Source of the DNA: Gammaproteobacteria bacterium
GTDB lineage: Bacteria; Pseudomonadota; Gammaproteobacteria; JAUZRS01
Reading direction: 5' to 3'
DNA length: 64,000 nt
NCBI GenBank assembly: GCA_030949385.1
Contig: JAUZSP010000001.1
Span: 310,001-374,000, forward strand
In this document: piece after piece, positions 1-64,000 of the stretch
Layout: each line of letters starts with the position of its first letter
How positions within the stretch are numbered: position 1 is the first letter of the stretch
The notes under the pieces: model-generated
Databases searched by the model: none
What the model was told of the DNA's origin: nothing
Seen by the model: only the letters and a program-made list of their open reading frames with translations
Position numbers and translations under genes: made by a program

Positions 1-911
1 CCAAAAGCAATCGGCAGCGTTTGGAAAATCAACCCCGGTCCCGCACCTGGTTCCAAACCATTGGCAAACACCAGTGGGAAAATCACCATACCGGCCAACA
101 GCGCCACCACCGTATCCGCCAGCGCCACCAACACACTGGTTTTGGCAATGGAGATGCCCTTTGGCAGATAGGAGCCATACACCATGATCGCCCCCATGCC
201 CAAGCTAAGAGTAAAAAAGGCGTGCCCCATAGCGACCAAAATCGAAGTGGAATTAATTTTACTGAAATCAGCATCAAACAAAAATGCCAAACCTTGCATA
301 AAATAACCGCTGCTGATGGCGTAACCCAACATCACCAACAACAACAATCCCAATCCGGGCATCAGATAACGCACCGCCACTTCCAACCCGCCGCGAACCC
401 CACGCGCCACCACCACGATGGTCATCAGCATAAAGAGGCTATGCCACAGAATCAGACGCTGTGGATCAGCGATCAGGTTCGAAAACAGCGCACCAATGCC
501 CTCAGCACTGGCACCGACAAACGCCCCCTCCAGACTCATGGAGACATAAGAGAGCGCCCAACCGGCAATTACACTGTAATAAGAGAGGATCAGAAAACCG
601 GCCAACACCCCCATCCAACCGAGCGCCTTCCAAAAACGGTGCGCGCCTTCCTCTTTGGCCAAACTCATCATCGTATTGATCGGGCTTTGCCGCCCACGCC
701 GCCCCAACATCACCTCTGCCATCATGATCGGAATACCCACCAAAGCAATGCAGAGCAAATAGACCAGAACAAACGCGCCACCGCCGTTTTCACCCGTAAT
801 GTAAGGAAACTTCCAGATGTTCCCCAACCCCACCGCCGAGCCGGTCGCCGCCAAAATAAAGGCCAATCGACCCGACCACTGACCGTGAATAGAGCTGCGC
901 TGTTGTTCCAT
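1..911 (-). CDS. Sodium-dependent transporter, SNF (neurotransmitter:sodium symporter) family, partial
   Basis: The gene starts with ATG at 911 and runs off the left edge, leaving about 303 N-terminal residues of a protein that is usually 440-540 long. The reverse-strand translation shows the first-helix signature GLGNIWKFPY at residues 28-37, whose Asn is a sodium ligand in LeuT-type transporters, followed by NGGGAF. Hydrophobic segments follow at regular spacing, as expected for the 12-helix inner-membrane fold. Members use the sodium gradient to import amino acids or related small solutes; the substrate cannot be told from sequence. It is divergent from the kinase gene, with a 232-bp spacer between them in which I see no further gene. 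Confidence 0.93.
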   Translation of the reverse strand, partial: MEQQRSSIHGQWSGRLAFILAATGSAVGLGNIWKFPYITGENGGGAFVLVYLLCIALVGIPIMMAEVMLGRRGRQSPINTMMSLAKEEGAHRFWKALGWMGVLAGFLILSYYSVIAGWALSYVSMSLEGAFVGASAEGIGALFSNLIADPQRLILWHSLFMLMTIVVVARGVRGGLEVAVRYLMPGLGLLLLVMLGYAISSGYFMQGLAFLFDADFSKINSTSILVAMGHAFFTLSLGMGAIMVYGSYLPKGISIAKTSVLVALADTVVALLAGMVIFPLVFANGLEPGAGPGLIFQTLPIAF

Positions 912-1143
912 TGCCAAACTCCGTAAAAATCAAAGCATCCATTGTGAGCAAAATCGCTCAGGGTCTCAACCTCTAAGCGACCCTACAACAACAAATTAAC
1001 CCCCAAACGAAGGCCATCTGATCATAAAAACAACAATCTGACTAAGTTAAGGAAAACCCACCAAATTAGCACTTTATGTCCGTCTTAACTCACTGTACTA
1101 TCCAGACGCAGTAGATTTGATCAATACATTTAAGGAATAAGGC

Positions 1144-4100
1144 GTGAATAGAGAAGAAGCCCTCTCCGTACTCGGTATCAATACGGGAGCCAGTCTACAG
1201 ACGGCGGAAAAAGCCTATCAAATCAAATGGGATGCGCTCAAAAATGAGCAATCTAAAGCCAAGTCTGCTCGCGCTGGCAAAGCCTGTCTGCAACAAATGC
1301 AACGTCTGGACACCGCTCTGGCCGCCCTACGTAACAATCCAAACGTAAACTCACAAGAAGACGACAACGACAAAACCATTATCGCGCCGAAAGCACAGAA
1401 AAACGTCAAAAAAACCCCAAAAATTAAGCCAGAAACAGCGATAAAAGTCGAACATGACGACGATGACCTTGATTTTGAACTGAATGAAACCATCATGGTT
1501 AAGGCCTCTGATGCAGAAAAAATCGGCAAAAAATCAGCCATTCCCAGCCTAGAAGAGATCAGAGCAGAAACAGAAGTAGACGACGAAAACAAAACCTTTA
1601 TGGTTAAAAGTGACCGCGACCAAGAGTTGATGGAAAGCTTGGAAGAAGCGCTGCTCGACAAAGAAAAACATCAATTTTTCGATCAAGATGACAACAAAAC
1701 CTACGTTGCCGCCAGCTCAAAAACAACAACTCAAAAACCCACTGCGACAACAGCAACAACAAGTGCCGCAAAAACAGGTCACAAACAAGGCCTAAAAGAT
1801 CTACCACAAAACCCAACCCCTGATATTGACATCGACAAAACCATGCTTGGCGGTGTTGCCGCGACAGGTGGCAAAAACGAAGTTTTGCAAATAGGCCAAA
1901 GTTTGGTTCACGGTCGTTACACCATCACCGCTTTTATTGATAAAGGCGGCATGGGTGAGGTTTATCAAGCCAAAGACAGCGTGCGGGATGAAGAAGTCGC
2001 GCTTAAAGTGCTGCTGCCGGGCCTAGACGACGATGCCAAAGAACGTTTTTTCAATGAAGCCCTGCTCTCTAGCCAGTTAAGCCATCAAAACATTGTCAAT
2101 GTCTACGACGTGCAACAAGACGGTGATCTGCTCTTTATGTGCATGGAGCTGCTCAAAGGCGAAAATTTACGCAGCCTAATGCGCAAAAAACAGCGTGAAA
2201 AAAGCAAATTCAGCGAAGAAGAGGTGTTAAAGCTGATCTCGCCTCTCTGTGATGCCCTGCAATACGCACATAAAAACATCATTCACCGCGACATCAAACC
2301 AGAAAACATCTGGCTGGGCAGTGATGGCGATGTCAAATTAATGGATTTTGGCATTGCCCGTACCTTTTCGGATCAACAGTGTGTTTTAACCCGCACCGTC
2401 ACCGGCTCCGTTCGTTACATGGCTCCAGAACAACTCGACGGGGTCAATGACAGTGAAATTCGAGAAATTGACAGCCGCGTTGACCAGTACGCCGTCGCCG
2501 TCATCGTCTATGAAATGCTCACCAATGAAGTGCCTGCCGGACGCATTAAGGCGCTACATGATCTAAATCCCAACCTCAACAAAAATTTTACCCGCGTCAT
2601 CGACAAAGGTCTGGAAGGTCGCCCAAACGACCGTTACAACACCATTGATGAGTTTAAAAATGCTCTGATTCACTCTCTGCAACGTTTTCAGATCAAAATA
2701 CCTACAAAGCTCTCCAAAGAGATCATCGGACTGATCGCTGGGGTGGCAATCGTTGGCATTTCACTGCTCTTTGTCGGTGGCAGTGACGAAAATGAACAGC
2801 AAAGCCAAGAATCAAGCTCCGGTAATGACGTGGCACAGGTTCAATCCCCACTGGGACGCTTACACCAGCAAGCCGAAGTCTTAAAAAAGCAGCGCTGGCA
2901 GATGGAAAGTGAAATTCAGCAGAGCGAAGGCAACGTCAACAAGCTGCAAAGAGAGCTGAAAGACGCCAACAGCACACGCGCCAAACGACAGCTTAAAACC
3001 CAAATCCGTACCGCTGAAGAGAAACTAAACAAACAACAGTCCTTACAAAGCTTGGTGGAAACCCACATCTACAACCAACCCGCCTACCAAACCCTTACCC
3101 CACGTTTGGTTGAGCTGGACAAAATAAACACCAGCGGTAAGGACAGCGAAACCAGCAAAGCAGCCATCGAAACCCTTTTCACTGACATTGATTCATTGAG
3201 CAAGAAGATGTCGTCGGCCAGTAACTTGCTCTTTTTGGAATCTCGCATCAGCCAACAACGTCTTAATTGGAAACGAGAGTTAAAAAAACGCAAACTGCAA
3301 AATAAGCAGTGGGCAAAAGAAAATGAAAGCCTGCATCAGGCCGCCAACAACAACACACAATCCGGTGATTTTAAAGTTGCCGAAAACATCTACACCACTC
3401 TGTTAGAAAACTATCAAAACACCACAAACGAGCTGATGAACCTGCGCGACAGCAGAGAAGAGATGCGTCAAGCTCGGCGTAAATGGCTGCGTTTGAAAAA
3501 AATCTTCGGTCTCAAAGAGCCAAGAGACATCAAAAGAGCCAAGAAAAATTTGGATGAAATCCCGCCTCTGCTCGATCAAGGCAGCCTAGAGCTTGCTGTA
3601 GCCAAATACCAAACGGCCACCACACTCTATGTAAAAGGCCGTAAAAGCGATTACGTCAAGCGCCAAATTCGCTCTGAAAATAACCGAAAAAACAGCAACC
3701 GCTCAGCCAACAGTAAAAAAGGCCAACAAAAAAGTGAGCGTCAACTCTATCTAGACGAGGTCACCCCCAGCATGGTAAAAATCCCAGCCGGTCGTTTTCA
3801 GATGGGTGATCAAGCAGGCAAAGGCGACCGAGATGAAAAACCTCTGCACACAGTGCGCATCAAACGCAGCTTCCGCATGAGCAAATACGAAGTCACGTTT
3901 GAGCAGTACGACCAGTTTGCCAAAGCCACCAAACGCTCTTTACCCAATGATGAAGGCTGGGGTCGGGGTGAACGTCCTGTGATCAACGTCAATTGGGACG
4001 ACGCTAACGCCTTCGTAAAATGGCTCAACAAAGAACACCGGATCAAACGCGGCGGTTATCGTCTGCCCTCCGAAGCCGAATGGGAATATGCCGCTCGCGC

Positions 4101-4479
4101 AGGCAGTAAAAACCTGTTTAACAGCGGGGATTGCCTCTCAGCAGAGGACGCCAATTTCAACGGCAACAGCGGCTGGGACGACTGCCCCAGCAGCGGCATC
4201 TATCGGCAAAAAACCCTCAGCGTCGGTCAATTCAGCCCAAATAAATTCGGCCTCTACGACATGCACGGCAACGTCTGGGAATGGGTGCAAGATTGCTCCC
4301 ACAGCTCCTACAAAGGCGCTCCAAAATCAGGCCAAGCATGGACACAAGGCAACTGCGGCATCCGTTTCTCACGGGGAGGCTCTTGGAGCGACAACCTCAA
4401 AGATCTGCGCTCCGCCAGTCGTGATTGGCATCGCACCAATTACACCTCTTTCGGTCAAGGTTTCCGCATCGCCCGTTAG
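1144..4479 (+). CDS. Transmembrane Ser/Thr protein kinase fused to a formylglycine-generating-enzyme (FGE)-like domain
   Basis: 1111 residues with a GTG start preceded by AAGGAATAAG. Order of parts: a J-domain-like N-terminus (about 1-65, no HPD motif); an acidic low-complexity linker (65-255); a Hanks-type kinase (about 257-520) with a glycine loop at 265-273, Lys289, HRDIKPEN at 381-388 and DFG at 401-403; a transmembrane helix (about 526-546); long charged coiled coils (about 575-860); and an FGE/sulfatase-modifying-factor domain (878-1111) with RLPSEAEWEYAARAGS and GNVWEWVQDC. The kinase should be cytoplasmic and the FGE-like domain periplasmic. Such kinase-FGE proteins are known in bacteria, but their roles are mostly undefined, and many FGE-like domains are not sulfatase activators. 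Five threonines in a repeated K/E-T-hydrophobic context (78, 116, 151, 186, 233) lie in the linker. The glycosyltransferase gene follows after 10 bp. Confidence 0.92.
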   Translation: MNREEALSVLGINTGASLQTAEKAYQIKWDALKNEQSKAKSARAGKACLQQMQRLDTALAALRNNPNVNSQEDDNDKTIIAPKAQKNVKKTPKIKPETAIKVEHDDDDLDFELNETIMVKASDAEKIGKKSAIPSLEEIRAETEVDDENKTFMVKSDRDQELMESLEEALLDKEKHQFFDQDDNKTYVAASSKTTTQKPTATTATTSAAKTGHKQGLKDLPQNPTPDIDIDKTMLGGVAATGGKNEVLQIGQSLVHGRYTITAFIDKGGMGEVYQAKDSVRDEEVALKVLLPGLDDDAKERFFNEALLSSQLSHQNIVNVYDVQQDGDLLFMCMELLKGENLRSLMRKKQREKSKFSEEEVLKLISPLCDALQYAHKNIIHRDIKPENIWLGSDGDVKLMDFGIARTFSDQQCVLTRTVTGSVRYMAPEQLDGVNDSEIREIDSRVDQYAVAVIVYEMLTNEVPAGRIKALHDLNPNLNKNFTRVIDKGLEGRPNDRYNTIDEFKNALIHSLQRFQIKIPTKLSKEIIGLIAGVAIVGISLLFVGGSDENEQQSQESSSGNDVAQVQSPLGRLHQQAEVLKKQRWQMESEIQQSEGNVNKLQRELKDANSTRAKRQLKTQIRTAEEKLNKQQSLQSLVETHIYNQPAYQTLTPRLVELDKINTSGKDSETSKAAIETLFTDIDSLSKKMSSASNLLFLESRISQQRLNWKRELKKRKLQNKQWAKENESLHQAANNNTQSGDFKVAENIYTTLLENYQNTTNELMNLRDSREEMRQARRKWLRLKKIFGLKEPRDIKRAKKNLDEIPPLLDQGSLELAVAKYQTATTLYVKGRKSDYVKRQIRSENNRKNSNRSANSKKGQQKSERQLYLDEVTPSMVKIPAGRFQMGDQAGKGDRDEKPLHTVRIKRSFRMSKYEVTFEQYDQFAKATKRSLPNDEGWGRGERPVINVNWDDANAFVKWLNKEHRIKRGGYRLPSEAEWEYAARAGSKNLFNSGDCLSAEDANFNGNSGWDDCPSSGIYRQKTLSVGQFSPNKFGLYDMHGNVWEWVQDCSHSSYKGAPKSGQAWTQGNCGIRFSRGGSWSDNLKDLRSASRDWHRTNYTSFGQGFRIAR

Positions 4480-4489
4480 TTGAGGTTTT

Positions 4490-5576
4490 ATGGCTGCAAC
4501 GCCGCACATCGTTGTGACCCTAACCGCCCACGGTTACGGTCACGTCGCTCAAACCGCCCCCATTCTCAACGCCCTCCAGCAACACCTGCCCAACCTGCGC
4601 ATCACTCTTTTCAGTGACATCGAAACAGACTACTTAAAACGCCGCATCCACGCCCCATTCCAGCAGCATAAAATCGCTCTGGATGTGGGTTTGCTGATGG
4701 ATGATCAAATCAAACCTCGCCTTGCCGAGAGCCATCATGCTTACCAATACTTTCACCGGCAGTGGCAAAATAAAGTCAACCAACTCAGCGATCATTTTAA
4801 AACCCTCAAACCCGACCTGCTGCTCAGCAACGTCGCTTACCTGCCCATCGTCGCCGCGAAACAACTCAATATCCCCAGCATTGCCCTCTGCTCTCTAAAC
4901 TGGGCTGATATTTATCAGCACTGCTGCGCCCATTTTTCTAACGCGGATCAGATCCACCAGCAGATTGTGCAGGCTTACCAACAGAGCACCCATTTTTTAA
5001 AACCCAAACCCAGTATGCCGATGGACTGCATAACCCACAGCCAGTACATCAGCCCCATCACCAATTTGGGTAAACATCGCCGCATCGAAATCAATCAACA
5101 CCTCAACATTAGCCCTCAAAAAAAACTGATCGTGGTCGGTTTGGGTGGCATCAACAGCCGCTTTTATTTACAACCGTGGCCAAAAAATCCAGATTATCAC
5201 TGGCTGGTTCCCGAAAACTGGCTCAACCCTCAGGCGAATATGAGCAGCGTTGAATCCTGCCCTTTTAGCTTTATCGACCTGCTCGCTTCAGCGGATCTGC
5301 TGATCAGCAAACCCGGTTACGGCAGTTTTAGCGAAGCCGCGTGTAACGCACGTTCCTTGCCTTTATTTAGAGCGTGACGAATGGCCGGAATCAATTTATC
5401 TGGAACGCTGGTTAAAACAATACGGTGTGGCTGAAAAAATGAGTTACGCCGAGTTCACACTGGGGACATTTGAGCAAAAAATAACAGACCTACTGAAGAA
5501 ACAACCGCCACCCACACCGCAGGCCAACGGTGTTCAAGAGGCGCTTGCTATCCTTCTGCCTTACCTTGATGAATAG
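4490..5576 (+). pseudogene. Glycosyltransferase (MurG/UGT-like fold), interrupted by a frameshift near 5350
   Basis: The first frame (4490-5377) starts with ATG and reads HIVVTLTAHGYGHVAQTAPI, a GT-B N-terminal nucleotide-sugar transferase pattern. It later reaches the donor-site block LISKPGYGSFSEAACN at about residues 270-287. The frame then stops, while the +1-shifted frame from 5352 continues naturally as VPCLYLERDEWPESIYLERW and ends at the TAG at 5574-5576. Together the two frames give about 361 residues, a normal length. One extra base around 5348-5352, or two missing, explains it. It lies 10 bp after the kinase gene and is probably co-transcribed with it. Acceptor and sugar are unknown. 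It could be a true pseudogene or an assembly indel. Confidence 0.8.
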
Positions 5577-5587
5577 AGCAAAAAAAG

Positions 5588-6229
5588 CTAACCCTCTTTT
5601 ATCCCCGCTAAATTTTGATTGCTGACCAAATAGACCAAAAATTTAAAAAACTCCGTCACATAATTGCGCAGCCCCGCTTCGGTACTCCACCAATTTTGAG
5701 GGTTATAAACGTCGTTTGAAGCCGCCGCCATCTCCACCGTCAAGGTCACGCCCTGCTGACGCAAGACCTTTTCAAACGCAAACAGAGCACGCCTCGTATG
5801 AAAATCACTGGTAACAATAATAATGCGCTGCAAATCGTGCTGTTTGGCGTACGCGGCCAGATCGTAAGCCTCATCGAAGGTTGAGGTCACACCGTCATTT
5901 AAGGTCGGCAAAAATTCCGCTGGCACCTTTTCATAACGTAAAATGGCGCGCATCAATTCAGGCTCACTTTTAACAATGTGGGCATAACGGCTGTTTTGGC
6001 GTTTCTCTTGGGTTAATAAAACACGAGGTGCATAGCCCTGCCGATAAAGCTCAATTGCTTTTGGTGGCCGAGTTTCTACGCCACCAGCCAAAATCAAAAT
6101 GGCATCCGCGCCTTTAGTGGCGTTATCAATGATGAACCATTCAGCGTACGCCACTAAAATGGGCTTATGAAACAGATAAAGCGGCGTTAACAACAGCACT
6201 AAAATCAGCATCCTTTTTATCCAACGCAC
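5588..6229 (-). CDS. DUF218 (YdcF/SanA/ElyC-type) membrane-anchored protein
   Basis: 213 residues. The GTG at 6229 opens the frame; an ATG lies at 6211. An N-terminal hydrophobic anchor (about residues 8-22) is followed by the DUF218 core: ADAILILAGG, then RPPKAIELYRQGYAPRVLL, and the later IIIVTSDFHTRRA block with its conserved Ser, Asp, His and Arg. Characterised relatives (SanA, ElyC) affect envelope integrity and peptidoglycan or undecaprenyl-carrier metabolism, but the biochemical activity of the family is unsettled. It begins 12 bp after the stop of cbiB on the same strand, so the two are probably co-transcribed. No link to cobalamin synthesis can be read from the sequence. Confidence 0.85.
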   Translation of the reverse strand: MRWIKRMLILVLLLTPLYLFHKPILVAYAEWFIIDNATKGADAILILAGGVETRPPKAIELYRQGYAPRVLLTQEKRQNSRYAHIVKSEPELMRAILRYEKVPAEFLPTLNDGVTSTFDEAYDLAAYAKQHDLQRIIIVTSDFHTRRALFAFEKVLRQQGVTLTVEMAAASNDVYNPQNWWSTEAGLRNYVTEFFKFLVYLVSNQNLAGIKEG

Positions 6230-6241
6230 ACCCCAAACCCC

Positions 6242-7174
6242 TTATATTTGAAACAAAAAAATAAACAACGTCATGCAAAACAACCATAATAAAGTAGCCC
6301 GATTAAACAGCACTACCACCGCCAGAATATCCTCACGCCTTGGCTCACGCCCACAGCCCAAAATAGGTTTGTCCTGCCACTGACCGTGATAATAACCACC
6401 ACCGCCCAACAGCACACCCAAACTGCCCGCTCCACTGCTCATCACCACCCCGCCATTGGGGCTGTCACACAACGCCGCTTGAGTTTTCCAACAGCGTAAC
6501 CCCCAGCGAGTACGCCCCAACAAAGCGTAACTCAAAGCCGTCAATCGGGCGCTGGGATAATTGAGCACATCATCCAAACGTGCCGCCGCCCAACCGAAAT
6601 GCAGCAGACGCGGGGTACGATAACCCCACATGGCATCCAAGGTATTGGCCAAACGAAACAACACCACCCCAGGCGCACCGGCCACCAGATAGCAAAACAG
6701 TACCCCAAACAGCGCATCGTTGCCGTTCTCCAGCACAGACTCAAGGGTTGCTTTCACCACCTGTCCCTCCGACAACGAATCGGTCTGCCTCGACACCATC
6801 CAGCTCACTTTTTCACGCCCCGCCTGCACGCCCGAACACTCCAGAGCACTTTTCACCGCCAAAGCGTGTTCCACCAAGGAACGTCGCCCAACGGCCAAAT
6901 AAAGCAGGCAAACCTCAATCAACCCGCCATAAAGAGTATCGGGCAAAAACAACAGCAACAGCGGCAACGGTAAAACCAATAACGACCAAGCCAACACACC
7001 CAAGCTTCGCTGAGCGTATTTTGCCTCCTGACGGTTTAACAGCGCCTCGGTTCTCTCCGCCAGCAAACCAAATCCCACCAGCGGATGCCAGCGGCGTGGC
7101 TCACCCAAGAGCAGATCCAAACAGAGCGCCATCAACGGCACGGAGAGCAAAAAAAAATCAAACATCGACATCAT
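6242..7174 (-). CDS. cbiB: Adenosylcobinamide-phosphate synthase CbiB/CobD
   Basis: The ATG at 7174 (MMSMFDFF) is preferred. The open frame extends to 7207, but those first 11 residues do not fit the family. About 310 residues, normal for CbiB. The N-terminal CLDLLLGEPRRWHPLVGFG matches the conserved D-x-x-x-G-D/E-P-x-x-x-HP-V motif, and the C-terminal SPNGGVVMSSGAGSLGVLLGG block is the other family hallmark. Several hydrophobic helices make it an inner-membrane protein. It joins the aminopropanol (phosphate) arm to adenosylcobyric acid. It lies 92 bp after cheB on the same strand, far from the bluB and cobD-cobQ genes of the same pathway. I found no cobalamin-riboswitch B12 box in front of it. 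Confidence 0.93.
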   Translation of the reverse strand: MMSMFDFFLLSVPLMALCLDLLLGEPRRWHPLVGFGLLAERTEALLNRQEAKYAQRSLGVLAWSLLVLPLPLLLLFLPDTLYGGLIEVCLLYLAVGRRSLVEHALAVKSALECSGVQAGREKVSWMVSRQTDSLSEGQVVKATLESVLENGNDALFGVLFCYLVAGAPGVVLFRLANTLDAMWGYRTPRLLHFGWAAARLDDVLNYPSARLTALSYALLGRTRWGLRCWKTQAALCDSPNGGVVMSSGAGSLGVLLGGGGYYHGQWQDKPILGCGREPRREDILAVVVLFNRATLLWLFCMTLFIFLFQI

Positions 7175-7265
7175 GGAAAAACAGAGACCGTTAGAAAAAA
7201 CAGTCAAAGGAAACTAACACAAGCAAAGAAGCCAGAACAAGCCTCTGGGTTCAAACAAACACACA

Positions 7266-8324
7266 TTACTCGCCACTCAATTGACGCAAACGCTCTCCAA
7301 TGGCAAGCAGTGGCTGTAACTCATCCACAAAGCCGCGTTTGTACGCCTCCCCTGGCATCCCCCAAACCACACTCGACTTTTCATCCTGCGCCAAGGTGTG
7401 CGCGCCCACCTCTTTCATCTCGCCCATGCCCGTTGCACCATCGGCTCCCATGCCCGTCAACATCACCGCAATGGCGTTGCTCCCCGCATTTTTCGCCAGT
7501 GAACGAAACATCACATCCACAGAGGGACGATGACGATTCACCTCCGGCGCATCACTCAACGCACACACATAACGCGCACCGTTTCTGCGAACCAACAGAT
7601 GGGCATCCCCTGGAGCGATGTAAACATGGCCTGATAAAATCTGCTGCCCATCAACGGCCTGCATCACAGAAAGATCGGTAATGCCATTAACGCGCTCAGC
7701 AAACGGAGCACTAAACGCCGCAGGAATGTGCTGAGAAATAACAATACCTGGCATGTCCGGTGACAGATTACGCAAAACATCTTTGATCGCCTCCGTACCG
7801 CCCGTTGAAGAACCTATGCCGATAATTCGATCCGTGGTACGAAAATGACTCATTTTTTTATTATTTTTCAAAACTCGATTTTCAACGTCCTTTTTTGAAA
7901 TAGGCGGCGCTCTTTCCAAAGGTTTTACACTGGCGCTTGCCGCTGCTCTAACCTTGGCCACAATCTCCTCAGAATAATGAGGCAACATCTGCGCAACATC
8001 CAATTTTGGTTTGGCAATAAAATCAACTGCACCCAACTCCAATGCACGCAAGGTAATGTCCGCGCCCTGTTCAGTCAGAGTTGACACCATCACCACCGGC
8101 ATTGGCCTCAACCGCATTAAATTACCCAAAAATGTCACCCCATCCATACGCGGCATCTCAATATCCAGCGTCAACACATCGGGGTTCAGCTGCTTAATTT
8201 TATCTCGTGCCACATACGGGTCAGATGCTGTTGCAATCACATTAATATCATCCGCAGATGAAAGAATGGCACTCAACAGTTGCCGAATCAAAGCAGAATC
8301 ATCTACCACCAATACATCTATCAT
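7266..8324 (-). CDS. cheB: Chemotaxis response regulator protein-glutamate methylesterase CheB
   Basis: The start is placed at the ATG at 8324 (MIDVLVVDDSALIR); the upstream extension of the frame to 8372 overlaps cheD and is not conserved. An AGGA lies 9-12 bases upstream. Residues 1-120 are a receiver domain with the acidic pair D8/D9, phospho-acceptor D54 and the Lys of IAKPK. The C-terminal methylesterase domain carries the Ser-His-Asp catalytic residues in GIGSSTGGTEAI, SQHIPAAFS and LTGMGADGATGM. It removes methyl groups from, or deamidates, receptor glutamates after phosphorylation by CheA. It is the last chemotaxis gene of the operon, 13 bp after cheD. Confidence 0.97.
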   Translation of the reverse strand: MIDVLVVDDSALIRQLLSAILSSADDINVIATASDPYVARDKIKQLNPDVLTLDIEMPRMDGVTFLGNLMRLRPMPVVMVSTLTEQGADITLRALELGAVDFIAKPKLDVAQMLPHYSEEIVAKVRAAASASVKPLERAPPISKKDVENRVLKNNKKMSHFRTTDRIIGIGSSTGGTEAIKDVLRNLSPDMPGIVISQHIPAAFSAPFAERVNGITDLSVMQAVDGQQILSGHVYIAPGDAHLLVRRNGARYVCALSDAPEVNRHRPSVDVMFRSLAKNAGSNAIAVMLTGMGADGATGMGEMKEVGAHTLAQDEKSSVVWGMPGEAYKRGFVDELQPLLAIGERLRQLSGE

Positions 8325-8337
8325 AAAAAAAATCCTG

Positions 8338-8973
8338 TTAAAAAAGCTCCACAGTGCCTTCAAACGGCTCATCTACAATCGTATCTTGGTAATTTCTGTC
8401 TCTTTGTAATACCGTATTATTGTGTAAATTTTTCAGCCGTTTTACTCTGGCACGACCTGTCTTAGGGTAAAAGATCACTTTTCTGGCTTGCCCCCCCCCC
8501 ACATCTTCGGCCAGTAAAGTGAGCTCCTCATTGTTAATGTAATCTTCCACAAACTTAATGTTTTTTTTCCCAACATCAGACATAGAGCTGATGATTTTTC
8601 CCCCCCCAAATATTTTTACTGATAGTCGCCCTCTGCGACCGCCGTGCTTCAAAATACTGTTAATCATCTGCTCCATAGCGTGGTTTCCATAACGGGTCGC
8701 CGTACTAACCAAGTCACTGCCACCCCAGCCTCCACTCTCATTGGAGGGCAGCATAAAATGATTCATACCGCCAATGCCCCGCCCTTGATCCCAAATACAG
8801 GCTGAAATACAAGAACCCAACACCGTAGTAATGATCTCATCAGTAGAGGTGACGTAATATTCACCAGGCAATATTTTTGCGGCCATGCTGCTGTTGGTTT
8901 TATCCCAGTATCGATTGATTGCCTCAAAACCGACCAACGCCCGTTTCTTTTCAGGTTTTGGCACAAAAACCAC
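8338..8973 (-). CDS. cheD: Chemoreceptor glutamine deamidase CheD
   Basis: 211 residues from a GTG at 8973 that shares its G with the TAG stop of cheR (TAGTG), which implies translational coupling. The core TVLGSCISACIWD holds the catalytic Cys, and GGMNHFMLP holds the catalytic His; the conserved Thr/Ser follows downstream. CheD deamidates glutamines on chemoreceptors and can bind CheC-type phosphatases. The gene is about 40 residues longer than minimal CheDs, at both ends. Two long poly-G runs lie in the coding strand: G10 at 8491-8500, encoding DVGGGQ, and G8 at 8600-8607. A one-base slip in either would truncate the protein. Confidence 0.95.
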   Translation of the reverse strand: MVFVPKPEKKRALVGFEAINRYWDKTNSSMAAKILPGEYYVTSTDEIITTVLGSCISACIWDQGRGIGGMNHFMLPSNESGGWGGSDLVSTATRYGNHAMEQMINSILKHGGRRGRLSVKIFGGGKIISSMSDVGKKNIKFVEDYINNEELTLLAEDVGGGQARKVIFYPKTGRARVKRLKNLHNNTVLQRDRNYQDTIVDEPFEGTVELF

Positions 8974-9815
8974 TACTTTATTTTCCTATAAATCGTTTTT
9001 CCTATCAATTCAAAACGATCAGTAATGTTAAAAAGAGATTCAGAATGGCCAATAAAAAGGTAGCCACCTACTTTCAAAACATCCGCGTATTTATCAACCA
9101 AACGCTTCTTGAATTTTTTATCAAAATAGATGATCACATTACGACAAAAAATAACGTCTTTTTTCTCAGCAACAGACCAATTACCCACCAAGTTCAATTC
9201 ATGAAAATCAATCATGCTACGCACGATGCTCTTAACACGTACTCTGTCCGCATTATTGCCCATCCCACGCTGAAACCACGTACGCAGACACTGTTTCGAC
9301 ATGCCATTCAGATGATCATAGACATAAACCCCTGACTCTGCCGTTGCCAGCACATTAGAATCGACATCTGTCGCATCAATGCGCACACTCCAATTCAAAT
9401 TATCTCTCAAAGCATCCAATAAAGTGATGGCCAAAGAGTAAGGTTCTTCGCCAGTCGAGCAACCAGATGACCAAACAGACATCTCTTTATCTGCTCTATT
9501 TTTAACCAACAATTCTGGGATCACAGTCTCTTTTAAATAATCAAAATGGTGCTGTTCCCTAAAAAAGGAGGTCAAATTGGTGGTCACAGAATTAATCAGC
9601 TCCGTCAACTCACCTTTAGCACCACCCTGCTCTATAAAATCACAATATTCATCAAAATTGGATAAACCAAGCCATCGAACTCGACGTGAAAGTCGAGAAT
9701 AAAACATATCAAACTTATCATCGGAAACCACAATGCCGGTTTTTTCATTGGAAATTTTACGCAAAAAATCAAAATTTTTTCGACTAAAGGAAAACTCACG
9801 ATTCTGCATAATCAC
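8973..9815 (-). CDS. cheR: Chemotaxis protein-glutamate O-methyltransferase CheR
   Basis: 280 residues. ATG at 9815, with a second ATG at 9809 also possible. The N-terminal helical domain (about 1-75) contains YSRLSRRVRWLGLSNFDEY. The SAM-binding methyltransferase domain has SSGCSTGEEPYSLA (the glycine-rich SAM loop), RIDATDVDSNVL and VIFCRNVIIYF, all classic CheR blocks. It methylates glutamates in the MCP helical bundle and opposes CheB. The MCP of this operon ends in a pentapeptide of the CheR-tethering type. It follows the STAS gene by 9 bp. Confidence 0.97.
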   Translation of the reverse strand: MIMQNREFSFSRKNFDFLRKISNEKTGIVVSDDKFDMFYSRLSRRVRWLGLSNFDEYCDFIEQGGAKGELTELINSVTTNLTSFFREQHHFDYLKETVIPELLVKNRADKEMSVWSSGCSTGEEPYSLAITLLDALRDNLNWSVRIDATDVDSNVLATAESGVYVYDHLNGMSKQCLRTWFQRGMGNNADRVRVKSIVRSMIDFHELNLVGNWSVAEKKDVIFCRNVIIYFDKKFKKRLVDKYADVLKVGGYLFIGHSESLFNITDRFELIGKTIYRKIK

Positions 9816-9824
9816 CTCAAAAAA

Positions 9825-10106
9825 CTACAAAGAGAATATTTTTTTCAGACCCAAGCAGCTTAAAGAAGACTTCAACACCTCTGAAATATCAGAAAAATCC
9901 AACACCACACCATTTTTTTCAGCATCCTTATAAATCAAATACAACAGTTGACAGCCCGCGCCATCAATTCGACTCACATTCACTCCAGAAACCTTGATGT
10001 GATCCGCAGATTTCAATATCTCTTTGAACGATTTAAACACCGCAGCACTCTCCTGAATGCTCAAACACTCCTGTAGATCAAGTACCGTTTCACCTTGTCC
10101 ACTCAT
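9825..10106 (-). CDS. STAS-domain protein within the chemosensory operon
   Basis: 93 residues, a single STAS domain (anti-sigma-factor-antagonist fold) with no other part. The block VNVSRIDGAGCQLLYLIYKDA corresponds to the helix-start region where SpoIIAA-type proteins have the phosphorylatable Ser. Here the equivalent D-G-A-G-C has no Ser or Thr at the expected spot, so phospho-switching as in SpoIIAA is doubtful. Its ATG overlaps the TGA of the preceding cheW gene by four bases (ATGA), so translation is coupled. STAS genes occur in some chemosensory operons, often near cheY; the partner here is unknown. No CheY or CheZ gene is visible in this window. Confidence 0.85.
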   Translation of the reverse strand: MSGQGETVLDLQECLSIQESAAVFKSFKEILKSADHIKVSGVNVSRIDGAGCQLLYLIYKDAEKNGVVLDFSDISEVLKSSLSCLGLKKIFSL

Positions 10107-10648
10107 ACCGTATCTCCCTGCATATTAACCCCAAGCCCCATCTCTTCTGGGTTTAAAAATTTATCAATATCCAATAAAACGATCATTTTTCCGTTATGAA
10201 TCACCATTCCCGACATATAACAGACATTAATATGCAAACCCAAATTGGGTGCTGATTGAATCTTTTTTTGTGCCACCTCCAATACATCTGAAACACTGTC
10301 AACCACCACCCCAATCACAGATGATCTGCCTTGTGATTCAACCGAAAGAATAACCGTCACCGTGGTTGGTGTGTAGTCAATACGTTCCATGAAAAAGCGC
10401 GCTCGCAAATCAACCACCGCTACAATCTGACCACGAAGATCCATCACACCTTTGACATACTCGGGTGTATTGGGCAAAGGGCGCACCAAACCCCAGCCTT
10501 TAATCTCCATAACACGCAAAATATCAATGGCATAATCTTCCCCACCTAAGGTAAAGGTCAAATACTGTCCAGGCTCCCCCGACTCACCTAAAGTAGCATC
10601 ATTCAGGTTCAGGCCCGCTATATTCTGTTCTGCGCTTTGCATATTCAT
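10103..10648 (-). CDS. cheW: CheW coupling protein (second copy, next to STAS)
   Basis: 181 residues; ATG at 10648. It contains the CheW SH3-like fold motifs YLTFTLGGEDYAIDILRVMEI, RPLPNTPEYVKGVMDLRGQ and VVDLRARF. It is about 25 residues longer than E. coli CheW because of an N-terminal tail and a C-terminal tail. It bridges the receptor tip and the CheA P5 domain. The operon carries two cheW genes flanking the receptor gene. The two proteins differ clearly in sequence, so they are not a recent duplication. Confidence 0.95.
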   Translation of the reverse strand: MNMQSAEQNIAGLNLNDATLGESGEPGQYLTFTLGGEDYAIDILRVMEIKGWGLVRPLPNTPEYVKGVMDLRGQIVAVVDLRARFFMERIDYTPTTVTVILSVESQGRSSVIGVVVDSVSDVLEVAQKKIQSAPNLGLHINVCYMSGMVIHNGKMIVLLDIDKFLNPEEMGLGVNMQGDTV

Positions 10649-10722
10649 CGCCTTCTATTGAATAACCCAACTACGTTTAAGCGTACTCAACAAACCTTAA
10701 ATTCAAGCCCATATTCGATGAG

Positions 10723-13104
10723 TTAAAAATCCTCCCACTCATCACTCTCTGCTGTATTTGTAACGACTTGGCGACCGGTTTGAGATGATGTCCGCCCCTC
10801 TGTACGAGCACTTAACGGCTTGTTTTGCGCAAACTCCAGCGCTGCGCCACCTGTTCTACTGCTTCCTGAACGCATTCTTTGCGAGCGTTCACCCACTTTA
10901 AAAAATTGAATCATCTGCTCCATCTGTTTGGCTTTTTCCGTCAACGACGCTGCTGCCGCTGAAGTCTGCTCAGCCAAGGCTGCATTCTGCTGAGTCACTT
11001 CATCCATATTGGTCACGGCTCGATTCACTTGCTCAATGCCTGAACTCTGCTGCTGACTGGCAGCGGCAATCTCAGAAATAATGTCACCGACTTTTTTCAC
11101 ACTGTGAACAATTTCATTCAGCGTTTCGCCAGACTCACTCACCAAGGTCGCGCCAACATTGACCTTTTCGGCACTGTCTTGAATCAGCAACTTAATCTCT
11201 TTCGCTGCCGTTGCACTGCGACCGGCTAAATTCCGCACCTCCGTTGCCACCACCGCAAAACCGCGACCCTGCTCACCGGCTCGGGCTGCTTCCACCGAAG
11301 CATTCAGTGCCAACAAATTGGTTTGAAACGCAATCTCATCAATCACACCGATGATTTCCGAAATTTTATTACTGGAGGTATTGATCGCATCCATTGCCTG
11401 CACCGCCCGACTAACCACTTCACCACCGTGTTCTGCCGTTTGCCGCGCACCGGTTGCCAATTGATTCGCCTGCTGTGAATTGTCCGCATTGTTGCGTACC
11501 GTACTGGTCAACTCCTCCATGCTAGAGGCGGTCTGCTGCAAGCTGGAAGCCTGCTGCTCGGTACGAGCAGACAAATTATTATTGCCGGTAGAAATTTCCA
11601 ACGCAGAGGTATTAATCATGTCTGAAGACTCGCGCAATTTACTCACCACCTCTTCAAAATTAACCATACTGCTGTTGATGCTGCGTTTCACCTGATCAAA
11701 AACACCCTCATAATCACGCTCAATGGTTTTGGTTAAATCACCCTCAGACATGCTTTGCATTGCTTGTGAAATATCAGCAAACGCTTGCTCTAAACCCTGC
11801 ATCAAACTGTTCACCCCCTCTGATAGGTTCAATAGGAACCCCTCTTTGCCCTGCAACGCCAAACGCTGACCGAGATCCCCAGAACGTGCCGCCACAATCA
11901 GAGACGTTACTTCATCTTCCGTTTTTATTTCAGCGGTACGATCCATCCACTCCACCGATGTCCCCAAACGGCTGCCATCATCATCAATAATCGGATTGGC
12001 CACAATTTGCAACGAACGCCCGCCCAATTTAATCTCCGTCACATACGTTTCTTTTAAAGCCGCCAACAGATCTTCTTGATGTTTTGGGTGTTTATGAAAC
12101 AGATCAATGCTCGCGCCTTTTAACTGTGCTGAATTAAAATCAGGCAAATCTTTACGAATGTCCGTTTCAGCTTGATTAAACAAACGCTCCACCTGCTTAT
12201 TCATATAGATAATATTGCGCTGATTGTCCGCAATCATCACACTGCCACTCATATTATCCAATGCAGTTTTAAGCCTTTGCCCTTCATCGGCTTTTTCAAC
12301 CACTTCATGCATGCCGTAAGAGAGGCGGGATTGAGTAATTAACAGCGACTTCATTAATTGCCCTATTTTAGAGCTGGAGGTCTTAATATAATTGTCATAA
12401 TTTCCTTCAGACAGCTTAGCAAGAATAGATGTTGCTTTTGCAAGACCTGCGTACAAACGGTGGCAGACAACATATGAAAGACCCGCAGCCAACAACCCCA
12501 TCGTGCCAAACAGCACAGCCAGTGAATTTGCATTCTCCATAACCACGTGCAATAAAGCTTCATCTGCCATGACTAAGAAGCCAAACAGGAAAAATCCAGC
12601 CAAAACCACATTGATCATCAACAGTTGATTAAACATTGAAACTGAAGAAATTTTCTCCAATACCGCTGACAAACCTTTTTTTCTGATATGCGCATTACCC
12701 AAACTGACCTCAGCATAAAGAGCCTCCGCCGCAGCCACTTGAGCAACAGAGGGTTTGCTGCGTACCGACATGTACTCCACCACCTGCCCCTGTTTGAACA
12801 CCGGTGACACCGTCGCTTTGACCCAGTAAAAATCACCGTTCTTACAACGATTTTTAATAAAACCAACCCACGGATCACCCTGCTTTAAGGTTTGCCATAG
12901 GTCATCAAATGCCTCTTCTAGCATATCAGGGTGACGCACCATATTGTGGTTTTTACCTATCAATTCCTCTTCATTAAAGCCGCTGATCTCAATAAAAGCG
13001 CGATTGGCGTAAGTAATTGCGCCCTTAAGATTGGTGCGAGAGACTAAAATCGCACCTTCTTTCATCAGCACTTCGTTGTTTGTTGTCGGTTGATTTATTT
13101 TCAC
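10723..13104 (-). CDS. Methyl-accepting chemotaxis protein with two PAS domains and a C-terminal pentapeptide
   Basis: 793 residues. The first PAS domain (about 10-125) resembles that of Aer, with [16 protein letters not shown] and [14 protein letters not shown]. Two adjacent hydrophobic segments (about 158-215) then make a membrane hairpin with little periplasm. A HAMP-like linker, a second PAS (about 278-395) and a further HAMP-like segment follow. The signalling tip is [20 protein letters not shown]. The Aer-like N-terminus and absence of a large periplasmic domain suggest sensing of redox or energy state from the cytoplasm; a bound FAD or haem is not proven. The last five residues are EWEDF, matching the xWxxF/Y tether that CheR and CheB bind. 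It lies between the two cheW genes. Confidence 0.95.
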
Positions 13105-13145
13105 AAGACCACTCCTAAAATTTCACTATAAACAAATCTAAAAAA

Positions 13146-13640
13146 TTACTGTTCACTGACTGCCGGACTGTTTGACAGACAGAGTAATTTATCAACATCC
13201 AATATCATGGTCATTCTGTTGTCAGACTCAATCAAACCCGAGATAAAATCCGTTGAAATGCCATTGCCAAACTTGGGTACGCCCTGAAACTGCTCTCGTT
13301 TAACCGTAATCACATCAGAAACCTCATCCACAATTACACCCATAATCTGCCCGCTACCACTGCCCACAGAGCGCAACACAACCACCACACTCTCTTTGCT
13401 GTACTCATTTAGACCCATGCCCAAACGATGACGCAAATCCAAAATAGGCACAATGGAACCGCGCAAATTCAACACGCCTTTAACGTACTCCGCTGCATTG
13501 GGAATACGAGTGGACTCCTCCCAACCACGAATCTCTTGCACCCGTAAAATATCCACACCATAGCCTTCGTCGCCCAAGCGAAAACTCAGATATTCATCGC
13601 CTTGGGACTCCACCGAAATTTCCAACTCTCTGCTGTTCAC
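13146..13640 (-). CDS. cheW: CheW coupling protein (first copy, next to cheA)
   Basis: 164 residues. Start at 13640. Motifs YLSFRLGDEGYGVDILRVQE, RIPNAAEYVKGVLNLRGS and PILDLRHRLGM define CheW. The family joins MCPs to the kinase CheA in the polar signalling array. It follows cheA by about 45 bp and precedes the MCP gene. Together with the second CheW it may let the array couple different receptors, but this cannot be tested from sequence. Confidence 0.95.
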   Translation of the reverse strand: MNSRELEISVESQGDEYLSFRLGDEGYGVDILRVQEIRGWEESTRIPNAAEYVKGVLNLRGSIVPILDLRHRLGMGLNEYSKESVVVVLRSVGSGSGQIMGVIVDEVSDVITVKREQFQGVPKFGNGISTDFISGLIESDNRMTMILDVDKLLCLSNSPAVSEQ

Positions 13641-13685
13641 ATTTGATTACCCACTGTTATTGCCGCCCTCAACCAGAACCACCAT

Positions 13686-15722
13686 TCACGCCGAGACCCT
13701 GTTTTCAAAACCCGCTTTGTCCGCCAAGCGCATCACGCCCGGAATATCCAAAATCAGCGCCACCGAACCGTCACCTAAAATCGTAGCTCCCGAAATTCCA
13801 TTGACCCGTTGGTAATTTTCTTCCAAAGATTTAATCACCACCTGTTGCTGTCCCAATAAATCATCCACAAACAGACCACAGCGGTGCGACTCACCCTCCA
13901 CAATCACCAACAGCCCCTCTTGCACTGTTTTAGACGTACTGTTTTTAATTCCAAACACCTCATGCAAACGCACAATGGGCAGATATTCATCTCGTAATTT
14001 AAAGGTCTCACCGCGTCCCACCACGCGACTCACCTGCTGCTCCTTAACCTGAATCGACTCCACAATCGAACCCAACGGCACAATGTAGGTTTCATCTGCT
14101 ACCTGTACCGTCTGGCCATCCAAAATGGCCAAGGTCAATGGCAAACGAATAATGATTGCCGTACCCTGACCCAGCTCCGACTCAATGGTGATGCTGCCGC
14201 CCAACTCATTGATGTTTTTTCTCACCACATCCATACCCACACCACGACCGGAAACATCACTGACTTTTTCGGCTGTAGAAAACCCAGGGTGAAAAATCAA
14301 CTCATACACCTGTCGATCCGTTAACTCTTGTGAGCCATCAATCAGACCTTTTTCCAATGCTTTTTTCACTAAAACGCTACGATCTAACCCCTTGCCATCA
14401 TCTCGAATCTCTAAAACAATATTACCGCCCTGATGAAACGCATTAAGGCTAATCACACCCACCTCACTCTTGCCCGATGCCAGTCGATCAACAGGCATTT
14501 CAATGCCGTGATCCAAACTGTTCCGCACCAAATGCACCAATGGATCACCGATTTTTTCAATCACGGTTTTATCCACTTCCGTGGTTTCACCGCTCACTTG
14601 AAGGTCGATTTTTTTACCCAATTTGGCACTTAAATCATGTACCAGACGGGGAAAGCGGTTAAAGGTGAAACTGATCGGCAACATACGAATCTGCATTACG
14701 CTCTCTTGCAAATTACGTGTATGACGTTCCAATTGAGAAAGGCCATTGGTCAACTGTTCCAATTTTTCCATTTCAAAGGTTTCACCCAGCAGACTCAACA
14801 TCGACTGAGTAATTACCAGCTCACCCACCATATTGATCAGCTCATCAATTTTGGTAATATCGACCCGAATAGAGCTGCTACCCGAGGCTTTTTTAGGCTC
14901 TTTATCACGCCGATCTTTTTTAACCCGCCGATCTTCAACGGGAGCCACAACCTTCAACTCTGGAGCTGACTGAGATAAAGCCGGTTTGTCGGCCAAAATT
15001 TCCTGCACAATCAACTCACAATCGTCTTCCACCCAAGCAAAAATTTCATCAATTTCAGCTCGGCTGTTCTCCGTCATTAAGGTAATATCCCAGGTCAAAT
15101 AACAGAGCTCGGGATCAAATTCCGCCAGATCTGGCAAATCGGAGTCATCCACTTCGATATGAATTTCACCCAACTCCATCAACTCGCGTAAAATACGCAT
15201 GGGGTCATTGCCGGTTTTTAAAATTTGCGGCAACGGCCTAAAAATAATATGCCAACCGATGGGTTTTTCATCCGACTCAGGAGGTGCATTATTTTCTACT
15301 TTATCTTCTCCAGCCGTTGACTCATCTTCTCCATCTGGGTTTAAGACGTTTTCCAACACCTGCTTTTGTGCCGCCACCCGCGCCACATCCACCTCACGCT
15401 CTTCATCGGCCGCCGCCAGCATGTCACGCAGCACATCCACCGATTGCAGCAAAATATCCACCGACTCTGCTGTCACCGCTCGGCGGCCATCGCGCATTTC
15501 GTTGAGGAGCGTCTCCATCACATGGGTAAAGTCCGCCACCGCCGAAAAGCCAAAAGTGCCACTGCCGCCTTTTATCGAATGAGCGGCGCGGAAAATGGTG
15601 TTGATCTCTTCATCGTCCACATCATTGGGGTCAAGACCCAACAACGAGGTCTCCATAATCTCCAGCCCCTCAAAACTCTCTTCGAAGAACACCTGCTGAA
15701 ACTGCGATAAGTCGATAGACAC
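13686..15722 (-). CDS. cheA: Chemotaxis sensor histidine kinase CheA
   Basis: 678 residues from a GTG at 15722, chosen over the longer frame to 15854 because a GAGGAAAG ribosome site lies 8 bases upstream and homology begins here. P1 (Hpt) has the phospho-acceptor His48 in FRAAHSIKGGSGTFG. A P2-like region of about 190-260 follows, then a charged linker, P3 dimerisation helices (SSIRVDITKIDELINMVGEL), the P4 kinase with N-box LVRNSLDHGIE, G boxes RDDGKGLD and VSGRGVGMDVV, and a P5 CheW-like C-terminus. It autophosphorylates and passes phosphate to CheB and to a CheY that must be encoded elsewhere. It is the first gene of the operon. Confidence 0.97.
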   Translation of the reverse strand: MSIDLSQFQQVFFEESFEGLEIMETSLLGLDPNDVDDEEINTIFRAAHSIKGGSGTFGFSAVADFTHVMETLLNEMRDGRRAVTAESVDILLQSVDVLRDMLAAADEEREVDVARVAAQKQVLENVLNPDGEDESTAGEDKVENNAPPESDEKPIGWHIIFRPLPQILKTGNDPMRILRELMELGEIHIEVDDSDLPDLAEFDPELCYLTWDITLMTENSRAEIDEIFAWVEDDCELIVQEILADKPALSQSAPELKVVAPVEDRRVKKDRRDKEPKKASGSSSIRVDITKIDELINMVGELVITQSMLSLLGETFEMEKLEQLTNGLSQLERHTRNLQESVMQIRMLPISFTFNRFPRLVHDLSAKLGKKIDLQVSGETTEVDKTVIEKIGDPLVHLVRNSLDHGIEMPVDRLASGKSEVGVISLNAFHQGGNIVLEIRDDGKGLDRSVLVKKALEKGLIDGSQELTDRQVYELIFHPGFSTAEKVSDVSGRGVGMDVVRKNINELGGSITIESELGQGTAIIIRLPLTLAILDGQTVQVADETYIVPLGSIVESIQVKEQQVSRVVGRGETFKLRDEYLPIVRLHEVFGIKNSTSKTVQEGLLVIVEGESHRCGLFVDDLLGQQQVVIKSLEENYQRVNGISGATILGDGSVALILDIPGVMRLADKAGFENRVSA

Positions 15723-15965
15723 GGACTCTTTCCTCAATGGACATAAATCATCTTGATGCACACTCATCAATGAAAGCACAACAAAGCAAATCAGAGGCCA
15801 AAAAAAATGTGCTTCCCAATCAGCAGAAAGAGACAAAACCTTGATGCAGGTCAAAGTTCCACACTATTAGAAACGCTTTTCTGGCATGAGCACCGCCTCT
15901 GGCTTAGTAGCTGCTACAGCTAAAACAACTACAAAAACATAAACAGGTCAACTGGAAAACATCCA

Positions 15966-16295
15966 ATGAACAACTCAATAACCGCACTGTTATCACCGCC
16001 CATTTCTGTCTACCACTCCGCTCCTAAACACGTCTGCACAGCCCCTATCGCCACTTTGTGGGGTACTGGATTAATCTGCCTCGCTGTCGATCTACAAAAC
16101 GAACAGCTCGGCTTCGGTGCCGCACTCGGTTTGTTGCTCTGGCTCACAGCCAGCCTCTGGAGCCTGCTGTTAATCAACAGTAAAAAAAGCACTCAACGCA
16201 CAAACACCACCCTCTATATCGATGACCCTCTACTGACCTTGCAACAACAGATGCGCACTCTGAGCAACCCACAGACAACAGCCGTGTTACATTAA
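15966..16295 (+). CDS. Small hypothetical membrane protein
   Basis: 109 residues, ATG at 15966. Two hydrophobic stretches, about residues 25-43 and 48-70, separated by a short turn, make a likely inner-membrane hairpin; the C-terminal 40 residues are polar. I recognise no family. It is divergent from cheA across a 243-bp spacer. That spacer includes an inverted repeat TAGCTG-CTA-CAGCTA at 15908-15922, which could be a regulatory site but is short. rsmJ starts 37 bp downstream on the same strand. Confidence 0.55.
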   Translation: MNNSITALLSPPISVYHSAPKHVCTAPIATLWGTGLICLAVDLQNEQLGFGAALGLLLWLTASLWSLLLINSKKSTQRTNTTLYIDDPLLTLQQQMRTLSNPQTTAVLH

Positions 16296-16332
16296 CAACC
16301 ACCAGTCCAATGAGATTCCGTATCGCCTCAAC

Positions 16333-17115
16333 ATGAATAACCGCCTACCGATCGCCCTGCACACCCTCGACCACAACAATAAAAAACGCGCCCAACAGTT
16401 GGCACAACAGCTCAACTTAACCCTGCTCGAAGACCCATCAGAAGCGGCTTTGCTGCTGCAAATCAGCAGCGATAAAATCGAGCTAATCGACAATCAACAG
16501 AAAAAAAGCAGGGGTTTCAGCATCAGCTTCAGCAGCGGCAAAGCCGCGCATCGCCGTCAATTTGGCGGCGGCAGAAACCAACCCTTAGCCCGCGCCATCG
16601 GCCTGAAAAAGGCGCAACGCCCAGCGTCGTCGATGCCACCGCCGGTTTGGGACGCGATGCCTTTGTCTTGGCCACCCTCGGCTGCCACGTGACCATGATC
16701 GAACGCTCAGCCATCATCGCCCTGCTGCTGCAACAAGCCTTAGAACAAGGCCAACACAACAGCGAGATAGAAGAGATCTGCCAACGCCTCTCTCTGGTGA
16801 ATCAAGACGCCAGCGATTACCTGCTCAGCCTCACTCCAGAACAACACCCCGAAGTGATCTACCTCGACCCCATGTATCCATGGACGGCAGAAAAAAGCCC
16901 AAGTAAAAAAAGAGATGCAACTGCTGCAAAAACTGCTCGGCAAAGACCTCGACAGCGAGCAACTGTTGGCTGTGGCGCTCAAAACCGCGCAAAAAAGAGT
17001 CGTAGTAAAACGCCCCAAAGGCGCAGAACCGCTGGCAGGTCAAGCCCCCCACAGTTGCATCGAAAGCCCCAATACCCGCTACGACCTCTACCCCATTCAC
17101 AGCAAAAAACCGTAA
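16333..17115 (+). pseudogene. rsmJ: 16S rRNA (guanine1516-N2)-methyltransferase RsmJ, broken by two frameshifts
   Basis: Three successive frames rebuild one RsmJ of about 260 residues. The first (from ATG 16333) gives the N-terminus up to ARAIGLKK. After the A5 run at 16606-16610 the reading moves to VVDATAGLGRDAFVLATLG, the SAM-binding signature, and continues to VIYLDPMYP, the catalytic motif. Near 16880-16885 it shifts again to RQKKAQVKKEMQLLQKLLG and VVVKRPKGAEPLAGQAP, ending at the TAA at 17113-17115. Adding one A to the A5 run repairs the first break. RsmJ modifies m2G1516 and is not essential, so true decay is possible, but assembly error is equally likely. Confidence 0.82.
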
Positions 17116-17193
17116 TCAAACCCGCCAAAGCCGTGCAGCACCGCTCACTCTGTGGCAAGCTAGCCTCCTTTTAAATTTGACGCTGGAAGAATA

Positions 17194-17919
17194 ATGACCG
17201 CAGCCAAAACAGGAGAGACCACAGCCAATGTGGATGCCCATGAAATCGCCAAATTTGAAGCCTTGGCCAGCCGTTGGTGGGATCCTGAAAGCGAATTCAA
17301 ACCCCTGCACGACATCAACCCACTGCGCCTCGACTACATCGACCGGCATCTGAATTTGGAAGGAAAAAGCGTATTGGATGTGGGCTGTGGCGGCGGCATT
17401 CTGGCCGAAAGCATGGCCGCGCGTAGCGCGAACGTAACCGGCATCGACATGGGCGACGCACCTCTGATGGTGGCCAAATTGCACGCCGCCGAAGCGGGCA
17501 TCGAACTGAACTACCGCAAAATCACCGTCGAAGCACTGGCCGAAGAAGCACCTGAATCCTTTGATGCCGTCAGTTGTATGGAGATGTTGGAGCACGTTCC
17601 CGACCCCGAATCCATCGTCACCGCCTGCGCCAAGCTGGTCAAACCAGGCGGAAAACTCTTTTTTTCCACTCTGAACCGCAACCCAAAATCCTATCTGTTT
17701 GCCATCATCGGCGCTGAATACGTGCTCAACATGCTGCCCAAAGGCACCCACGAATACGCCAAATTCATCCGCCCCGCCGAGCTGGCCAGCGCCTGTCGCG
17801 CAGCCGATCTGGAGGTCAAAGAGAGCACCGGCATGAGCTACAACCCCTTTACAAAACAGTACCGCCTTGGCCAAGATTTGAGCGTCAACTACCTGCTCTA
17901 TTGCCAAAAAGAAGCTTAA
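17194..17919 (+). CDS. ubiG: Ubiquinone biosynthesis O-methyltransferase UbiG
   Basis: 241 residues; ATG at 17194 preceded by GGAAG. Class I SAM-dependent methyltransferase: [20 protein letters not shown] is the UbiG N-terminal signature, followed by [16 protein letters not shown] (motif I) and [12 protein letters not shown]. It carries out both O-methylations in ubiquinone synthesis. The next gene starts 3 bp after its stop, so the two form an operon. This order is shared with many gammaproteobacteria. Confidence 0.96.
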
Positions 17920-17921
17920 TC

Positions 17922-18575
17922 ATGGCCAACATCACCACCTTACTGTTTGATCTCGATGGCACCCTGATCGACACCGCACCGGACATGGCCTACGCCCTCA
18001 ACCGCGTGCTGCAAGAGCAGGGCAACCCCACTCTGCCTTACGCAACCATTCGCCCCATGGTCTCTCACGGCGGAGCCGCACTGACTCGGTTGGGCTTTGG
18101 CGAACAGCGACTTAAAGCGGAATTTGAGGCCTTACGGCTGCGTTTTTTACAGATTTACCTACAGAACATTGCCCGTGAATCGGCGCTGTTTGAGGGCTTT
18201 GAAGAGCTGCTTAACAAGGCAGAACAACAGGGGCTAAAATGGGGCGTAGTAACCAATAAACCGAGCTGGCTCAGCGAACCCTTGATGCAGCAGCTCAACC
18301 TCGCTCAGCGCAGCAGTTGCTTGGTCAGTGGCGACACCACCGCCGAACGCAAACCGCACCCAGAACCGCTGCTGTACGCCTGTCGAGAAATTGGGGTAAA
18401 CCCCAGCGAATGCCTTTATGTAGGCGATGCGCAGCGCGATATTGAAGCGGGCAATCGAGCCGGAATGCTGACTCTAGCAGCGCTGTTTGGGTATTTAGCA
18501 GAAGATGATCAGCCCAACGACTGGAACGCCGATGGGCTGATAAACCACCCCAAAGAACTTTGGCAGTGGCTTTAA
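17922..18575 (+). CDS. HAD-family phosphatase, Gph/MupP type
   Basis: 217 residues from the ATG at 17922; the open frame reaches back to 17901 but overlaps ubiG. HAD motifs are present: DLDGT with the nucleophile Asp, VTNKP, the Lys/Arg in ERKPHPEP, and YVGDAQRDIEAG. Proteins of this type are often named phosphoglycolate phosphatase. In Pseudomonas the homologue next to ubiG is MupP, which dephosphorylates N-acetylmuramate 6-phosphate in peptidoglycan recycling. The same neighbourhood here makes MupP at least as likely as Gph, so no symbol is given. Confidence 0.88.
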   Translation: MANITTLLFDLDGTLIDTAPDMAYALNRVLQEQGNPTLPYATIRPMVSHGGAALTRLGFGEQRLKAEFEALRLRFLQIYLQNIARESALFEGFEELLNKAEQQGLKWGVVTNKPSWLSEPLMQQLNLAQRSSCLVSGDTTAERKPHPEPLLYACREIGVNPSECLYVGDAQRDIEAGNRAGMLTLAALFGYLAEDDQPNDWNADGLINHPKELWQWL

Positions 18576-18588
18576 ACGGCCTTACACG

Positions 18589-18789
18589 CTACTGAGTGGC
18601 TTTGTGCAGCGCGTCACGTCCGCTTTCAATCAATTCATCGGCGCTTGATTTCAGCTGATCCAACGTAGTGACCGGCTTAGGGTCTTCCACAAAGGGGTTA
18701 GAAAACATAGGGCGTTCTTTACCCGTGTTAAGACCGGCCCAACCACCGACGATCAAGCCTACCAACAGACCCAATATTAGATTTTTCAT
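18589..18789 (-). CDS. Small hypothetical protein with an N-terminal membrane anchor
   Basis: 66 residues, ATG at 18789. Residues 3-20 (LILGLLVGLIVGGWAGL) are hydrophobic and glycine-rich, a likely anchor or signal peptide. The rest is polar and predicted helical (TTLDQLKSSADELIESGRDA). I know no family. It is convergent with the phosphatase gene and divergent from mnmA. Small size keeps confidence moderate, though the tidy anchor-plus-helix pattern suggests a real gene. Confidence 0.5.
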   Translation of the reverse strand: MKNLILGLLVGLIVGGWAGLNTGKERPMFSNPFVEDPKPVTTLDQLKSSADELIESGRDALHKATQ

Positions 18790-18922
18790 ACTCTACCTGC
18801 TTTTAATGTGTTTTGACTCAAAAATGTGGGAGGGATTCTAGCATAAGAGGCAAACAAGCGGCGCTTGTCTCTCCCCTCAATCTGCCCTAGCATTGCGCCC
18901 TCAAACGGGTGAGGCATAAACA

Positions 18923-19999
18923 ATGAAACAGACGGTCTTTGTGGGACTCTCCGGCGGGGTCGATTCCGCCGTGGCAACGCTGCTGCTCCAGCAACAGGGC
19001 TACTGTGTCGAAGCCCTGTTTATGAAAAACTGGGAAGAGGACGACAGCAGCGAGTACTGCTCCGCCGCCGAAGATCTGGCCGACGCGCAACAGGTGGCCG
19101 ATCGGTTGGGCGTTAAACTGCACACAGTGAATTTCTCGGGCGAATATTGGGATCACGTCTTTGAGCATTTTCTCGCTGAGTACCGCGCCGGACGCACCCC
19201 CAACCCCGACATCATCTGCAACAAAGAGATCAAGTTCAAAGCCTTTTTGGATTACGCCGTGAAGCTCGGTGCAGACAAAATCGCCACCGGCCACTACGCC
19301 CGCATCCGCGAGCAAAACGGCCAATTTCAACTGCTGCGCGGCTTGGACAACAACAAAGATCAGAGCTACTTTCTGCACGCCATCGGCCAGCCCCAACTGA
19401 GCAAAAGCCTGTTTCCCATCGGCGAGCTGCAAAAATCCAAGGTGCGCGAAATCGCCGCCCAAGCGGGTTTTGCCAACCACGCGAAAAAAGACAGCACCGG
19501 CATCTGTTTTATCGGTGAACGCAAATTTAAAGATTTTTTAGAGACTTATCTGCCCGCCAATCCCGGCGAGATTCAGACCCCCAATGGCGAGGTGATCGGC
19601 CAGCATCACGGCCTGATGTACTACACCCTCGGTCAGCGCCAAGGGCTCGGCATCGGCGGCAAAAAAGAGAAGAGTGAAGAGCCGTGGTATGTGTTGGGCA
19701 AAGATTTGGATAAGAATGTGCTGATCGCCGGACAAGGCCACAATCACCCGCTGCTGTTCCAAAGCCGCCTGCACTGCCAAAACCTCAGCTGGACGCTGGG
19801 CGAAACACCGCAATTGCCAATCAAGCTGAGCGCCAAAACCCGTTACCGTCAACAGGACATCAACTGCACCCTGCTCACAGGTGATTCAACAGCGCAGCTT
19901 GAGGTTCAATTTGCAGCGCCGGTACGCGCCATCACCCCCGGTCAATCGGTGGTGTTTTACGCCGACGAACTCTGTCTCGGTGGCGGAGTGATTGAATAG
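18923..19999 (+). CDS. mnmA: tRNA-specific 2-thiouridylase MnmA
   Basis: 358 residues, ATG at 18923. The PP-loop [15 protein letters not shown] sits at the N-terminus. The catalytic Cys pair is in [12 protein letters not shown] and [13 protein letters not shown]. The C-terminal half has the tRNA-binding [15 protein letters not shown] block and the beta-barrel end. MnmA thiolates U34 of tRNA-Lys, -Glu and -Gln with sulfur delivered by the Tus relay. It is monocistronic here; a small GC hairpin sits at its stop codon. Confidence 0.97.
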
Positions 20000-20012
20000 C
20001 CCCACAGGGGCT
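19998..20012. terminator. GC-rich hairpin at the mnmA 3' end (weak terminator candidate)
   Basis: AGCCCC-ACA-GGGGCT is a perfect 6-bp stem with a 3-base loop, overlapping the last bases of mnmA, between convergent mnmA and the YtoQ-like gene. There is no T-run on either side, so an intrinsic terminator is only possible. Confidence 0.35.
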
Positions 20013-20019
20013 GACTGAG

Positions 20020-20460
20020 CTACTCGCCCACCACGTATTTCAATATCTCCACCACCTGTTCCGGCGTGGTTGCCCAACCCAGAGCGGCGGCATCCACCTC
20101 TTTCAGCGGGTGAACGATCTCTTCGTTATGCAGGGTGATGTAGGGGGTATTTGAGGCAGCACAATAACCGGCATCAAAAGCGGCATTCCACTGTTTGAAT
20201 TTATCCCCAAAACGAATCACGGCGACATCGCAACGTTCAATCACTGTTTTGGTTCTGATTGCATTGATTTTGGCCGATTTATGATCTCGCCAGAAGCCCT
20301 GCTCTTCGTTGCCCAAAGCATCACCGGCCGCATCGCTGGCTTCATGGTCGGTCACTGCCGATAAAAAAGAGACCGCAAGCTTTTGCTCAGCACAAGCGCT
20401 GATGATTTTCTCTCTCCAGTCGGTGTGGATTTCGCCGGAAAGGTAGACGCATAATTTCAT
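20020..20460 (-). CDS. YtoQ-family protein
   Basis: 146 residues, ATG at 20460. It begins KLCVYLSGEIHTDWREKI and contains FLSAVTDHEASDAAGD, CDVAVIRFGDKFKQWNAAFD and PYITLHNEEIVHPLKEVD. This is the conserved layout of YtoQ-like proteins, which have a nucleoside-2-deoxyribosyltransferase-like fold. No activity has been established that I know of. It is convergent with mnmA. The 385 bases upstream hold only a HigA-like remnant. Confidence 0.8.
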   Translation of the reverse strand: MKLCVYLSGEIHTDWREKIISACAEQKLAVSFLSAVTDHEASDAAGDALGNEEQGFWRDHKSAKINAIRTKTVIERCDVAVIRFGDKFKQWNAAFDAGYCAASNTPYITLHNEEIVHPLKEVDAAALGWATTPEQVVEILKYVVGE

Positions 20461-20629
20461 TGTTTATTGCCTTATTGATTGTGTGTGGATGTAAGAGAAA
20501 CAAGCCTGATTCCAGTGCATTTTTCCTTGCCGCCATCAGGCGACGTTGCTCCTTGAACTAAGCTAAAATAGAAACCATATTGGTTCTTTCGATGGAGATT
20601 AGATTGACCGTGCCGGCCCTAATCGTTGA

Positions 20630-20838
20630 TCAATCAACCTGAACAGTGACATGCCTTCCTGTTCTTTCAAGCATGTCAACCACAGCATCAATTGTAAATT
20701 TTTCAGTTTTTCCACGCATCAGATATTCTTGGACGTGTAACGTGCAACAACTGGGATGCTTCTTTCTGCTTAAATTTCTTGTCTTTAATCCCAGTGTTTG
20801 TCAACAAATTTGTCCGATTTTCCTCACGCCGCTTTAGT
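20630..20838 (-). pseudogene. Remnant of an XRE/HTH antitoxin-type regulator, frameshifted
   Basis: On the minus strand one frame reads KKFKQKEASQLLHVTRPRIS, the helix-turn-helix of HigA-like (HTH_37) antitoxins. Just after ARG-ILE-SER, around 20717, a shifted frame continues LMRGKTEKFTIDAVVDMLER and ends at the TGA at 20630-20632. The N-terminal third of the normal protein is missing and no toxin gene is left. The remnant abuts the 3' end of the ABC transporter gene. The rest of the 20461-20845 spacer shows nothing I can identify. Confidence 0.6.
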
Positions 20839-20845
20839 TTTCCCC

Positions 20846-22462
20846 TCAATCCACAGCTTCCGCCAACAACGACGCACTCAACAGCGTTTTGGTATAAGCG
20901 TGTTGCGGGTTATTAAACAGCCCTTCGGTCTCACCCGACTCCACCACCTTGCCCTCTTTCATCACCAAAACCCGATGCGACATCGCCCGAATCACCGCCA
21001 AATCATGGCTGATAAACAGATAACTCATGCCGTGATCTTGCTGCAAACGGTGCAGCAGCTCCAACACCTGTTTCTGCACCGACACATCCAAGGCACTGGT
21101 GGGTTCATCCAACATCACCAACTTGGGTTCCAGCACCACCACCCGCGCAATCGCAATGCGCTGGCGTTGACCACCGGAAAACTCATGGGGATAACGCCAC
21201 AGCAGAGTCTCATCCAACCCCACCTCTTCCAACACCTGCACAATGCGTTTGCGGCGCTGAATGTGATCCAAATCAGGGAAATGAATCTCCAACCCTTCAC
21301 CAATAATCTGCTCCACGGTCATGCGCGGCGACAGTGACGAGTATGGATCTTGAAAAACAATTTGCATGTGATGGCGCATCGGGCGCAGCTGCCGTCTGCT
21401 GAGCGCATTCAATTTTTGATAGTTAAACAACACCTCACCTTCACCCGCTTGCAACTGCAACAGATTCAACCCCAAAGTGGATTTACCAGAACCGGACTCA
21501 CCGACAATGCCCAAGGTCTCACCCGCCGCCAACTGCACATCAACCCCATCCACCGCTTTCACCCAACCGCTGGTTTTACGCAAAAACCCCGCTGATTTAA
21601 TCGGAAAATGGCAACGAATATTTGTGGCGCGAAGTAAGGGTGCAGTGTGTGTTTTCTCCACCAATGGGCGCACCAATCGTTCTGGCCGACTGCTCAACAG
21701 CGCCTTGGTGTAGTTGTGTTGCGGATCGGTAAATAACGTCTCTGTCTGCGCTGTTTCTACCACCTGACCTTGTTTCATCACACAAATAGAATCGGAAAAC
21801 TGGCGCACCAAATTCAAATCATGAGAGATCAGCAACACCGCCATATTCAACTCCAGTTGCAGATCCTCCAACAGCTCCAAAATCTGCGCCTGCACCGTCA
21901 CATCCAGCGCCGTGGTCGGTTCATCGGCAATCAGCAATTTAGGCCGACAAGCCAAAGCCATTGCGATCATCACCCGCTGCCGCTGACCACCGGACAACAT
22001 GTGCGGAAAGGCATCAAAACGCTTGGCCGGTTCAGGAATACCGGTCAAATCCAACAGCTCCAACATACGCGCTTTCGCTTGTGGCTTAGACAAACCCTGA
22101 TGCACCAGCAGCGGCTCCATCAACTGCTCGCCGATGGGAAAAACCGGATTGAGCGACGTCATCGGCTCTTGGAAGATCATCGCAATCTCACCGCCCCGCA
22201 CCGAACGCAGTTGATTTTGACTCAGCGCCAGCAGATTCTCGTCCTGAAACCAAACTTCACCGCCATACTCCACCTGCTGTAGATCGTGCAGCCCCAAAAT
22301 CGACATCGCCGTCACCGACTTACCCGAACCGGACTCACCCACAATTGCCCGTTTTTCACCTTGCTTAATGGAGAAACTGACCCCATCCACCACCCGCTGA
22401 CGTGCGCCTTCGGGGCCAAACGCCACGGACAGATTATTGATGCGCAGCAGCTCCGGCGACGG
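20846..22462 (-). CDS. ABC transporter ATP-binding protein with two nucleotide-binding domains (YejF-like)
   Basis: About 538 residues from the ATG at 22462 ([17 protein letters not shown]); the frame opens at 22507. Two complete ABC domains are present, each with a Walker A ([14 protein letters not shown], then [14 protein letters not shown]), a signature ([24 protein letters not shown]) and a Walker B ([24 protein letters not shown]). The fused DppD/DppF-type architecture matches YejF, the ATPase of peptide/microcin C-type importers. No permease or binding-protein gene is adjacent, so its partners must be elsewhere. A 79-residue membrane protein gene lies just upstream on the same strand. 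Confidence 0.92.
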
Positions 22463-22509
22463 CATAAGGTGTTCTGACAGACCGACAACATGAACGAGAT
22501 TAGTCACAA

Positions 22510-22749
22510 TTAACCTTGACCACTCGAAGGCAGTTTTGCTGAGGTGCCGGTATAAAAACCAATCGCCGTCGCCGCCACCGCCGTGAAGGAATAATAAATC
22601 CCCAAAAAGGGCTCAATGTCTTTACCCATCACCACCAGAACCAACGCCGCCACCGTCACCAACAAATAGGTAAACACGGTGGTAAACAGCATCAACTTCC
22701 TCGCCCGAGTCACTTCACCTTCCGCCCACTCAATCAATTTTTTCATCAA
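22510..22749 (-). CDS. Small hypothetical membrane protein
   Basis: 79 residues, ATG at 22749 with a second Met at position 2. It has an amphipathic N-terminal helix (KKLIEWAEGEVTRARKL) followed by two transmembrane segments, about residues 20-40 and 48-66. I cannot name the family; the size and layout recall holin-like or small accessory membrane proteins. It lies just upstream of the YejF-like ATPase gene on the same strand, and could be co-transcribed with it. It is divergent from the RND pump gene. Confidence 0.6.
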   Translation of the reverse strand: MMKKLIEWAEGEVTRARKLMLFTTVFTYLLVTVAALVLVVMGKDIEPFLGIYYSFTAVAATAIGFYTGTSAKLPSSGQG

Positions 22750-22850
22750 CGCATCCTCATGAAAATCGCAAAAACAGCCTAAAAACCTGAAAAATTACAA
22801 TATACTGCTTTGCCATAAAAGTACAAACGAACTTCTGGAAAAACCGCTCC

Positions 22851-25800
22851 ATGCCCCAACTCACCGATAAAAACCGCCGCAGCGGACTGGCTGGCTGGTC
22901 CATCAAACACCCCATCGGCGTATTAATGCTGACCCTAGCCACAATGGTCTTAGGGCTGTTTTCCCTGTTTCAACTGCACGTCAACCTGCTTCCCGAACTG
23001 GTCTACCCCGACATTCGAGTCCGCGTGCTCTCCCCCGGCGTGGCCGCCAACGTCATGGAACAGCGCATCACCAATCAACTGGAAGAACAGCTCGCCATCA
23101 CCGAAGGCGTTATCGCCATCACCTCCCGCAGCAGCGAAGGCCGCAGCGCCGTGGATCTCTCTTTTGCTTATGGCACCGACATTGACCGCGCCCTGCGTGA
23201 TGCCAGCACCCGCTTGGATCGTGCCAAACGTTTTCTGCCCAACAACACCGAAGCGCCAGTGATCTACAAACGAGATCCCTCCCAAATTGCCGTTTTAGAG
23301 TACGTGCTCAGCTCTGACGAACGCAGTCGCGTTGAGTTGAGTGAATGGCTGGAAAACGACTTCTCCAACTGGTTTTTAAACCTAGCGGGGGTGGCCGCCA
23401 CCGAAGTCGGCGGCGCGCTGCAACGAGAGATCTTAATTCAACCGGACAGCCTCCAACTGGCGGAGCTGGGTCTGGATCTGCTCAGCCTGCAAAAACAACT
23501 GCAAGCGGATTTAGTCGAACCCCAAGGGGGCTTTTTACAGCTCAGCGAACGTCTGATCGGCACCCATCTGCACGCCCCGTTGAAGAGTTTGGCCGAAATC
23601 CGTCAACTGCCCATTCGACTCAAAGACGGCACACTGCTGCCTCTGGCAACCTTGGCGACCGTGATTGAAAGTCAAAATGATGAACGTCTGCGCATTCGAC
23701 TCAACGGCATCAATGGCATCAAGCTCTCAATCCAAAAACAGCCGCAAGCCAACAGCGTGGCGGTGGCCGATGCAGTGGAAATGCGCCTTGCCGAGCTGCG
23801 CCAACAAAACCTGCTGCCAAGCGACATCAAAATCGTCAAAGTCGCCGACCAAGCGAGGTTTGTGCGTCTGGCGTTGAACAACGCCAGCATGACCGCCTTG
23901 AGTGGCGCACTGCTGGCCATGTTGGTGGTTTATCTGTTTCTCGGTGATCTGCGCCGCACCCTGATCATCGGCAGCGCCATTCCCATTGCCATTCTGATCA
24001 CCTTCATCCTCATGAGTCTGGCCGATTTGAGCCTCAACATCATGACCCTCGGCGGTCTGGCCTTGGGCATCGGACTATTGGTGGACAACACCATCGTCAT
24101 GCTGGAAAACATCAGCCGCCACCAGCAAGAACAGAAAGAAGAGGCCGCCCTCAGCGCCAGCCACGAAATCAGCGGCGCTCTGCTGGCCGCCACCAGCACC
24201 AACTTAGCCGCAGTGCTGCCCTTTCTGTTTGTTGGCGGACTGGTGGGGCTGCTGTTTCGAGAGCTGATCTTCACCATCTCCGCCGCCATTCTCGCCTCCC
24301 TGTTGGTGGCGCTGACGCTGGTTCCCGCACTGGCCGCACCGCTCAAACAGCGTCAAGCCAACCCCTTAGCCCGCCTCATCGCTTGGCTGCTAACGCGAAT
24401 GCAAAACGGCCACCAGTGGGCGTTACACAGACTGTTGAATCTGCGCTGGCTGGTTATTCCCCTCTTTGTCATCGCCTTGGCCTACAGCCTGCCGCCGCTG
24501 CTAAACGCCAAACAGAGCTTTCTGCCCAAAATGGACAATGGGCAGATCTCCGTCAGCCTCAGCGCCGACCCTGGCACCAACCTCGAAGCGATGGATCGGC
24601 TCAGCCAAGGCGTTGAAAAATTTCTCTTACAGCAGCCCGAAGTAAAGAACGGTTTTGCCACCATCGGTGGTTTTGTCTTTGGTCGTTCTCAATACCAATC
24701 TCCCAACCGCACCAGCATCCAACTGCAATTGAAAAAAGGCATCAACAGCCAGCAATGGATTAAACAGATCAAGACACAGCTAAAAGCGAAAAAACGCGAT
24801 TTTATCGGCCTGAAAATTCGCCTGCGCAGCCGTGGTATTCGCGGCATCCGCCTCAGTCGGGGCAACAACGACCTGAACCTCTATCTGCAAGGCAACGATC
24901 TGGAAACCCTTTCTCAACTGGGCGATAAAGCCATCGCCTTATTAAAACCGATCAAGGGCTTGAAAAACCTGCAACACAGCGCCGAAGAACGTCATCAAGA
25001 ACTGACTCTGATCATCAACCGACAACGGGCAGCAGAACTGGGGCTGAGCCTCGAAACCATCGGCCAAACCTTACAGATGGCGTTGCAAGGTCGTGCCATC
25101 GGCACACTCTACCAACAGGGTCAAGCAATCAGCATCCGTCTGCGCCTGCCCGCCAGCAAGCTCAATGACTTCGATAAACTGCAACAGATTCGTCTGCTCA
25201 GCCCCAGCCACGGCTCCGTCACTCTGGATCAACTGGTTACACTCACCCTCTCACCCACCCCCGCCGCCATCGAACACCGTCAACAACGCCGCGTACTGGA
25301 AATCAGCGCCTCTCTAAATGGCGACCTGAGTCTGGAGCAGGCTCTATTGCAAGCCAAACAGAGCTTGCAACAACTGCCCCTACCCAAGGGCTACAGCCTC
25401 TACGACGGCGGCAGCCTGAAAACCCTGCAAGAGAGTCAAACCATGGGGCAGCTGATGATCGGCTTGGCGTTGTTTCTGGTCTTGGTGGTGATGGCGGTGC
25501 AGTACGAATCGCTGCGCAACCCAGTGGTGATTCTGCTCAGTGTGCCTTTTGCTCTGATTGGGGTCAGTTTAATGATGCAACAGCTCAACCTGCCCCTATC
25601 CATGCCCGTTTGGTTGGGGCTGATCATGCTCATCGGCATTGTGGTCAACAACGCCATCGTGCTGCTGGAGCAGATCGAATTGGAACGCCAAAAAGGCCTT
25701 CTCTGCCAAGCAGCCATTCTACTCGCCGCCCGCCTGCGTCTGCGCCCCATTCTAATGACCACCCTCACCACCGTCATCGGCATGTTGCCTCTGGCACTGG

Positions 25801-25928
25801 CGTGGGGTGAAGGCAGTGAAATGCTGCGACCACTGGCGCTGACGCTGGTTTCGGGCTTGAGCTTCTCACTGCTGGTCAGTTTATTGCTCGTTCCTCTGCT
25901 CTACCGTGTTTTTGCAAAAACAGAGTAA
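22851..25928 (+). CDS. RND-family efflux transporter (AcrB/MdtB-like), orphan
   Basis: 1025 residues, ATG at 22851. The topology is that of RND pumps: one N-terminal helix (PIGVLMLTLATMVLGLFSL), a large periplasmic loop, five or six helices, then the same pattern again. The proton-relay helix reads ALGIGLLVDNTIVMLENISR, with the first Asp kept and the second replaced by Asn, as in many non-AcrB members. RND pumps normally work with a membrane-fusion protein and an outer-membrane channel; neither is encoded next to it. Substrate unknown. It is not the heavy-metal subfamily, unlike the CusA-type pump at 48.6-51.8 kb. Confidence 0.92.
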   Translation: MPQLTDKNRRSGLAGWSIKHPIGVLMLTLATMVLGLFSLFQLHVNLLPELVYPDIRVRVLSPGVAANVMEQRITNQLEEQLAITEGVIAITSRSSEGRSAVDLSFAYGTDIDRALRDASTRLDRAKRFLPNNTEAPVIYKRDPSQIAVLEYVLSSDERSRVELSEWLENDFSNWFLNLAGVAATEVGGALQREILIQPDSLQLAELGLDLLSLQKQLQADLVEPQGGFLQLSERLIGTHLHAPLKSLAEIRQLPIRLKDGTLLPLATLATVIESQNDERLRIRLNGINGIKLSIQKQPQANSVAVADAVEMRLAELRQQNLLPSDIKIVKVADQARFVRLALNNASMTALSGALLAMLVVYLFLGDLRRTLIIGSAIPIAILITFILMSLADLSLNIMTLGGLALGIGLLVDNTIVMLENISRHQQEQKEEAALSASHEISGALLAATSTNLAAVLPFLFVGGLVGLLFRELIFTISAAILASLLVALTLVPALAAPLKQRQANPLARLIAWLLTRMQNGHQWALHRLLNLRWLVIPLFVIALAYSLPPLLNAKQSFLPKMDNGQISVSLSADPGTNLEAMDRLSQGVEKFLLQQPEVKNGFATIGGFVFGRSQYQSPNRTSIQLQLKKGINSQQWIKQIKTQLKAKKRDFIGLKIRLRSRGIRGIRLSRGNNDLNLYLQGNDLETLSQLGDKAIALLKPIKGLKNLQHSAEERHQELTLIINRQRAAELGLSLETIGQTLQMALQGRAIGTLYQQGQAISIRLRLPASKLNDFDKLQQIRLLSPSHGSVTLDQLVTLTLSPTPAAIEHRQQRRVLEISASLNGDLSLEQALLQAKQSLQQLPLPKGYSLYDGGSLKTLQESQTMGQLMIGLALFLVLVVMAVQYESLRNPVVILLSVPFALIGVSLMMQQLNLPLSMPVWLGLIMLIGIVVNNAIVLLEQIELERQKGLLCQAAILLAARLRLRPILMTTLTTVIGMLPLALAWGEGSEMLRPLALTLVSGLSFSLLVSLLLVPLLYRVFAKTE

Positions 25929-26061
25929 GGATTTTATCTCCCCGTATTTGTTACACTACACAGGCAAAAACAGGCATAAGGTCGGTTATAACTTGAAAAA
26001 AAAACCAATTTATGTTATCTACTCGGGCTTGCTAATCGTAACAGCATATTAGGGAACCTAA

Positions 26062-26493
26062 ATGGCAACCAGAAACGCAACAAGCAACACCTCAGCACCT
26101 CAACCCTACGATCTTAAAGAGGGTGAGGAGTACATGAACGAATCACAAAGAGAACACTTCCGCGACATTTTGCTTAAGTGGAAAAAAGAGCTAATGGAAG
26201 AGGTAGACCGCACCGTCGATCACATGCAAGACGACGCGACCAACTTCCCCGACCCCATTGATCGTGCCGCCCAAGAGGAGGAGTTCAGCCTCGAACTGCG
26301 TACCCGCGACCGCGAACGCAAACTGCTGAAAAAAATCTCCAAAACCTTGGACAACATCAAGAAAGACGAATACGGCTACTGCGAAGCCTGTGGTATTGAG
26401 ATCGGCATTCGTCGCTTGGAAGCGCGCCCCACCGCCACTCAATGCATCGACTGCAAAACCTTAGCAGAGATCCGCGAGCGGCAATCGGCTTAG
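26062..26493 (+). CDS. dksA: RNA polymerase-binding transcription factor DksA
   Basis: 143 residues, ATG at 26062. The coiled-coil with its acidic tip ([20 protein letters not shown]) contains the Asp residues that reach into the polymerase secondary channel. The C4 zinc finger is CEACGIEIG...[11 protein letters not shown]. DksA works with ppGpp to repress rRNA and activate amino-acid promoters. gluQ follows after 21 bp, the usual gammaproteobacterial order. Confidence 0.97.
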
Positions 26494-26514
26494 GCCACCA
26501 CACTGCTTGCAGAG

Positions 26515-27336
26515 GTGAAACAGAGCGTTGCAGGTCGATTCGCACCCTCACCCACAGGAGCGTTGCATTTTGGCTCCTTGGTGGCGGCGCTGGGCAGTTA
26601 CCTCAGCGTCCACGCTAAAAACGGTCATTGGTTTGTCCGCATTGAAGACCTTGATCCACCCCGTGAACAAGCCGGTGCAAGCCAGCAGATTCTCACTCTA
26701 TTAGAAGCCTACGGTTTTGAGTGGCACGGCGAGGTTCTTTACCAAAGTCAACGTCACACCCTCTACCAAGCCGCTTTAGAACAACTCAAACAACACAACC
26801 TCATTTACGCCTGTCGATGCAGTCGCAAACAGCTTCAGCAACGCCCCTGTCCCTGCCAAACACAACAGCACCCCGAAACAGACAGCGCCTTAAAACTGAT
26901 CGTTCCCGATCAAACCCTCCACTTTCAAGATCAACTCTGCGCTCATCAGCAGCAAAATTTAGCTCAAGAGGTCGGTGATGTTGTCCTCAAACGGCGCGAC
27001 GGTCTGTTTGCTTATCAATTGGCGGTGGTAGTAGACGACGACGCTCAAGGCATCACAGAGGTGGTGCGTGGCGCAGACCTGCTCGACAACACCCTACGGC
27101 AGATTTATCTGCAACAGCAGCTTGGCTACCCCACGCCTCGTTACAGCCATCTGCCGCTGGTGAAAAACGAGCGCGGTGAAAAACTGAGCAAACAGAACCT
27201 CGCCCCACCACTGAATAAAGAGAATGCCTTGATTGAGTTGCAACGGGCTTGGCGCTTTCTTTATCAACAGGAAATTGATACCCCACTGGATACGGTTACT
27301 GATTTTTGGTTGTGGGCGTTAAGTGAACGGGCATAA
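26515..27336 (+). CDS. gluQ: Glutamyl-Q tRNA(Asp) synthetase
   Basis: 273 residues from a GTG at 26515. The GlnS/GltX-like catalytic core without an anticodon domain: RFAPSPTGALHFGSLVAALG (HIGH-type motif), RIEDLDPPRE and KLSKQN (KMSKS-type motif). Zinc-binding cysteines are in YACRCSRKQLQQRPCPC. It places glutamate on queuosine 34 of tRNA-Asp. It is about 20-30 residues shorter than E. coli GluQ but has all the motifs. Downstream is a hairpin that terminates transcription coming from the opposite side. Confidence 0.95.
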   Translation: MKQSVAGRFAPSPTGALHFGSLVAALGSYLSVHAKNGHWFVRIEDLDPPREQAGASQQILTLLEAYGFEWHGEVLYQSQRHTLYQAALEQLKQHNLIYACRCSRKQLQQRPCPCQTQQHPETDSALKLIVPDQTLHFQDQLCAHQQQNLAQEVGDVVLKRRDGLFAYQLAVVVDDDAQGITEVVRGADLLDNTLRQIYLQQQLGYPTPRYSHLPLVKNERGEKLSKQNLAPPLNKENALIELQRAWRFLYQQEIDTPLDTVTDFWLWALSERA

Positions 27337-27361
27337 AAAAGGCCTGCGCTAAAGCAGACCT
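27335..27361 (-). terminator. Intrinsic terminator for the leftward PKD/heptad gene
   Basis: Read on the minus strand: AGGTCTGC, loop TTTAGC, GCAGGCCT, then T6. One mismatch in an 8-bp stem. It lies about 25 bp past the stop of the leftward gene and at the 3' end of gluQ. Confidence 0.7.
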
Positions 27362-27386
27362 CTTCGAATCACAAAATGATTAAAGA

Positions 27387-28443
27387 TCAATCATCATGAT
27401 CATCACGATGATCGTAATCATCGTCATTATCGCCGCTCAAACCTTCGGGGTACGCCTCAGCAGAAGCGCTATTATCACACTCATCTCTGGCCGTGACCCG
27501 CAACACCATAGAAGGCGCTTCAATTTCAAGCTTGCCTTCTTCGATTTCTACTTCGGTTTTCTCATTTTCGTATTCAAACTCGATCATCTGGCCGTTGCTG
27601 ACCGAAATGGAGCCGTCATACCCAGCAATCACCAATTCAGCACTCAGTGCCAAAGAGGTGCCGCCACCCGAACCCGAGAACTGAATAATAAAACGCCCTT
27701 CATCAGAGTCATGACCATCATCGCCCTCACTGTAAGTCAACAAAGAAGCCGTAACAGAGGGAGCCGAGGCACCACAGGTTCCATTCAAACGGTTCACCAC
27801 GTTACGCTCCGTCGGAGCAAGAGAAGCTACTTGAGCTGGGGTTAAACTCGCCGCCTGAATCGGCGTCAAACTGGCCAATTGAACCGGAGTCAACAACGCC
27901 AATTGGGCCGGTGTCAAAGCAGCCAGCTCCACCGCCGTCACCACCGCCGTCACCACCACCGCAGTCGGCGCTGTAATCACCGGCACCGTGGTATCTTGAA
28001 CCGTCACCTTAACGCTGGTTGATGCCGTTTTACCGCGACCGTCTCCACCGTCAGGGTCAAAACATGCAAGCCTAGCGGCAAACTGACGCTGGCCGAAGCC
28101 GTCTTTGCAACAACGTTCCCCAGCGCATCTGTCCAGCTGTAACTCAAAGGGTCGCCATTAGGATCATTAGAAGCCGATCCATCCAAGGTCACCACCGTAT
28201 TCAAACTCGTTGCTTCGATCAGCTGGTCAAGACCGGCATTGGCAAGCGGCGCTTGGTTGATCGGCACACCGGGTGGGATGTCCAAAGGATCACAACTGGG
28301 GTTGTTTAACCGGATAATATGGGAGCCATGCTGGGAGAAGCCGGAGTCTGCACTGCACTCACCAAAGCCGCCTGTGCCGATAACGGCACCATCAAGCTAG
28401 TGGTAATGGCAGCGGCCAACAATTGGCGTTTAAACTGTAACAT
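27387..28443 (-). pseudogene. Secreted protein with PKD-like domain, heptad repeats and acidic tail, two frameshifts
   Basis: ATG at 28443 begins a signal peptide ending PLSAQA. A missing base near 28365 moves the frame to GGFGECSADSGFSQHGSHII, which joins the PKD-like domain ANAGLDQLIEATSLNTVVTL...DPNGDPLSYSWTDALG. A second missing base near 28046 moves it to DGRGKTASTSVKVTVQDTT and on to the C-terminus. The C-terminal part has five heptads of the type LTPAQLA (about 27800-27950), a beta-rich segment, and a tail rich in Asp and His (GDNDDDYDHRDDHDD). Repaired length is about 350 residues. It is probably an exported surface or periplasmic protein; the function is unknown. Both breaks could be assembly errors. 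Confidence 0.7.
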
Positions 28444-28516
28444 TCGTGTTTTAATCAATTCCTATTGCTCCATTTGATTTATCAGTTCAGGTTCACGATA
28501 GAAAAGAGTGCCGTTC

Positions 28517-28532
28517 CAAGGACTCGTCCTTG
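28517..28532. repeat. Small perfect inverted repeat in the arsM upstream region
   Basis: CAAGGAC-TC-GTCCTTG, a 7-bp perfect stem, in the 275-bp spacer between the PKD gene and arsM. No T-run follows. It could be an operator or part of a leader; I see no ArsR-type site that I can name. The remaining spacer shows nothing else. Confidence 0.3.
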
Positions 28533-28718
28533 AAGTACAGCGGAATGTACAATCTCAATACCGACCTTAAATCCTAACAAACAGGGCAACATGAGTCTGT
28601 TTCATACTTTGTTAAGAATAAAAACACGGCGGGGAAATCAGAAAATATTTACCATTGGCTTTAAAATAGACCTTATCACCCCCATATCAATCTCAATTAG
28701 CCACCCCAAATAGGAAAA

Positions 28719-29579
28719 ATGCCCATGAGCACCTGTTGTGAATCCAGCAGCACCGACTGCACCCCCACCGACGAAGCACAAAAACAACTGGAAGCCGACA
28801 AAATCCGCCAACAGGTACGCGCCAGCTACGCCGAAGTGGCGCGCAAAGACGATGCCGATGAGGCTTGTGGTGAAGAAGCCAGTTGTTGCGGTGTCTCCGA
28901 AGGCCCTATTGGCCTCTTCTCCACCCGCTTTGGGTACTCCGAAGCCGATGTAGATGCCGCTCCCGAAGGCTCAGACATGGGTTTGGGTTGCGGCAACCCA
29001 CGCGCCATCGCCTCGCTGCAAGCGGGTGAAACGGTGCTAGATCTTGGCTCAGGTGGTGGTTTTGATGCCTTTTTGGCCGCCCGTGAAGTGGGTGAAACAG
29101 GGCAGGTGATCGGCGTGGACATGACCCCCGACATGCTCAGCAAAGCGCGCAACAACGCCGTCAAAGGCGGCTATCCCAACACCGATTTTCGCCTCGGTGA
29201 GATCGAACATCTGCCCGTCGCCGATCAGAGCGTCGATGTAATCATCTCCAACTGCGTCATCAACCTCTCACCGAACAAACCACAGGTATTCCGTGAAGCC
29301 TTTCGGGTCTTAAAGTCCGGCGGACGTTTGGCCATCTCCGATGTGGTGGCCAGCATCGAGCTGCCCGATGAGATCAAAAATGACCCCATTCTCTACTCCG
29401 GCTGCATGGCCGGTGCGTCACAGGTCAATCTGCTGGAAGAGATGATCAAAGCGGCGGGATTTGAGCAGGTTCGCATCGCGCCCAAAGACAACTCCAAAGA
29501 GTTCATCAAGGATTGGGCACCCGGTCGAGGCGTAGAAGAGTACGTGCTTTCGGCTACCATTGAAGCGATAAAGCCTTAG
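28719..29579 (+). CDS. arsM: Arsenite S-adenosylmethionine methyltransferase ArsM
   Basis: 286 residues. ATG at 28719; the ATG at 28725 has better spacing from AGGA and may be the true start. The SAM fold has ETVLDLGSGGGFDAFLAAR and VIGVDMTPDMLSKAR. Conserved arsenic-binding cysteines appear in EEASCCGVSEG, ISNCVINLSP and YSGCMAGA, which together define ArsM. It converts As(III) to methylated forms, a detoxification reaction. No arsR or arsB gene is adjacent. The N-terminus has extra Cys residues (STCCESSSTDC). Confidence 0.94.
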   Translation: MPMSTCCESSSTDCTPTDEAQKQLEADKIRQQVRASYAEVARKDDADEACGEEASCCGVSEGPIGLFSTRFGYSEADVDAAPEGSDMGLGCGNPRAIASLQAGETVLDLGSGGGFDAFLAAREVGETGQVIGVDMTPDMLSKARNNAVKGGYPNTDFRLGEIEHLPVADQSVDVIISNCVINLSPNKPQVFREAFRVLKSGGRLAISDVVASIELPDEIKNDPILYSGCMAGASQVNLLEEMIKAAGFEQVRIAPKDNSKEFIKDWAPGRGVEEYVLSATIEAIKP

Positions 29580-29597
29580 TCTCAAAGATGGGCGTAG

Positions 29598-29629
29598 GTT
29601 GGGTTGCAGGCCAAAGGCCGAAACCCAAC
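29598..29629. repeat. Hairpin-forming intergenic repeat after arsM
   Basis: GTTGGGTT at 29598 pairs with AACCCAAC at 29622, with a nested GGCC-AAA-GGCC. It starts about 20 bp after the arsM stop. The form resembles dispersed intergenic hairpin repeats of gammaproteobacteria and could also serve as a rho-independent barrier. It sits at the edge of the ATPase/DUF4276 cassette. Confidence 0.5.
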
Positions 29630-29644
29630 AGACCCCAAACCCAA

Positions 29645-29678
29645 CGCAAAGCCATCTACCCACCACTCCCAACCCCCT
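29645..29678 (+). repeat. Left direct repeat flanking the ATPase/DUF4276 cassette
   Basis: CGCAAAGCCATCTACCCACC and the following bases recur at 31711-31745 in the same orientation with only two or three differences. This copy overlaps the stop codon of the DUF4276 gene by one base. The two copies bracket the two-gene cassette, which suggests that it was inserted or exchanged as a unit. Confidence 0.65.
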
Positions 29679-30331
29679 CAAACCGACCCCGCCAACTCCC
29701 GCACCTTATCCCGAAAATAACAGAAACTCTCAGAACAGTTATTATCCACATTCATGTGCGGTGTGATCTTCTCCGCCCAAGCGAATTTTTCCGTCCCTGT
29801 AGCACGTTGCTTCACCAACGCTTTAGCACCACCAGAAAACACCGCATCAGCCAAACGCTCCCAAGTGCCACAGATGGCATCGTTTTTATAGCCCTTCAAA
29901 ACCGCCTCTTTCGCATTTGGATAGGCTTGCTTGATCGCAGCAATATCACCCAAAAACCACGCTTCACCTTCTTCAATCGCAAGACAAAAACGAGTCTCCG
30001 GCTTAGGATTACACGCATTTAAAACCGTCAGTAACTCTTTGTGGAACGCCTTTAAACATTTATCATCCAGATCACAAACCACAATCACCGCAGCAGGACA
30101 ATCGTTTGGGTAATCCGAAAAGGTTTTGCCATATCCGCGCAACAACTGCGGTAGCTGATTTAACAAACTGCGTTTTTTTGGATCAAATTTGCCACTGGAT
30201 TTTTTCGGAATTCGGCCAATACCGTTGTAGGTATGAATTTTAAACGTGTGCTGATGATCAATCATTTTTGGCAACAAAATTTCAAGGGCTTTGCCACCCG
30301 ACTGATCTTCCACCAAGACCTCAAAATGCAT
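29678..30331 (-). CDS. DUF4276 (Toprim-like) protein, partner of the upstream ATPase
   Basis: 217 residues from the ATG at 30331; the longer frame to 30367 overlaps the ATPase gene. It has the DUF4276 pattern: LVEDQSGGKALEILLPKM near the N-terminus, with a Glu at the Toprim position, and VIVVCDLDDKC with a D-x-D, then CLAIEEGEAWFLGD. These are the expected metal-binding residues of a Toprim nuclease fold. It starts 5 bp after the ATPase stop, so the two are co-transcribed. Pairs of an SMC/ABC-type ATPase with a small Toprim-type protein occur in phage-defence systems such as AbiL, PARIS and OLD-type. That role is inferred here. Confidence 0.8.
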   Translation of the reverse strand: MHFEVLVEDQSGGKALEILLPKMIDHQHTFKIHTYNGIGRIPKKSSGKFDPKKRSLLNQLPQLLRGYGKTFSDYPNDCPAAVIVVCDLDDKCLKAFHKELLTVLNACNPKPETRFCLAIEEGEAWFLGDIAAIKQAYPNAKEAVLKGYKNDAICGTWERLADAVFSGGAKALVKQRATGTEKFAWAEKITPHMNVDNNCSESFCYFRDKVRELAGSV

Positions 30332-30336
30332 ATCAA

Positions 30337-31617
30337 CTAATCCTTTTCCAAATAATCGCTGTACCAAAGACCGCCCAGAGGCAAACCTTCACTCACCATG
30401 TTCACCACCAGCGGATCGCTGCTGGCGCGGCGAATATGGGAAAAACCATCACTGCCCTTCTCCAGAATCCACACCTCCTCAGGGACAAGAGCATCCACCA
30501 AATAGGGTTGATGGGTAGTGATAAAGATCTGCGAGCCACCTGCATCACTGGCGTGTTGACGACACTCCTGCACCAAGGACTCAAGCAACTTATGGTAGAG
30601 GCCATTTTCTGGCTCTTCGATGCACAGAAAAGGCGGGGGCGTGGGGTCTTCTAGCAGCAGCAGGTAAGAAAATACCTTTAACGTACCGTCGGACATCTGC
30701 TGAGCGTAAAAGGGGTCAACAAAACCACGGTTATTAAAGCGCAGTAGAAGACGGCCATCGCTGGTTTTTTCTGTGTCAATTTTTTCGATGCCAGGAATTT
30801 TTTTGGCGATGCGATCCAAGATGGATTGAAACTGTTGTGGGTGTTCTCGCTCCATAAACTGCACCACATTGCCTAGGTTGTCGCCGTGGCTGTTGAGGTG
30901 TTTTTGCGCTCCCGCAAGGGGCAAGCTGCGAGCGGCATTGGGGCTGAAGTAGCTCAAATACCAGCCTTCGATAAAGTGGCGAAAGGCACTGATTCGGGGG
31001 TGCTGTTTTAATGAACCAAAGGTGGCAACACCCAGCTTGCGTTTGTCATCCAGCTCAACTTTTTCCCAACCATCACTAGTTTTGTTTTTAGAAAACAATA
31101 ACTTCACAAATTGACTCAAATCAAAACCTTCTTGGGACTCATCAGGAGAATCATTATCCCCACCTATCCAAACTCCCCCTCTACCATTCGTTAATACTAA
31201 AAAATACTTATACCAATGCCCCTGTTGATTTTTAGAGACCTCTCCAAGAGTCTCTTTCTTCACAACGGGGCGCTGTGATGAATCAAGGTCAATATTAAGC
31301 TTATAGGTAATGGGCTGGGTTTCCTCACTCTCTCGGTAAGTCACTTCAAACTCAATGGCTCCCGTTTCGCCTTGGCTTCGCAAGGCATTAAAGCCACCTC
31401 GACCTCGGGCATCACAAGCCTCTTCTGCGCCCAGCTTTAGACAATCGGCCAGAAACCCAAACGCATCAAAAAGTGAGCTTTTACCGGAACCATTTTTACC
31501 GATAACAGCAGTGAGTGGGGTGAGAGATTCGTCCTTATCATGTTTCCAAAGTCGGCCTAACCTCACCTCTTTGAGTGAACGGTAATTTTTAACGCGAAAC
31601 CCTTCTATTTTTGCCAT
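30337..31617 (-). CDS. AAA (AAA_21/ABC-type) ATPase of a two-gene putative defence system
   Basis: 426 residues, ATG at 31617. It opens AKIEGFRVKNYRSLKEVRLG, the start typical of RecF/SMC-like AAA_21 ATPases. Walker A is AVIGKNGSGKSSLFDAFGF, the signature region QQMSDGTLKVFSYLLL, Walker B FLCIEEPENGLYHKLLESL, and the His switch ITTHQPYLVDAL. It has no Toprim domain of its own; that is supplied by the next gene. The protein probably acts in the cytoplasm, binding DNA or a phage product and controlling the partner. Not assigned to a named system. Confidence 0.85.
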   Translation of the reverse strand: MAKIEGFRVKNYRSLKEVRLGRLWKHDKDESLTPLTAVIGKNGSGKSSLFDAFGFLADCLKLGAEEACDARGRGGFNALRSQGETGAIEFEVTYRESEETQPITYKLNIDLDSSQRPVVKKETLGEVSKNQQGHWYKYFLVLTNGRGGVWIGGDNDSPDESQEGFDLSQFVKLLFSKNKTSDGWEKVELDDKRKLGVATFGSLKQHPRISAFRHFIEGWYLSYFSPNAARSLPLAGAQKHLNSHGDNLGNVVQFMEREHPQQFQSILDRIAKKIPGIEKIDTEKTSDGRLLLRFNNRGFVDPFYAQQMSDGTLKVFSYLLLLEDPTPPPFLCIEEPENGLYHKLLESLVQECRQHASDAGGSQIFITTHQPYLVDALVPEEVWILEKGSDGFSHIRRASSDPLVVNMVSEGLPLGGLWYSDYLEKD

Positions 31618-31644
31618 TTTGTTCTCCCAACACTTTGATCAAAA

Positions 31645-31676
31645 GGTGCAATGCCCTACGGTTATTTCACCCTACG
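31645..31676 (+). repeat. Dispersed hairpin repeat, copy 1
   Basis: GGTGCAATGCCCTACGGTTA followed by TTTCACCCTACG. It matches the copy at 39599-39630 in 31 of 32 bases. The ends GGTGCAAT and ATTTCACC pair, with one mismatch, to form a hairpin. It sits between the ATPase promoter region and bluB. Confidence 0.7.
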
Positions 31677-31710
31677 TCAACCGTCAGCAAAAATACAAGC
31701 CCAACATTGC

Positions 31711-31745
31711 CGCAAAGCCACCTACCCACCACTCTCAATCCCCCT
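31711..31745 (+). repeat. Right direct repeat flanking the ATPase/DUF4276 cassette
   Basis: Second copy of the repeat at 29645-29678, same orientation. It ends where the bluB promoter-leader begins. Confidence 0.65.
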
Positions 31746-31785
31746 TACAATAGCCTCCCCCCTTCATTTTCAGGTCAGCGCGTGA
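31741..31785 (+). promoter_or_regulatory. bluB promoter/leader shared with cobD-cobQ
   Basis: A TACAAT -10-like box (31746-31751), a pyrimidine-rich stretch, and CAGGTCAG just before CGTGAA. About 80% of these 45 bases are identical to 34204-34247 in front of the cobD-cobQ gene. I see no good -35. CAGGTC serves as the ribosome site for the bluB GTG at 31782. Confidence 0.45.
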
Positions 31786-32441
31786 ACAAAACACACCGTT
31801 ACTCCCAAGCCGAACGCGATGCCATCTACCGTGTCATTGCAGAACGCCGCGACATGCGCCACTTTTGTGATGAAGCCATCGCCCCCGAACTGCTGCGCCG
31901 CCTGCTGGAAGCGGCACATCAAGCCCCCAGCGTCGGTTTAATGCAACCGTGGCGACTGCTGCGCATCAGCGATCTTTCACTACGCAAGCAAATTCACGCG
32001 CTGGTAAAAGAGGAGTGCCAACGCACCGCCGAGGCACTGGGAGAACAAAAAAACGACTTTCTAAAGCTGAAAGTGGAGGGCATTATGCAGTGCGCGGAAC
32101 TGTTGGTGGCCGCCCTGCCCGATGGGCGAGAAAAAGAGATCTTTGGCCGCCGTACCTTGCCTGAAATGGATCTGGCCTCCGTGGCCTGTGCGATTCAAAA
32201 CCTCTGGTTGGCAGCCCGTGCAGAGGGCATCGGGCTGGGCTGGGTGTCGCTGTTTGACCCCCTCGCCTTGGCAAAATTGCTGCACATGCCCGCCGGTGCC
32301 AAGCCGGTGGCGATTCTCTGTTTGGGCTACAGCGATCACGTCTACTCAGCCCCACTGCTGCAACTGGAAGGCTGGCGTGAACCGCGCCCACTAAGCGACC
32401 TGTTAAGCGAAAACCACTGGCCTAAACACACCAGCCAATAA
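31782..32441 (+). CDS. bluB: 5,6-dimethylbenzimidazole synthase BluB
   Basis: 219 residues from the GTG at 31782. The open frame begins at 31611, but that extension is low-complexity noncoding DNA with the repeats listed here. It has the nitroreductase-like fold with RRDMRHFCDEAIAPELLRRL, AAHQAPSVGLMQPWRLLRI and GLGWVSLFDPLALAKLLHMP, which are BluB signatures, including the Asp that helps split FMNH2. It makes the lower ligand of vitamin B12. It is not clustered with the other B12 genes, though its leader resembles that of cobD-cobQ. A strong terminator follows. Confidence 0.93.
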   Translation: MNKTHRYSQAERDAIYRVIAERRDMRHFCDEAIAPELLRRLLEAAHQAPSVGLMQPWRLLRISDLSLRKQIHALVKEECQRTAEALGEQKNDFLKLKVEGIMQCAELLVAALPDGREKEIFGRRTLPEMDLASVACAIQNLWLAARAEGIGLGWVSLFDPLALAKLLHMPAGAKPVAILCLGYSDHVYSAPLLQLEGWREPRPLSDLLSENHWPKHTSQ

Positions 32442-32470
32442 AAAACCCAGCAAAAGCTGGGTTTTTTATT
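32439..32470. terminator. Bidirectional intrinsic terminator between bluB and the GH16-like gene
   Basis: AAAAAACCCAGC-AAAA-GCTGGGTTTTTT: a 6-bp GC stem extended by A/T pairs, with a T-run on both strands. It serves bluB on the plus strand and the convergent GH16-like gene on the minus strand. Confidence 0.88.
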
Positions 32471-32498
32471 GCAATGGCTTAAAGCCAACATTCAAACA

Positions 32499-33830
32499 TC
32501 AACGTTTGGCACAGAAACCCACCTTCGTTGAAGATAAGGGATTGAGACGTTCATTCCATGTCAACCCCGTGATCTCCACTTGGCCGCCCGTTTGCACCAT
32601 ATTGGAACTCCAATAGGTGCTGATGACACCCTCAATCGGCAGAGAAACCGTCCAAATCGCTAAAATATCATTCGGGTTTTTTACCGTGATTTTTTCACAG
32701 TAACCGCTACCCCAATCTGCAAACACATCCCGAGTAATAATCAGCTCGCTGTTCGAGACCTGACGCACCGGTTTTTTAATGCAGTAACCAAAGCTTGTTG
32801 ATGCCCCAGCTGTCAAGCCAAAACCTTGCGCTTGCAGTACACCTTCTTCCAGCATCTGCACATTCGCACTCCAAGCATTACTCAAAGTACCGTTCACCAG
32901 CAGATCAATAGTCCAATCTCGGCTGCGGCTGTCTGGATTTTGTACCGTTACCTTTTCACAATAACCGCTGCTCCAACTGGACGTTGTAACCCGAGACACC
33001 TCCAACGCATTCAGAGGCACATCGACCACTGCACTGGAGTTAATCCGGCTGACTTTAATGTAATCAAGGTCATAACGATAATGCTGATTCAAGCTACTAT
33101 CGGAAGTGGCCATCAACGCAGGACCATAGGCCTGTGACCAATTACTGTCTGCCGCCCAAAAATTACTGCGAATGGACATGGCCAAATCAGGCACGGGACT
33201 GTCAGTCTGTTTGACCAAAGTGCCGTTCAAATACCACTCGACTCGATCAGAGAACCAACGAATCGTATAGGTTTGCCACGCGGTGTAATCGTAACTTGCC
33301 AAGCTCAGTTGTGTACCGGCATGGAACACCCCGTCGTTATAAGAACCGTTAGGATCACCCCAGTTATTCCAACTGGTGGCCAAAAAGCTGTCACTGGGCT
33401 GAGCACTCAAGACCTCAACATCAATCTCATCCGCCCAACCTTGGCTGTCTTGCGCGTATAAAAACAGAGAAGAAACCAACCCTGGGGTCACTACTGAAGA
33501 GCGTACTCGCGCTTCAAACTCCAGACCGGTATCAACCGGAAAACTCGCCACACTGTAAATTTCAGCACCATACAAACTCGCCCCAGGCTCATTGGGGTTG
33601 TAGGTATCCAACGACATCGAAAGGTAATCCGTTGTTCCTTCTTGAGCAAAGGTCAAGGCATTGCCAAATTGAGTTCGTCCCAAATGCCACGTCGCCTCAT
33701 CCCAGAGCTGTGAATTGAGAGCCGTACCGCTAAAATCATCAAACAACAAGACTTCCGCAGAAGCCGTCGCCTGCAATCCCACCCATAAAACAGCTGCTGT
33801 AAACAGCTTACGCTTAGCACCTAACCACAT
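32499..33830 (-). CDS. Secreted GH16-like glycan hydrolase with two CBM2-like modules
   Basis: 443 residues, ATG at 33830. Signal peptide about 1-25 (LQATASA). The catalytic-type domain (about 26-270) contains DEIDVEV at 134-140, matching the E-x-D-x-E motif of GH16 (E135, D137, E139), with DDFSGTALNSQLWDE before and WYLNGTLVKQT after. Two related C-terminal modules (about 282-360 and 363-443) each have W-x-SGYCEK-(V/I)TV-(Q/K)NP and end with GYC or GFC, resembling cellulose-binding CBM2. GH16 enzymes cut beta-glucans, laminarin, agar or carrageenan; which one is unknown. A MITE is inserted 9 bp upstream of the start codon, separating the gene from an AAGG site. Confidence 0.85.
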   Translation of the reverse strand: MWLGAKRKLFTAAVLWVGLQATASAEVLLFDDFSGTALNSQLWDEATWHLGRTQFGNALTFAQEGTTDYLSMSLDTYNPNEPGASLYGAEIYSVASFPVDTGLEFEARVRSSVVTPGLVSSLFLYAQDSQGWADEIDVEVLSAQPSDSFLATSWNNWGDPNGSYNDGVFHAGTQLSLASYDYTAWQTYTIRWFSDRVEWYLNGTLVKQTDSPVPDLAMSIRSNFWAADSNWSQAYGPALMATSDSSLNQHYRYDLDYIKVSRINSSAVVDVPLNALEVSRVTTSSWSSGYCEKVTVQNPDSRSRDWTIDLLVNGTLSNAWSANVQMLEEGVLQAQGFGLTAGASTSFGYCIKKPVRQVSNSELIITRDVFADWGSGYCEKITVKNPNDILAIWTVSLPIEGVISTYWSSNMVQTGGQVEITGLTWNERLNPLSSTKVGFCAKR

Positions 33831-33831
33831 A

Positions 33832-33839
33832 AAAAATAC
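33832..33839 (+). repeat. Target-site duplication, left of MITE
   Basis: AAAAATAC, identical to 33994-34001 on the other side of the 154-bp element. Confidence 0.85.
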
Positions 33840-33993
33840 GTAACTACTCAGCCATATAACTTATTGATTTTTAATGAAAAAATATACCTTTATTGGGTGT
33901 TTTTGACCAACAAACGGCATTTTCACCATTTTGAAAAAAATCATATTGTTTATTATCAATGAGTTACGTTATCCAAGTGGGCTGAGTAGTTAC
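33840..33993. mobile_element. 154-bp MITE with IS66-type ends (GTAA..., 8-bp duplication)
   Basis: Terminal inverted repeats of 14 bp, GTAACTACTCAGCC at the left and its complement GGCTGAGTAGTTAC at the right. It is flanked by the perfect 8-bp direct repeat AAAAATAC. The interior is A/T-rich and has no open reading frame of note. Ends starting GTAA and 8-bp duplications are features of the IS66 family. No transposase of that family is in the window, so the element must have been moved by one elsewhere. Half of a second copy lies at 38755-38809. Confidence 0.85.
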
Positions 33994-34001
33994 AAAAATA
34001 C
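33994..34001 (+). repeat. Target-site duplication, right of MITE
   Basis: AAAAATAC, the partner of 33832-33839. From 34002 to about 34200 I see no gene; the bases CCTTAA at 34001-34006 read TTAAGG on the minus strand, the likely former ribosome site of the GH16-like gene. Confidence 0.85.
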
Positions 34002-34203
34002 CTTAAATAACCCCTAAATAACAACCAAATCCATGCCATCGTTTAGATTTAATCATCCCTTTACAACACCGTCTTTTTTATCAGTCCAAATAAAAAGCAA
34101 AACCTGACCCTAAAAAACAGCACGCTGATCCTACTCCATAAGCAGAGCCGACTCAAGATTCAAACGCATTCAAGAACGCATAAGTGGCCAACCCCAGCGC
34201 CTC

Positions 34204-34247
34204 GCTTTACAATGCCCCTCCCACTTTTTTGCAGGTCAGAACGTGAA
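34204..34247 (+). promoter_or_regulatory. cobD-cobQ promoter/leader shared with bluB
   Basis: TACAAT (34208-34213), a C/T-rich stretch, GCAGGTCAG and CGTGAA. It matches 31741-31785. The GTG here (34243) opens a six-codon frame, ending TAA at 34261-34263, that overlaps the ATG of the main gene at 34256. In bluB the same GTG is the start of the gene itself. Confidence 0.45.
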
Positions 34248-34255
34248 TCACACCC

Positions 34256-36772
34256 ATGCTTAACCACGGCGGCAAGCTGCGCGATGCGGCGCAACACTAC
34301 GGCATCGAATACGACCGCTGGATCGACCTTTCCACGGGCATCAACCCCCACGGCTACCCCATCGCTCCCCTTGAGGCGCACCACTGGCAGCGCCTGCCCG
34401 AACTCCGAGACGGCTTAGAGGCCGCCGCCAGCCACTACTACGGCACGGACAATCTGCTCGCCACCGCCGGTTCACAGGCGATCATTCAAGCCCTACCCGA
34501 ACTGCTGTTTCGGGGACAAAATCGCGCTGAGATCTGCATCGGATTGCTGGAGCCCAGTTATCAAGAGCACGGCCACTGCTGGCAACAGGCCGGTTACAGA
34601 GTCAAACGCCTCTCCAGCAAGCAGATCATAAACGCCAGCGAGGAGAGCATGGCGCAACTGGACGCGCTGATTTTGGTCAACCCCAACAACCCCACGGGTC
34701 AGCGTTTCAGCTCAACGTGCTTGCGCGCATGGCAGCAGCACTTGCAACACAAAGGCGGCCATCTGATCGTTGATGAAGCCTTTATTGATGTCACCCCCGA
34801 GGCCAGCTTGCTCCAACCGCAAGCGCCAGAGGGGCTGATGGTGCTGCGTTCACTGGGTAAATTTTTTGGCTTAGCCGGTGCGCGCATCGGCTTTCTCTTT
34901 GCTCAACCTGAGCTGCTGCACCAGATGCGAGAACACCTCGGCCCTTGGAGCATCAGCGGCCCAAGCCGCGTGGTGGCCAGTGCTGCGCTTTCCGATTTTG
35001 CTTGGCAAGAGCAGATGCGCCAACAACTGGAAAGCGAGGGCGAGCGACTGAAACAACTGCTGGAACAGCACGGTTTTACCAATAACGGCACCGCGCTGTT
35101 TCGTTATTTCACCCATCCCGATGCCAAATCTCTGCATCAGAAATTAGCAAAGCAGGCCATTTTCAGCCGTCTGTTTGAACACCCTCCTGCGTTGCGCTTG
35201 GGGCTGCCTGCGGATGAGAGTCAATGGCAACGGCTGCAACACGCATTGGCGCAGATCACCCCCGACCGTTGGGCACGTCGTACCCAACCTACACCAACGT
35301 CCAACCGCAACCGCCCTCTGGCCGCAACCCTAATGGTGCAAGGCACCACCTCTGACGCGGGCAAAAGCATTCTGGTCACGGCGCTCTGTCGTCTGCTGCG
35401 CCGCTGGGGAAAATTGGTGGTGCCGTTTAAACCGCAAAACATGGCGCTCAACAGTTGCGTCTGCGTCGATGGCGGTGAAATTGGACGCGCTCAGGCGGTG
35501 CAGGCGCTGGCCTGTGATCTGGAGCCGCACACGCTGATGAACCCTGTGCTGCTGAAACCCAACTCCGACTGCGGCGCACAGGTGATCGTACACGGCCACG
35601 CCGTTGGCAACATGCAGGCGCGTGACTACCAAAACTACAAAAAAACCGCCCGCAAAGCGGTCTTGGCCTCCCACCGGCAGCTTGAACAAAGCTATGAGGT
35701 GATCGTGGTGGAGGGCGCGGGGTCACCGGCTGAGATCAATCTGCGCCGCAGCGACATCGCCAATATGGGCTTTGCTGAGGCGGTTGATTGTCCGGTGATT
35801 TTGGTGGCCGACATCGACCGTGGCGGCGTTTTTGCTCACTTGGTCGGTACCTTGGAACTGCTCTCGCCCAGCGAACGCCAGCGGGTGAAGGGCTTTGTCA
35901 TCAACCGGTTTCGTGGCGATCTGGCGTTGCTGCAACCGGGTCTGGATTGGCTGGAACAGAAAACCGGCAAGCCGGTGCTGGGGGTGCTGCCCTATCTGAA
36001 CGATTTTTATCTGGATGCCGAAGATGGCGTTGATCAACGCCAAAGTACTCTGGCCGCAGAACCACTTAAGGTAGTGGTTCTGCGCTTGCCACGCATCAGC
36101 AACCACACCGATTTTGATCCGCTGCGCCAGCACCCGCAGGTCAACCTGACCTTTGTGCCTTTGGAACAACCGCTGCCTGCCTGTGATCTGCTGATTTTAC
36201 CTGGCAGCAAATCGGTGCGTGACGACCTCGCTGCCCTCATCGCCAACCACTGGCCGAAGCAGATTGAACGCCATCTGCGCTACGGCGGCACGCTGCTGGG
36301 GATCTGCGGCGGTTTTCAGATGTTGGGTCAGCAAATTCATGACCCCGAAGGCGTTGAGGGCAAGCCCGGCAGCAGCACGGGTTTGGGTTGGCTGGAGTTT
36401 GAGACCACCTTGCAAACCACCAAACAACTGCGCCAAGTGCAAGGCCAACTCAGTTTGGAACAGGCCACGGTTGAAGGCTATGAAATTCACGCCGGTCATT
36501 CGGAAGGTGCGGCACTGCAACGCCCGTTTTCTGATCTCCAGAGCCATTTAGACGGCGCTTGTTCAGAAGATGGGCGTATTTTAGGCACTTATCTGCACGG
36601 CCTGTTTGACTCTGCCCCAGCGCGAGATGCCGTGCTGCGCTGGGCGGGGGTGGCGGAGTTACAACAACAGCCCGATCATAAACAGAACCGCATGAGACAG
36701 ATTGAACGGCTGGCTGATGCGGTGGAGGAAAATTTGGATTTGGGCTTGTTGCGGGGGATGTTGGAGGGTTAA
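34256..36772 (+). CDS. Fusion: threonine-phosphate decarboxylase-like CobD/CobC plus cobyric acid synthase CobQ/CbiP
   Basis: 838 residues in one uninterrupted frame, ATG at 34256. Residues 1-335 are a PLP fold-I enzyme: [53 protein letters not shown], and [15 protein letters not shown] with the PLP lysine. This is the CobD/CobC family that makes the aminopropanol phosphate arm. Residues about 360-838 are Cob[21 protein letters not shown] (P-loop), [33 protein letters not shown], and the glutaminase part [12 protein letters not shown] with its nucleophile Cys and GYEIHAGHS with His. CobQ amidates four side chains of the corrin. Both halves look complete. Confidence 0.92.
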
Positions 36773-36796
36773 TTCACGACAAATAAAGCTGCATTT

Positions 36797-37735
36797 CTAC
36801 TGTGCATGAGGCATGCTCGACGGTATATCTGGAAACCCTTCGAGCAAAATCATATCATGCCGGTGATTTCGATAAGAGAGAAAAACATATTCATTCCAGT
36901 AGTTTTTACCTAACCCGTATTTCATCAGCTCCTTGTAAGCGCCTTCAATGTCTTTAACCCTTTTTTTACCTAGGTTTCGTTCAAAATACTGAAGCCAATC
37001 AGCTTCAACTTCAGGAACAAATGAACGACCAACCCCGAGTTTTCCTAAAATATAGGGCGTTGTGAAAACCACAGAATAGTTGAACACGTTAAACAGTGGT
37101 GGAAGGATTCTAGCAAACCAAATCTCGCCTTCTAAGCCCATATAACCGCTGGCACAAATCGCCTTTATTTTTTTATTTGTCAGCAATTCTCTGAATTGAA
37201 TATACCCTTCTGATACGCCTTCGTGTTTATATATCCCCATATAAGAGTTTTGCAACGCCTCAAACACTTCAATCTGTCCAGAATCAACGTTGATATGTTT
37301 GCAAAAATCCGTCACCACGGTACAGAAAGTTTCCTTTTTTGCTCCAGAAGAACAGAGGTCAAATGCTCCCCAACAGGTAAAATATGACGTTGTTAATGGA
37401 CTCATGGGAGGGCCAGATGGCATGTACTCCTCTGAGGAAGCAGCATATTTATCCGTCAACTTATCCAGCATTGGTAGTTCAGATATATTCTCAATCAAAA
37501 CAGACAGATGGTTTTGACTGTGTACATAAAGCGCATGAAGTGGGTCTAGCTCACTCAGCCGAGCTTCTGAAACAATACTCTTTAGGTATTCCTCCGACCT
37601 TAATCGCCCTTCTTTCCAATCGCCTAAATCAACAATTTTTCTTTGCAGTTGTTGCTGAGCTGAAGCAATCACTTTTCTGGCCAAAGGCCCTCTGCCTTTG
37701 TTTTCTTTTTTATTTGATTTGTTTTTAATTTTCAT
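36797..37735 (-). CDS. Hypothetical protein, 312 residues, family not recognised
   Basis: ATG at 37735, only one base from the end of an IS5-family element (37737). The first 16 residues are Lys/Asn-rich, then a soluble globular protein with no clear membrane segment. Notable stretches are MPSGPPMSPLTTSYFTCWGA and GYMGLEGEIWFARILPPLFN. I recognise no catalytic motif. Base composition is richer in A/T than the neighbours, which fits recent acquisition. The likely ribosome site AAAGG (6 bases upstream of the ATG) lies within the IS terminal repeat, so the IS may now supply the translation start region. Confidence 0.7.
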   Translation of the reverse strand: MKIKNKSNKKENKGRGPLARKVIASAQQQLQRKIVDLGDWKEGRLRSEEYLKSIVSEARLSELDPLHALYVHSQNHLSVLIENISELPMLDKLTDKYAASSEEYMPSGPPMSPLTTSYFTCWGAFDLCSSGAKKETFCTVVTDFCKHINVDSGQIEVFEALQNSYMGIYKHEGVSEGYIQFRELLTNKKIKAICASGYMGLEGEIWFARILPPLFNVFNYSVVFTTPYILGKLGVGRSFVPEVEADWLQYFERNLGKKRVKDIEGAYKELMKYGLGKNYWNEYVFLSYRNHRHDMILLEGFPDIPSSMPHAQ

Positions 37736-37736
37736 A

Positions 37737-38754
37737 GAGACCTTTGCGCGATAAGCCTAACCTTGAGACTTAACGCTGAAACCAACCTTTTAATCCTAAG
37801 CCGCTTCACTTTTGCTTAAATCCAGTGAAATCATCTAAAAACAGGGACGTTTTGTACCCTTTTCTGTTTTTTAGACGCAACTCGACTGCCTCACTGACAA
37901 ACCTCGTTTGATGTTGTGCGCCACGCACATCAATTCAAAGCGAGTCCGATTGCGGCTCAACCCCAGATAGCGGGCTTTTGCCATTCCGTAGTGCAATTTT
38001 AAAACACCAAAAACCCCACTTAACAAGTCGGTAAAACAGTTCGAATCGTGCAGACTGCCTGAACTGTAATCCACGGCTTTGATAAAGCCTTCTTCATCTA
38101 CATTGATATGGGCTTTGTAACCGTAGGTGCTTTTTCGCTTGCCATCCGATCCTGCTTTGACGTTCCAATCCGCCTCGGGGTCTTGTGTTGTACCGCCCTC
38201 TTTACGCTTATTTGGACGACATCGATTCGCTTCAATAACACTGGCATCCACAATGCTCACCTCACCAGATTTAATGTAAAGCCCCTGTTCAGCCAGTTGA
38301 TGGTTGATCTCTGAAAGCAGCACCTCCAGCAGTGAAAGCCGTTCCAACGTTTGTCTGAAGCGCCAGAAGGTGCTGTGATCGGGAACCGATTCCGAAATAT
38401 CTAAGGCAACGAAACGACGAAACAGCAGGTCTCTGGCAAGTTGTTTTTCTAGACCAGGGTCACTTAACCCATACCCGCTTTGCAGCAACAGGGCTTTAAA
38501 CATGATTAAGGGCGGCCACGCTTTTTCACCTTTACGGCGAGCATGAATCTCAGAGAGATGCGCTTCTATTCGCGACCAGTCAATCAGATCGTGAACCGCA
38601 TCCAGCTCTTTCAGGGCATCATGCTCTATCAGCAATGCGTCCGCTAAACTGCGTTGTTTTAAGTTCTTCCAGGCCATATTCAGTATCTATTTTGAGAGAG
38701 AAGATATTATCTCATGTTTTAGGAAATAAATGCACTGTATCGTGCAAAGGTCTC
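37737..38754. mobile_element. IS5-family insertion sequence, internally deleted
   Basis: Terminal inverted repeats of 17 bp with one mismatch: GAGACCTTTGCGCGATA at 37737-37753 and the complement of 38738-38754. Total 1018 bp, shorter than the roughly 1.2 kb of intact relatives. The right border is confirmed independently, because similarity to the MITE begins at 38755. The flanks (CATA on the left, AATA on the right) do not form a clean duplication, which suggests a later adjacent deletion. Confidence 0.85.
37871..38677 (-). CDS. IS5-family transposase lacking part of the catalytic core
   Basis: 268 residues, ATG at 38677. N-terminal helix-turn-helix and DDE start: ARRKGEKAWPPLIMFKALLL, DHSTFWRFRQTLE, and VDASVIEANR with the first catalytic Asp. 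After SLHDSNCFTDLLSG the frame jumps directly to VFGVLKLHYGMAKARYLGLS. Intact relatives have about 65 residues between these blocks, containing the second Asp (in D-K/S-GY/AY) and the catalytic Glu (in V-E-R). The deletion is in frame, near 38017. The product should bind the ends but not transpose. Confidence 0.88.
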   Translation of the reverse strand: MAWKNLKQRSLADALLIEHDALKELDAVHDLIDWSRIEAHLSEIHARRKGEKAWPPLIMFKALLLQSGYGLSDPGLEKQLARDLLFRRFVALDISESVPDHSTFWRFRQTLERLSLLEVLLSEINHQLAEQGLYIKSGEVSIVDASVIEANRCRPNKRKEGGTTQDPEADWNVKAGSDGKRKSTYGYKAHINVDEEGFIKAVDYSSGSLHDSNCFTDLLSGVFGVLKLHYGMAKARYLGLSRNRTRFELMCVAHNIKRGLSVRQSSCV

Positions 38755-38809
38755 AATAAAGGTATATTTTTTCATTAAAAATCAATAAGTTATATGGCTG
38801 AGTAGTTAC
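38755..38809 (-). mobile_element. Truncated second MITE copy, cut by the IS5 element
   Basis: A 55-bp perfect inverted copy of 33840-33894, the left third of the MITE. It ends at 38809 with the intact terminal sequence and is cut off at 38755 exactly at the IS border. The remaining MITE part is not found on the far side of the IS. Confidence 0.88.
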
Positions 38810-38831
38810 CCGCCTCTAACAACACCTCACC

Positions 38832-38914
38832 CTCTGCGCTACGGCAGCAAGCTGTTGAGGATTTGCGGTGGTTCAGATATTGGGGCAGCAAAGTCACGCC
38901 CCCGATGGCGTTGA
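38832..38914 (+). pseudogene. Fragment of a second cobQ gene
   Basis: This stretch aligns with 36273-36357 of the intact gene with about three quarters identity. It reads LRYGSKLLRICGG, then after a two-base deletion QILGQQSHAPDGVD, against [28 protein letters not shown] in the intact CobQ. It covers only the glutaminase nucleophile region, and the frameshift rules out function. The divergence suggests an old or foreign paralogue rather than a recent copy. It starts about 20 bp beyond the MITE end. Confidence 0.75.
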
Positions 38915-38926
38915 TTATTATGTGTT

Positions 38927-39304
38927 TTATAAAATAAAACGCTCAACACTGACATTAAAAAAAACACTTAATTTTTTTGCAACCTCTTTACTGATGCTAC
39001 GTCGGCCAAGCTCAATATCAGAAACATTTTGCCTTGTAAATTTGCCCAGTTGTTTGCCCAATTGTTCTTGGGTTAACTTACGGTTTTCTCTATATATTTT
39101 TATAATTTCACCTGACGTTAATGAATCGGTTGTTTCCTTGAACCAATCTGAAGAAAAGAGATCTACCGTTTCTTCATCCTCATCTACAATTTTTACATCA
39201 TCACCAAAATTGTCTTGTAAGTACTGAATCAGTTTTTTAGGGATTTCACCTTTAACTTCAAAAAGTGAATTCTCAGTATGGGGCTTTTTCACGACTGCCA
39301 ACAT
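38927..39304 (-). CDS. HigA-like XRE antitoxin
   Basis: 125 residues from the ATG at 39304 (MLAVVKKPHTENSLFEV); an upstream frame to 39352 lies inside the toxin gene. The C-terminal helix-turn-helix is IIKIYRENRKLTQEQLGKQL...TRQNVSDIELGRRSISKEVA. The N-terminal half should wrap the toxin. It overlaps the toxin gene by 32 bp, with the toxin first, the order of HigBA-type modules. Such antitoxins also repress their own promoter. Confidence 0.82.
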   Translation of the reverse strand: MLAVVKKPHTENSLFEVKGEIPKKLIQYLQDNFGDDVKIVDEDEETVDLFSSDWFKETTDSLTSGEIIKIYRENRKLTQEQLGKQLGKFTRQNVSDIELGRRSISKEVAKKLSVFFNVSVERFIL

Positions 39305-39536
39305 AATACACCTCAATGCTAATTGTATCGTTGTCATGATTCCAACAGGCAACCCATGAAGTACCCAAATGGCAATGATATTCTATAGGGCTTAACTTGC
39401 TGTAGCTTTGCCAGCTGGGTTGTTCTGGCCATTTATCCCTTAAATCCAGAGCCAAAACAGCCATCTTTTTTTGCACCCATAATGGAAGTTTTCTTATATT
39501 TCTAATCACTTTCTTTTTAACGGATACTGCATACAT
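39273..39536 (-). CDS. RelE/HigB-like toxin
   Basis: 87 residues, ATG at 39536. A small basic protein with VKKKVIRNIRKLPLWVQKKM, LSPIEYHCHLGTSWVACWNH and IEVYYVGSREKAPY, a RelE/ParE-superfamily layout with an N-terminal helical pair and a C-terminal beta sheet. HigB-type toxins cleave mRNA on the ribosome. It is paired with the antitoxin gene and placed beside mobile-element debris. Confidence 0.8.
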   Translation of the reverse strand: MYAVSVKKKVIRNIRKLPLWVQKKMAVLALDLRDKWPEQPSWQSYSKLSPIEYHCHLGTSWVACWNHDNDTISIEVYYVGSREKAPY

Positions 39537-39598
39537 AGTTCCAATGTACTATTTTTTTAGGTACAAATCAAACTAATGACGTTTACGACCTAACTTAA

Positions 39599-39630
39599 GG
39601 TGCAATGCCCTACGGTTATTGCACCCTACG
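39599..39630 (+). repeat. Dispersed hairpin repeat, copy 2
   Basis: GGTGCAATGCCCTACGGTTA followed by TTGCACCCTACG. The ends GGTGCAAT and ATTGCACC pair perfectly. It lies directly at the 3' end of dusA and upstream of the toxin gene. Copy 1 is at 31645-31676. Confidence 0.7.
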
Positions 39631-39631
39631 G

Positions 39632-40606
39632 CTAAGAGACTCGTTTGGCCGCTTCCAACAACACATCACAATCCGCGCCCTTTTTATGTGCATGATCGCT
39701 CAGATAGCGTCGCCACGCACGCGCGCCAGGCAACCCTTGAAACAGCCCCATAATATGACGGCTGATAAAGCCCAGAGAGAGCCCCTCACTCAACTGCTGC
39801 TCCACAAAGGGTAGGAACTGCTCCAACACCTGCTGACGGCTTAAAACGGCTCTGAGGTCGCCGTAAAAACATTCGTCTACCTGCGCCAAAATATAAGGGT
39901 TGTGGTAGACCTCACGCCCCAACATCACCCCATCGACCCACTGACGCTGTTTCTGGCTCTCTGTGAGGGTTTTAAGCCCCCCGTTGATGATGATCTCCAA
40001 CTCGGGGCGCTCTTGTTTCAGCTCATGCACCACCTCGTAACGCAGTGGCGGAACGGTGCGGTTCTCTTTTGGGCTGAGCCCTTGCAGCCACGCCTTACGC
40101 GCATGGACGATAAAGGTCTCACAACCGGCCTCAGCGACGCGATCAATAAAACGATGCAACTGCGCCTTGCTCTCGTCTCGATCAATGCCAATGCGAGTTT
40201 TCACCGTCACCGGAATCGAGACCACAGCGCGCATCGCCGCCACACACTCCGCCACCACCTCTGGTGTGGCCATCAAACAAGCGCCAATCGCACCCGACTG
40301 CACCCGACTGCTGGGGCAACCCACATTCAGATTTACTTCGCAGTAGCCTACGCTCTGAGCCATCTGCGCGCACTCGGCCAACGCTTGGGGATCACTGCCG
40401 CCCAGTTGCAGCGCCAGAGGCTGCTCAAAAGCATCGAAGCGTAGAAAACGCACCGCATCGCCGTGCAGCAAAGCAGAGGTGGTGACCATCTCGGTGTAGA
40501 GCAGCGCTCGCTTGGAGATCAAACGCAGAAAGTAGCGCTCAAAACGGTCGGTGTACTCCATCATCGGAGCGACGCAAAAAGCGCGATTGGGGGAAAAGTT
40601 CTTCAT
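39632..40606 (-). CDS. dusA: tRNA-dihydrouridine(20/20a) synthase DusA
   Basis: 324 residues from the ATG at 40606 (MKNFSPNRAFCVAPMMEYT); the open frame begins at 40636. A flavin-dependent TIM barrel: VAPMMEYTDRFERYFLRLIS, EVNLNVGCPSSRVQSGAIGA with the catalytic Cys, KTRIGIDRDES, FIVHARKAWLQGLSPKENR and GLKTL. The ENR motif and the AWLQGLSPKENR block are typical of DusA rather than DusB or DusC. It reduces U20 and U20a of tRNA. Confidence 0.96.
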   Translation of the reverse strand: MKNFSPNRAFCVAPMMEYTDRFERYFLRLISKRALLYTEMVTTSALLHGDAVRFLRFDAFEQPLALQLGGSDPQALAECAQMAQSVGYCEVNLNVGCPSSRVQSGAIGACLMATPEVVAECVAAMRAVVSIPVTVKTRIGIDRDESKAQLHRFIDRVAEAGCETFIVHARKAWLQGLSPKENRTVPPLRYEVVHELKQERPELEIIINGGLKTLTESQKQRQWVDGVMLGREVYHNPYILAQVDECFYGDLRAVLSRQQVLEQFLPFVEQQLSEGLSLGFISRHIMGLFQGLPGARAWRRYLSDHAHKKGADCDVLLEAAKRVS

Positions 40607-40742
40607 GGCGCGGATTGTAAAGGATGCTTCTGACAATCAAAATGCAATTATTTTTAAATTTTACTAGACAGTTCAAAAATATCTGGTAATATGCGCCCCA
40701 CCTCGACGTTACAACGTTACTTTGCAACGTTTTCTGGGATGC

Positions 40743-40818
40743 GTCCCCATCGTCTAGAGGCCTAGGACACCGCCCTTTCACGGCGGTAACAGGGGTTCGA
40801 ATCCCCTTGGGGACGCCA
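40743..40818 (+). tRNA. tRNA-Glu (anticodon TTC)
   Basis: 76 nt including an encoded GCCA end. Acceptor GTCCCCA pairs with TGGGGAC; the anticodon stem CCGCC/GGCGG encloses CTTTCAC; T-loop GTTCGAATC. It is a single gene divergent from dusA. Confidence 0.97.
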
Positions 40819-41059
40819 TTTTTTACTTCTCTTGATCCATTCAGATCAGGTTACAAAATCAAAACACATTCAACCGCTTTCTTAGCGTATTTTTCTACAC
40901 TAAAAAAAACCGACTAGCAAAACCAATCGTCTTTATTTCTACTTCCACACCCCCTCTTATTTTCACTTGCGTCACGCAAAAACCAATCAGCGAAAAAATA
41001 AGCAACTGTGCCTAAAAAAATATTTGAATTTGAATGAAATTTGAAAAAGCAGCAGGCAT

Positions 41060-41094
41060 AAAAAAAGGCTCAGTATCATAATAATACTGAGCCT
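41060..41094 (-). terminator. Intrinsic terminator after csrA-tRNA-Ser-tRNA-Arg
   Basis: Minus-strand reading: AGGCTCAGTAT, 7-base loop, ATACTGAGCCT, then a T-run. An 11-bp perfect stem placed just after tRNA-Arg. The 40819-41059 spacer holds nothing else I can identify. Confidence 0.88.
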
Positions 41095-41101
41095 TTCGGT
41101 A

Positions 41102-41178
41102 TGGCGCGCCCGGAAGGATTCGAACCTCCGACCGCCTGGTTCGTAGCCAGGTACTCTATCCAGCTGAGCTACGGGCGC
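41102..41178 (-). tRNA. tRNA-Arg (anticodon ACG)
   Basis: 77 nt with encoded CCA. Acceptor GCGCCCG/CGGGCGC; anticodon stem CCTGG/CCAGG around CTACGAA; T-loop GTTCGAATC. The A34 is expected to be edited to inosine by TadA. Confidence 0.97.
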
Positions 41179-41255
41179 GTTGTGAGCGGTGCATTATCCT
41201 GATTTAAACAATCGTGTCAAGCACCATTAAGACACATCTTAAATCAGTAAAAATA

Positions 41256-41348
41256 TGGCGGAGAAAGAGGGATTCGAACCCTCGATGGAGCTATAAACCC
41301 CATACTCCCTTAGCAGGGGAGCGCCTTCAGCCGCTCGGCCATCTCTCC
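41256..41348 (-). tRNA. tRNA-Ser (anticodon GCT)
   Basis: 93 nt with encoded CCA and a long variable arm, as expected for class II tRNA-Ser. Anticodon stem CTCCC/GGGAG around CTGCTAA. The order csrA, tRNA-Ser(GCT), tRNA-Arg(ACG) is typical in gammaproteobacteria. Confidence 0.97.
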
Positions 41349-41428
41349 GTTTTTTAGCAGAACTCGTTACTCGTGAGTCCCAAAAATCAGGCGTAAGGAT
41401 ACCTGCCATTTAGGCAGGCGTAAAGCCT

Positions 41429-41644
41429 TTATAACGCTGTTTTTGCATTATTTTCAATTGCAGCCTTAGCGGAGTTTTCTTGCTCGCGTTTAATACGCTC
41501 ATAAATCTCCTCTCGATGCACTGCCACCTCTTTGGGCGCATTTACACCGATTCTGACTTGATTTCCTTTAACCCCCAATACGGTCACGGTAACTTCGTCA
41601 CCAATCATCAGGGTCTCTCCCACTCGACGTGTCAGAATTAACAT
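41429..41644 (-). CDS. csrA: Carbon storage regulator CsrA
   Basis: 71 residues, ATG at 41644. [20 protein letters not shown] and [20 protein letters not shown] are the conserved CsrA core, including the RNA-binding Arg44-type residue in VHREEI. The dimer binds GGA motifs in leaders and blocks translation. About 10 residues longer at the C-terminus than E. coli CsrA. It is downstream of lysC. Confidence 0.97.
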
Positions 41645-41760
41645 TTTTCTCTCCTAAAGAAATAAATTTAGCCACCTCTGTTGTGACCCAGCGCCACAAT
41701 CAACCGAGGGACTCACGGTTTTTTTTACTGCTGGCATCCTTTCACCACACTTTATTTTTC

Positions 41761-42978
41761 CTACAGCTGATCCAAGCCAAAGCTTGCATGCAACATTCTT
41801 ACACCCAGTTCTAGGTATTTTTCATCAATGACGACCGAAATTTTAATCTCAGAAGTCGAAATCATCCTAATATTAATACGTTCCGAGGCCAAAGTCTGGA
41901 ACATCTGGCTGGCAATACCTGCATGTGAACGCATACCTACGCCAACCAAAGACACCTTAACAATTTCAGCATCACCGCTGGCCGCTTCTGCACCCACATT
42001 TTCCGCAATCTGGGTTAAAATTTCTAAACCGCGCTCGTAATCATTGCGATGCACAGTAAACGTAAAATCGGTGGTCTGATCAGGTGCCACGTTTTGCACG
42101 ATCATATCCACTTCGATGTTCGCGTCTGCAATCGGCCCCAAGATCTGATAAGCCACTCCAGGCTCATCTGGTACGCCAGTAATGGTCAACTGCGCCTCAT
42201 CACGATTAAAGGCAATGCCCGATATAACCGCTTGTTCCATCTTAGAATCCTCATAGGTTATCAATGTCCCACCGCCCTCCGAAAAACTGGAGAGTACACG
42301 CAGAGGCACACGGTATTTTCCAGCAAACTCCACCGCTCGAATCTGCAACACCTTGGAACCAAGACTGGCCATCTCCAACATTTCATCAAAGGTGATCTGA
42401 TCCAGACGGCGCGCCTGCGGCACCACCCGTGGATCGGTGGTGTAGACCCCGTCCACATCGGTAAAAATTTGACACTCATCAGCGCCCAAAGCGACCGCCA
42501 GAGCCACCGCTGAGGTATCGGAACCGCCTCGCCCAAGGGTAGTGATATTGCCATCCTCATCCGCACCTTGAAATCCGGCCACCACCACAATGCGGTTCTG
42601 CGCCAAATCATGACGAATTTTTTCATCGGCTACGCTGCGAATGCGCGCTTTGTTGTGCGCACTGTCGGTCACAATCGAAACCTGTGAACCGGTATAAGAA
42701 CGTGCGTGATACCCCCGCTGATGGAACGCCATGCTCAACAGCGCAATGGTCACCTGCTCACCCGTGGAGAGCAACACGTCCAGCTCACGCTCGTTAGGCC
42801 GTTTACTGATCTCTTTGGCCAACGTAAGCAAGCGATTGGTCTCACCACTCATGGCTGAAACCACCACCACCACTTGATTACCCTGCTCCACCGAACGAAT
42901 CACTTTATCAGCAACGCTTTCAATTCGCTCGACCGTGCCGACGGAGGTACCGCCGTATTTTTGAACTAAAAGTGCCAT
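41761..42978 (-). CDS. lysC: Aspartate kinase (LysC)
   Basis: 405 residues from the ATG at 42978; the frame reaches 43008 but overlaps alaS. Motifs: [20 protein letters not shown] (substrate/ATP binding), [29 protein letters not shown] and the DGVYTTDPR block. Two C-terminal ACT domains sense lysine and/or threonine. It makes aspartyl phosphate for Lys, Met, Thr and diaminopimelate synthesis. The ATG overlaps the TAA of the repaired alaS frame by one base. Confidence 0.96.
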
Positions 42979-45585
42979 TATACGCTGTCTAACCGCTGTT
43001 CGACCCAAGATGCCACGGAGGCCAAGGCCTGCTCCAAATTACCGGGGTCACTGCCACCGGCTTGTGCCATATCGGGACGACCACCACCACGACCACCCAC
43101 CTGCTGCGCCACTTGATTAACCAGATCACCGGCTTTCAGCCGTCTTGGTTTGATCTTTACTGACCCCAGCAACCATTTTCACCTTACCCGACTCTACCGT
43201 AGCCAGCAGCACCGCCGCACTGCCCAGTTTCTGTTTGAGCTGATCCACGGTATCACGCAAAGTTTTGTTATCTACCCCGTCAAGTTTGGCCACCAACAGT
43301 TTCAGGCCACCGATCTCCACCGCCTGCGAGACCAAGTCACTGCCCGCTTGGCTGGCCATTTTGCCTTTCAAAGTTTCCAGTGATTTTTCCAGACGGCGAT
43401 TTTTCTCCAGCAACTGAGTCACTTTATTCGCCACCTCGCTGCTGGGTGCTTTCAATAATTGCGCGGTGCGCATCAATTGCATTTCTTGAAGTGAGATATG
43501 AGCAAATGCCCGCGCCCCTGTTATCGCTTCGATACGACGCACTCCTGAAGCAATTCCCGCTTCAGAGGTGATTTTAAAGAGACCAATCTCTCCAGCTTGC
43601 TTAACGTGTGTCCCACCGCAGAGCTCAACAGAGAAATCCCCCATCGCCACCACTCGCACCGCATCGCCGTATTTCTCGCCAAACAGCGCCATCGCACCAC
43701 GCTCAACCGCCGCCTCCATATCCATCTCTTGTGTCTCCGTAGCAACATTGGCGCGAATCTGTTGATTCACTCGGCGTTCAATTTCACGCAACTGCTCACT
43801 GGAAAGCGGTTCAAAATGAGAAAAATCAAAACGCAACCCATCTGCATTGACCAAGGAGCCTTTTTGATGCACATGCTCACCGACGATCTTGCGCAGCGCG
43901 GCGTGCAATAAATGCGTTGCCGAATGGTTAGCTGTCGTAATGTCCCTTAACGCTTCATCTACCTGAGCACTCAGAACATCACCAACACTTAACTCACCGT
44001 TCTGCAAGCAACCCAAATGCAAAAAGGCACTGCCTTGTTTTTGCGTATCGGAGACCAAAAATTGAGCAGCGGCTGAGCTGAGCACACCACGATCACCCAC
44101 CTGCCCACCGGACTCGGCATAAAAAGGCGTTTGATCTAAAATCACCACCGCCTCCTGTTCAGCATTCACCTGTGCTACGGATTGATCGTTGCAATACAAA
44201 GCAACCACTGTGGCGGAATGCGCCAAGTGATCGTAACCTTCAAAAACCGTGCTGCTCTCATTCTGAATACGACCGCTGAGATTAGCGCCAAACTGACTGG
44301 CAGCCCGAGCGCGCTGACGCTGCGCCTCCATCTCGGCCTCAAAACCGGCTTGATCAATGCTCAAGCCCCGTTCACGAGCGATGTCGGCGGTCAGATCGAG
44401 AGGAAAACCGTAGGTGTCGTAAAGTTTGAACAGCACCGCACCCGGAATTTGAGAGCCGCCTAAATTAAGCAGAGCCGCATCGAGAATTTTCATCCCCTGC
44501 TCTAAGGTCTCATTAAAACGCGCTTCCTCAGCACGCAGCACCCGCTCTACTTGAGCACGTTGCGCCAGCAATTCAGGATAAGCCCCCCCCATCTGCTCAC
44601 AAAGTGCTTCCACCAAGCGACACAAGAAAGGCTCTTTCACTCCCAGCTGATTGCCGTGGCGTGCCGCACGGCGAATGATGCGACGCAAAACGTAACCGCG
44701 CCCTTCATTGGAGGGCAACACACCATCCACAATCAAAAAAGCACAAGAACGGATGTGATCGGCAATCACTTTCAGCGAGTTGTGCTGAAGATCCGCACAA
44801 GAGGTCAGCTTGGCCGCCGCCTTGATCAAACTCTGAAACAGGTCAATGTCGTAGTTGCTGTGAACCGACTGCAACACCGCCGCCAAACGCTCCAAACCCA
44901 TGCCCGTATCCACACAGGGGTGCGGCAAGGGACTTAATTTACCCTCCGCGCTGCGGTCGTACTGCATAAAGACCAGATTCCAGATCTCAATGTAACGATC
45001 GCCGTCTTCATCTGGAGTGCCTGGAGGACCACCGGCCACATCAACGCCATGATCGTAAAAAATTTCCGTACACGGCCCACAAGGGCCGGTGTCGCCCATC
45101 TGCCAAAAATTATCTTTGGCACCGATGCGCGCCAAACGTTTGGGGTCAATGCCGATCTGATCCAGCCAAATCTGCTCTGATTCACGGTCTTCCTCAAACA
45201 CCGTCACCCAGAGACGCGCTGGCGGCAGTTTCAATGTGACGGTTAAAAATTCCCAAGCGTAGGCTATCGCTTCTTCTTTAAAATAATCACCAAAGCTGAA
45301 ATTACCCAGCATTTCGAAAAATGTATGATGGCGTGCGGTATAACCTACGTTTTCCAAGTCGTTGTGTTTACCACCGGCACGCACACAGCGCTGCGAACTA
45401 CAGGCACGCTGATACGCGCGTTGCTCACGACCGAGAAACAGCTCCTTAAACGGCACCATGCCTGCGTTGGTAAACAGCAAGGTAGGGTCGTTGCTGGGCA
45501 CAAGCGAGTCCGAAGCCACCACCTGATGGCCGCGTGCGCTAAAAAAATCCAGAAACTGCGCTCGAAGCGCCGAGGTTGTACTCAT
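42978..45585 (-). CDS. alaS: Alanyl-tRNA synthetase AlaS, with a frameshift near the 3' end
   Basis: The start is the ATG at 45585 ([20 protein letters not shown]); the open frame extends to 45648. Class II core [20 protein letters not shown], editing domain with [13 protein letters not shown] and [10 protein letters not shown], then the coiled coil and C-Ala domain. The frame breaks at about 43143: one extra base (plus-strand T) changes [15 protein letters not shown] to [10 protein letters not shown]-stop at 43126. The other frame continues with [20 protein letters not shown] to the TAA at 42978-42980. As given, about 54 residues of C-Ala are lost. AlaS is essential; shortened AlaS can still charge tRNA, so the break may be real or an assembly error. 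Confidence 0.93.
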
Positions 45586-45651
45586 CGTGCCCACATTGTC
45601 CTTGTTACCAAAACCGCCCATTGTAATCAATTTAAGCAGAAACACCAAAAA

Positions 45652-46101
45652 TTAACGCCGCTGCTCACCTGTTTCGAATCTTTTTAAGACCTTATGTACC
45701 TCTTCAGCACAAAAACCGCGTCCCAACAAGTAACGTTGTTGCTTCGCCACGCCCTTACGATCCAGCTCTGCACCATGAGCTAAACGTTTCTCCAACAGCC
45801 GCTGCAAAATATCAAACCATTCAAATTCATACAGCGCCAAATGCTCAGTAATCAACTCAGACGTAACACCACGCTGCTGCAATTCATTGCGAATGCGCAA
45901 CGGTCCGTAACCGCGCTCAGCTCGACTGCGGACAAAAACCTCACAAAAGCGCGCTTCGCTTTGTAGATTTTTATCCACCAAACGCTGCAAAACAGGCTCA
46001 ATCTCTGAGGAATCAAAATTGCGCAAACGCAACTTTTGCCGTAATTCAAGCAATGAGTGTTCACGTCTGGCCAGTAAACCGACAGCAACCCCGTAAAGAG
46101 T
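45652..46101 (-). CDS. recX: Recombination regulator RecX, start uncertain
   Basis: The clear frame reads from LLARREHSLLELRQKLRLRN to the stop at 45652. It matches RecX, a helical-repeat protein that binds inside the RecA filament and curbs its growth. Homology (LYGVAVGLLARREHS) reaches to about 46101, but between there and an in-frame stop within recA there is no ATG, GTG or TTG. The first usable codon is a TTG at 46053, which would remove the first helix. An indel, or an unusual start, is likely. It follows recA by about 25-70 bp, the usual arrangement. Confidence 0.85.
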   Translation of the reverse strand, partial: TLYGVAVGLLARREHSLLELRQKLRLRNFDSSEIEPVLQRLVDKNLQSEARFCEVFVRSRAERGYGPLRIRNELQQRGVTSELITEHLALYEFEWFDILQRLLEKRLAHGAELDRKGVAKQQRYLLGRGFCAEEVHKVLKRFETGEQRR

Positions 46102-46123
46102 GACTGTGCTGGAGGTGGGTTTA

Positions 46124-47182
46124 TTACTTTTTATCAGCTCCCTTTTCCTTCTCTGTTGAAGCAGCTACCACTGGTTTTTTATCCGCTTCATCCGGCTGCG
46201 GCAACAACAAGGTGCGCAGTTTCACATCCAGCTCATCTGCCATTTCAGGATGCTCTTTCAAATAATTACGCACATTGTCTTTGCCCTGACCCACTCGCGT
46301 ACCGTTGTAACTGTACCAAGCACCGGCTTTGTCCATCAGGTCATTTTTCACTCCCAAATCAATCAGTTCACCCTCACGAGAGCTGCCTTCACCGTAAAGG
46401 ATCTCAAATTCAGCCTGCCTGAAAGGCGGTGCCATTTTGTTCTTCACCACCTTGACCCGAGTTTCATTGCCCACCACTTCATCGCCGCGTTTAATCGCAC
46501 CGATACGACGAATATCCAATCGCACAGAGGCATAAAACTTCAACGCATTACCGCCCGTCGTAGTTTCAGGGCTACCAAACATCACCCCAATTTTCATCCG
46601 AATTTGGTTAATGAAAATCACCAAGGTATTGGCGCGTTTGATGTTGCCGGTCAACTTACGCAACGCTTGTGACATCAGACGAGCGTGCAAGCCCACATGG
46701 GAATCGCCCATGTCGCCTTCGATCTCCGCTTTGGGTGTCAGTGCAGCCACCGAATCGATCACGATCAGATCAACACCACCGGAACGCACCAGCATGTCGG
46801 TGATCTCCAGAGCTTGATCGCCCGTATCGGGCTGGGAGACCAACATATCATCCAGATTGACCCCCAGTTTTTCAGCGTAAATGGGATCAAGCGCGTGTTC
46901 CGCATCCACAAATGCCGCTGTACCTCCGCCTTTTTGACACTCGGCAATGACCTGCAACGCCAAGGTGGTTTTACCCGAAGATTCAGGGCCGTAAATCTCC
47001 ACCACACGCCCTTTGGGCAGACCGCCAATGCCCAGAGCAATGTCGATCGTCAACGAACCGGTGGAGATCACCTCCACATCACGCATGGCACCGTCACCCA
47101 TGCGCATCACGGCACCTTTGCCAAACTGCTTCTCAATCTGACCCAAGGCACTGGCTAACGCTTTTTTTCGTTTATCGTCCAC
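46124..47182 (-). CDS. recA: Recombinase RecA
   Basis: 352 residues, ATG at 47182. Walker [10 protein letters not shown] at about 66-74, Walker [11 protein letters not shown], the MAW-type signature [23 protein letters not shown]-binding loop 2 region [20 protein letters not shown], and a charged C-terminal tail. It drives strand exchange and LexA cleavage. I looked for a LexA box (CTGT-N8-ACAG) in the 114-bp upstream spacer and did not see a convincing one. Confidence 0.98.
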
Positions 47183-47296
47183 GCTCTACTACTCCCAAAA
47201 AAACCCGCTTACAATCGTTCGTTCTTATGATTTTACTGCTGAAAAATTTGGCGAATTATCCCATAAAGCCTACACAGCTCCTAGGTATTTATCCCA

Positions 47297-47788
47297 TTAG
47301 CGTGTCTGGAGCGCTTCCAACCGCTGCTGCTTTTTGGCAACCCGCTGATTACTGTGTTCAATCTCCACCTGCAAATCGGAAATCTCCTCTTTCAAACCCT
47401 CCCGATTCTGCTGAGTTTGAGACAACTGGTTCAATTTATCGTTAATCAACGCCTCCATATCCAGCAGCTCATCTCCCGTAGAAGGACGTTTGTCCTGCAT
47501 CTCACTGTCGGGCGTTTTCATCGCATCCAAAGCCGTCTGATGCGCCTGTTCAAAACGATCACTGGCAGGAAGTTCAGTACGATTCTCACTCATGGGCGAG
47601 AGAGACAAGGTTTTACTATCCCCACCTTGATTCTCCTCACTCATGCCCAACATTTGCTGCACAGGCGGCCACCACTTCTGTGGAATCTCCATATAAAACG
47701 CCCCCACCACCACCGTTAACAGCAACAGAGGCAGCAACCAACGTGATTTACCTTCACTATCATCAGAAAAAGACTCGTATTTATTCAT
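47297..47788 (-). CDS. Hypothetical single-pass membrane protein with C-terminal coiled coil
   Basis: 163 residues, ATG at 47788. One transmembrane helix at about 17-33 (WLLPLLLLTVVVGAFYM), a polar linker, and a heptad-patterned coiled coil at about 108-162 (DMEALINDKLNQLSQTQQNR onward). Most of the protein should lie in the periplasm. No family recognised. It is in line with pncC upstream and recA downstream on the same strand. Confidence 0.7.
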   Translation of the reverse strand: MNKYESFSDDSEGKSRWLLPLLLLTVVVGAFYMEIPQKWWPPVQQMLGMSEENQGGDSKTLSLSPMSENRTELPASDRFEQAHQTALDAMKTPDSEMQDKRPSTGDELLDMEALINDKLNQLSQTQQNREGLKEEISDLQVEIEHSNQRVAKKQQRLEALQTR

Positions 47789-47818
47789 AATTTTTTCCTA
47801 TTCCTTATCAAATCTAGG

Positions 47819-48322
47819 TCAGCTTCCCGCCACCTCTTTAAGTAATACCAACAAACGTGACAGGGCGTATTGCACTGTCTGCTGACGCACCATGTCACGA
47901 TTACCAAAAAATCGTACGCTTTCTGTTACGGATTGCAGGTCGCGTCCCGTCCACGCAAAACAGACCAAACCAACGGGTTTCTCAACACTGCCACCACCAG
48001 GACCGGCAATGCCCGTCACTGCCAAACTGAAATCTGCCTTAGAATGCAGCAAAACACCGGCCGCCATCGCCTCAGCACAGGCTTCACTCACCGCACCAAA
48101 ACGCTGCAAAACCGACGCTGGAACCGACAACATCGACTCTTTAGCGGCATTGGAATAAGTCACAAAACCGGCCTCGAACCAAGCTGAACTGCCCGCTCTG
48201 TCCGTTACTGTTTTTGCAATCCAACCGGCAGTGCAGGACTCTGCCACCGCCAAGGTCGCTCCTTGAGCCTTCAGCAGAGAGGCCACCTGATCTAAAACCA
48301 TCAACAGCTGCGGAGAATTCAT
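47819..48322 (-). CDS. pncC: Nicotinamide-nucleotide amidohydrolase PncC (CinA C-terminal domain)
   Basis: 167 residues from the ATG at 48322; the frame opens at 48343. LAVAESCTAGWIAKTVTDRA with the catalytic Ser, FVTYSNAAKESMLSV, and SLAVTGIAGPGGGSVEKPVG are CinA-C/PncC hallmarks. It deamidates NMN back to nicotinate mononucleotide in NAD recycling. Often found just upstream of recA in gammaproteobacteria, as here. Confidence 0.94.
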   Translation of the reverse strand: MNSPQLLMVLDQVASLLKAQGATLAVAESCTAGWIAKTVTDRAGSSAWFEAGFVTYSNAAKESMLSVPASVLQRFGAVSEACAEAMAAGVLLHSKADFSLAVTGIAGPGGGSVEKPVGLVCFAWTGRDLQSVTESVRFFGNRDMVRQQTVQYALSRLLVLLKEVAGS

Positions 48323-48422
48323 TCTCGCATTGTAACAAAGCAAACCCCAGCGAACGATCAGAAAAAAACATCAATTAATGCTTCCCAAAAAGAAAAAATT
48401 ACGCTAATCTGCGCGCTCTTTT

Positions 48423-48499
48423 CGGGGTGTAGCGCAGTCTGGTAGCGCACCTGCATGGGGTGCAGGTGGTCGGAGGTTCGAATCCTCTCTCCCCGACCA
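48423..48499 (+). tRNA. tRNA-Pro (anticodon GGG)
   Basis: 77 nt with encoded CCA. Acceptor CGGGGTG/... CTCCCCG; anticodon stem CCTGC/GCAGG around ATGGGGT; T-loop GTTCGAATC. Divergent from pncC and followed by a terminator. Confidence 0.97.
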
Positions 48500-48508
48500 A
48501 AAAGTTAA

Positions 48509-48542
48509 AGGCCTAACAGAGTTCATCTGTTAGGCCTTTTTT
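48509..48542 (+). terminator. Intrinsic terminator after tRNA-Pro
   Basis: AGGCCTAACAGA-GTTCA-TCTGTTAGGCCT followed by T5: a perfect 12-bp stem directly downstream of tRNA-Pro. It also faces the end of the cusA-like gene. Confidence 0.92.
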
Positions 48543-48586
48543 GATTCTAATCCAGCATCAATGCCATCATCCACATCCTCTCGCAG

Positions 48587-51500
48587 TTACTTATTATTGG
48601 CACGCAACAACGCTCCTTTCCAAATGGCAAAAAGGGCAGGAAACAAAACCAAAACCGTAATCAGAGCCGAAGCAACCCCCCCCACCATCGGTGCAGCAAT
48701 GCGTTTCATGACATCCGCACCGGTACCGTCACTCCAGAGAATCGGAATCAAACCCAATAACAGCGCCAAACCGGTCATGAGCATGGGTCGAATGCGCCGC
48801 CCTGCACCTTCAACAATCACTTCCAGCAAATCTTGCTGAGTCTGTAGACGACCATCGGCCTGACGTTGGCGATAAGCCATGCCGAGATAAAGCATCATCA
48901 ACACCCCCATTGCGGTGTCCACTCCTGCTAGAGCAATCATGCCAACCCACACCGCAACACTGAGGTTATAGTCAAGCCAAGCGAGCAGCCACACGGCACC
49001 AATCAAGGAAAAAGGCACGGCCAACAGAATGATAAGAGACTCCACCACCGACTTACGGTTGATAAACAGCATGAAGAAAATAATAAACAACGTCAGCGGC
49101 ACAACCACTTGCAGCTTTTCCTTGGCACGTTCAAAGTACTTAAACTGCCCAGCCCAGTCGAGACGATAACCTGGCGGCACATTGGCCTGTTCCGCCACCA
49201 CCCGTTTAGCTGCCGCCACGTAGTCAGCAATGCCAATCTTGTCGTTAACATCGACAAAAACATAACCGACTAACTGGCCGTTTTCGTTACGCAACATCGG
49301 CGCACCGGTACGAAAATTCAACTCAGCCAGTTGTGCCAGAGGGATCTGCGCTCCCGTCGGGGTCGGCACCAAAACCCGCTTCAATTCTTGCGGGTTATCG
49401 CGAAAATCGCGGGCGTAACGCAGATTAATCGCGTAACGCTCTCGACCTTCCACCGTTTCAGAAACCGTCACTCCACCCACCGCCGCCATAATGACCTCCT
49501 CCACATCATCAATGGTCAAGCCGTAGCGCGCAATTTTCTGCCGATCAATATCGAAATCGAGAAAATAACCGCCGCTGATGCGCTCAGCAAACGCGCTGCG
49601 GGTATAAGGTGCGGTACGCTCATCTTCCTGCAACGCCTGCTCAATACGAATGCCGGTGGCTTCCACGGTCTCCAGAGTGTCACCAAACACCTTAATCCCC
49701 AGCGTGGAACGAATGCCCGTGGCCAGCATCTCGGTGCGGGTCTGAATCGGCATCCACCACACATTGGGCATTCCGGGATAACGCAACTGTTCATCCATTT
49801 CTGCCAGCAAACTCTCCCACGTCACCCCCTCACGCCACTGATCTTTCGGCTTAAACGTAACCATGATCTCAGCCATAGAAAGCGGAGCCGAATCAGTGGG
49901 GCTGGTAGAACGTCCCATCTTGCCAAACACCCGCTCAACCTCTGGAAAGGACTTTAGCTCCTTGTCCATTGAGTGCAATACCCTGCTTGCTTCGGCAATG
50001 GACATGCCTGGTACGGCGGTGGGCATGTAGAGAATGCTGCCTTCGTTCAAGGGCGGCATAAACTCATTTCCCAGCGCCATAAACACCGGCACCGTGGCCA
50101 CCAATGAAGCGACCGCCGCACCGACCACCCACCAACGCAGTTTTACCGACCAACGCACAACCGGCGTGTAGATCGCAACCAGAGCGCGATTGATCCAACT
50201 TTTGTCACCGCGAATTTTGCCGCGAATCAGCAACACCGCCAAAGCAGGGGTAAACGTAATCGCCAGCAGCGCAGCAAAACCCATTGAATAGGTCTTGGTG
50301 TAGGCCAGCGGTTTAAACAACCTCCCTTCCGTACCTTCCAGAGCAAACACCGGTAAGAAAGAGACCGTAATGATCAGCAATGAGAAAAAAATACTCGGCC
50401 CAACTTCTTGCATGGCGCGAATAATAACCTCTGTACGACCCTTAACCTGATGACGATCACCCCACTCTTCCAAACGTTTGTGGATGTTTTCGATCATGAC
50501 AATGGAGGCATCCACCATCGCACCAATGGCCACCGCGATGCCCCCCAGCGACATAATGTTCGCCGTTAAGTGTTGCTCAGACATGGGGATAAACGACAAC
50601 AAAATCGCCACCGGCAAGGTAAGAATGGCGATCAACGCTGAACGAAAGTGCAGCAAAAAGACCATGATGATAAGCGAAACGATGATCATCTCTTCGCTCA
50701 AGGTGTACTTCAAGGTATCAATGGCTCGATTGATCAACACAGAACGATCATAAACGGTGACGATGTCCACCCCATCTGGCAGAGCGGCTTGTGCTTCACG
50801 TAAACGCTCTTTGACCCGCTCAATCACCCCCAAGGCATCTTCGCCGTAGCGCATCACCACCGTGCCACCAACCACTTCGCCTTCACCGTCCAATTCAGCC
50901 ACACCACGGCGCATGGCTGGGCCGAGACTCACCTCAGCCACCTCTTTTAACAAAATGGGCACACCGTGCTGACCTAAACCAAGGACAATGTCCTCAATAT
51001 CGCCTTTGTTTTTAATGTAACCGCGACCCCGAATGAACTGCTCGTGTCCGGCGATTTCCAACACTCGGCCACCCACATCGTTATTGGAACGACGCACCGC
51101 CTCAGCGACTTTTTTCAACGGAATGCCATAAGCAGCCAACCTGTTTGGATCAAGCTGAATCTGATACTCCTTAACAAAACCTCCCACCGAAGCCACTTCT
51201 GCCACACCCTTTACCGACTCCAGCCAGTAGCGCAATTTGAAGTCCTGCAAACTGCGCAACTCGGCCAAATTATGTTGACCCGATCTGTCTACCAACGCGT
51301 ATTGAAATACCCAACCCACACCTGTGGCATCCGGGCCCAGAGTGGGTCTCACATCGGCGGGCAATTTGCCTTGTGCTGAATTGAGGTACTCCAAGACCCG
51401 CGAACGCGCCCAATAGAGATCGGTGCCTTCATCAAAAATGACGTAGACAAACGAGAGTCCCATATAACTCTGACCTCGCACGGACTGTACTTTAGGGGCT

Positions 51501-51757
51501 GCTAACAGTGAGGTCGTGAGTGGATAGGTGATCTGATCTTCCACCAAATCGGGGCTGCGTCCAGGCCACTCGGTGTAGATAATCACCTGCACATCAGAGA
51601 GGTCGGGAATGGCATCCAACGGCGTCGCAAGCAGAGATTTATAACCCCAAAACGTCGCAGCGATTACGATCAGCAGTGTCATTAACTGATTTCGTGCACA
51701 GTAGCTGATGAGCCACTCAATGGGGCCCAGATGGAAACGGTTGGTTTCATTCACCAT
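48587..51757 (-). CDS. cusA: CusA/CzcA-family heavy-metal RND efflux pump
   Basis: 1056 residues, ATG at 51757. The HME-RND signature is clear: TPLDAIPDLSDVQVIIYTEW, EDQITYPLTTSLLAAP, the proton relay GGIAVAIGAMVDASIVMIEN, and the periplasmic MPPLNEGSILYMPTAVPGMS. The Met-rich surroundings (LYMPTAVPGMS, VFGKMGRSTSPTDSAPLSMAE) resemble CusA, which exports Cu(I) and Ag(I), rather than CzcA; the metal is inferred. Third pump gene of the operon, overlapping the cusB stop by 7 bp. Upstream genes encode its adaptor and outer-membrane channel. Confidence 0.92.
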   Translation of the reverse strand: MVNETNRFHLGPIEWLISYCARNQLMTLLIVIAATFWGYKSLLATPLDAIPDLSDVQVIIYTEWPGRSPDLVEDQITYPLTTSLLAAPKVQSVRGQSYMGLSFVYVIFDEGTDLYWARSRVLEYLNSAQGKLPADVRPTLGPDATGVGWVFQYALVDRSGQHNLAELRSLQDFKLRYWLESVKGVAEVASVGGFVKEYQIQLDPNRLAAYGIPLKKVAEAVRRSNNDVGGRVLEIAGHEQFIRGRGYIKNKGDIEDIVLGLGQHGVPILLKEVAEVSLGPAMRRGVAELDGEGEVVGGTVVMRYGEDALGVIERVKERLREAQAALPDGVDIVTVYDRSVLINRAIDTLKYTLSEEMIIVSLIIMVFLLHFRSALIAILTLPVAILLSFIPMSEQHLTANIMSLGGIAVAIGAMVDASIVMIENIHKRLEEWGDRHQVKGRTEVIIRAMQEVGPSIFFSLLIITVSFLPVFALEGTEGRLFKPLAYTKTYSMGFAALLAITFTPALAVLLIRGKIRGDKSWINRALVAIYTPVVRWSVKLRWWVVGAAVASLVATVPVFMALGNEFMPPLNEGSILYMPTAVPGMSIAEASRVLHSMDKELKSFPEVERVFGKMGRSTSPTDSAPLSMAEIMVTFKPKDQWREGVTWESLLAEMDEQLRYPGMPNVWWMPIQTRTEMLATGIRSTLGIKVFGDTLETVEATGIRIEQALQEDERTAPYTRSAFAERISGGYFLDFDIDRQKIARYGLTIDDVEEVIMAAVGGVTVSETVEGRERYAINLRYARDFRDNPQELKRVLVPTPTGAQIPLAQLAELNFRTGAPMLRNENGQLVGYVFVDVNDKIGIADYVAAAKRVVAEQANVPPGYRLDWAGQFKYFERAKEKLQVVVPLTLFIIFFMLFINRKSVVESLIILLAVPFSLIGAVWLLAWLDYNLSVAVWVGMIALAGVDTAMGVLMMLYLGMAYRQRQADGRLQTQQDLLEVIVEGAGRRIRPMLMTGLALLLGLIPILWSDGTGADVMKRIAAPMVGGVASALITVLVLFPALFAIWKGALLRANNK

Positions 51758-53169
51758 GACGCACCTCCCTCCTTCAGTTTGCTCTCAGCAGCAATGAGAA
51801 AGTTACCCGAAGTCACTACCGTGTCACCCGCCTCCAAGCCGTCCAACACCTCAATCCAGTGGCGATTACGCTGACCGGTTTTGATCTTACGCGGAGCCAA
51901 ACGCCCCTCACCCAGATCAAGAAAAACCACGCGCGCTTCTCCCGAATAGAGTACCGCCGACTCCGGCACCAGCAAACGCCGCCCTAACTCAGCCTTGAGT
52001 TTGAGCTGAGTGTACATATTGGGACGCAAAACACCGTCGCTGTTGTCCAGCACCACTCGCACCCGCGTGGTGTGAGTATCGCCTTCCATAAAGGGGTAGA
52101 TAAAATCGACCTTGGCCAAAACGTCACGACCCTGCACTTCGGGCAAAAGCACCTCAACCTCCATCCCCACCTTGATCAGAGGCCGTTCATAATCGTAAAC
52201 CTGAGATTCAACCCACACGCGAGAAAGATCAGCAATGCGCAACAACCTTTGCCCAACCTTGAAAGCGGAACCGGCAACCACCTGTTTGTCGATGACGATG
52301 CCGCTGGCAGGAGCCAAAATAGCAACGTATTCCTGTGCTTGACCGCGTTTTTCTAGAGCCTTTATCTGGGATTTAGTCAGCCCCCATAAACGCAATCGAC
52401 GCTGCGCGGCAGCCAAGCGGTGCTGACTTCCCTTAACTGAAACACGACGCAATAACTCCAGATACGCCTCCTGAGCACTCAACAGCTCGGGACTGTAAAC
52501 GGTGAATAACGGCGCGCCCTTTTTTACCGTTATACCGACAGAATTGGCGTACAGCGTACCGATCCAACCATTAAACTTCAGAGTCACATCCCGTAAGCGC
52601 GTCTCATCATAGGTCACCCTGCCAGCCGCACGAATCACCACGCGCAACGCTTTGCGTTCGACTTGTGCCGTCGTAACCCCGATCAACTGACGACGAGCCG
52701 GATCAACTCGCACCGTGCCAGCGACGTGCTCGCCTACATCAGCGCAGGTGGCGCAGCGCAAGCCCTTACGACCGGTAGCCAAATCAAAACGAATGCGGCC
52801 TTTTTTCGTACCGGCTTCAATCTCAATGGTCAGTGGCCACTCACCGCCCATCGACGGCTGAAATTCACCCTCGTAGCGCCCGACACCGGCCTCTCTCATC
52901 TCTGCCGGAGCGTACATGGCGGGCATGCTGCCCATCGCAGGCATCACCGCCACCGCTTTGAGTGTCGCCCCGCTCACAGGCTGCCCCATCTGATCTTGCA
53001 GCCAAAGTGTCACACGATTTTTACCCACTTTGGGCCTCTCAGAATCCAGCTCCAGCCTCACCTTAAATGAACCCGCCGTATAAAAAGGTTCAGACACTGT
53101 AGCTGCCTTAATGGGACTTAAAAAAACAACACATAAAAACAACAGGCTCTGCCTTAGGATTTGGCTCAT
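51751..53169 (-). CDS. cusB: CusB-type periplasmic adaptor (membrane fusion protein)
   Basis: 472 residues, ATG at 53169. Signal peptide, then an N-terminal extension (about 35-125) with a YtkA-like/CusB-associated domain containing Met-rich VMPAMGSMPAMYAPAEMRE. A Cys pair CATCADVGEHVAGTVRVDP resembles the heavy-metal-binding domain found in such adaptors. The barrel-sandwich (GWIGTLYANSVGITVKKGAP), helical hairpin and beta barrel follow. It links CusA to CusC and hands over metal. Overlaps cusC by 4 bp. Confidence 0.92.
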   Translation of the reverse strand: MSQILRQSLLFLCVVFLSPIKAATVSEPFYTAGSFKVRLELDSERPKVGKNRVTLWLQDQMGQPVSGATLKAVAVMPAMGSMPAMYAPAEMREAGVGRYEGEFQPSMGGEWPLTIEIEAGTKKGRIRFDLATGRKGLRCATCADVGEHVAGTVRVDPARRQLIGVTTAQVERKALRVVIRAAGRVTYDETRLRDVTLKFNGWIGTLYANSVGITVKKGAPLFTVYSPELLSAQEAYLELLRRVSVKGSQHRLAAAQRRLRLWGLTKSQIKALEKRGQAQEYVAILAPASGIVIDKQVVAGSAFKVGQRLLRIADLSRVWVESQVYDYERPLIKVGMEVEVLLPEVQGRDVLAKVDFIYPFMEGDTHTTRVRVVLDNSDGVLRPNMYTQLKLKAELGRRLLVPESAVLYSGEARVVFLDLGEGRLAPRKIKTGQRNRHWIEVLDGLEAGDTVVTSGNFLIAAESKLKEGGASW

Positions 53170-54461
53170 GACTCACCTCCAAAACGAGTCGTGAGCTCCC
53201 CGCCAACGACGTACTCCAATGCCGCTAAACGCCGATGGTAATTCGCCCGTGTTTGCTCCTGTTGCAATCGAGTCTGCATCACACTTTTCTCTGCGCTGAT
53301 GAGATCAAGAAAATTACCACTGCCTGCTTCGTAGTCGGACTGAGCGGCCTGTAGATTCTCTTGCGCAAGAGGCAATAAACGAGTTTGGTACAGGCTCAAA
53401 ACACGCTCACTTTCACGCACGTTTTCCAGCGCGTGCTGCACATCACCCATAAGTTGAGAAACTTTGGCGCGCTGCTGAAAATCGAGGCTCAAAGTCATCG
53501 CCCGTGCCTCCACTTTTGCTGCACTGCGCGTATCTTGAAGCGGAATATTGATCGAGGCTCCAACGGTGAACTGCTTCTCACTCTGATTCCAAAGGCTGTT
53601 GTAGCCTGCACTGAGCTTAATATCGGGATAGTCGTCACGCTCGACCAAGCTTGATCTGTAACGACTTGCCTCTGTACGTGCGGCCAACATACGCAGCGCG
53701 GGATGCGTTTCTAATGCTCGCGTTCGCAGTTGCTCTACCGTTGGTAATGAAATGGGATCTGGTAACCCCATCGGAAGCGGCAGTGGTTGATCGGGAAGAC
53801 GTTGCAACAGCGTATTGATGCTTGCCAATGTATTCCGGCGACGGCGTTCTAAACGGATGTCACGGTGTTCCAGCAGCATCTGCTCCACTTCAGCACGCAA
53901 AACATCCTGCTGAGAAGCACGACCTGCCGAATATTTAATCTCGGCGATGTTTTGAAACGCCTGCAACAACGATCTATTGATGCCGTTGATGCGAAGAGCC
54001 GCATGCACAAAATACCAATCAGCGTAAACCGCCTTACTGATTTCCGTCAATTTCAAGCGCATCTGTTCAATGCCCACAAAAGCCACATCGGACTCAGCGC
54101 GAGCAACCTTAACGCGCAAGTCGCGTTTTCCTGGCCAAGGCAATCGCTGTGAGAGAGACCATTTTTGCCCCACAGCCACCCCTTTCGCTCCCACTGTTTG
54201 CGGTGCAAGAGTGTACGAAAGAACAGGATCATCAAAGGCTCTGGCCTGCTCAACACGCACGTTTGCCGCCGACCAAGCTGCTTCCATTGCGGAAATATCA
54301 GGGTGACGTGCCAACACCGCTGCCACCAAATGAGATGAGGTTAGTAACGCAGTATTAACAAAAGGGCTATCGACCTCAACGGCCACCAACGGCTGGCAAA
54401 CAACCCACCCGAATAAAACAACGCTCATACGCGAGCCTGTGTAACGCTTCGTATTGTGCAT
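53166..54461 (-). CDS. cusC: CusC/TolC-family outer-membrane efflux channel
   Basis: 431 residues, ATG at 54461. N-terminal signal sequence, then two repeats of the outer-membrane efflux protein fold: AVLARHPDISAMEAAWSAAN and LETHPALRMLAARTEASRYR are the TolC-type repeat starts, with long coiled helices between. No lipobox Cys is visible after the signal sequence, unlike E. coli CusC. An inverted repeat lies just upstream of the start. Confidence 0.9.
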   Translation of the reverse strand: MHNTKRYTGSRMSVVLFGWVVCQPLVAVEVDSPFVNTALLTSSHLVAAVLARHPDISAMEAAWSAANVRVEQARAFDDPVLSYTLAPQTVGAKGVAVGQKWSLSQRLPWPGKRDLRVKVARAESDVAFVGIEQMRLKLTEISKAVYADWYFVHAALRINGINRSLLQAFQNIAEIKYSAGRASQQDVLRAEVEQMLLEHRDIRLERRRRNTLASINTLLQRLPDQPLPLPMGLPDPISLPTVEQLRTRALETHPALRMLAARTEASRYRSSLVERDDYPDIKLSAGYNSLWNQSEKQFTVGASINIPLQDTRSAAKVEARAMTLSLDFQQRAKVSQLMGDVQHALENVRESERVLSLYQTRLLPLAQENLQAAQSDYEAGSGNFLDLISAEKSVMQTRLQQEQTRANYHRRLAALEYVVGGELTTRFGGES

Positions 54462-54469
54462 AAAACACC

Positions 54470-54487
54470 TTCATTATTCTTAATGAA
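54470..54487. promoter_or_regulatory. Inverted repeat over the cusC ribosome site
   Basis: TTCATTA-TTCT-TAATGAA, a perfect 7-bp stem ending 9 bases before the cusC ATG. On the minus strand its second arm (AATGAAGG) runs into the GAAGG ribosome site, so a hairpin could limit translation, or a protein could bind here. Confidence 0.4.
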
Positions 54488-54593
54488 ACTCAAACTGAAT
54501 CAACGCCAACCAAGAACGAAACAACACGCCCAAGGTGAAAAGTTACGGTTGAATTCAGTCCCTACGTTAAAAAAGTAAGGAACAAAGGTGTGA

Positions 54594-55022
54594 TCAAATA
54601 CGAAAGCGACCGGTCAGAAAATAGACCGTCTTATCAGGCAGGGGAGAGGAAAAAACAAGATTAAAAGAACGGCTGCAATGAATGCAGGCGATTTCAGCAC
54701 CGTCAAATAAAAGCAAAGGGGACGCTTGCGGAGCATCGAACAACACAACCTGTTGAAATTGGCTGCCGACCGTCTGCGCTATTTGGGACGATTCATAAGA
54801 GACCGTGCAACAGCCCTCATTTATCAAACCCGCTTGATCCTGACAAGCGCCCCCCAGTTCACAACTCAGCTCCATTTCACCCGGCTCATCACAACAACAC
54901 ACCGTACTGAGACGCTCATGCTCCATCTGTTCACAGGCATACAACGTCTGAAATTGGGTCAACGCCGCCATGAAAAAAAACAGGGCGATAACGAAACGGC
55001 GTACGGCTCGGCTTTGCATCAT
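54594..55022 (-). CDS. Cys-rich secreted protein leading the cusCBA operon
   Basis: 142 residues, ATG at 55022. Signal peptide about 1-29 (FVIALFFFMAALTQFQTLYA). The mature part has ten Cys, at 30, 42, 43, 44, 54, 60, 71, 72, 113 and 116, including VCCCDE, EGCC and a terminal CIHC, plus scattered Met and His. This is a metal-ligand pattern. It is 133 bp upstream of cusC on the same strand. I cannot name a family; it resembles short proteins seen beside copper/silver efflux genes. A periplasmic metal-binding role is inferred from composition and position only. Confidence 0.7.
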   Translation of the reverse strand: MMQSRAVRRFVIALFFFMAALTQFQTLYACEQMEHERLSTVCCCDEPGEMELSCELGGACQDQAGLINEGCCTVSYESSQIAQTVGSQFQQVVLFDAPQASPLLLFDGAEIACIHCSRSFNLVFSSPLPDKTVYFLTGRFRI

Positions 55023-55115
55023 TTACACTCTGCTATCCCATCTTATTCAAGCAAACAACACTCCGTCAGAGTGACCCAAAATGAATTGGTTCTCTCAACA
55101 GCAATAAAAAGCACC

Positions 55116-56000
55116 TTAGTCCAGCGACGGTATCTGCAAATCCTGCAAATACGCACGGAATCGCTGCTTGAGCTGCGGGTGTTTCAAAGCGTATTCCACC
55201 GTCGCTTGCAAATAACCCAGCTTACTGCCGCAATCAAAGCGTTTGCCTTCAAACTCATAAGCCAACACCTGCTCTTTTTGCAGCAGTTTCACAATCGCAT
55301 CGGTGAGTTGAATTTCATTGCCTGCATCTCGTCCCGTCAGTTCTAATTTTTGGAAAACAGAAGGCGATAAAATATAACGCCCCACCACCGCCAAATCAGA
55401 AGGCGCTTGATCCAACGTGGGTTTTTCCACCATCGCCTTAATCTGCAATAAATTTGACTCCAAACGCTGACCATCAATCACGCCATAACGACTCACTTCC
55501 GCCATGGGCATCCGCTCAACCCCGAGCACCGAGCAGTGGTGACGGTTGTAGACCTCCACCATCTGCGACAAACACGGTTGCTCGCCGCCATCAATCAAAT
55601 CATCAGCCAAAATCACCGCAAACGGCTCATCGCCCACCACCGGTTTGGCACACAACACCGCATGTCCCAAACCCAAGGCTTCCGGCTGGCGAATGTAAAC
55701 GCAGTCCACATGGGGCGGCAAAATGTTGCGCACCAGATCCAACATCTCTTGTTTGTCCGCCAGCTCCAGCTCACGCTCCAACTCGTAGGCTTTATCAAAA
55801 TGATCAGGAATTGAACGCTTGTTGCGGCCGGTGATAAAAATCAAGGTTTCAATGCCCGCCGCCACCGCCTCTTCAGCGGCGTACTGAATCAAGGGTTTAT
55901 CCACAATGGGCAGCATCTCTTTTGGATTTGCCTTGGTGGCAGGCAGAAACCGCGTACCCATGCCTGCTACTGGAAAGACCGCTTTTTTAATTGCTTTCAT
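55116..56000 (-). CDS. galU: UTP-glucose-1-phosphate uridylyltransferase GalU
   Basis: 294 residues from the ATG at 56000; an ATG at 56006 is also possible. The nucleotidyltransferase motif VFPVAGMGTRFLPATKANPK is followed by EMLPIVDKPLIQYAAEEAV, VILADDLIDG and VVGRYILSPSVFQKLE with VEKP. It makes UDP-glucose for envelope polysaccharides. It overlaps the 3' end of alr by 14 bp. Confidence 0.96.
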   Translation of the reverse strand: MKAIKKAVFPVAGMGTRFLPATKANPKEMLPIVDKPLIQYAAEEAVAAGIETLIFITGRNKRSIPDHFDKAYELERELELADKQEMLDLVRNILPPHVDCVYIRQPEALGLGHAVLCAKPVVGDEPFAVILADDLIDGGEQPCLSQMVEVYNRHHCSVLGVERMPMAEVSRYGVIDGQRLESNLLQIKAMVEKPTLDQAPSDLAVVGRYILSPSVFQKLELTGRDAGNEIQLTDAIVKLLQKEQVLAYEFEGKRFDCGSKLGYLQATVEYALKHPQLKQRFRAYLQDLQIPSLD

Positions 56001-57090
56001 TGCCAATTCCAGTCTCTCCGTTTCTTCCCAGTTCTAAATTTTTAGTCGCCCCGCACAACAACTCATAGGCAAGGGTGCTCGACGACTGTGCTACCTCATC
56101 CACCGGCAAACCTTCCCCCCAAAGCAGCACCTCGTCACCCACTTTGGCCTCTGGCACAGCACGCAAGTCAACATTAAGCAGATCCATCGACACACGGCCA
56201 ATCAATGTGGCCCGTTTTCCGGCAATCAACAGCGGTGTACCCACCACAGCCTGACGTGGATAACCGTCACCGTAACCGATAGCCACCAGCCCCATAAGCG
56301 TATTTTCTGGTGCCGTCCAACTGCCAGCGTAACCCACCCTCTGCCCTTTGCAGATCGGCTTAATCGCCATCAGACGACTGGACAAACTCATCACCGGACG
56401 CAAATTCCAATCGGCAGCCGTACCACTTACAAAAGGGTTCGCTCCATAAAGCATTAAACCTGGGCGCACCCAATCAGCGCGACTCTCAGGAGTGGCCAAT
56501 AAGGCCGCCGAATTGGCCAGACTGCGCTCACCAGCCAACCCCTGCGTACAGTCATTAAAACAGGCCAACTGCTGAGCGGTAACCGGGCTGTCAAGCTCAT
56601 CGGCAGAGGCCATGTGACTCATCAGCCCCACCTCATGTTGCACCACTGAACTGCGTTTAAGCTGTTGATACACCTCTCGAACGTCCGCCGGATAAAACCC
56701 CAAACGCCCCATACCCGTATCGATTTTCAGCCAGATGCGAATGGCCGCCGAGTCTGAATCACGCAACATCTGTAACTGCTCGGCATGATGCACCACCGCA
56801 ATCAAATTCAACTGGGCAAACAGCTCTATTTGCTCAACGTCATGGAAGCCCTGCAACACCAAAATGGGCTGAACAAGACCCGCATGACGCAGACGAATCG
56901 CTTCGTCCAAACAGGCCACGGCCAAGCCATCCGCGTGTTGCAACGCTTTCGCAATCGCAATCAAACCATGGCCATAGGCGTTGGCTTTCACCACCGCCAT
57001 CACCCGACTGCCCGCAGCCGCTGTTTGCGCCACAGCCAAGTTGTGCCGCAAAGCGTCCAGATCCACCTTGGCAGTGGCCGCTCGCTTCAC
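55987..57090 (-). CDS. alr: Alanine racemase
   Basis: 367 residues from a GTG at 57090 that overlaps the TGA of dnaB. The PLP lysine is K35 in AVVKANAYGHG; the catalytic Tyr is in RVGYAGSWTAPE; AIGYGDGYPR and GRVSMDLLNVDL complete the family blocks. It makes D-alanine for peptidoglycan. The order dnaB-alr is common in gammaproteobacteria. Confidence 0.96.
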   Translation of the reverse strand: MKRAATAKVDLDALRHNLAVAQTAAAGSRVMAVVKANAYGHGLIAIAKALQHADGLAVACLDEAIRLRHAGLVQPILVLQGFHDVEQIELFAQLNLIAVVHHAEQLQMLRDSDSAAIRIWLKIDTGMGRLGFYPADVREVYQQLKRSSVVQHEVGLMSHMASADELDSPVTAQQLACFNDCTQGLAGERSLANSAALLATPESRADWVRPGLMLYGANPFVSGTAADWNLRPVMSLSSRLMAIKPICKGQRVGYAGSWTAPENTLMGLVAIGYGDGYPRQAVVGTPLLIAGKRATLIGRVSMDLLNVDLRAVPEAKVGDEVLLWGEGLPVDEVAQSSSTLAYELLCGATKNLELGRNGETGIGNESN

Positions 57091-58502
57091 TCAAACTCCT
57101 CATCGCCACCGTACATCTCCGGCGAAAAGTTCTCAAAACGGGTGTATTGTCCCAAAAAGGTCAAGCGACAGGAACCAATTGGACCGTTACGCTGTTTGCG
57201 AATCAAAATTTCTGCACTGCCTTTGGCTTTGCTCTCTGGGTCATACACTTCATCGCGGTAGATAAAGGCAATCACATCGGCGTCTTGCTCAATGGCACCG
57301 GACTCACGCAGATCCGACATCACCGGACGTTTATCAGTACGTTGCTCCAAGCTTCGATTCAGCTGAGAGAGCGCCAACACCGGTACATTCAGCTCTTTCG
57401 CCAGTGCTTTTAAGTTCCGCGAGATCTCTGAAATTTCACTGGCACGGCTCTCCATCGCACTGCCACGACCACTGCCCTGCATCAACTGCAAATAATCGAT
57501 CACAATCATGCTCAAACCGTGTTCACGTTTCAGTCGCCGCGCCCGCGCCCGCAATTCCGAGGAATTCAGAGCCGGTGTGTCGTCCACAAATAAGTTTGAT
57601 TTTTGCGTCAATAACGAAATGGATGAGGTGATGCGTGGCCAATCAGAATCTTCCAACTGACCGGTACGCAATTTTTGCAGCTCCACCCGTCCCAGTGAAG
57701 CGATCATTCTCATCGCCAACTGAGAACCGGGCATCTCCATACTAAAGACCGCCACCGGCTCATCTTGAGTCAACGCCACATGTTCAGCAATGTTCATCGC
57801 AAAGGTGGTTTTACCCATCGAAGGACGACCAGCAATAATCACCAAATCAGAACGCTGCATCCCAGAGGTCATCTGATCAAACTCATCAAACCCCGTGGCA
57901 ATGCCGGTAATCGGATCGTCATTGGTGAACAGCGTGTCAATCTGATCCACCGCATCACTCAAAATCGAACGGATGTTTTCAAAACCCTGTTTATTACGGC
58001 TGCCCTGCTCGGCAATGGCAAACACCTTGGTCTCCGCTTCATCCAATAACTCCGCACTGCTACGACCCTGAGAGTGATAGGCCGAGTCGGCAATTTCATG
58101 CCCCACCGCTGCCAGTTGACGCAACACCGAACGCTCCCGCACGATGTCCGCATACGCGGTAATGTTAGCCGCACTGGGGGTGTCCCGTGCCAAGGTGCCT
58201 AAATAGGCCAGCCCTCCGGCGTTTTCCAATTCGGAGTGTTCTTGTAACCACTCGGAGAGCGTCACCACATCCAGTGGCGACTCAGCCGCAGCCAAAGCCT
58301 GAATGGAACGAAAAATCAGTCGATGATCACGGCGATAAAAATCGTCCTCTGCCACGCGATCGGCAATGCGATCCCAAGATTCATTGCTCAACATCAAACC
58401 ACCCAGCACCGCCTGCTCCGCTTCTACAGAGTGAGGCGCTACCTTAAGGGCTTGAACCTGCTCATCCATGGGCGCTTCAAAATTATCAAAAAAGTCACTC
58501 AT
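57087..58502 (-). CDS. dnaB: Replicative DNA helicase DnaB
   Basis: 471 residues from the ATG at 58502 (MSDFFDNFEAPMDEQ); the frame opens at 58532. N-terminal domain with PHSVEAEQAVLGGLML, linker, and RecA-like C-terminal domain with Walker A IAGRPSMGKTTFAMNIAEH, Walker B MIVIDYLQLMQG and the arginine-finger region. Separated from rplI upstream by a strong terminator. Confidence 0.97.
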   Translation of the reverse strand: MSDFFDNFEAPMDEQVQALKVAPHSVEAEQAVLGGLMLSNESWDRIADRVAEDDFYRRDHRLIFRSIQALAAAESPLDVVTLSEWLQEHSELENAGGLAYLGTLARDTPSAANITAYADIVRERSVLRQLAAVGHEIADSAYHSQGRSSAELLDEAETKVFAIAEQGSRNKQGFENIRSILSDAVDQIDTLFTNDDPITGIATGFDEFDQMTSGMQRSDLVIIAGRPSMGKTTFAMNIAEHVALTQDEPVAVFSMEMPGSQLAMRMIASLGRVELQKLRTGQLEDSDWPRITSSISLLTQKSNLFVDDTPALNSSELRARARRLKREHGLSMIVIDYLQLMQGSGRGSAMESRASEISEISRNLKALAKELNVPVLALSQLNRSLEQRTDKRPVMSDLRESGAIEQDADVIAFIYRDEVYDPESKAKGSAEILIRKQRNGPIGSCRLTFLGQYTRFENFSPEMYGGDEEFE

Positions 58503-58560
58503 GAAGGCAACACGACTCCGCACAAAGTGCAATGGGGTTGGAACGCGCGATTATATACGC

Positions 58561-58590
58561 AAAAAAAAACGGCTGCACATGGGCAGCCGT
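58561..58590 (-). terminator. Intrinsic terminator after rplI
   Basis: Minus-strand reading: ACGGCTGC-CCATGT-GCAGCCGT then T8. An 8-bp perfect GC-rich stem 26 bp beyond the rplI stop. Confidence 0.93.
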
Positions 58591-58616
58591 TCTTAAAGCG
58601 ATGTTAAAACAGACTG

Positions 58617-59066
58617 TTATTCAGTCGCTTCAACCACCACTTTGACCACGGCATCCACATCACTGTGCAGATGCAAGTCAATATCAAACTCACCCACGTT
58701 ACGCAACGGCCCTTCGGGCAGACGCACTTCGCGTTTTTCGATCTCAACACCGGCTTCAACCACCGCTTCAGCAATGTCAGCCAAACCAATGGAACCGAAC
58801 AACTTGCCTTCGGTACCGGCTTTAGAAGCGATGGTCACAACCATGCCTTCCAGTTTATCGGCACGGGCTTGAGCCAGAGCCAATTTCGCCGCCGCTTCTT
58901 TTTCCAGTTCGGCGCGAGAGGCTTCAAACGCCTCAAGGTTACGTTTGGTCGCCATTTTAGCCAAGCGACTTGGTACCAAATAGTTACGTGCATAACCTGG
59001 TTTTACTTCAACCAGATCACCCAAACCGCCTAAATTTTCAACTTTATCAAGCAAAATAACTTGCAT
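58617..59066 (-). CDS. rplI: 50S ribosomal protein L9
   Basis: 149 residues, ATG at 59066. N-terminal domain [20 protein letters not shown] with the NYLVPSRLA block, long connecting helix, and C-terminal rRNA-binding domain. Last gene of the rpsF-rpsR-DUF2232-rplI operon. Confidence 0.98.
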
Positions 59067-59128
59067 TGTATTATCCCAACGTCAAAGAGTACTGCCACAA
59101 AACGATCAAACGCTTGTCCAGCCTCCAC

Positions 59129-60040
59129 TTAATGATTAGATGAAACACCCTTACTTATACGAGCACGAATATCGCCCCACGCATCCACCATCCCCAAACC
59201 CGCCAACGCCATCGACACCTGCGGCAGCATAAACAGCAAACCCGCATACAGCACCACCAGCCAACGACCGTTTACTTTTTTCAGCACAACAATGGCATGC
59301 ACCACCGCCAAGCCCTGAAACAGAAACAGCGTCACCGCCACCGAGGCCAAAGCCGCCAGCAGAGGCGAGCCCACCAGCAACGACAACAACAAGACAGCCA
59401 CCGCCAGCAGAGAGGCTCTCAAACCGAGTCTCAAGTTATGAAACTCCTGCTGAAAACCGCCCTGATTGTAGAGCCGTGCTTGCCACCACCGTGCAATCAG
59501 CAAACTGACGGTCAAACTGACCACCAGCATGGCTGCAATCGCAGCGGTCATCATGCTCGATAACTCGGCCAACATCTCGGTTTGCTCATCGGCTGACAAC
59601 TTCAGTTCGGCGAAAAAATCCACCATAAACGGACTGAGCATCTCGCTCCAGACCCGAGTCTGATCCGGCACCAACAAGAAGATCATCAGCACCAGCACCA
59701 CTGCCAAAGCAGCAACACCGTGCAGACTGATCGCCAATGAAACGCGGCTTCGCAGCAAATACGCCACCAGCAACATGGGCAACCAGTTAAACAACATCAA
59801 ACTCAAGGCTTGCATCAGCAGCAACTGATTGACCGTGGCGGTCACCAACAAGGTAGCCAACAACGCCATGCCCAAGGCTTTAAACGCAGCGGGCAGACCT
59901 TCACGCAGACAGACCAGCGCCAAAATGGCGTTACTCAGCCAGACCAAGGGCGGCAGCATCAAGGAGAACAGCAATAACATGCTGCTCACTAAAGCCGCTT
60001 GAAACGGGCCACGCATGGCGAATGTAGCAAGAGCGATCAT
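59129..60040 (-). CDS. DUF2232 membrane protein
   Basis: 303 residues with about eight hydrophobic segments, for example QAALVSSMLLLFSLMLPPLV and AVAVLLLSLLVGSPLLAALA. The position between rpsR and rplI is where gammaproteobacteria carry the DUF2232 (YybS-like) gene. Function unknown. Start taken as the ATG at 60040, 22 bp after rpsR. Confidence 0.85.
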   Translation of the reverse strand: MIALATFAMRGPFQAALVSSMLLLFSLMLPPLVWLSNAILALVCLREGLPAAFKALGMALLATLLVTATVNQLLLMQALSLMLFNWLPMLLVAYLLRSRVSLAISLHGVAALAVVLVLMIFLLVPDQTRVWSEMLSPFMVDFFAELKLSADEQTEMLAELSSMMTAAIAAMLVVSLTVSLLIARWWQARLYNQGGFQQEFHNLRLGLRASLLAVAVLLLSLLVGSPLLAALASVAVTLFLFQGLAVVHAIVVLKKVNGRWLVVLYAGLLFMLPQVSMALAGLGMVDAWGDIRARISKGVSSNH

Positions 60041-60062
60041 AGAGTGTGTCGTATCTCAGCGA

Positions 60063-60287
60063 TCAGTGTTGATCGCTGTAAGGCAGCAGTGCCAAAAAGC
60101 GAGCGCGTTTTACCGCCGTTGACAACTGACGCTGGTAACGTGCTTTGGTACCCGTGATGCGACTGGGGACAATTTTACCAGTCTCGGTCACATAGTTTTT
60201 CAGCGTATCGAGATCTTTGTAATCAATCTCAACCACATCTTCGGCGGTAAAACGGCAATACTTTCTGCGTCTAAAAAAACGAGCCAT
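60063..60287 (-). CDS. rpsR: 30S ribosomal protein S18
   Basis: 74 residues, ATG at 60287: [20 protein letters not shown], then [20 protein letters not shown] and [20 protein letters not shown], all standard S18. Binds S6 on the 30S platform. Confidence 0.98.
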
Positions 60288-60323
60288 GATCTATTCCTCT
60301 TAAATTTGGTCGAAAGCCAACGC

Positions 60324-60764
60324 TTATTCAGCGTTGCTGGCAGGAGCAGGAGCAGGAACCGCATCAGCAGCGGGCGCCGCTTCTTCAGCAGGAGCCGGAG
60401 TGGCATCCGCCGCTGGTGCTGGTGCTGGTGCTGCTGCACGAACTTCTTCTTTTTTCGCCAAGAAAGAGGCTTCACTCTCAGCCGCTTTACGGCTCAGAAC
60501 CATGTTACGCAACACAGCGTCGTTGAAACGAAACACTTCGGTCAGCTCATTCAGAGCCTCTTTGCCACATTCAATGTTCATCAACACGTAGTGTGCTTTA
60601 TGGATTTTGTTGATTGGGTAAGCCAATTGACGGCGACCCCAATCTTCCAAACGGTGGACGGCACCGCCGGAATTTTCGATGATGCCTTTGTAACGATCAA
60701 CCATCGCTGCAACTTGTTCGCTTTGATCTGGGTGAACCAGAAATACCACTTCATAGTGTTTCAC
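60324..60764 (-). CDS. rpsF: 30S ribosomal protein S6
   Basis: 146 residues, start at 60764. [40 protein letters not shown] and [14 protein letters not shown] define S6. After about residue 108 there is a low-complexity tail of Ala and Pro with acidic residues ([20 protein letters not shown] onward), in place of the short Glu-rich tail that E. coli adds to. First gene of its operon. Confidence 0.97.
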
Positions 60765-60895
60765 AAAACACTCCTTTCGGGTTGGCAGCCTTATCCTAAA
60801 GGGACGAAGGCAAGGAGAAGGAGACCCAGAGAAAAACCTCAGGCACTCCCGTAAGGGAGCGGATTCTACGGAAGCTGACGGGGTAAAGCAATCTT
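60765..60895 (-). promoter_or_regulatory. rpsF leader with hairpin
   Basis: The 131-base leader before rpsF holds a perfect hairpin CTCCC-TTAC-GGGAG (60846-60859). Nearer the start is CTTTAGGATAAGG...CCCGAAAGGAG. An S6:S18-binding leader with a conserved CCG is known for many rpsF operons; the CCG here is compatible, but I cannot prove the fold. Confidence 0.3.
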
Positions 60896-60907
60896 AGAAA
60901 CAGATTG

Positions 60908-61498
60908 TTACCACTTACGTTTTTTCAAACGCGGGAAAATCACCCCTTCCCAGACCCCATGCCAGCTCAGCGCATCGTAACGGCGGTTTTTTTCTCTCAG
61001 TTCAGCCATCAGGTCAGCGGTTATTTTTTCCACCTTAAGCTGCAATTTTTGGCAATTGGGCTGGCTTAAATTGAGTAAATTTTGATCTATTTTATGTGCT
61101 GTTTGACGCGCAAAAAAACCGTGTTGATGTTCATGCGCAGTCAAAGCCCGATGGTAACGCGCCCACTGTTTTTGCCATTTAACATGCGCCTGATCTTTAT
61201 TGACCCAGTTGGGCAAGGTGTAATGTTGGTCTAAAACCACCGTCACCGAGACAACGCGACAGCCCTGCCGATTCACGATTTTTTCATAGCTCCAGCGCAA
61301 ACGGCTGCGCGCCATGCCATGAAAACGCTTCCCGCGATGATCTTTCGGGCCATGCAGGCTAAGCTGATAGCGCAGCGCCAAGGGCGCAGTTGCACGAAGG
61401 TCGTAATACTCCGTTGTGCTGTTTTCCGAGACATGCGCCAAAGTAGAAAACGGTAATAAAACCGCCCAAAAAGGCCAAAACCTGATCAAACATTGCAA
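60908..61498 (-). CDS. DUF922 putative zinc-dependent protease
   Basis: 196 residues, ATG at 61498. Signal peptide about 1-21 (FWAVLLPFSTLA). The core ALTAHEHQHGFFARQ contains H-E-x-x-H, and the C-terminal RRYDALSWHG matches the Y-D-x-x-T/S-x-HG block of DUF922. A periplasmic or secreted metalloprotease is predicted; substrate unknown. It is the last leftward gene, divergent from the calcium-repeat protein. Confidence 0.85.
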   Translation of the reverse strand: MQCLIRFWPFWAVLLPFSTLAHVSENSTTEYYDLRATAPLALRYQLSLHGPKDHRGKRFHGMARSRLRWSYEKIVNRQGCRVVSVTVVLDQHYTLPNWVNKDQAHVKWQKQWARYHRALTAHEHQHGFFARQTAHKIDQNLLNLSQPNCQKLQLKVEKITADLMAELREKNRRYDALSWHGVWEGVIFPRLKKRKW

Positions 61499-61580
61499 TT
61501 TAAGGCACTCTCTGTAGGATATTGAAGCAGCTTAGAACGAATTTTAATCATAAAAACAGCGCTGAGGAGAGAATAAAACA

Positions 61581-64000
61581 ATGAGGAAACTGAACACCTA
61601 CTGGTTATTAAGTCTGTTTCTATTCACCTTCTCTCTTCAAGCAGCCCCCTCCATTTCCAGCGATATCAGCCAAACAAGACAAGTTGCGAATCCCGTTGAA
61701 CTCGCCTATCAAGCTGAATTTTACCAACACGATGGCAATGACATCCTCTATTTGATCGACCAAGACTCGCTGAGTGTTTTTCGCTGGTCAAGTATCAGCA
61801 ACAGTTACCTCAGCAGTTGGGCGTTACTCGATCCACCCACCTCAGTCGCTCTATCCACAACACATAATCGCCTCTACTTGGGCTACTCCAGCGGCAAAAT
61901 CAGTTACTTTGATCTCAGTCTGATCAACCCTGTAGAAACTCACTTTGCCAATTTAACCCTATCTGTAAAACACCTACTTGCTACCAACAACCATCTATTT
62001 GCCACGGATTTGTCTGGTTTCTGGGCGACGCATTACAGTTTTGATATTAACGCGACTCTGCTTGACTCCAAAATGTCCAATGACCTCAGTCTCGAGTATG
62101 TTTGGAATCCCGTCAATAACCGTATCTATCATTACAACACCTTTTTAAACAACACCATTGAGTGGCAAGAGATTGATCAAACAACAGGTTTATTTACTCT
62201 TAGCGGCTTCGCCCCCTATCAAGCAAACAGTTTCCTCACGATCAACTTTCCCTTACGTCTCAGCGACGACGGACTGTCCCTGTTAAACGGGGAAGGGAAA
62301 ATCCTTGACGCAACATCACTCACTCTACTCAATACCTTACCCAACACTGTTTCGGATGCCGCTTGGATTAATGGCTCATTGTTTACAGTTAAAAAGGCTT
62401 CACCCGAGCTGCAATTTTGGGATAACAACTACGGATTAACGGCAAACTATCCGCTACTGGACAGCCGCTCAGCACGGATTTTCAACTCCAATGGAAAGTT
62501 GCTGTTGGTAAAACAGCTCCCTAATGGCCCCGCATTTAGCCTTTTCGATCCAAACAACCTTCCTGACAGTGACGGTGATGGCACTCATGACCTAAGCGAT
62601 AACTGCATTTCACTCATCAATCCAGCACAACTTGATAACGACGTGGATGGACAAGGTGATCTTTGCGATCTGGATGACGACAACGATGGCCTGCCCGACA
62701 CACTGGAAGTTCAACTGGGTCTAAATCCTCTCAACGCCAGCGATGCCGAAGGCGATCTAGACAGCGATGGTTTTAATAATCGAGTGGAATATCTACTAGG
62801 GTTTGACTTAAACAACGCGGCTTCAATCCCAACAGCGTTAACAACCTATCAAGAAGGTTTTGAAAATGGCTGGCCAGCCGGTTGGTTTAACCCAAGCAAT
62901 CTTGGCTGGACACTTCAAGCAGGTGGTTTTGAAGGACAACACGCTCTCGCATCAACCCCAGTTACAGACACACTTTTAAGCAATGAAGTCAATTTTACAG
63001 CTCTATTTGGTCAAGAGGGCTCTTTCAGTTTTCAATTTAAGTCCACCAGCGATAGCTACAATACCTACTTACTCTTGTCAATTGATGGTGTGACAGTACC
63101 TGCGACCTTTTTATACGGTTCCAAACTCTGGAGTTTGGCAAGTATCATCGTCCCAGCAGGTTTGCATACCATTACCTTTAAAATGGTTCTCAATTATTCC
63201 AGCACAATTGAATCTAACAATTCTTATCTTATCGACAACATTCAATTTGGAGCCGATAAAGATCAAGACGGTGTTATCAACCTTCTCGACAACTGCCCAA
63301 TTGTTTCCAATCCTCATCAAACTGACAATGACCAAGACGGCCTTGGTAATGCCTGTGACCCAGAACCCAATACAGCCAATATTAATATCGACAGCGATGG
63401 CGACCTCATCCCTGACTTTAGTGATAACTGCCCTAACACCCCCAATCTGGGACAAGAAAATTTCGACTTCGATAGCCTGGGCGACCTGTGTGATGCAGAT
63501 TTAGATGGCGATGGCATTAATAATGACGTCGAACAACGTTATACTTTTCTGAATGAACGTGATCCCACTGATGCAAACACAGACTTTGATTTCGATGGTT
63601 TATCAAACCGAGCTGAAATTCTGCTGGGTACTGCACCAGACAGAGGAAATGCAGCACCAACCATATCTCTGCTTGAATATTACCCACTGGGCAATCTGAC
63701 ATGGAATTACAGCGATTCCTTCGACAGTCTACAAATTTCAATGCAGACCAGCAGCAAAACGGGTCAATTTGAAATTGAATATCGCTCGAATGGGAGTTTG
63801 TTATACATCGATCATATAGAGCTGCGCTCGAACGGCGTCTATCTGCTCAAAAGCCAAGACCTCGGTGACAAAATCACCATCAGCTATCAAAATTTTCTGT
63901 TCATACCCAGCCAGATAAAACTGGGAGAAAGCCTCATTTCCAACTGGAGTGCAACTGCCAGTCAAAATGGACAAACTGTTCCATTAACAAACTGCACTCA
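61581..64000 (+). CDS. Large secreted protein with beta-propeller-like domain and thrombospondin type 3 calcium repeats, partial
   Basis: ATG at 61581 with GAGGAG 10 bases upstream; the frame is open to the window end (over 806 residues). Signal peptide about 1-21 (LLSLFLFTFSLQA). Residues about 25-325 are beta-rich with repeated blocks (NDILYLIDQDSLSVFRW, NRLYLGYSSGKISYFDLS), like a beta-propeller. Then come calcium-binding TSP3-type repeats: DSDGDGTHDLSDNC, DNDVDGQGDLCDLDDDNDGL, and after a jelly-roll-like insert (about 425-550) DQDGVINLLDNCP, DNDQDGLGNACD and DSDGDLIPDFSDNCP. Such proteins are cell-surface or extracellular. The C-terminal sorting signal is beyond the window. Confidence 0.88.
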   Translation, partial: MRKLNTYWLLSLFLFTFSLQAAPSISSDISQTRQVANPVELAYQAEFYQHDGNDILYLIDQDSLSVFRWSSISNSYLSSWALLDPPTSVALSTTHNRLYLGYSSGKISYFDLSLINPVETHFANLTLSVKHLLATNNHLFATDLSGFWATHYSFDINATLLDSKMSNDLSLEYVWNPVNNRIYHYNTFLNNTIEWQEIDQTTGLFTLSGFAPYQANSFLTINFPLRLSDDGLSLLNGEGKILDATSLTLLNTLPNTVSDAAWINGSLFTVKKASPELQFWDNNYGLTANYPLLDSRSARIFNSNGKLLLVKQLPNGPAFSLFDPNNLPDSDGDGTHDLSDNCISLINPAQLDNDVDGQGDLCDLDDDNDGLPDTLEVQLGLNPLNASDAEGDLDSDGFNNRVEYLLGFDLNNAASIPTALTTYQEGFENGWPAGWFNPSNLGWTLQAGGFEGQHALASTPVTDTLLSNEVNFTALFGQEGSFSFQFKSTSDSYNTYLLLSIDGVTVPATFLYGSKLWSLASIIVPAGLHTITFKMVLNYSSTIESNNSYLIDNIQFGADKDQDGVINLLDNCPIVSNPHQTDNDQDGLGNACDPEPNTANINIDSDGDLIPDFSDNCPNTPNLGQENFDFDSLGDLCDADLDGDGINNDVEQRYTFLNERDPTDANTDFDFDGLSNRAEILLGTAPDRGNAAPTISLLEYYPLGNLTWNYSDSFDSLQISMQTSSKTGQFEIEYRSNGSLLYIDHIELRSNGVYLLKSQDLGDKITISYQNFLFIPSQIKLGESLISNWSATASQNGQTVPLTNCT

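What the first reader, a model, noticed from the sequence alone, without database searches (positions are those of the whole stretch)
33832..34001. A 154-bp MITE with perfect 8-bp target duplication
GTAACTACTCAGCC at 33840 and its exact complement ending at 33993 are bracketed by AAAAATAC on both sides. Ends starting GTAA with 8-bp duplications are features of the IS66 family (established knowledge). The interior is non-coding, so this is a non-autonomous derivative whose mobilising transposase is elsewhere.
Basis: partly seen in the sequence, partly recalled or inferred. Interest (0 to 1): 0.65.

Follow-up and report, generated by a model that had tools for sequence, protein, structure and literature searches.

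The report
Small transposon with IS66-type (ISBst12) ends
This is a real 154-base jumping element with no genes of its own; it uses the ends of a known group of bacterial insertion sequences (IS66 family, ISBst12 group), is absent from the same site in a sister genome, and landed between the likely ribosome-binding site and the start codon of a sugar-polymer-degrading enzyme gene.

Summary
The IS66 reading is supported and can be narrowed to the ISBst12 (single-ORF) group. The genome carries four full copies (two identical, one 98-99%, one 88%); three have different perfect 8-bp duplications. A half copy lies at window 38754-38809, cut by an IS5-type element. The one other genome held for the genus has no copy, and its orthologous site is empty, with one near-copy of the target. 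An intact 1487-bp IS66-family element elsewhere in the class has the same ends (27 of 28 bases), an 8-bp duplication and one 483-aa transposase. Published ISDge4 (ISBst12 group), seen to transpose, has near-identical ends. The host assembly holds no such transposase; its sister holds two broken pieces, so the driver appears lost or unassembled. The insertion separates a Shine-Dalgarno-like AAGG from the ATG of a GH16-CBM2 gene (effect inferred). Forty-seven more loci, from Gammaproteobacteria to Chloroflexi, pair the same ends 100-130 bp apart; 24 of 45 testable have perfect 8-bp duplications, around interiors in 19 groups. An ordinary kind of element, unusually well documented.

The parts
33840..33853 (+). 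left terminal inverted repeat GTAACTACTCAGCC
33980..33993 (-). right terminal inverted repeat (exact complement of the left)
33832..33839 (.). target-site duplication AAAAATAC, left copy
   Evidence: single copy (variant AAAAACAC) at the empty site of G001
33994..34001 (.). target-site duplication AAAAATAC, right copy
33840..33993 (.). 154-bp non-autonomous element (MITE), A+T-rich, hairpin-forming (RNA fold z -6.2 on the minus strand); no Rfam match and no ORF of 80 aa or more across it
   Evidence: copies
38754..38809 (-). half copy of the same MITE (first 56 bp, 100% identical), cut off at the end of an IS5-type element
37737..38754 (-). IS5-type insertion sequence that truncates the half copy: ends GAGACCTTTGCGCGATA / GAGACCTTTGCACGATA, transposase ORF 37871-38677 (-). 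A neighbour, not the MITE's driver
32499..33830 (-). GH16 + CBM_2 gene (443 aa) whose ATG (33828-33830) lies 1 bp from the left duplication; the MITE separates it from its likely Shine-Dalgarno
34000..34008 (-). Shine-Dalgarno-like AAGG of the GH16 gene (within TTTAAGGTA on the minus strand), now 162 bp further from the ATG than in the empty arrangement

Best explanation
A MITE of the IS66 family, ISBst12 (single-ORF) group. A DDE transposase of that group, encoded in trans, recognises the 14-bp ends GTAACTACTCAGCC, moves the 154-bp segment and duplicates 8 bp of target. Shown: the ends, the duplications at three of four sites, several copies, the empty site, and an IS66-family element with the same ends and duplication length. 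Inferred: that an IS66/ISBst12-type transposase moved this copy, that its source has since been lost from (or is missing in) the host assembly, and that the insertion weakens translation of the GH16-CBM2 gene by parting its Shine-Dalgarno from its ATG.
For: Exact ends and duplication. Four copies of 153-155 bp; 8-bp duplications AAAAATAC, GACGAGGC and GAAATAAC at three unrelated sites. Empty orthologous site in G001, where the MITE is absent. Intact 1487-bp element L133:2017-3503: ends GTAACTACTCAGCC/GTAACTACTCAGGC, duplication GAAAACCC, 483-aa protein matching NF033517 transpos_IS66 (298.9 bits, cut-off 180) and PF03050. G001 has the exact 14-bp end next to an IS66 N-terminal fragment (L077) and next to a C-terminal one (L078; PF03050, 2.4e-14). 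ISDge4 (IS66, ISBst12 group; single ORF; ends GTGACTACTCAGCA/GTAACTGCTCAGCA; 8-bp repeat; transposition observed) in PMC12898284. 24 of 45 testable loci elsewhere with the same paired ends have perfect 8-bp duplications.
Against: No matching transposase in the host genome (97.97% complete, 10 contigs). The interior has no match to the available IS66 pieces beyond the ends. The 88% copy has no clear duplication. Clean empty sites were not obtained for the other three copies. No transposition was observed.
Confidence: 0.93

Rival explanations
1. The MITE is driven by the IS5-type transposase next to the half copy (window 37871-38677).
For: The half copy abuts that element, and the two lie within 5 kb of the MITE.
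Against: That element has its own, different ends (GAGACCTTTGC...), and the MITE fragment begins exactly where it stops, so it truncated a MITE rather than sharing ends with it. IS66-type proteins, not IS5-type, sit next to GTAACTACTCAGCC elsewhere.
Confidence: 0.02
2. It is mobilised by the host's own complete IS66 element (C9:41769-42650 and surroundings; three-ORF type).
For: Same family; it is the only complete IS66 in the assembly.
Against: Its perfect 20-bp ends are GTAAGCGCTCAATAAACCCC, quite different after GTAA, and its transposase is only 23% identical to the one with matching ends.
Confidence: 0.05
3. It is a hairpin-forming RNA or regulatory repeat kept for function (for example a riboregulator of the GH16 gene) rather than simply a mobile element.
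For: Strong predicted RNA hairpin (z -6.2) in the presumed 5' untranslated region of the GH16 gene.
Against: 8-bp duplications, empty allele and scattered copies show that it moved. No Rfam match, and no pair with compensatory changes among the four copies, whose covariation term is unfavourable.
Confidence: 0.03

Closest known systems
ISDge4 (IS66 family, ISBst12 group), Deinococcus geothermalis
   Same: Ends GTGACTACTCAGCA/GTAACTGCTCAGCA against GTAACTACTCAGCC here; 8-bp direct repeat (PMC12898284)
   Different: Autonomous, single 449-aa transposase ORF, active transposition observed; the MITE has no gene
L133 element (G321:C25:205516-207002), IS66-family insertion sequence in the same class
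   Same: Left end identical, right end with one mismatch; 8-bp duplication
   Different: 1487 bp with a 483-aa transposase; similarity of its interior to the MITE was not tested directly
Classical three-ORF IS66 elements (the host's C9 copy; ISPpa5a and ISPpa7 of Paracoccus, 8-bp repeats, PMC3281130)
   Same: GTAA start (C9 copy); 8-bp repeats (Paracoccus elements)
   Different: Different end sequence after GTAA (C9 copy), extra accessory ORFs, 2.5-2.8 kb
MITEPsy1 of Pseudomonas syringae (PMC3189936)
   Same: Short, gene-less, with inverted ends, thought to be mobilised in trans; a bacterial MITE whose transposition was observed
   Different: Probably ISPsy2-derived (listed as IS5?), 4-nt duplication

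Membership tests
MITE (miniature inverted-repeat transposable element) | Short, with terminal inverted repeats and no transposase gene | tested here: met
   154 bp, 14-bp perfect ends, no ORF of 80 aa or more across it
MITE (miniature inverted-repeat transposable element) | Target-site duplication at independent copies | tested here: met
   Three of four copies have different perfect 8-bp duplications
MITE (miniature inverted-repeat transposable element) | Polymorphic site (empty allele) | tested here: met
   G001:C251, single target copy with one substitution and one A of length difference
IS66 family, ISBst12 group (as non-autonomous member) | Ends starting GTAA that match an IS66-family element | tested here: met
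   27 of the 28 end bases match the L133 element; exact end next to IS66 gene pieces in G001
IS66 family, ISBst12 group (as non-autonomous member) | 8-bp target duplication | tested here: met
   same length for L133, ISDge4 and ISPpa5a/ISPpa7
IS66 family, ISBst12 group (as non-autonomous member) | Matching transposase in the same genome | tested here: not met
   Only the 23%-identical C9 IS66 with other ends was found at E <= 1. Not a defining feature of a MITE, but it leaves the driver inferred
IS66 family, ISBst12 group (as non-autonomous member) | Mobilisation in trans by an ISBst12-group transposase | not testable with these tools
   Needs a transposition assay

The most novel reading that the evidence does not exclude
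The 14-bp ISBst12-group end is nearly all the transposase needs, and is conserved across phyla, so that unrelated interiors (19 similarity groups among the 47 genome-collection loci, several themselves palindromic repeats) have become mobile again and again between identical ends. MITEs of this group would then arise by capture of arbitrary short DNA between two ends, not only by internal deletion of one parent.
Probability: 0.3. Interest if true: 0.5.

Novelty: new member of a known kind. Interest (0 to 1): 0.33.

Why it matters
It gives an ISBst12-group MITE with an empty allele, an identified parental type and an insertion between a likely ribosome-binding site and a start codon. The searches of the held paper library turned up no described IS66-derived MITE; that library is incomplete, and ISfinder was not available. 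The shared ends around unrelated interiors make it testable how little sequence an IS66-type transposase needs.

Tried and rejected
An IS5 driver (neighbouring element) was rejected on its ends. The host's three-ORF IS66 was set aside on its ends and its distance. Functional RNA: no Rfam match and no compensatory changes. Empty sites of the other three copies in G001: flanks only partly conserved, no clean result. Plasmid collection: no match. Viral contigs: one paired-end locus, L176, 7 of 8 duplication bases. The only paper in the library that prints the 13-mer GTAACTACTCAGC is an unrelated one. Weak DNA matches in other genomes of the class at E about 1e-3 to 1e-5 looked like chance A+T-rich similarity on inspection, apart from G010, which carries many copies of the 14-bp end.

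Full report
Observation. GTAACTACTCAGCC lies at 33840-33853, its perfect complement at 33980-33993, and AAAAATAC flanks the 154-bp unit on both sides. In 100 dinucleotide-preserving shuffles of the window, four gave any such 14-bp pair and none gave one with an 8-bp flanking repeat.

Copies. The host genome (2.87 Mb, 10 contigs, 97.97% complete) holds four full copies: the window copy; C8:133383-133536 (identical, duplication GACGAGGC); C3:88240-88394 (155 bp, one extra base, duplication GAAATAAC); and C8:176298-176450 (153 bp, about 88%, no clear duplication, probably older). A half copy (56 bp, 100%) lies at window 38754-38809. It is cut off exactly at the end of an IS5-type element with ends GAGACCTTTGCRCGATA and a transposase ORF at 37871-38677. 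That element's ends are unrelated to the MITE's.

Empty site. The one other genome held for the genus (G001) has no MITE copy at E <= 0.001, but it has the orthologous locus on C251. The two flanks, 96% and 93% identical over more than 1.1 kb each, overlap there by 7 bp. The junction reads CACATAAAAAAACACCTTAAATAA, against CACATAAAAAATACCTTAAATAA in the window with the MITE and one duplication copy set aside: one target copy, differing by one substitution and one A of tract length. Clean empty sites for the other copies were not obtained.

Which family. An exact search for the 14-bp end in 369 genomes of the class found it in 18. In G321 it bounds a complete 1487-bp element (L133:2017-3503): ends GTAACTACTCAGCC/GTAACTACTCAGGC, duplication GAAAACCC, one 483-aa protein that passes the IS66 cut-offs of NCBIfam NF033517 (298.9 bits) and Pfam PF03050 (145.6 bits). 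In G001 the exact end sits next to the N-terminal part of an IS66-type gene (L077) and, at another place, next to a C-terminal part (L078). IS66-type coding sequence also lies beside the end in G077, G010 (three loci) and G196. ISDge4 of Deinococcus geothermalis, a single-ORF IS66 element assigned to the ISBst12 group, has ends GTGACTACTCAGCA/GTAACTGCTCAGCA and an 8-bp direct repeat, and was seen to transpose (PMC12898284). IS66 with ISBst12-type ends is therefore well supported; that such a transposase moved this copy is inference.

Driver. The host's only complete IS66 has perfect 20-bp ends GTAAGCGCTCAATAAACCCC, and its transposase is 23% identical to the L133 protein; no closer relative was found in the host. 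The driver has been lost, is outside the assembly, or acted before this lineage. Three near-identical copies suggest recent movement (inference).

Effect on the neighbour. The insertion lies immediately upstream of a GH16-CBM_2 gene on the minus strand (ATG at 33828-33830). In the empty allele the leader reads TTTAAGGTGTTTTTTTATG, and in the window without the element it would read TTTAAGGTATTTTTTATG: a Shine-Dalgarno-like AAGG at normal spacing. With the element, 162 further bp (the MITE plus one duplication copy) separate AAGG from the ATG, and what now precedes the ATG (GGCTGAGTAGTTACGTATTTTTT) has no obvious Shine-Dalgarno. The reading frame itself is intact and close to that of G001. Reduced translation is the expected outcome, untested. 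As RNA the element folds into a strong hairpin (z -6.2), but the four copies give no compensatory changes, so the fold is what inverted ends produce and is not evidence of RNA function. One promoter-like match lies inside the element on the strand of the gene; the region as a whole has no more such matches than shuffles give.

Distribution. A scan of the genome collection (one genome for each of 84,980 species) for the two exact ends 100-130 bp apart returned 47 loci, from Gammaproteobacteria (Parabeggiatoa, Thiomargarita, Methylococcales, Crenothrix), Chloroflexi and an Elusimicrobia bin, among others. Of 45 with both flanks readable, 24 have perfect 8-bp duplications and 10 more have 7 of 8. 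Their interiors fall into 19 similarity groups at E 1e-5, none similar to this MITE. The exact ends were the search condition, so end conservation is built in; the duplications and the diversity of interiors are not. Most of these records are metagenome bins, so taxon labels may contain binning errors; one interior group spans Dehalococcoidia and Elusimicrobia bins.

Verdict. A real MITE of a known insertion-sequence group, probably recently mobile; a new member of a known kind. The points of more than routine interest are the placement between a likely Shine-Dalgarno and its start codon, and the recurrence of the same ends around unrelated interiors.

Noticed in passing
window 38754-38809 with 37737-38754: A half MITE copy truncated exactly at the end of an IS5-type element; the other half is not on the far side, so a deletion or recombination accompanied or followed the IS5 insertion.
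   Followed up: partly
L077:2210-2850 (G001:C297): IS66 N-terminal fragment with an intact left end, in one open frame with a BrnA-antitoxin-like C-terminal stretch (residues 149-183); looks like a deletion fusion.
   Followed up: no
L096, L109, L113, L116, L117, L124: Chloroflexi elements with the same 14-bp ends share interiors containing GTCATTGCGAG-type sequences, which look like another dispersed repeat carried between IS66-type ends.
   Followed up: no
L114, L118 (Dehalococcoidia bin) and L121 (Elusimicrobia bin): Closely similar element interiors in bins of two different phyla: horizontal transfer or binning error.
   Followed up: no
L042:2000-3700 (G000:C8, around the 88% copy): The stretch beside the 88% MITE copy contains short sequences repeated many times in both genomes of the genus (24-bp core at query 1233-1256).
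   Followed up: no
L080:2956-4189 (G000:C1:376955-378188): A decayed IS66 fragment resembling the host's GTAAGCG-type element lies beside the same 273-aa gene that in G001 (L077) has the GTAACTACTCAGCC-type IS66 fragment beside it.
   Followed up: partly
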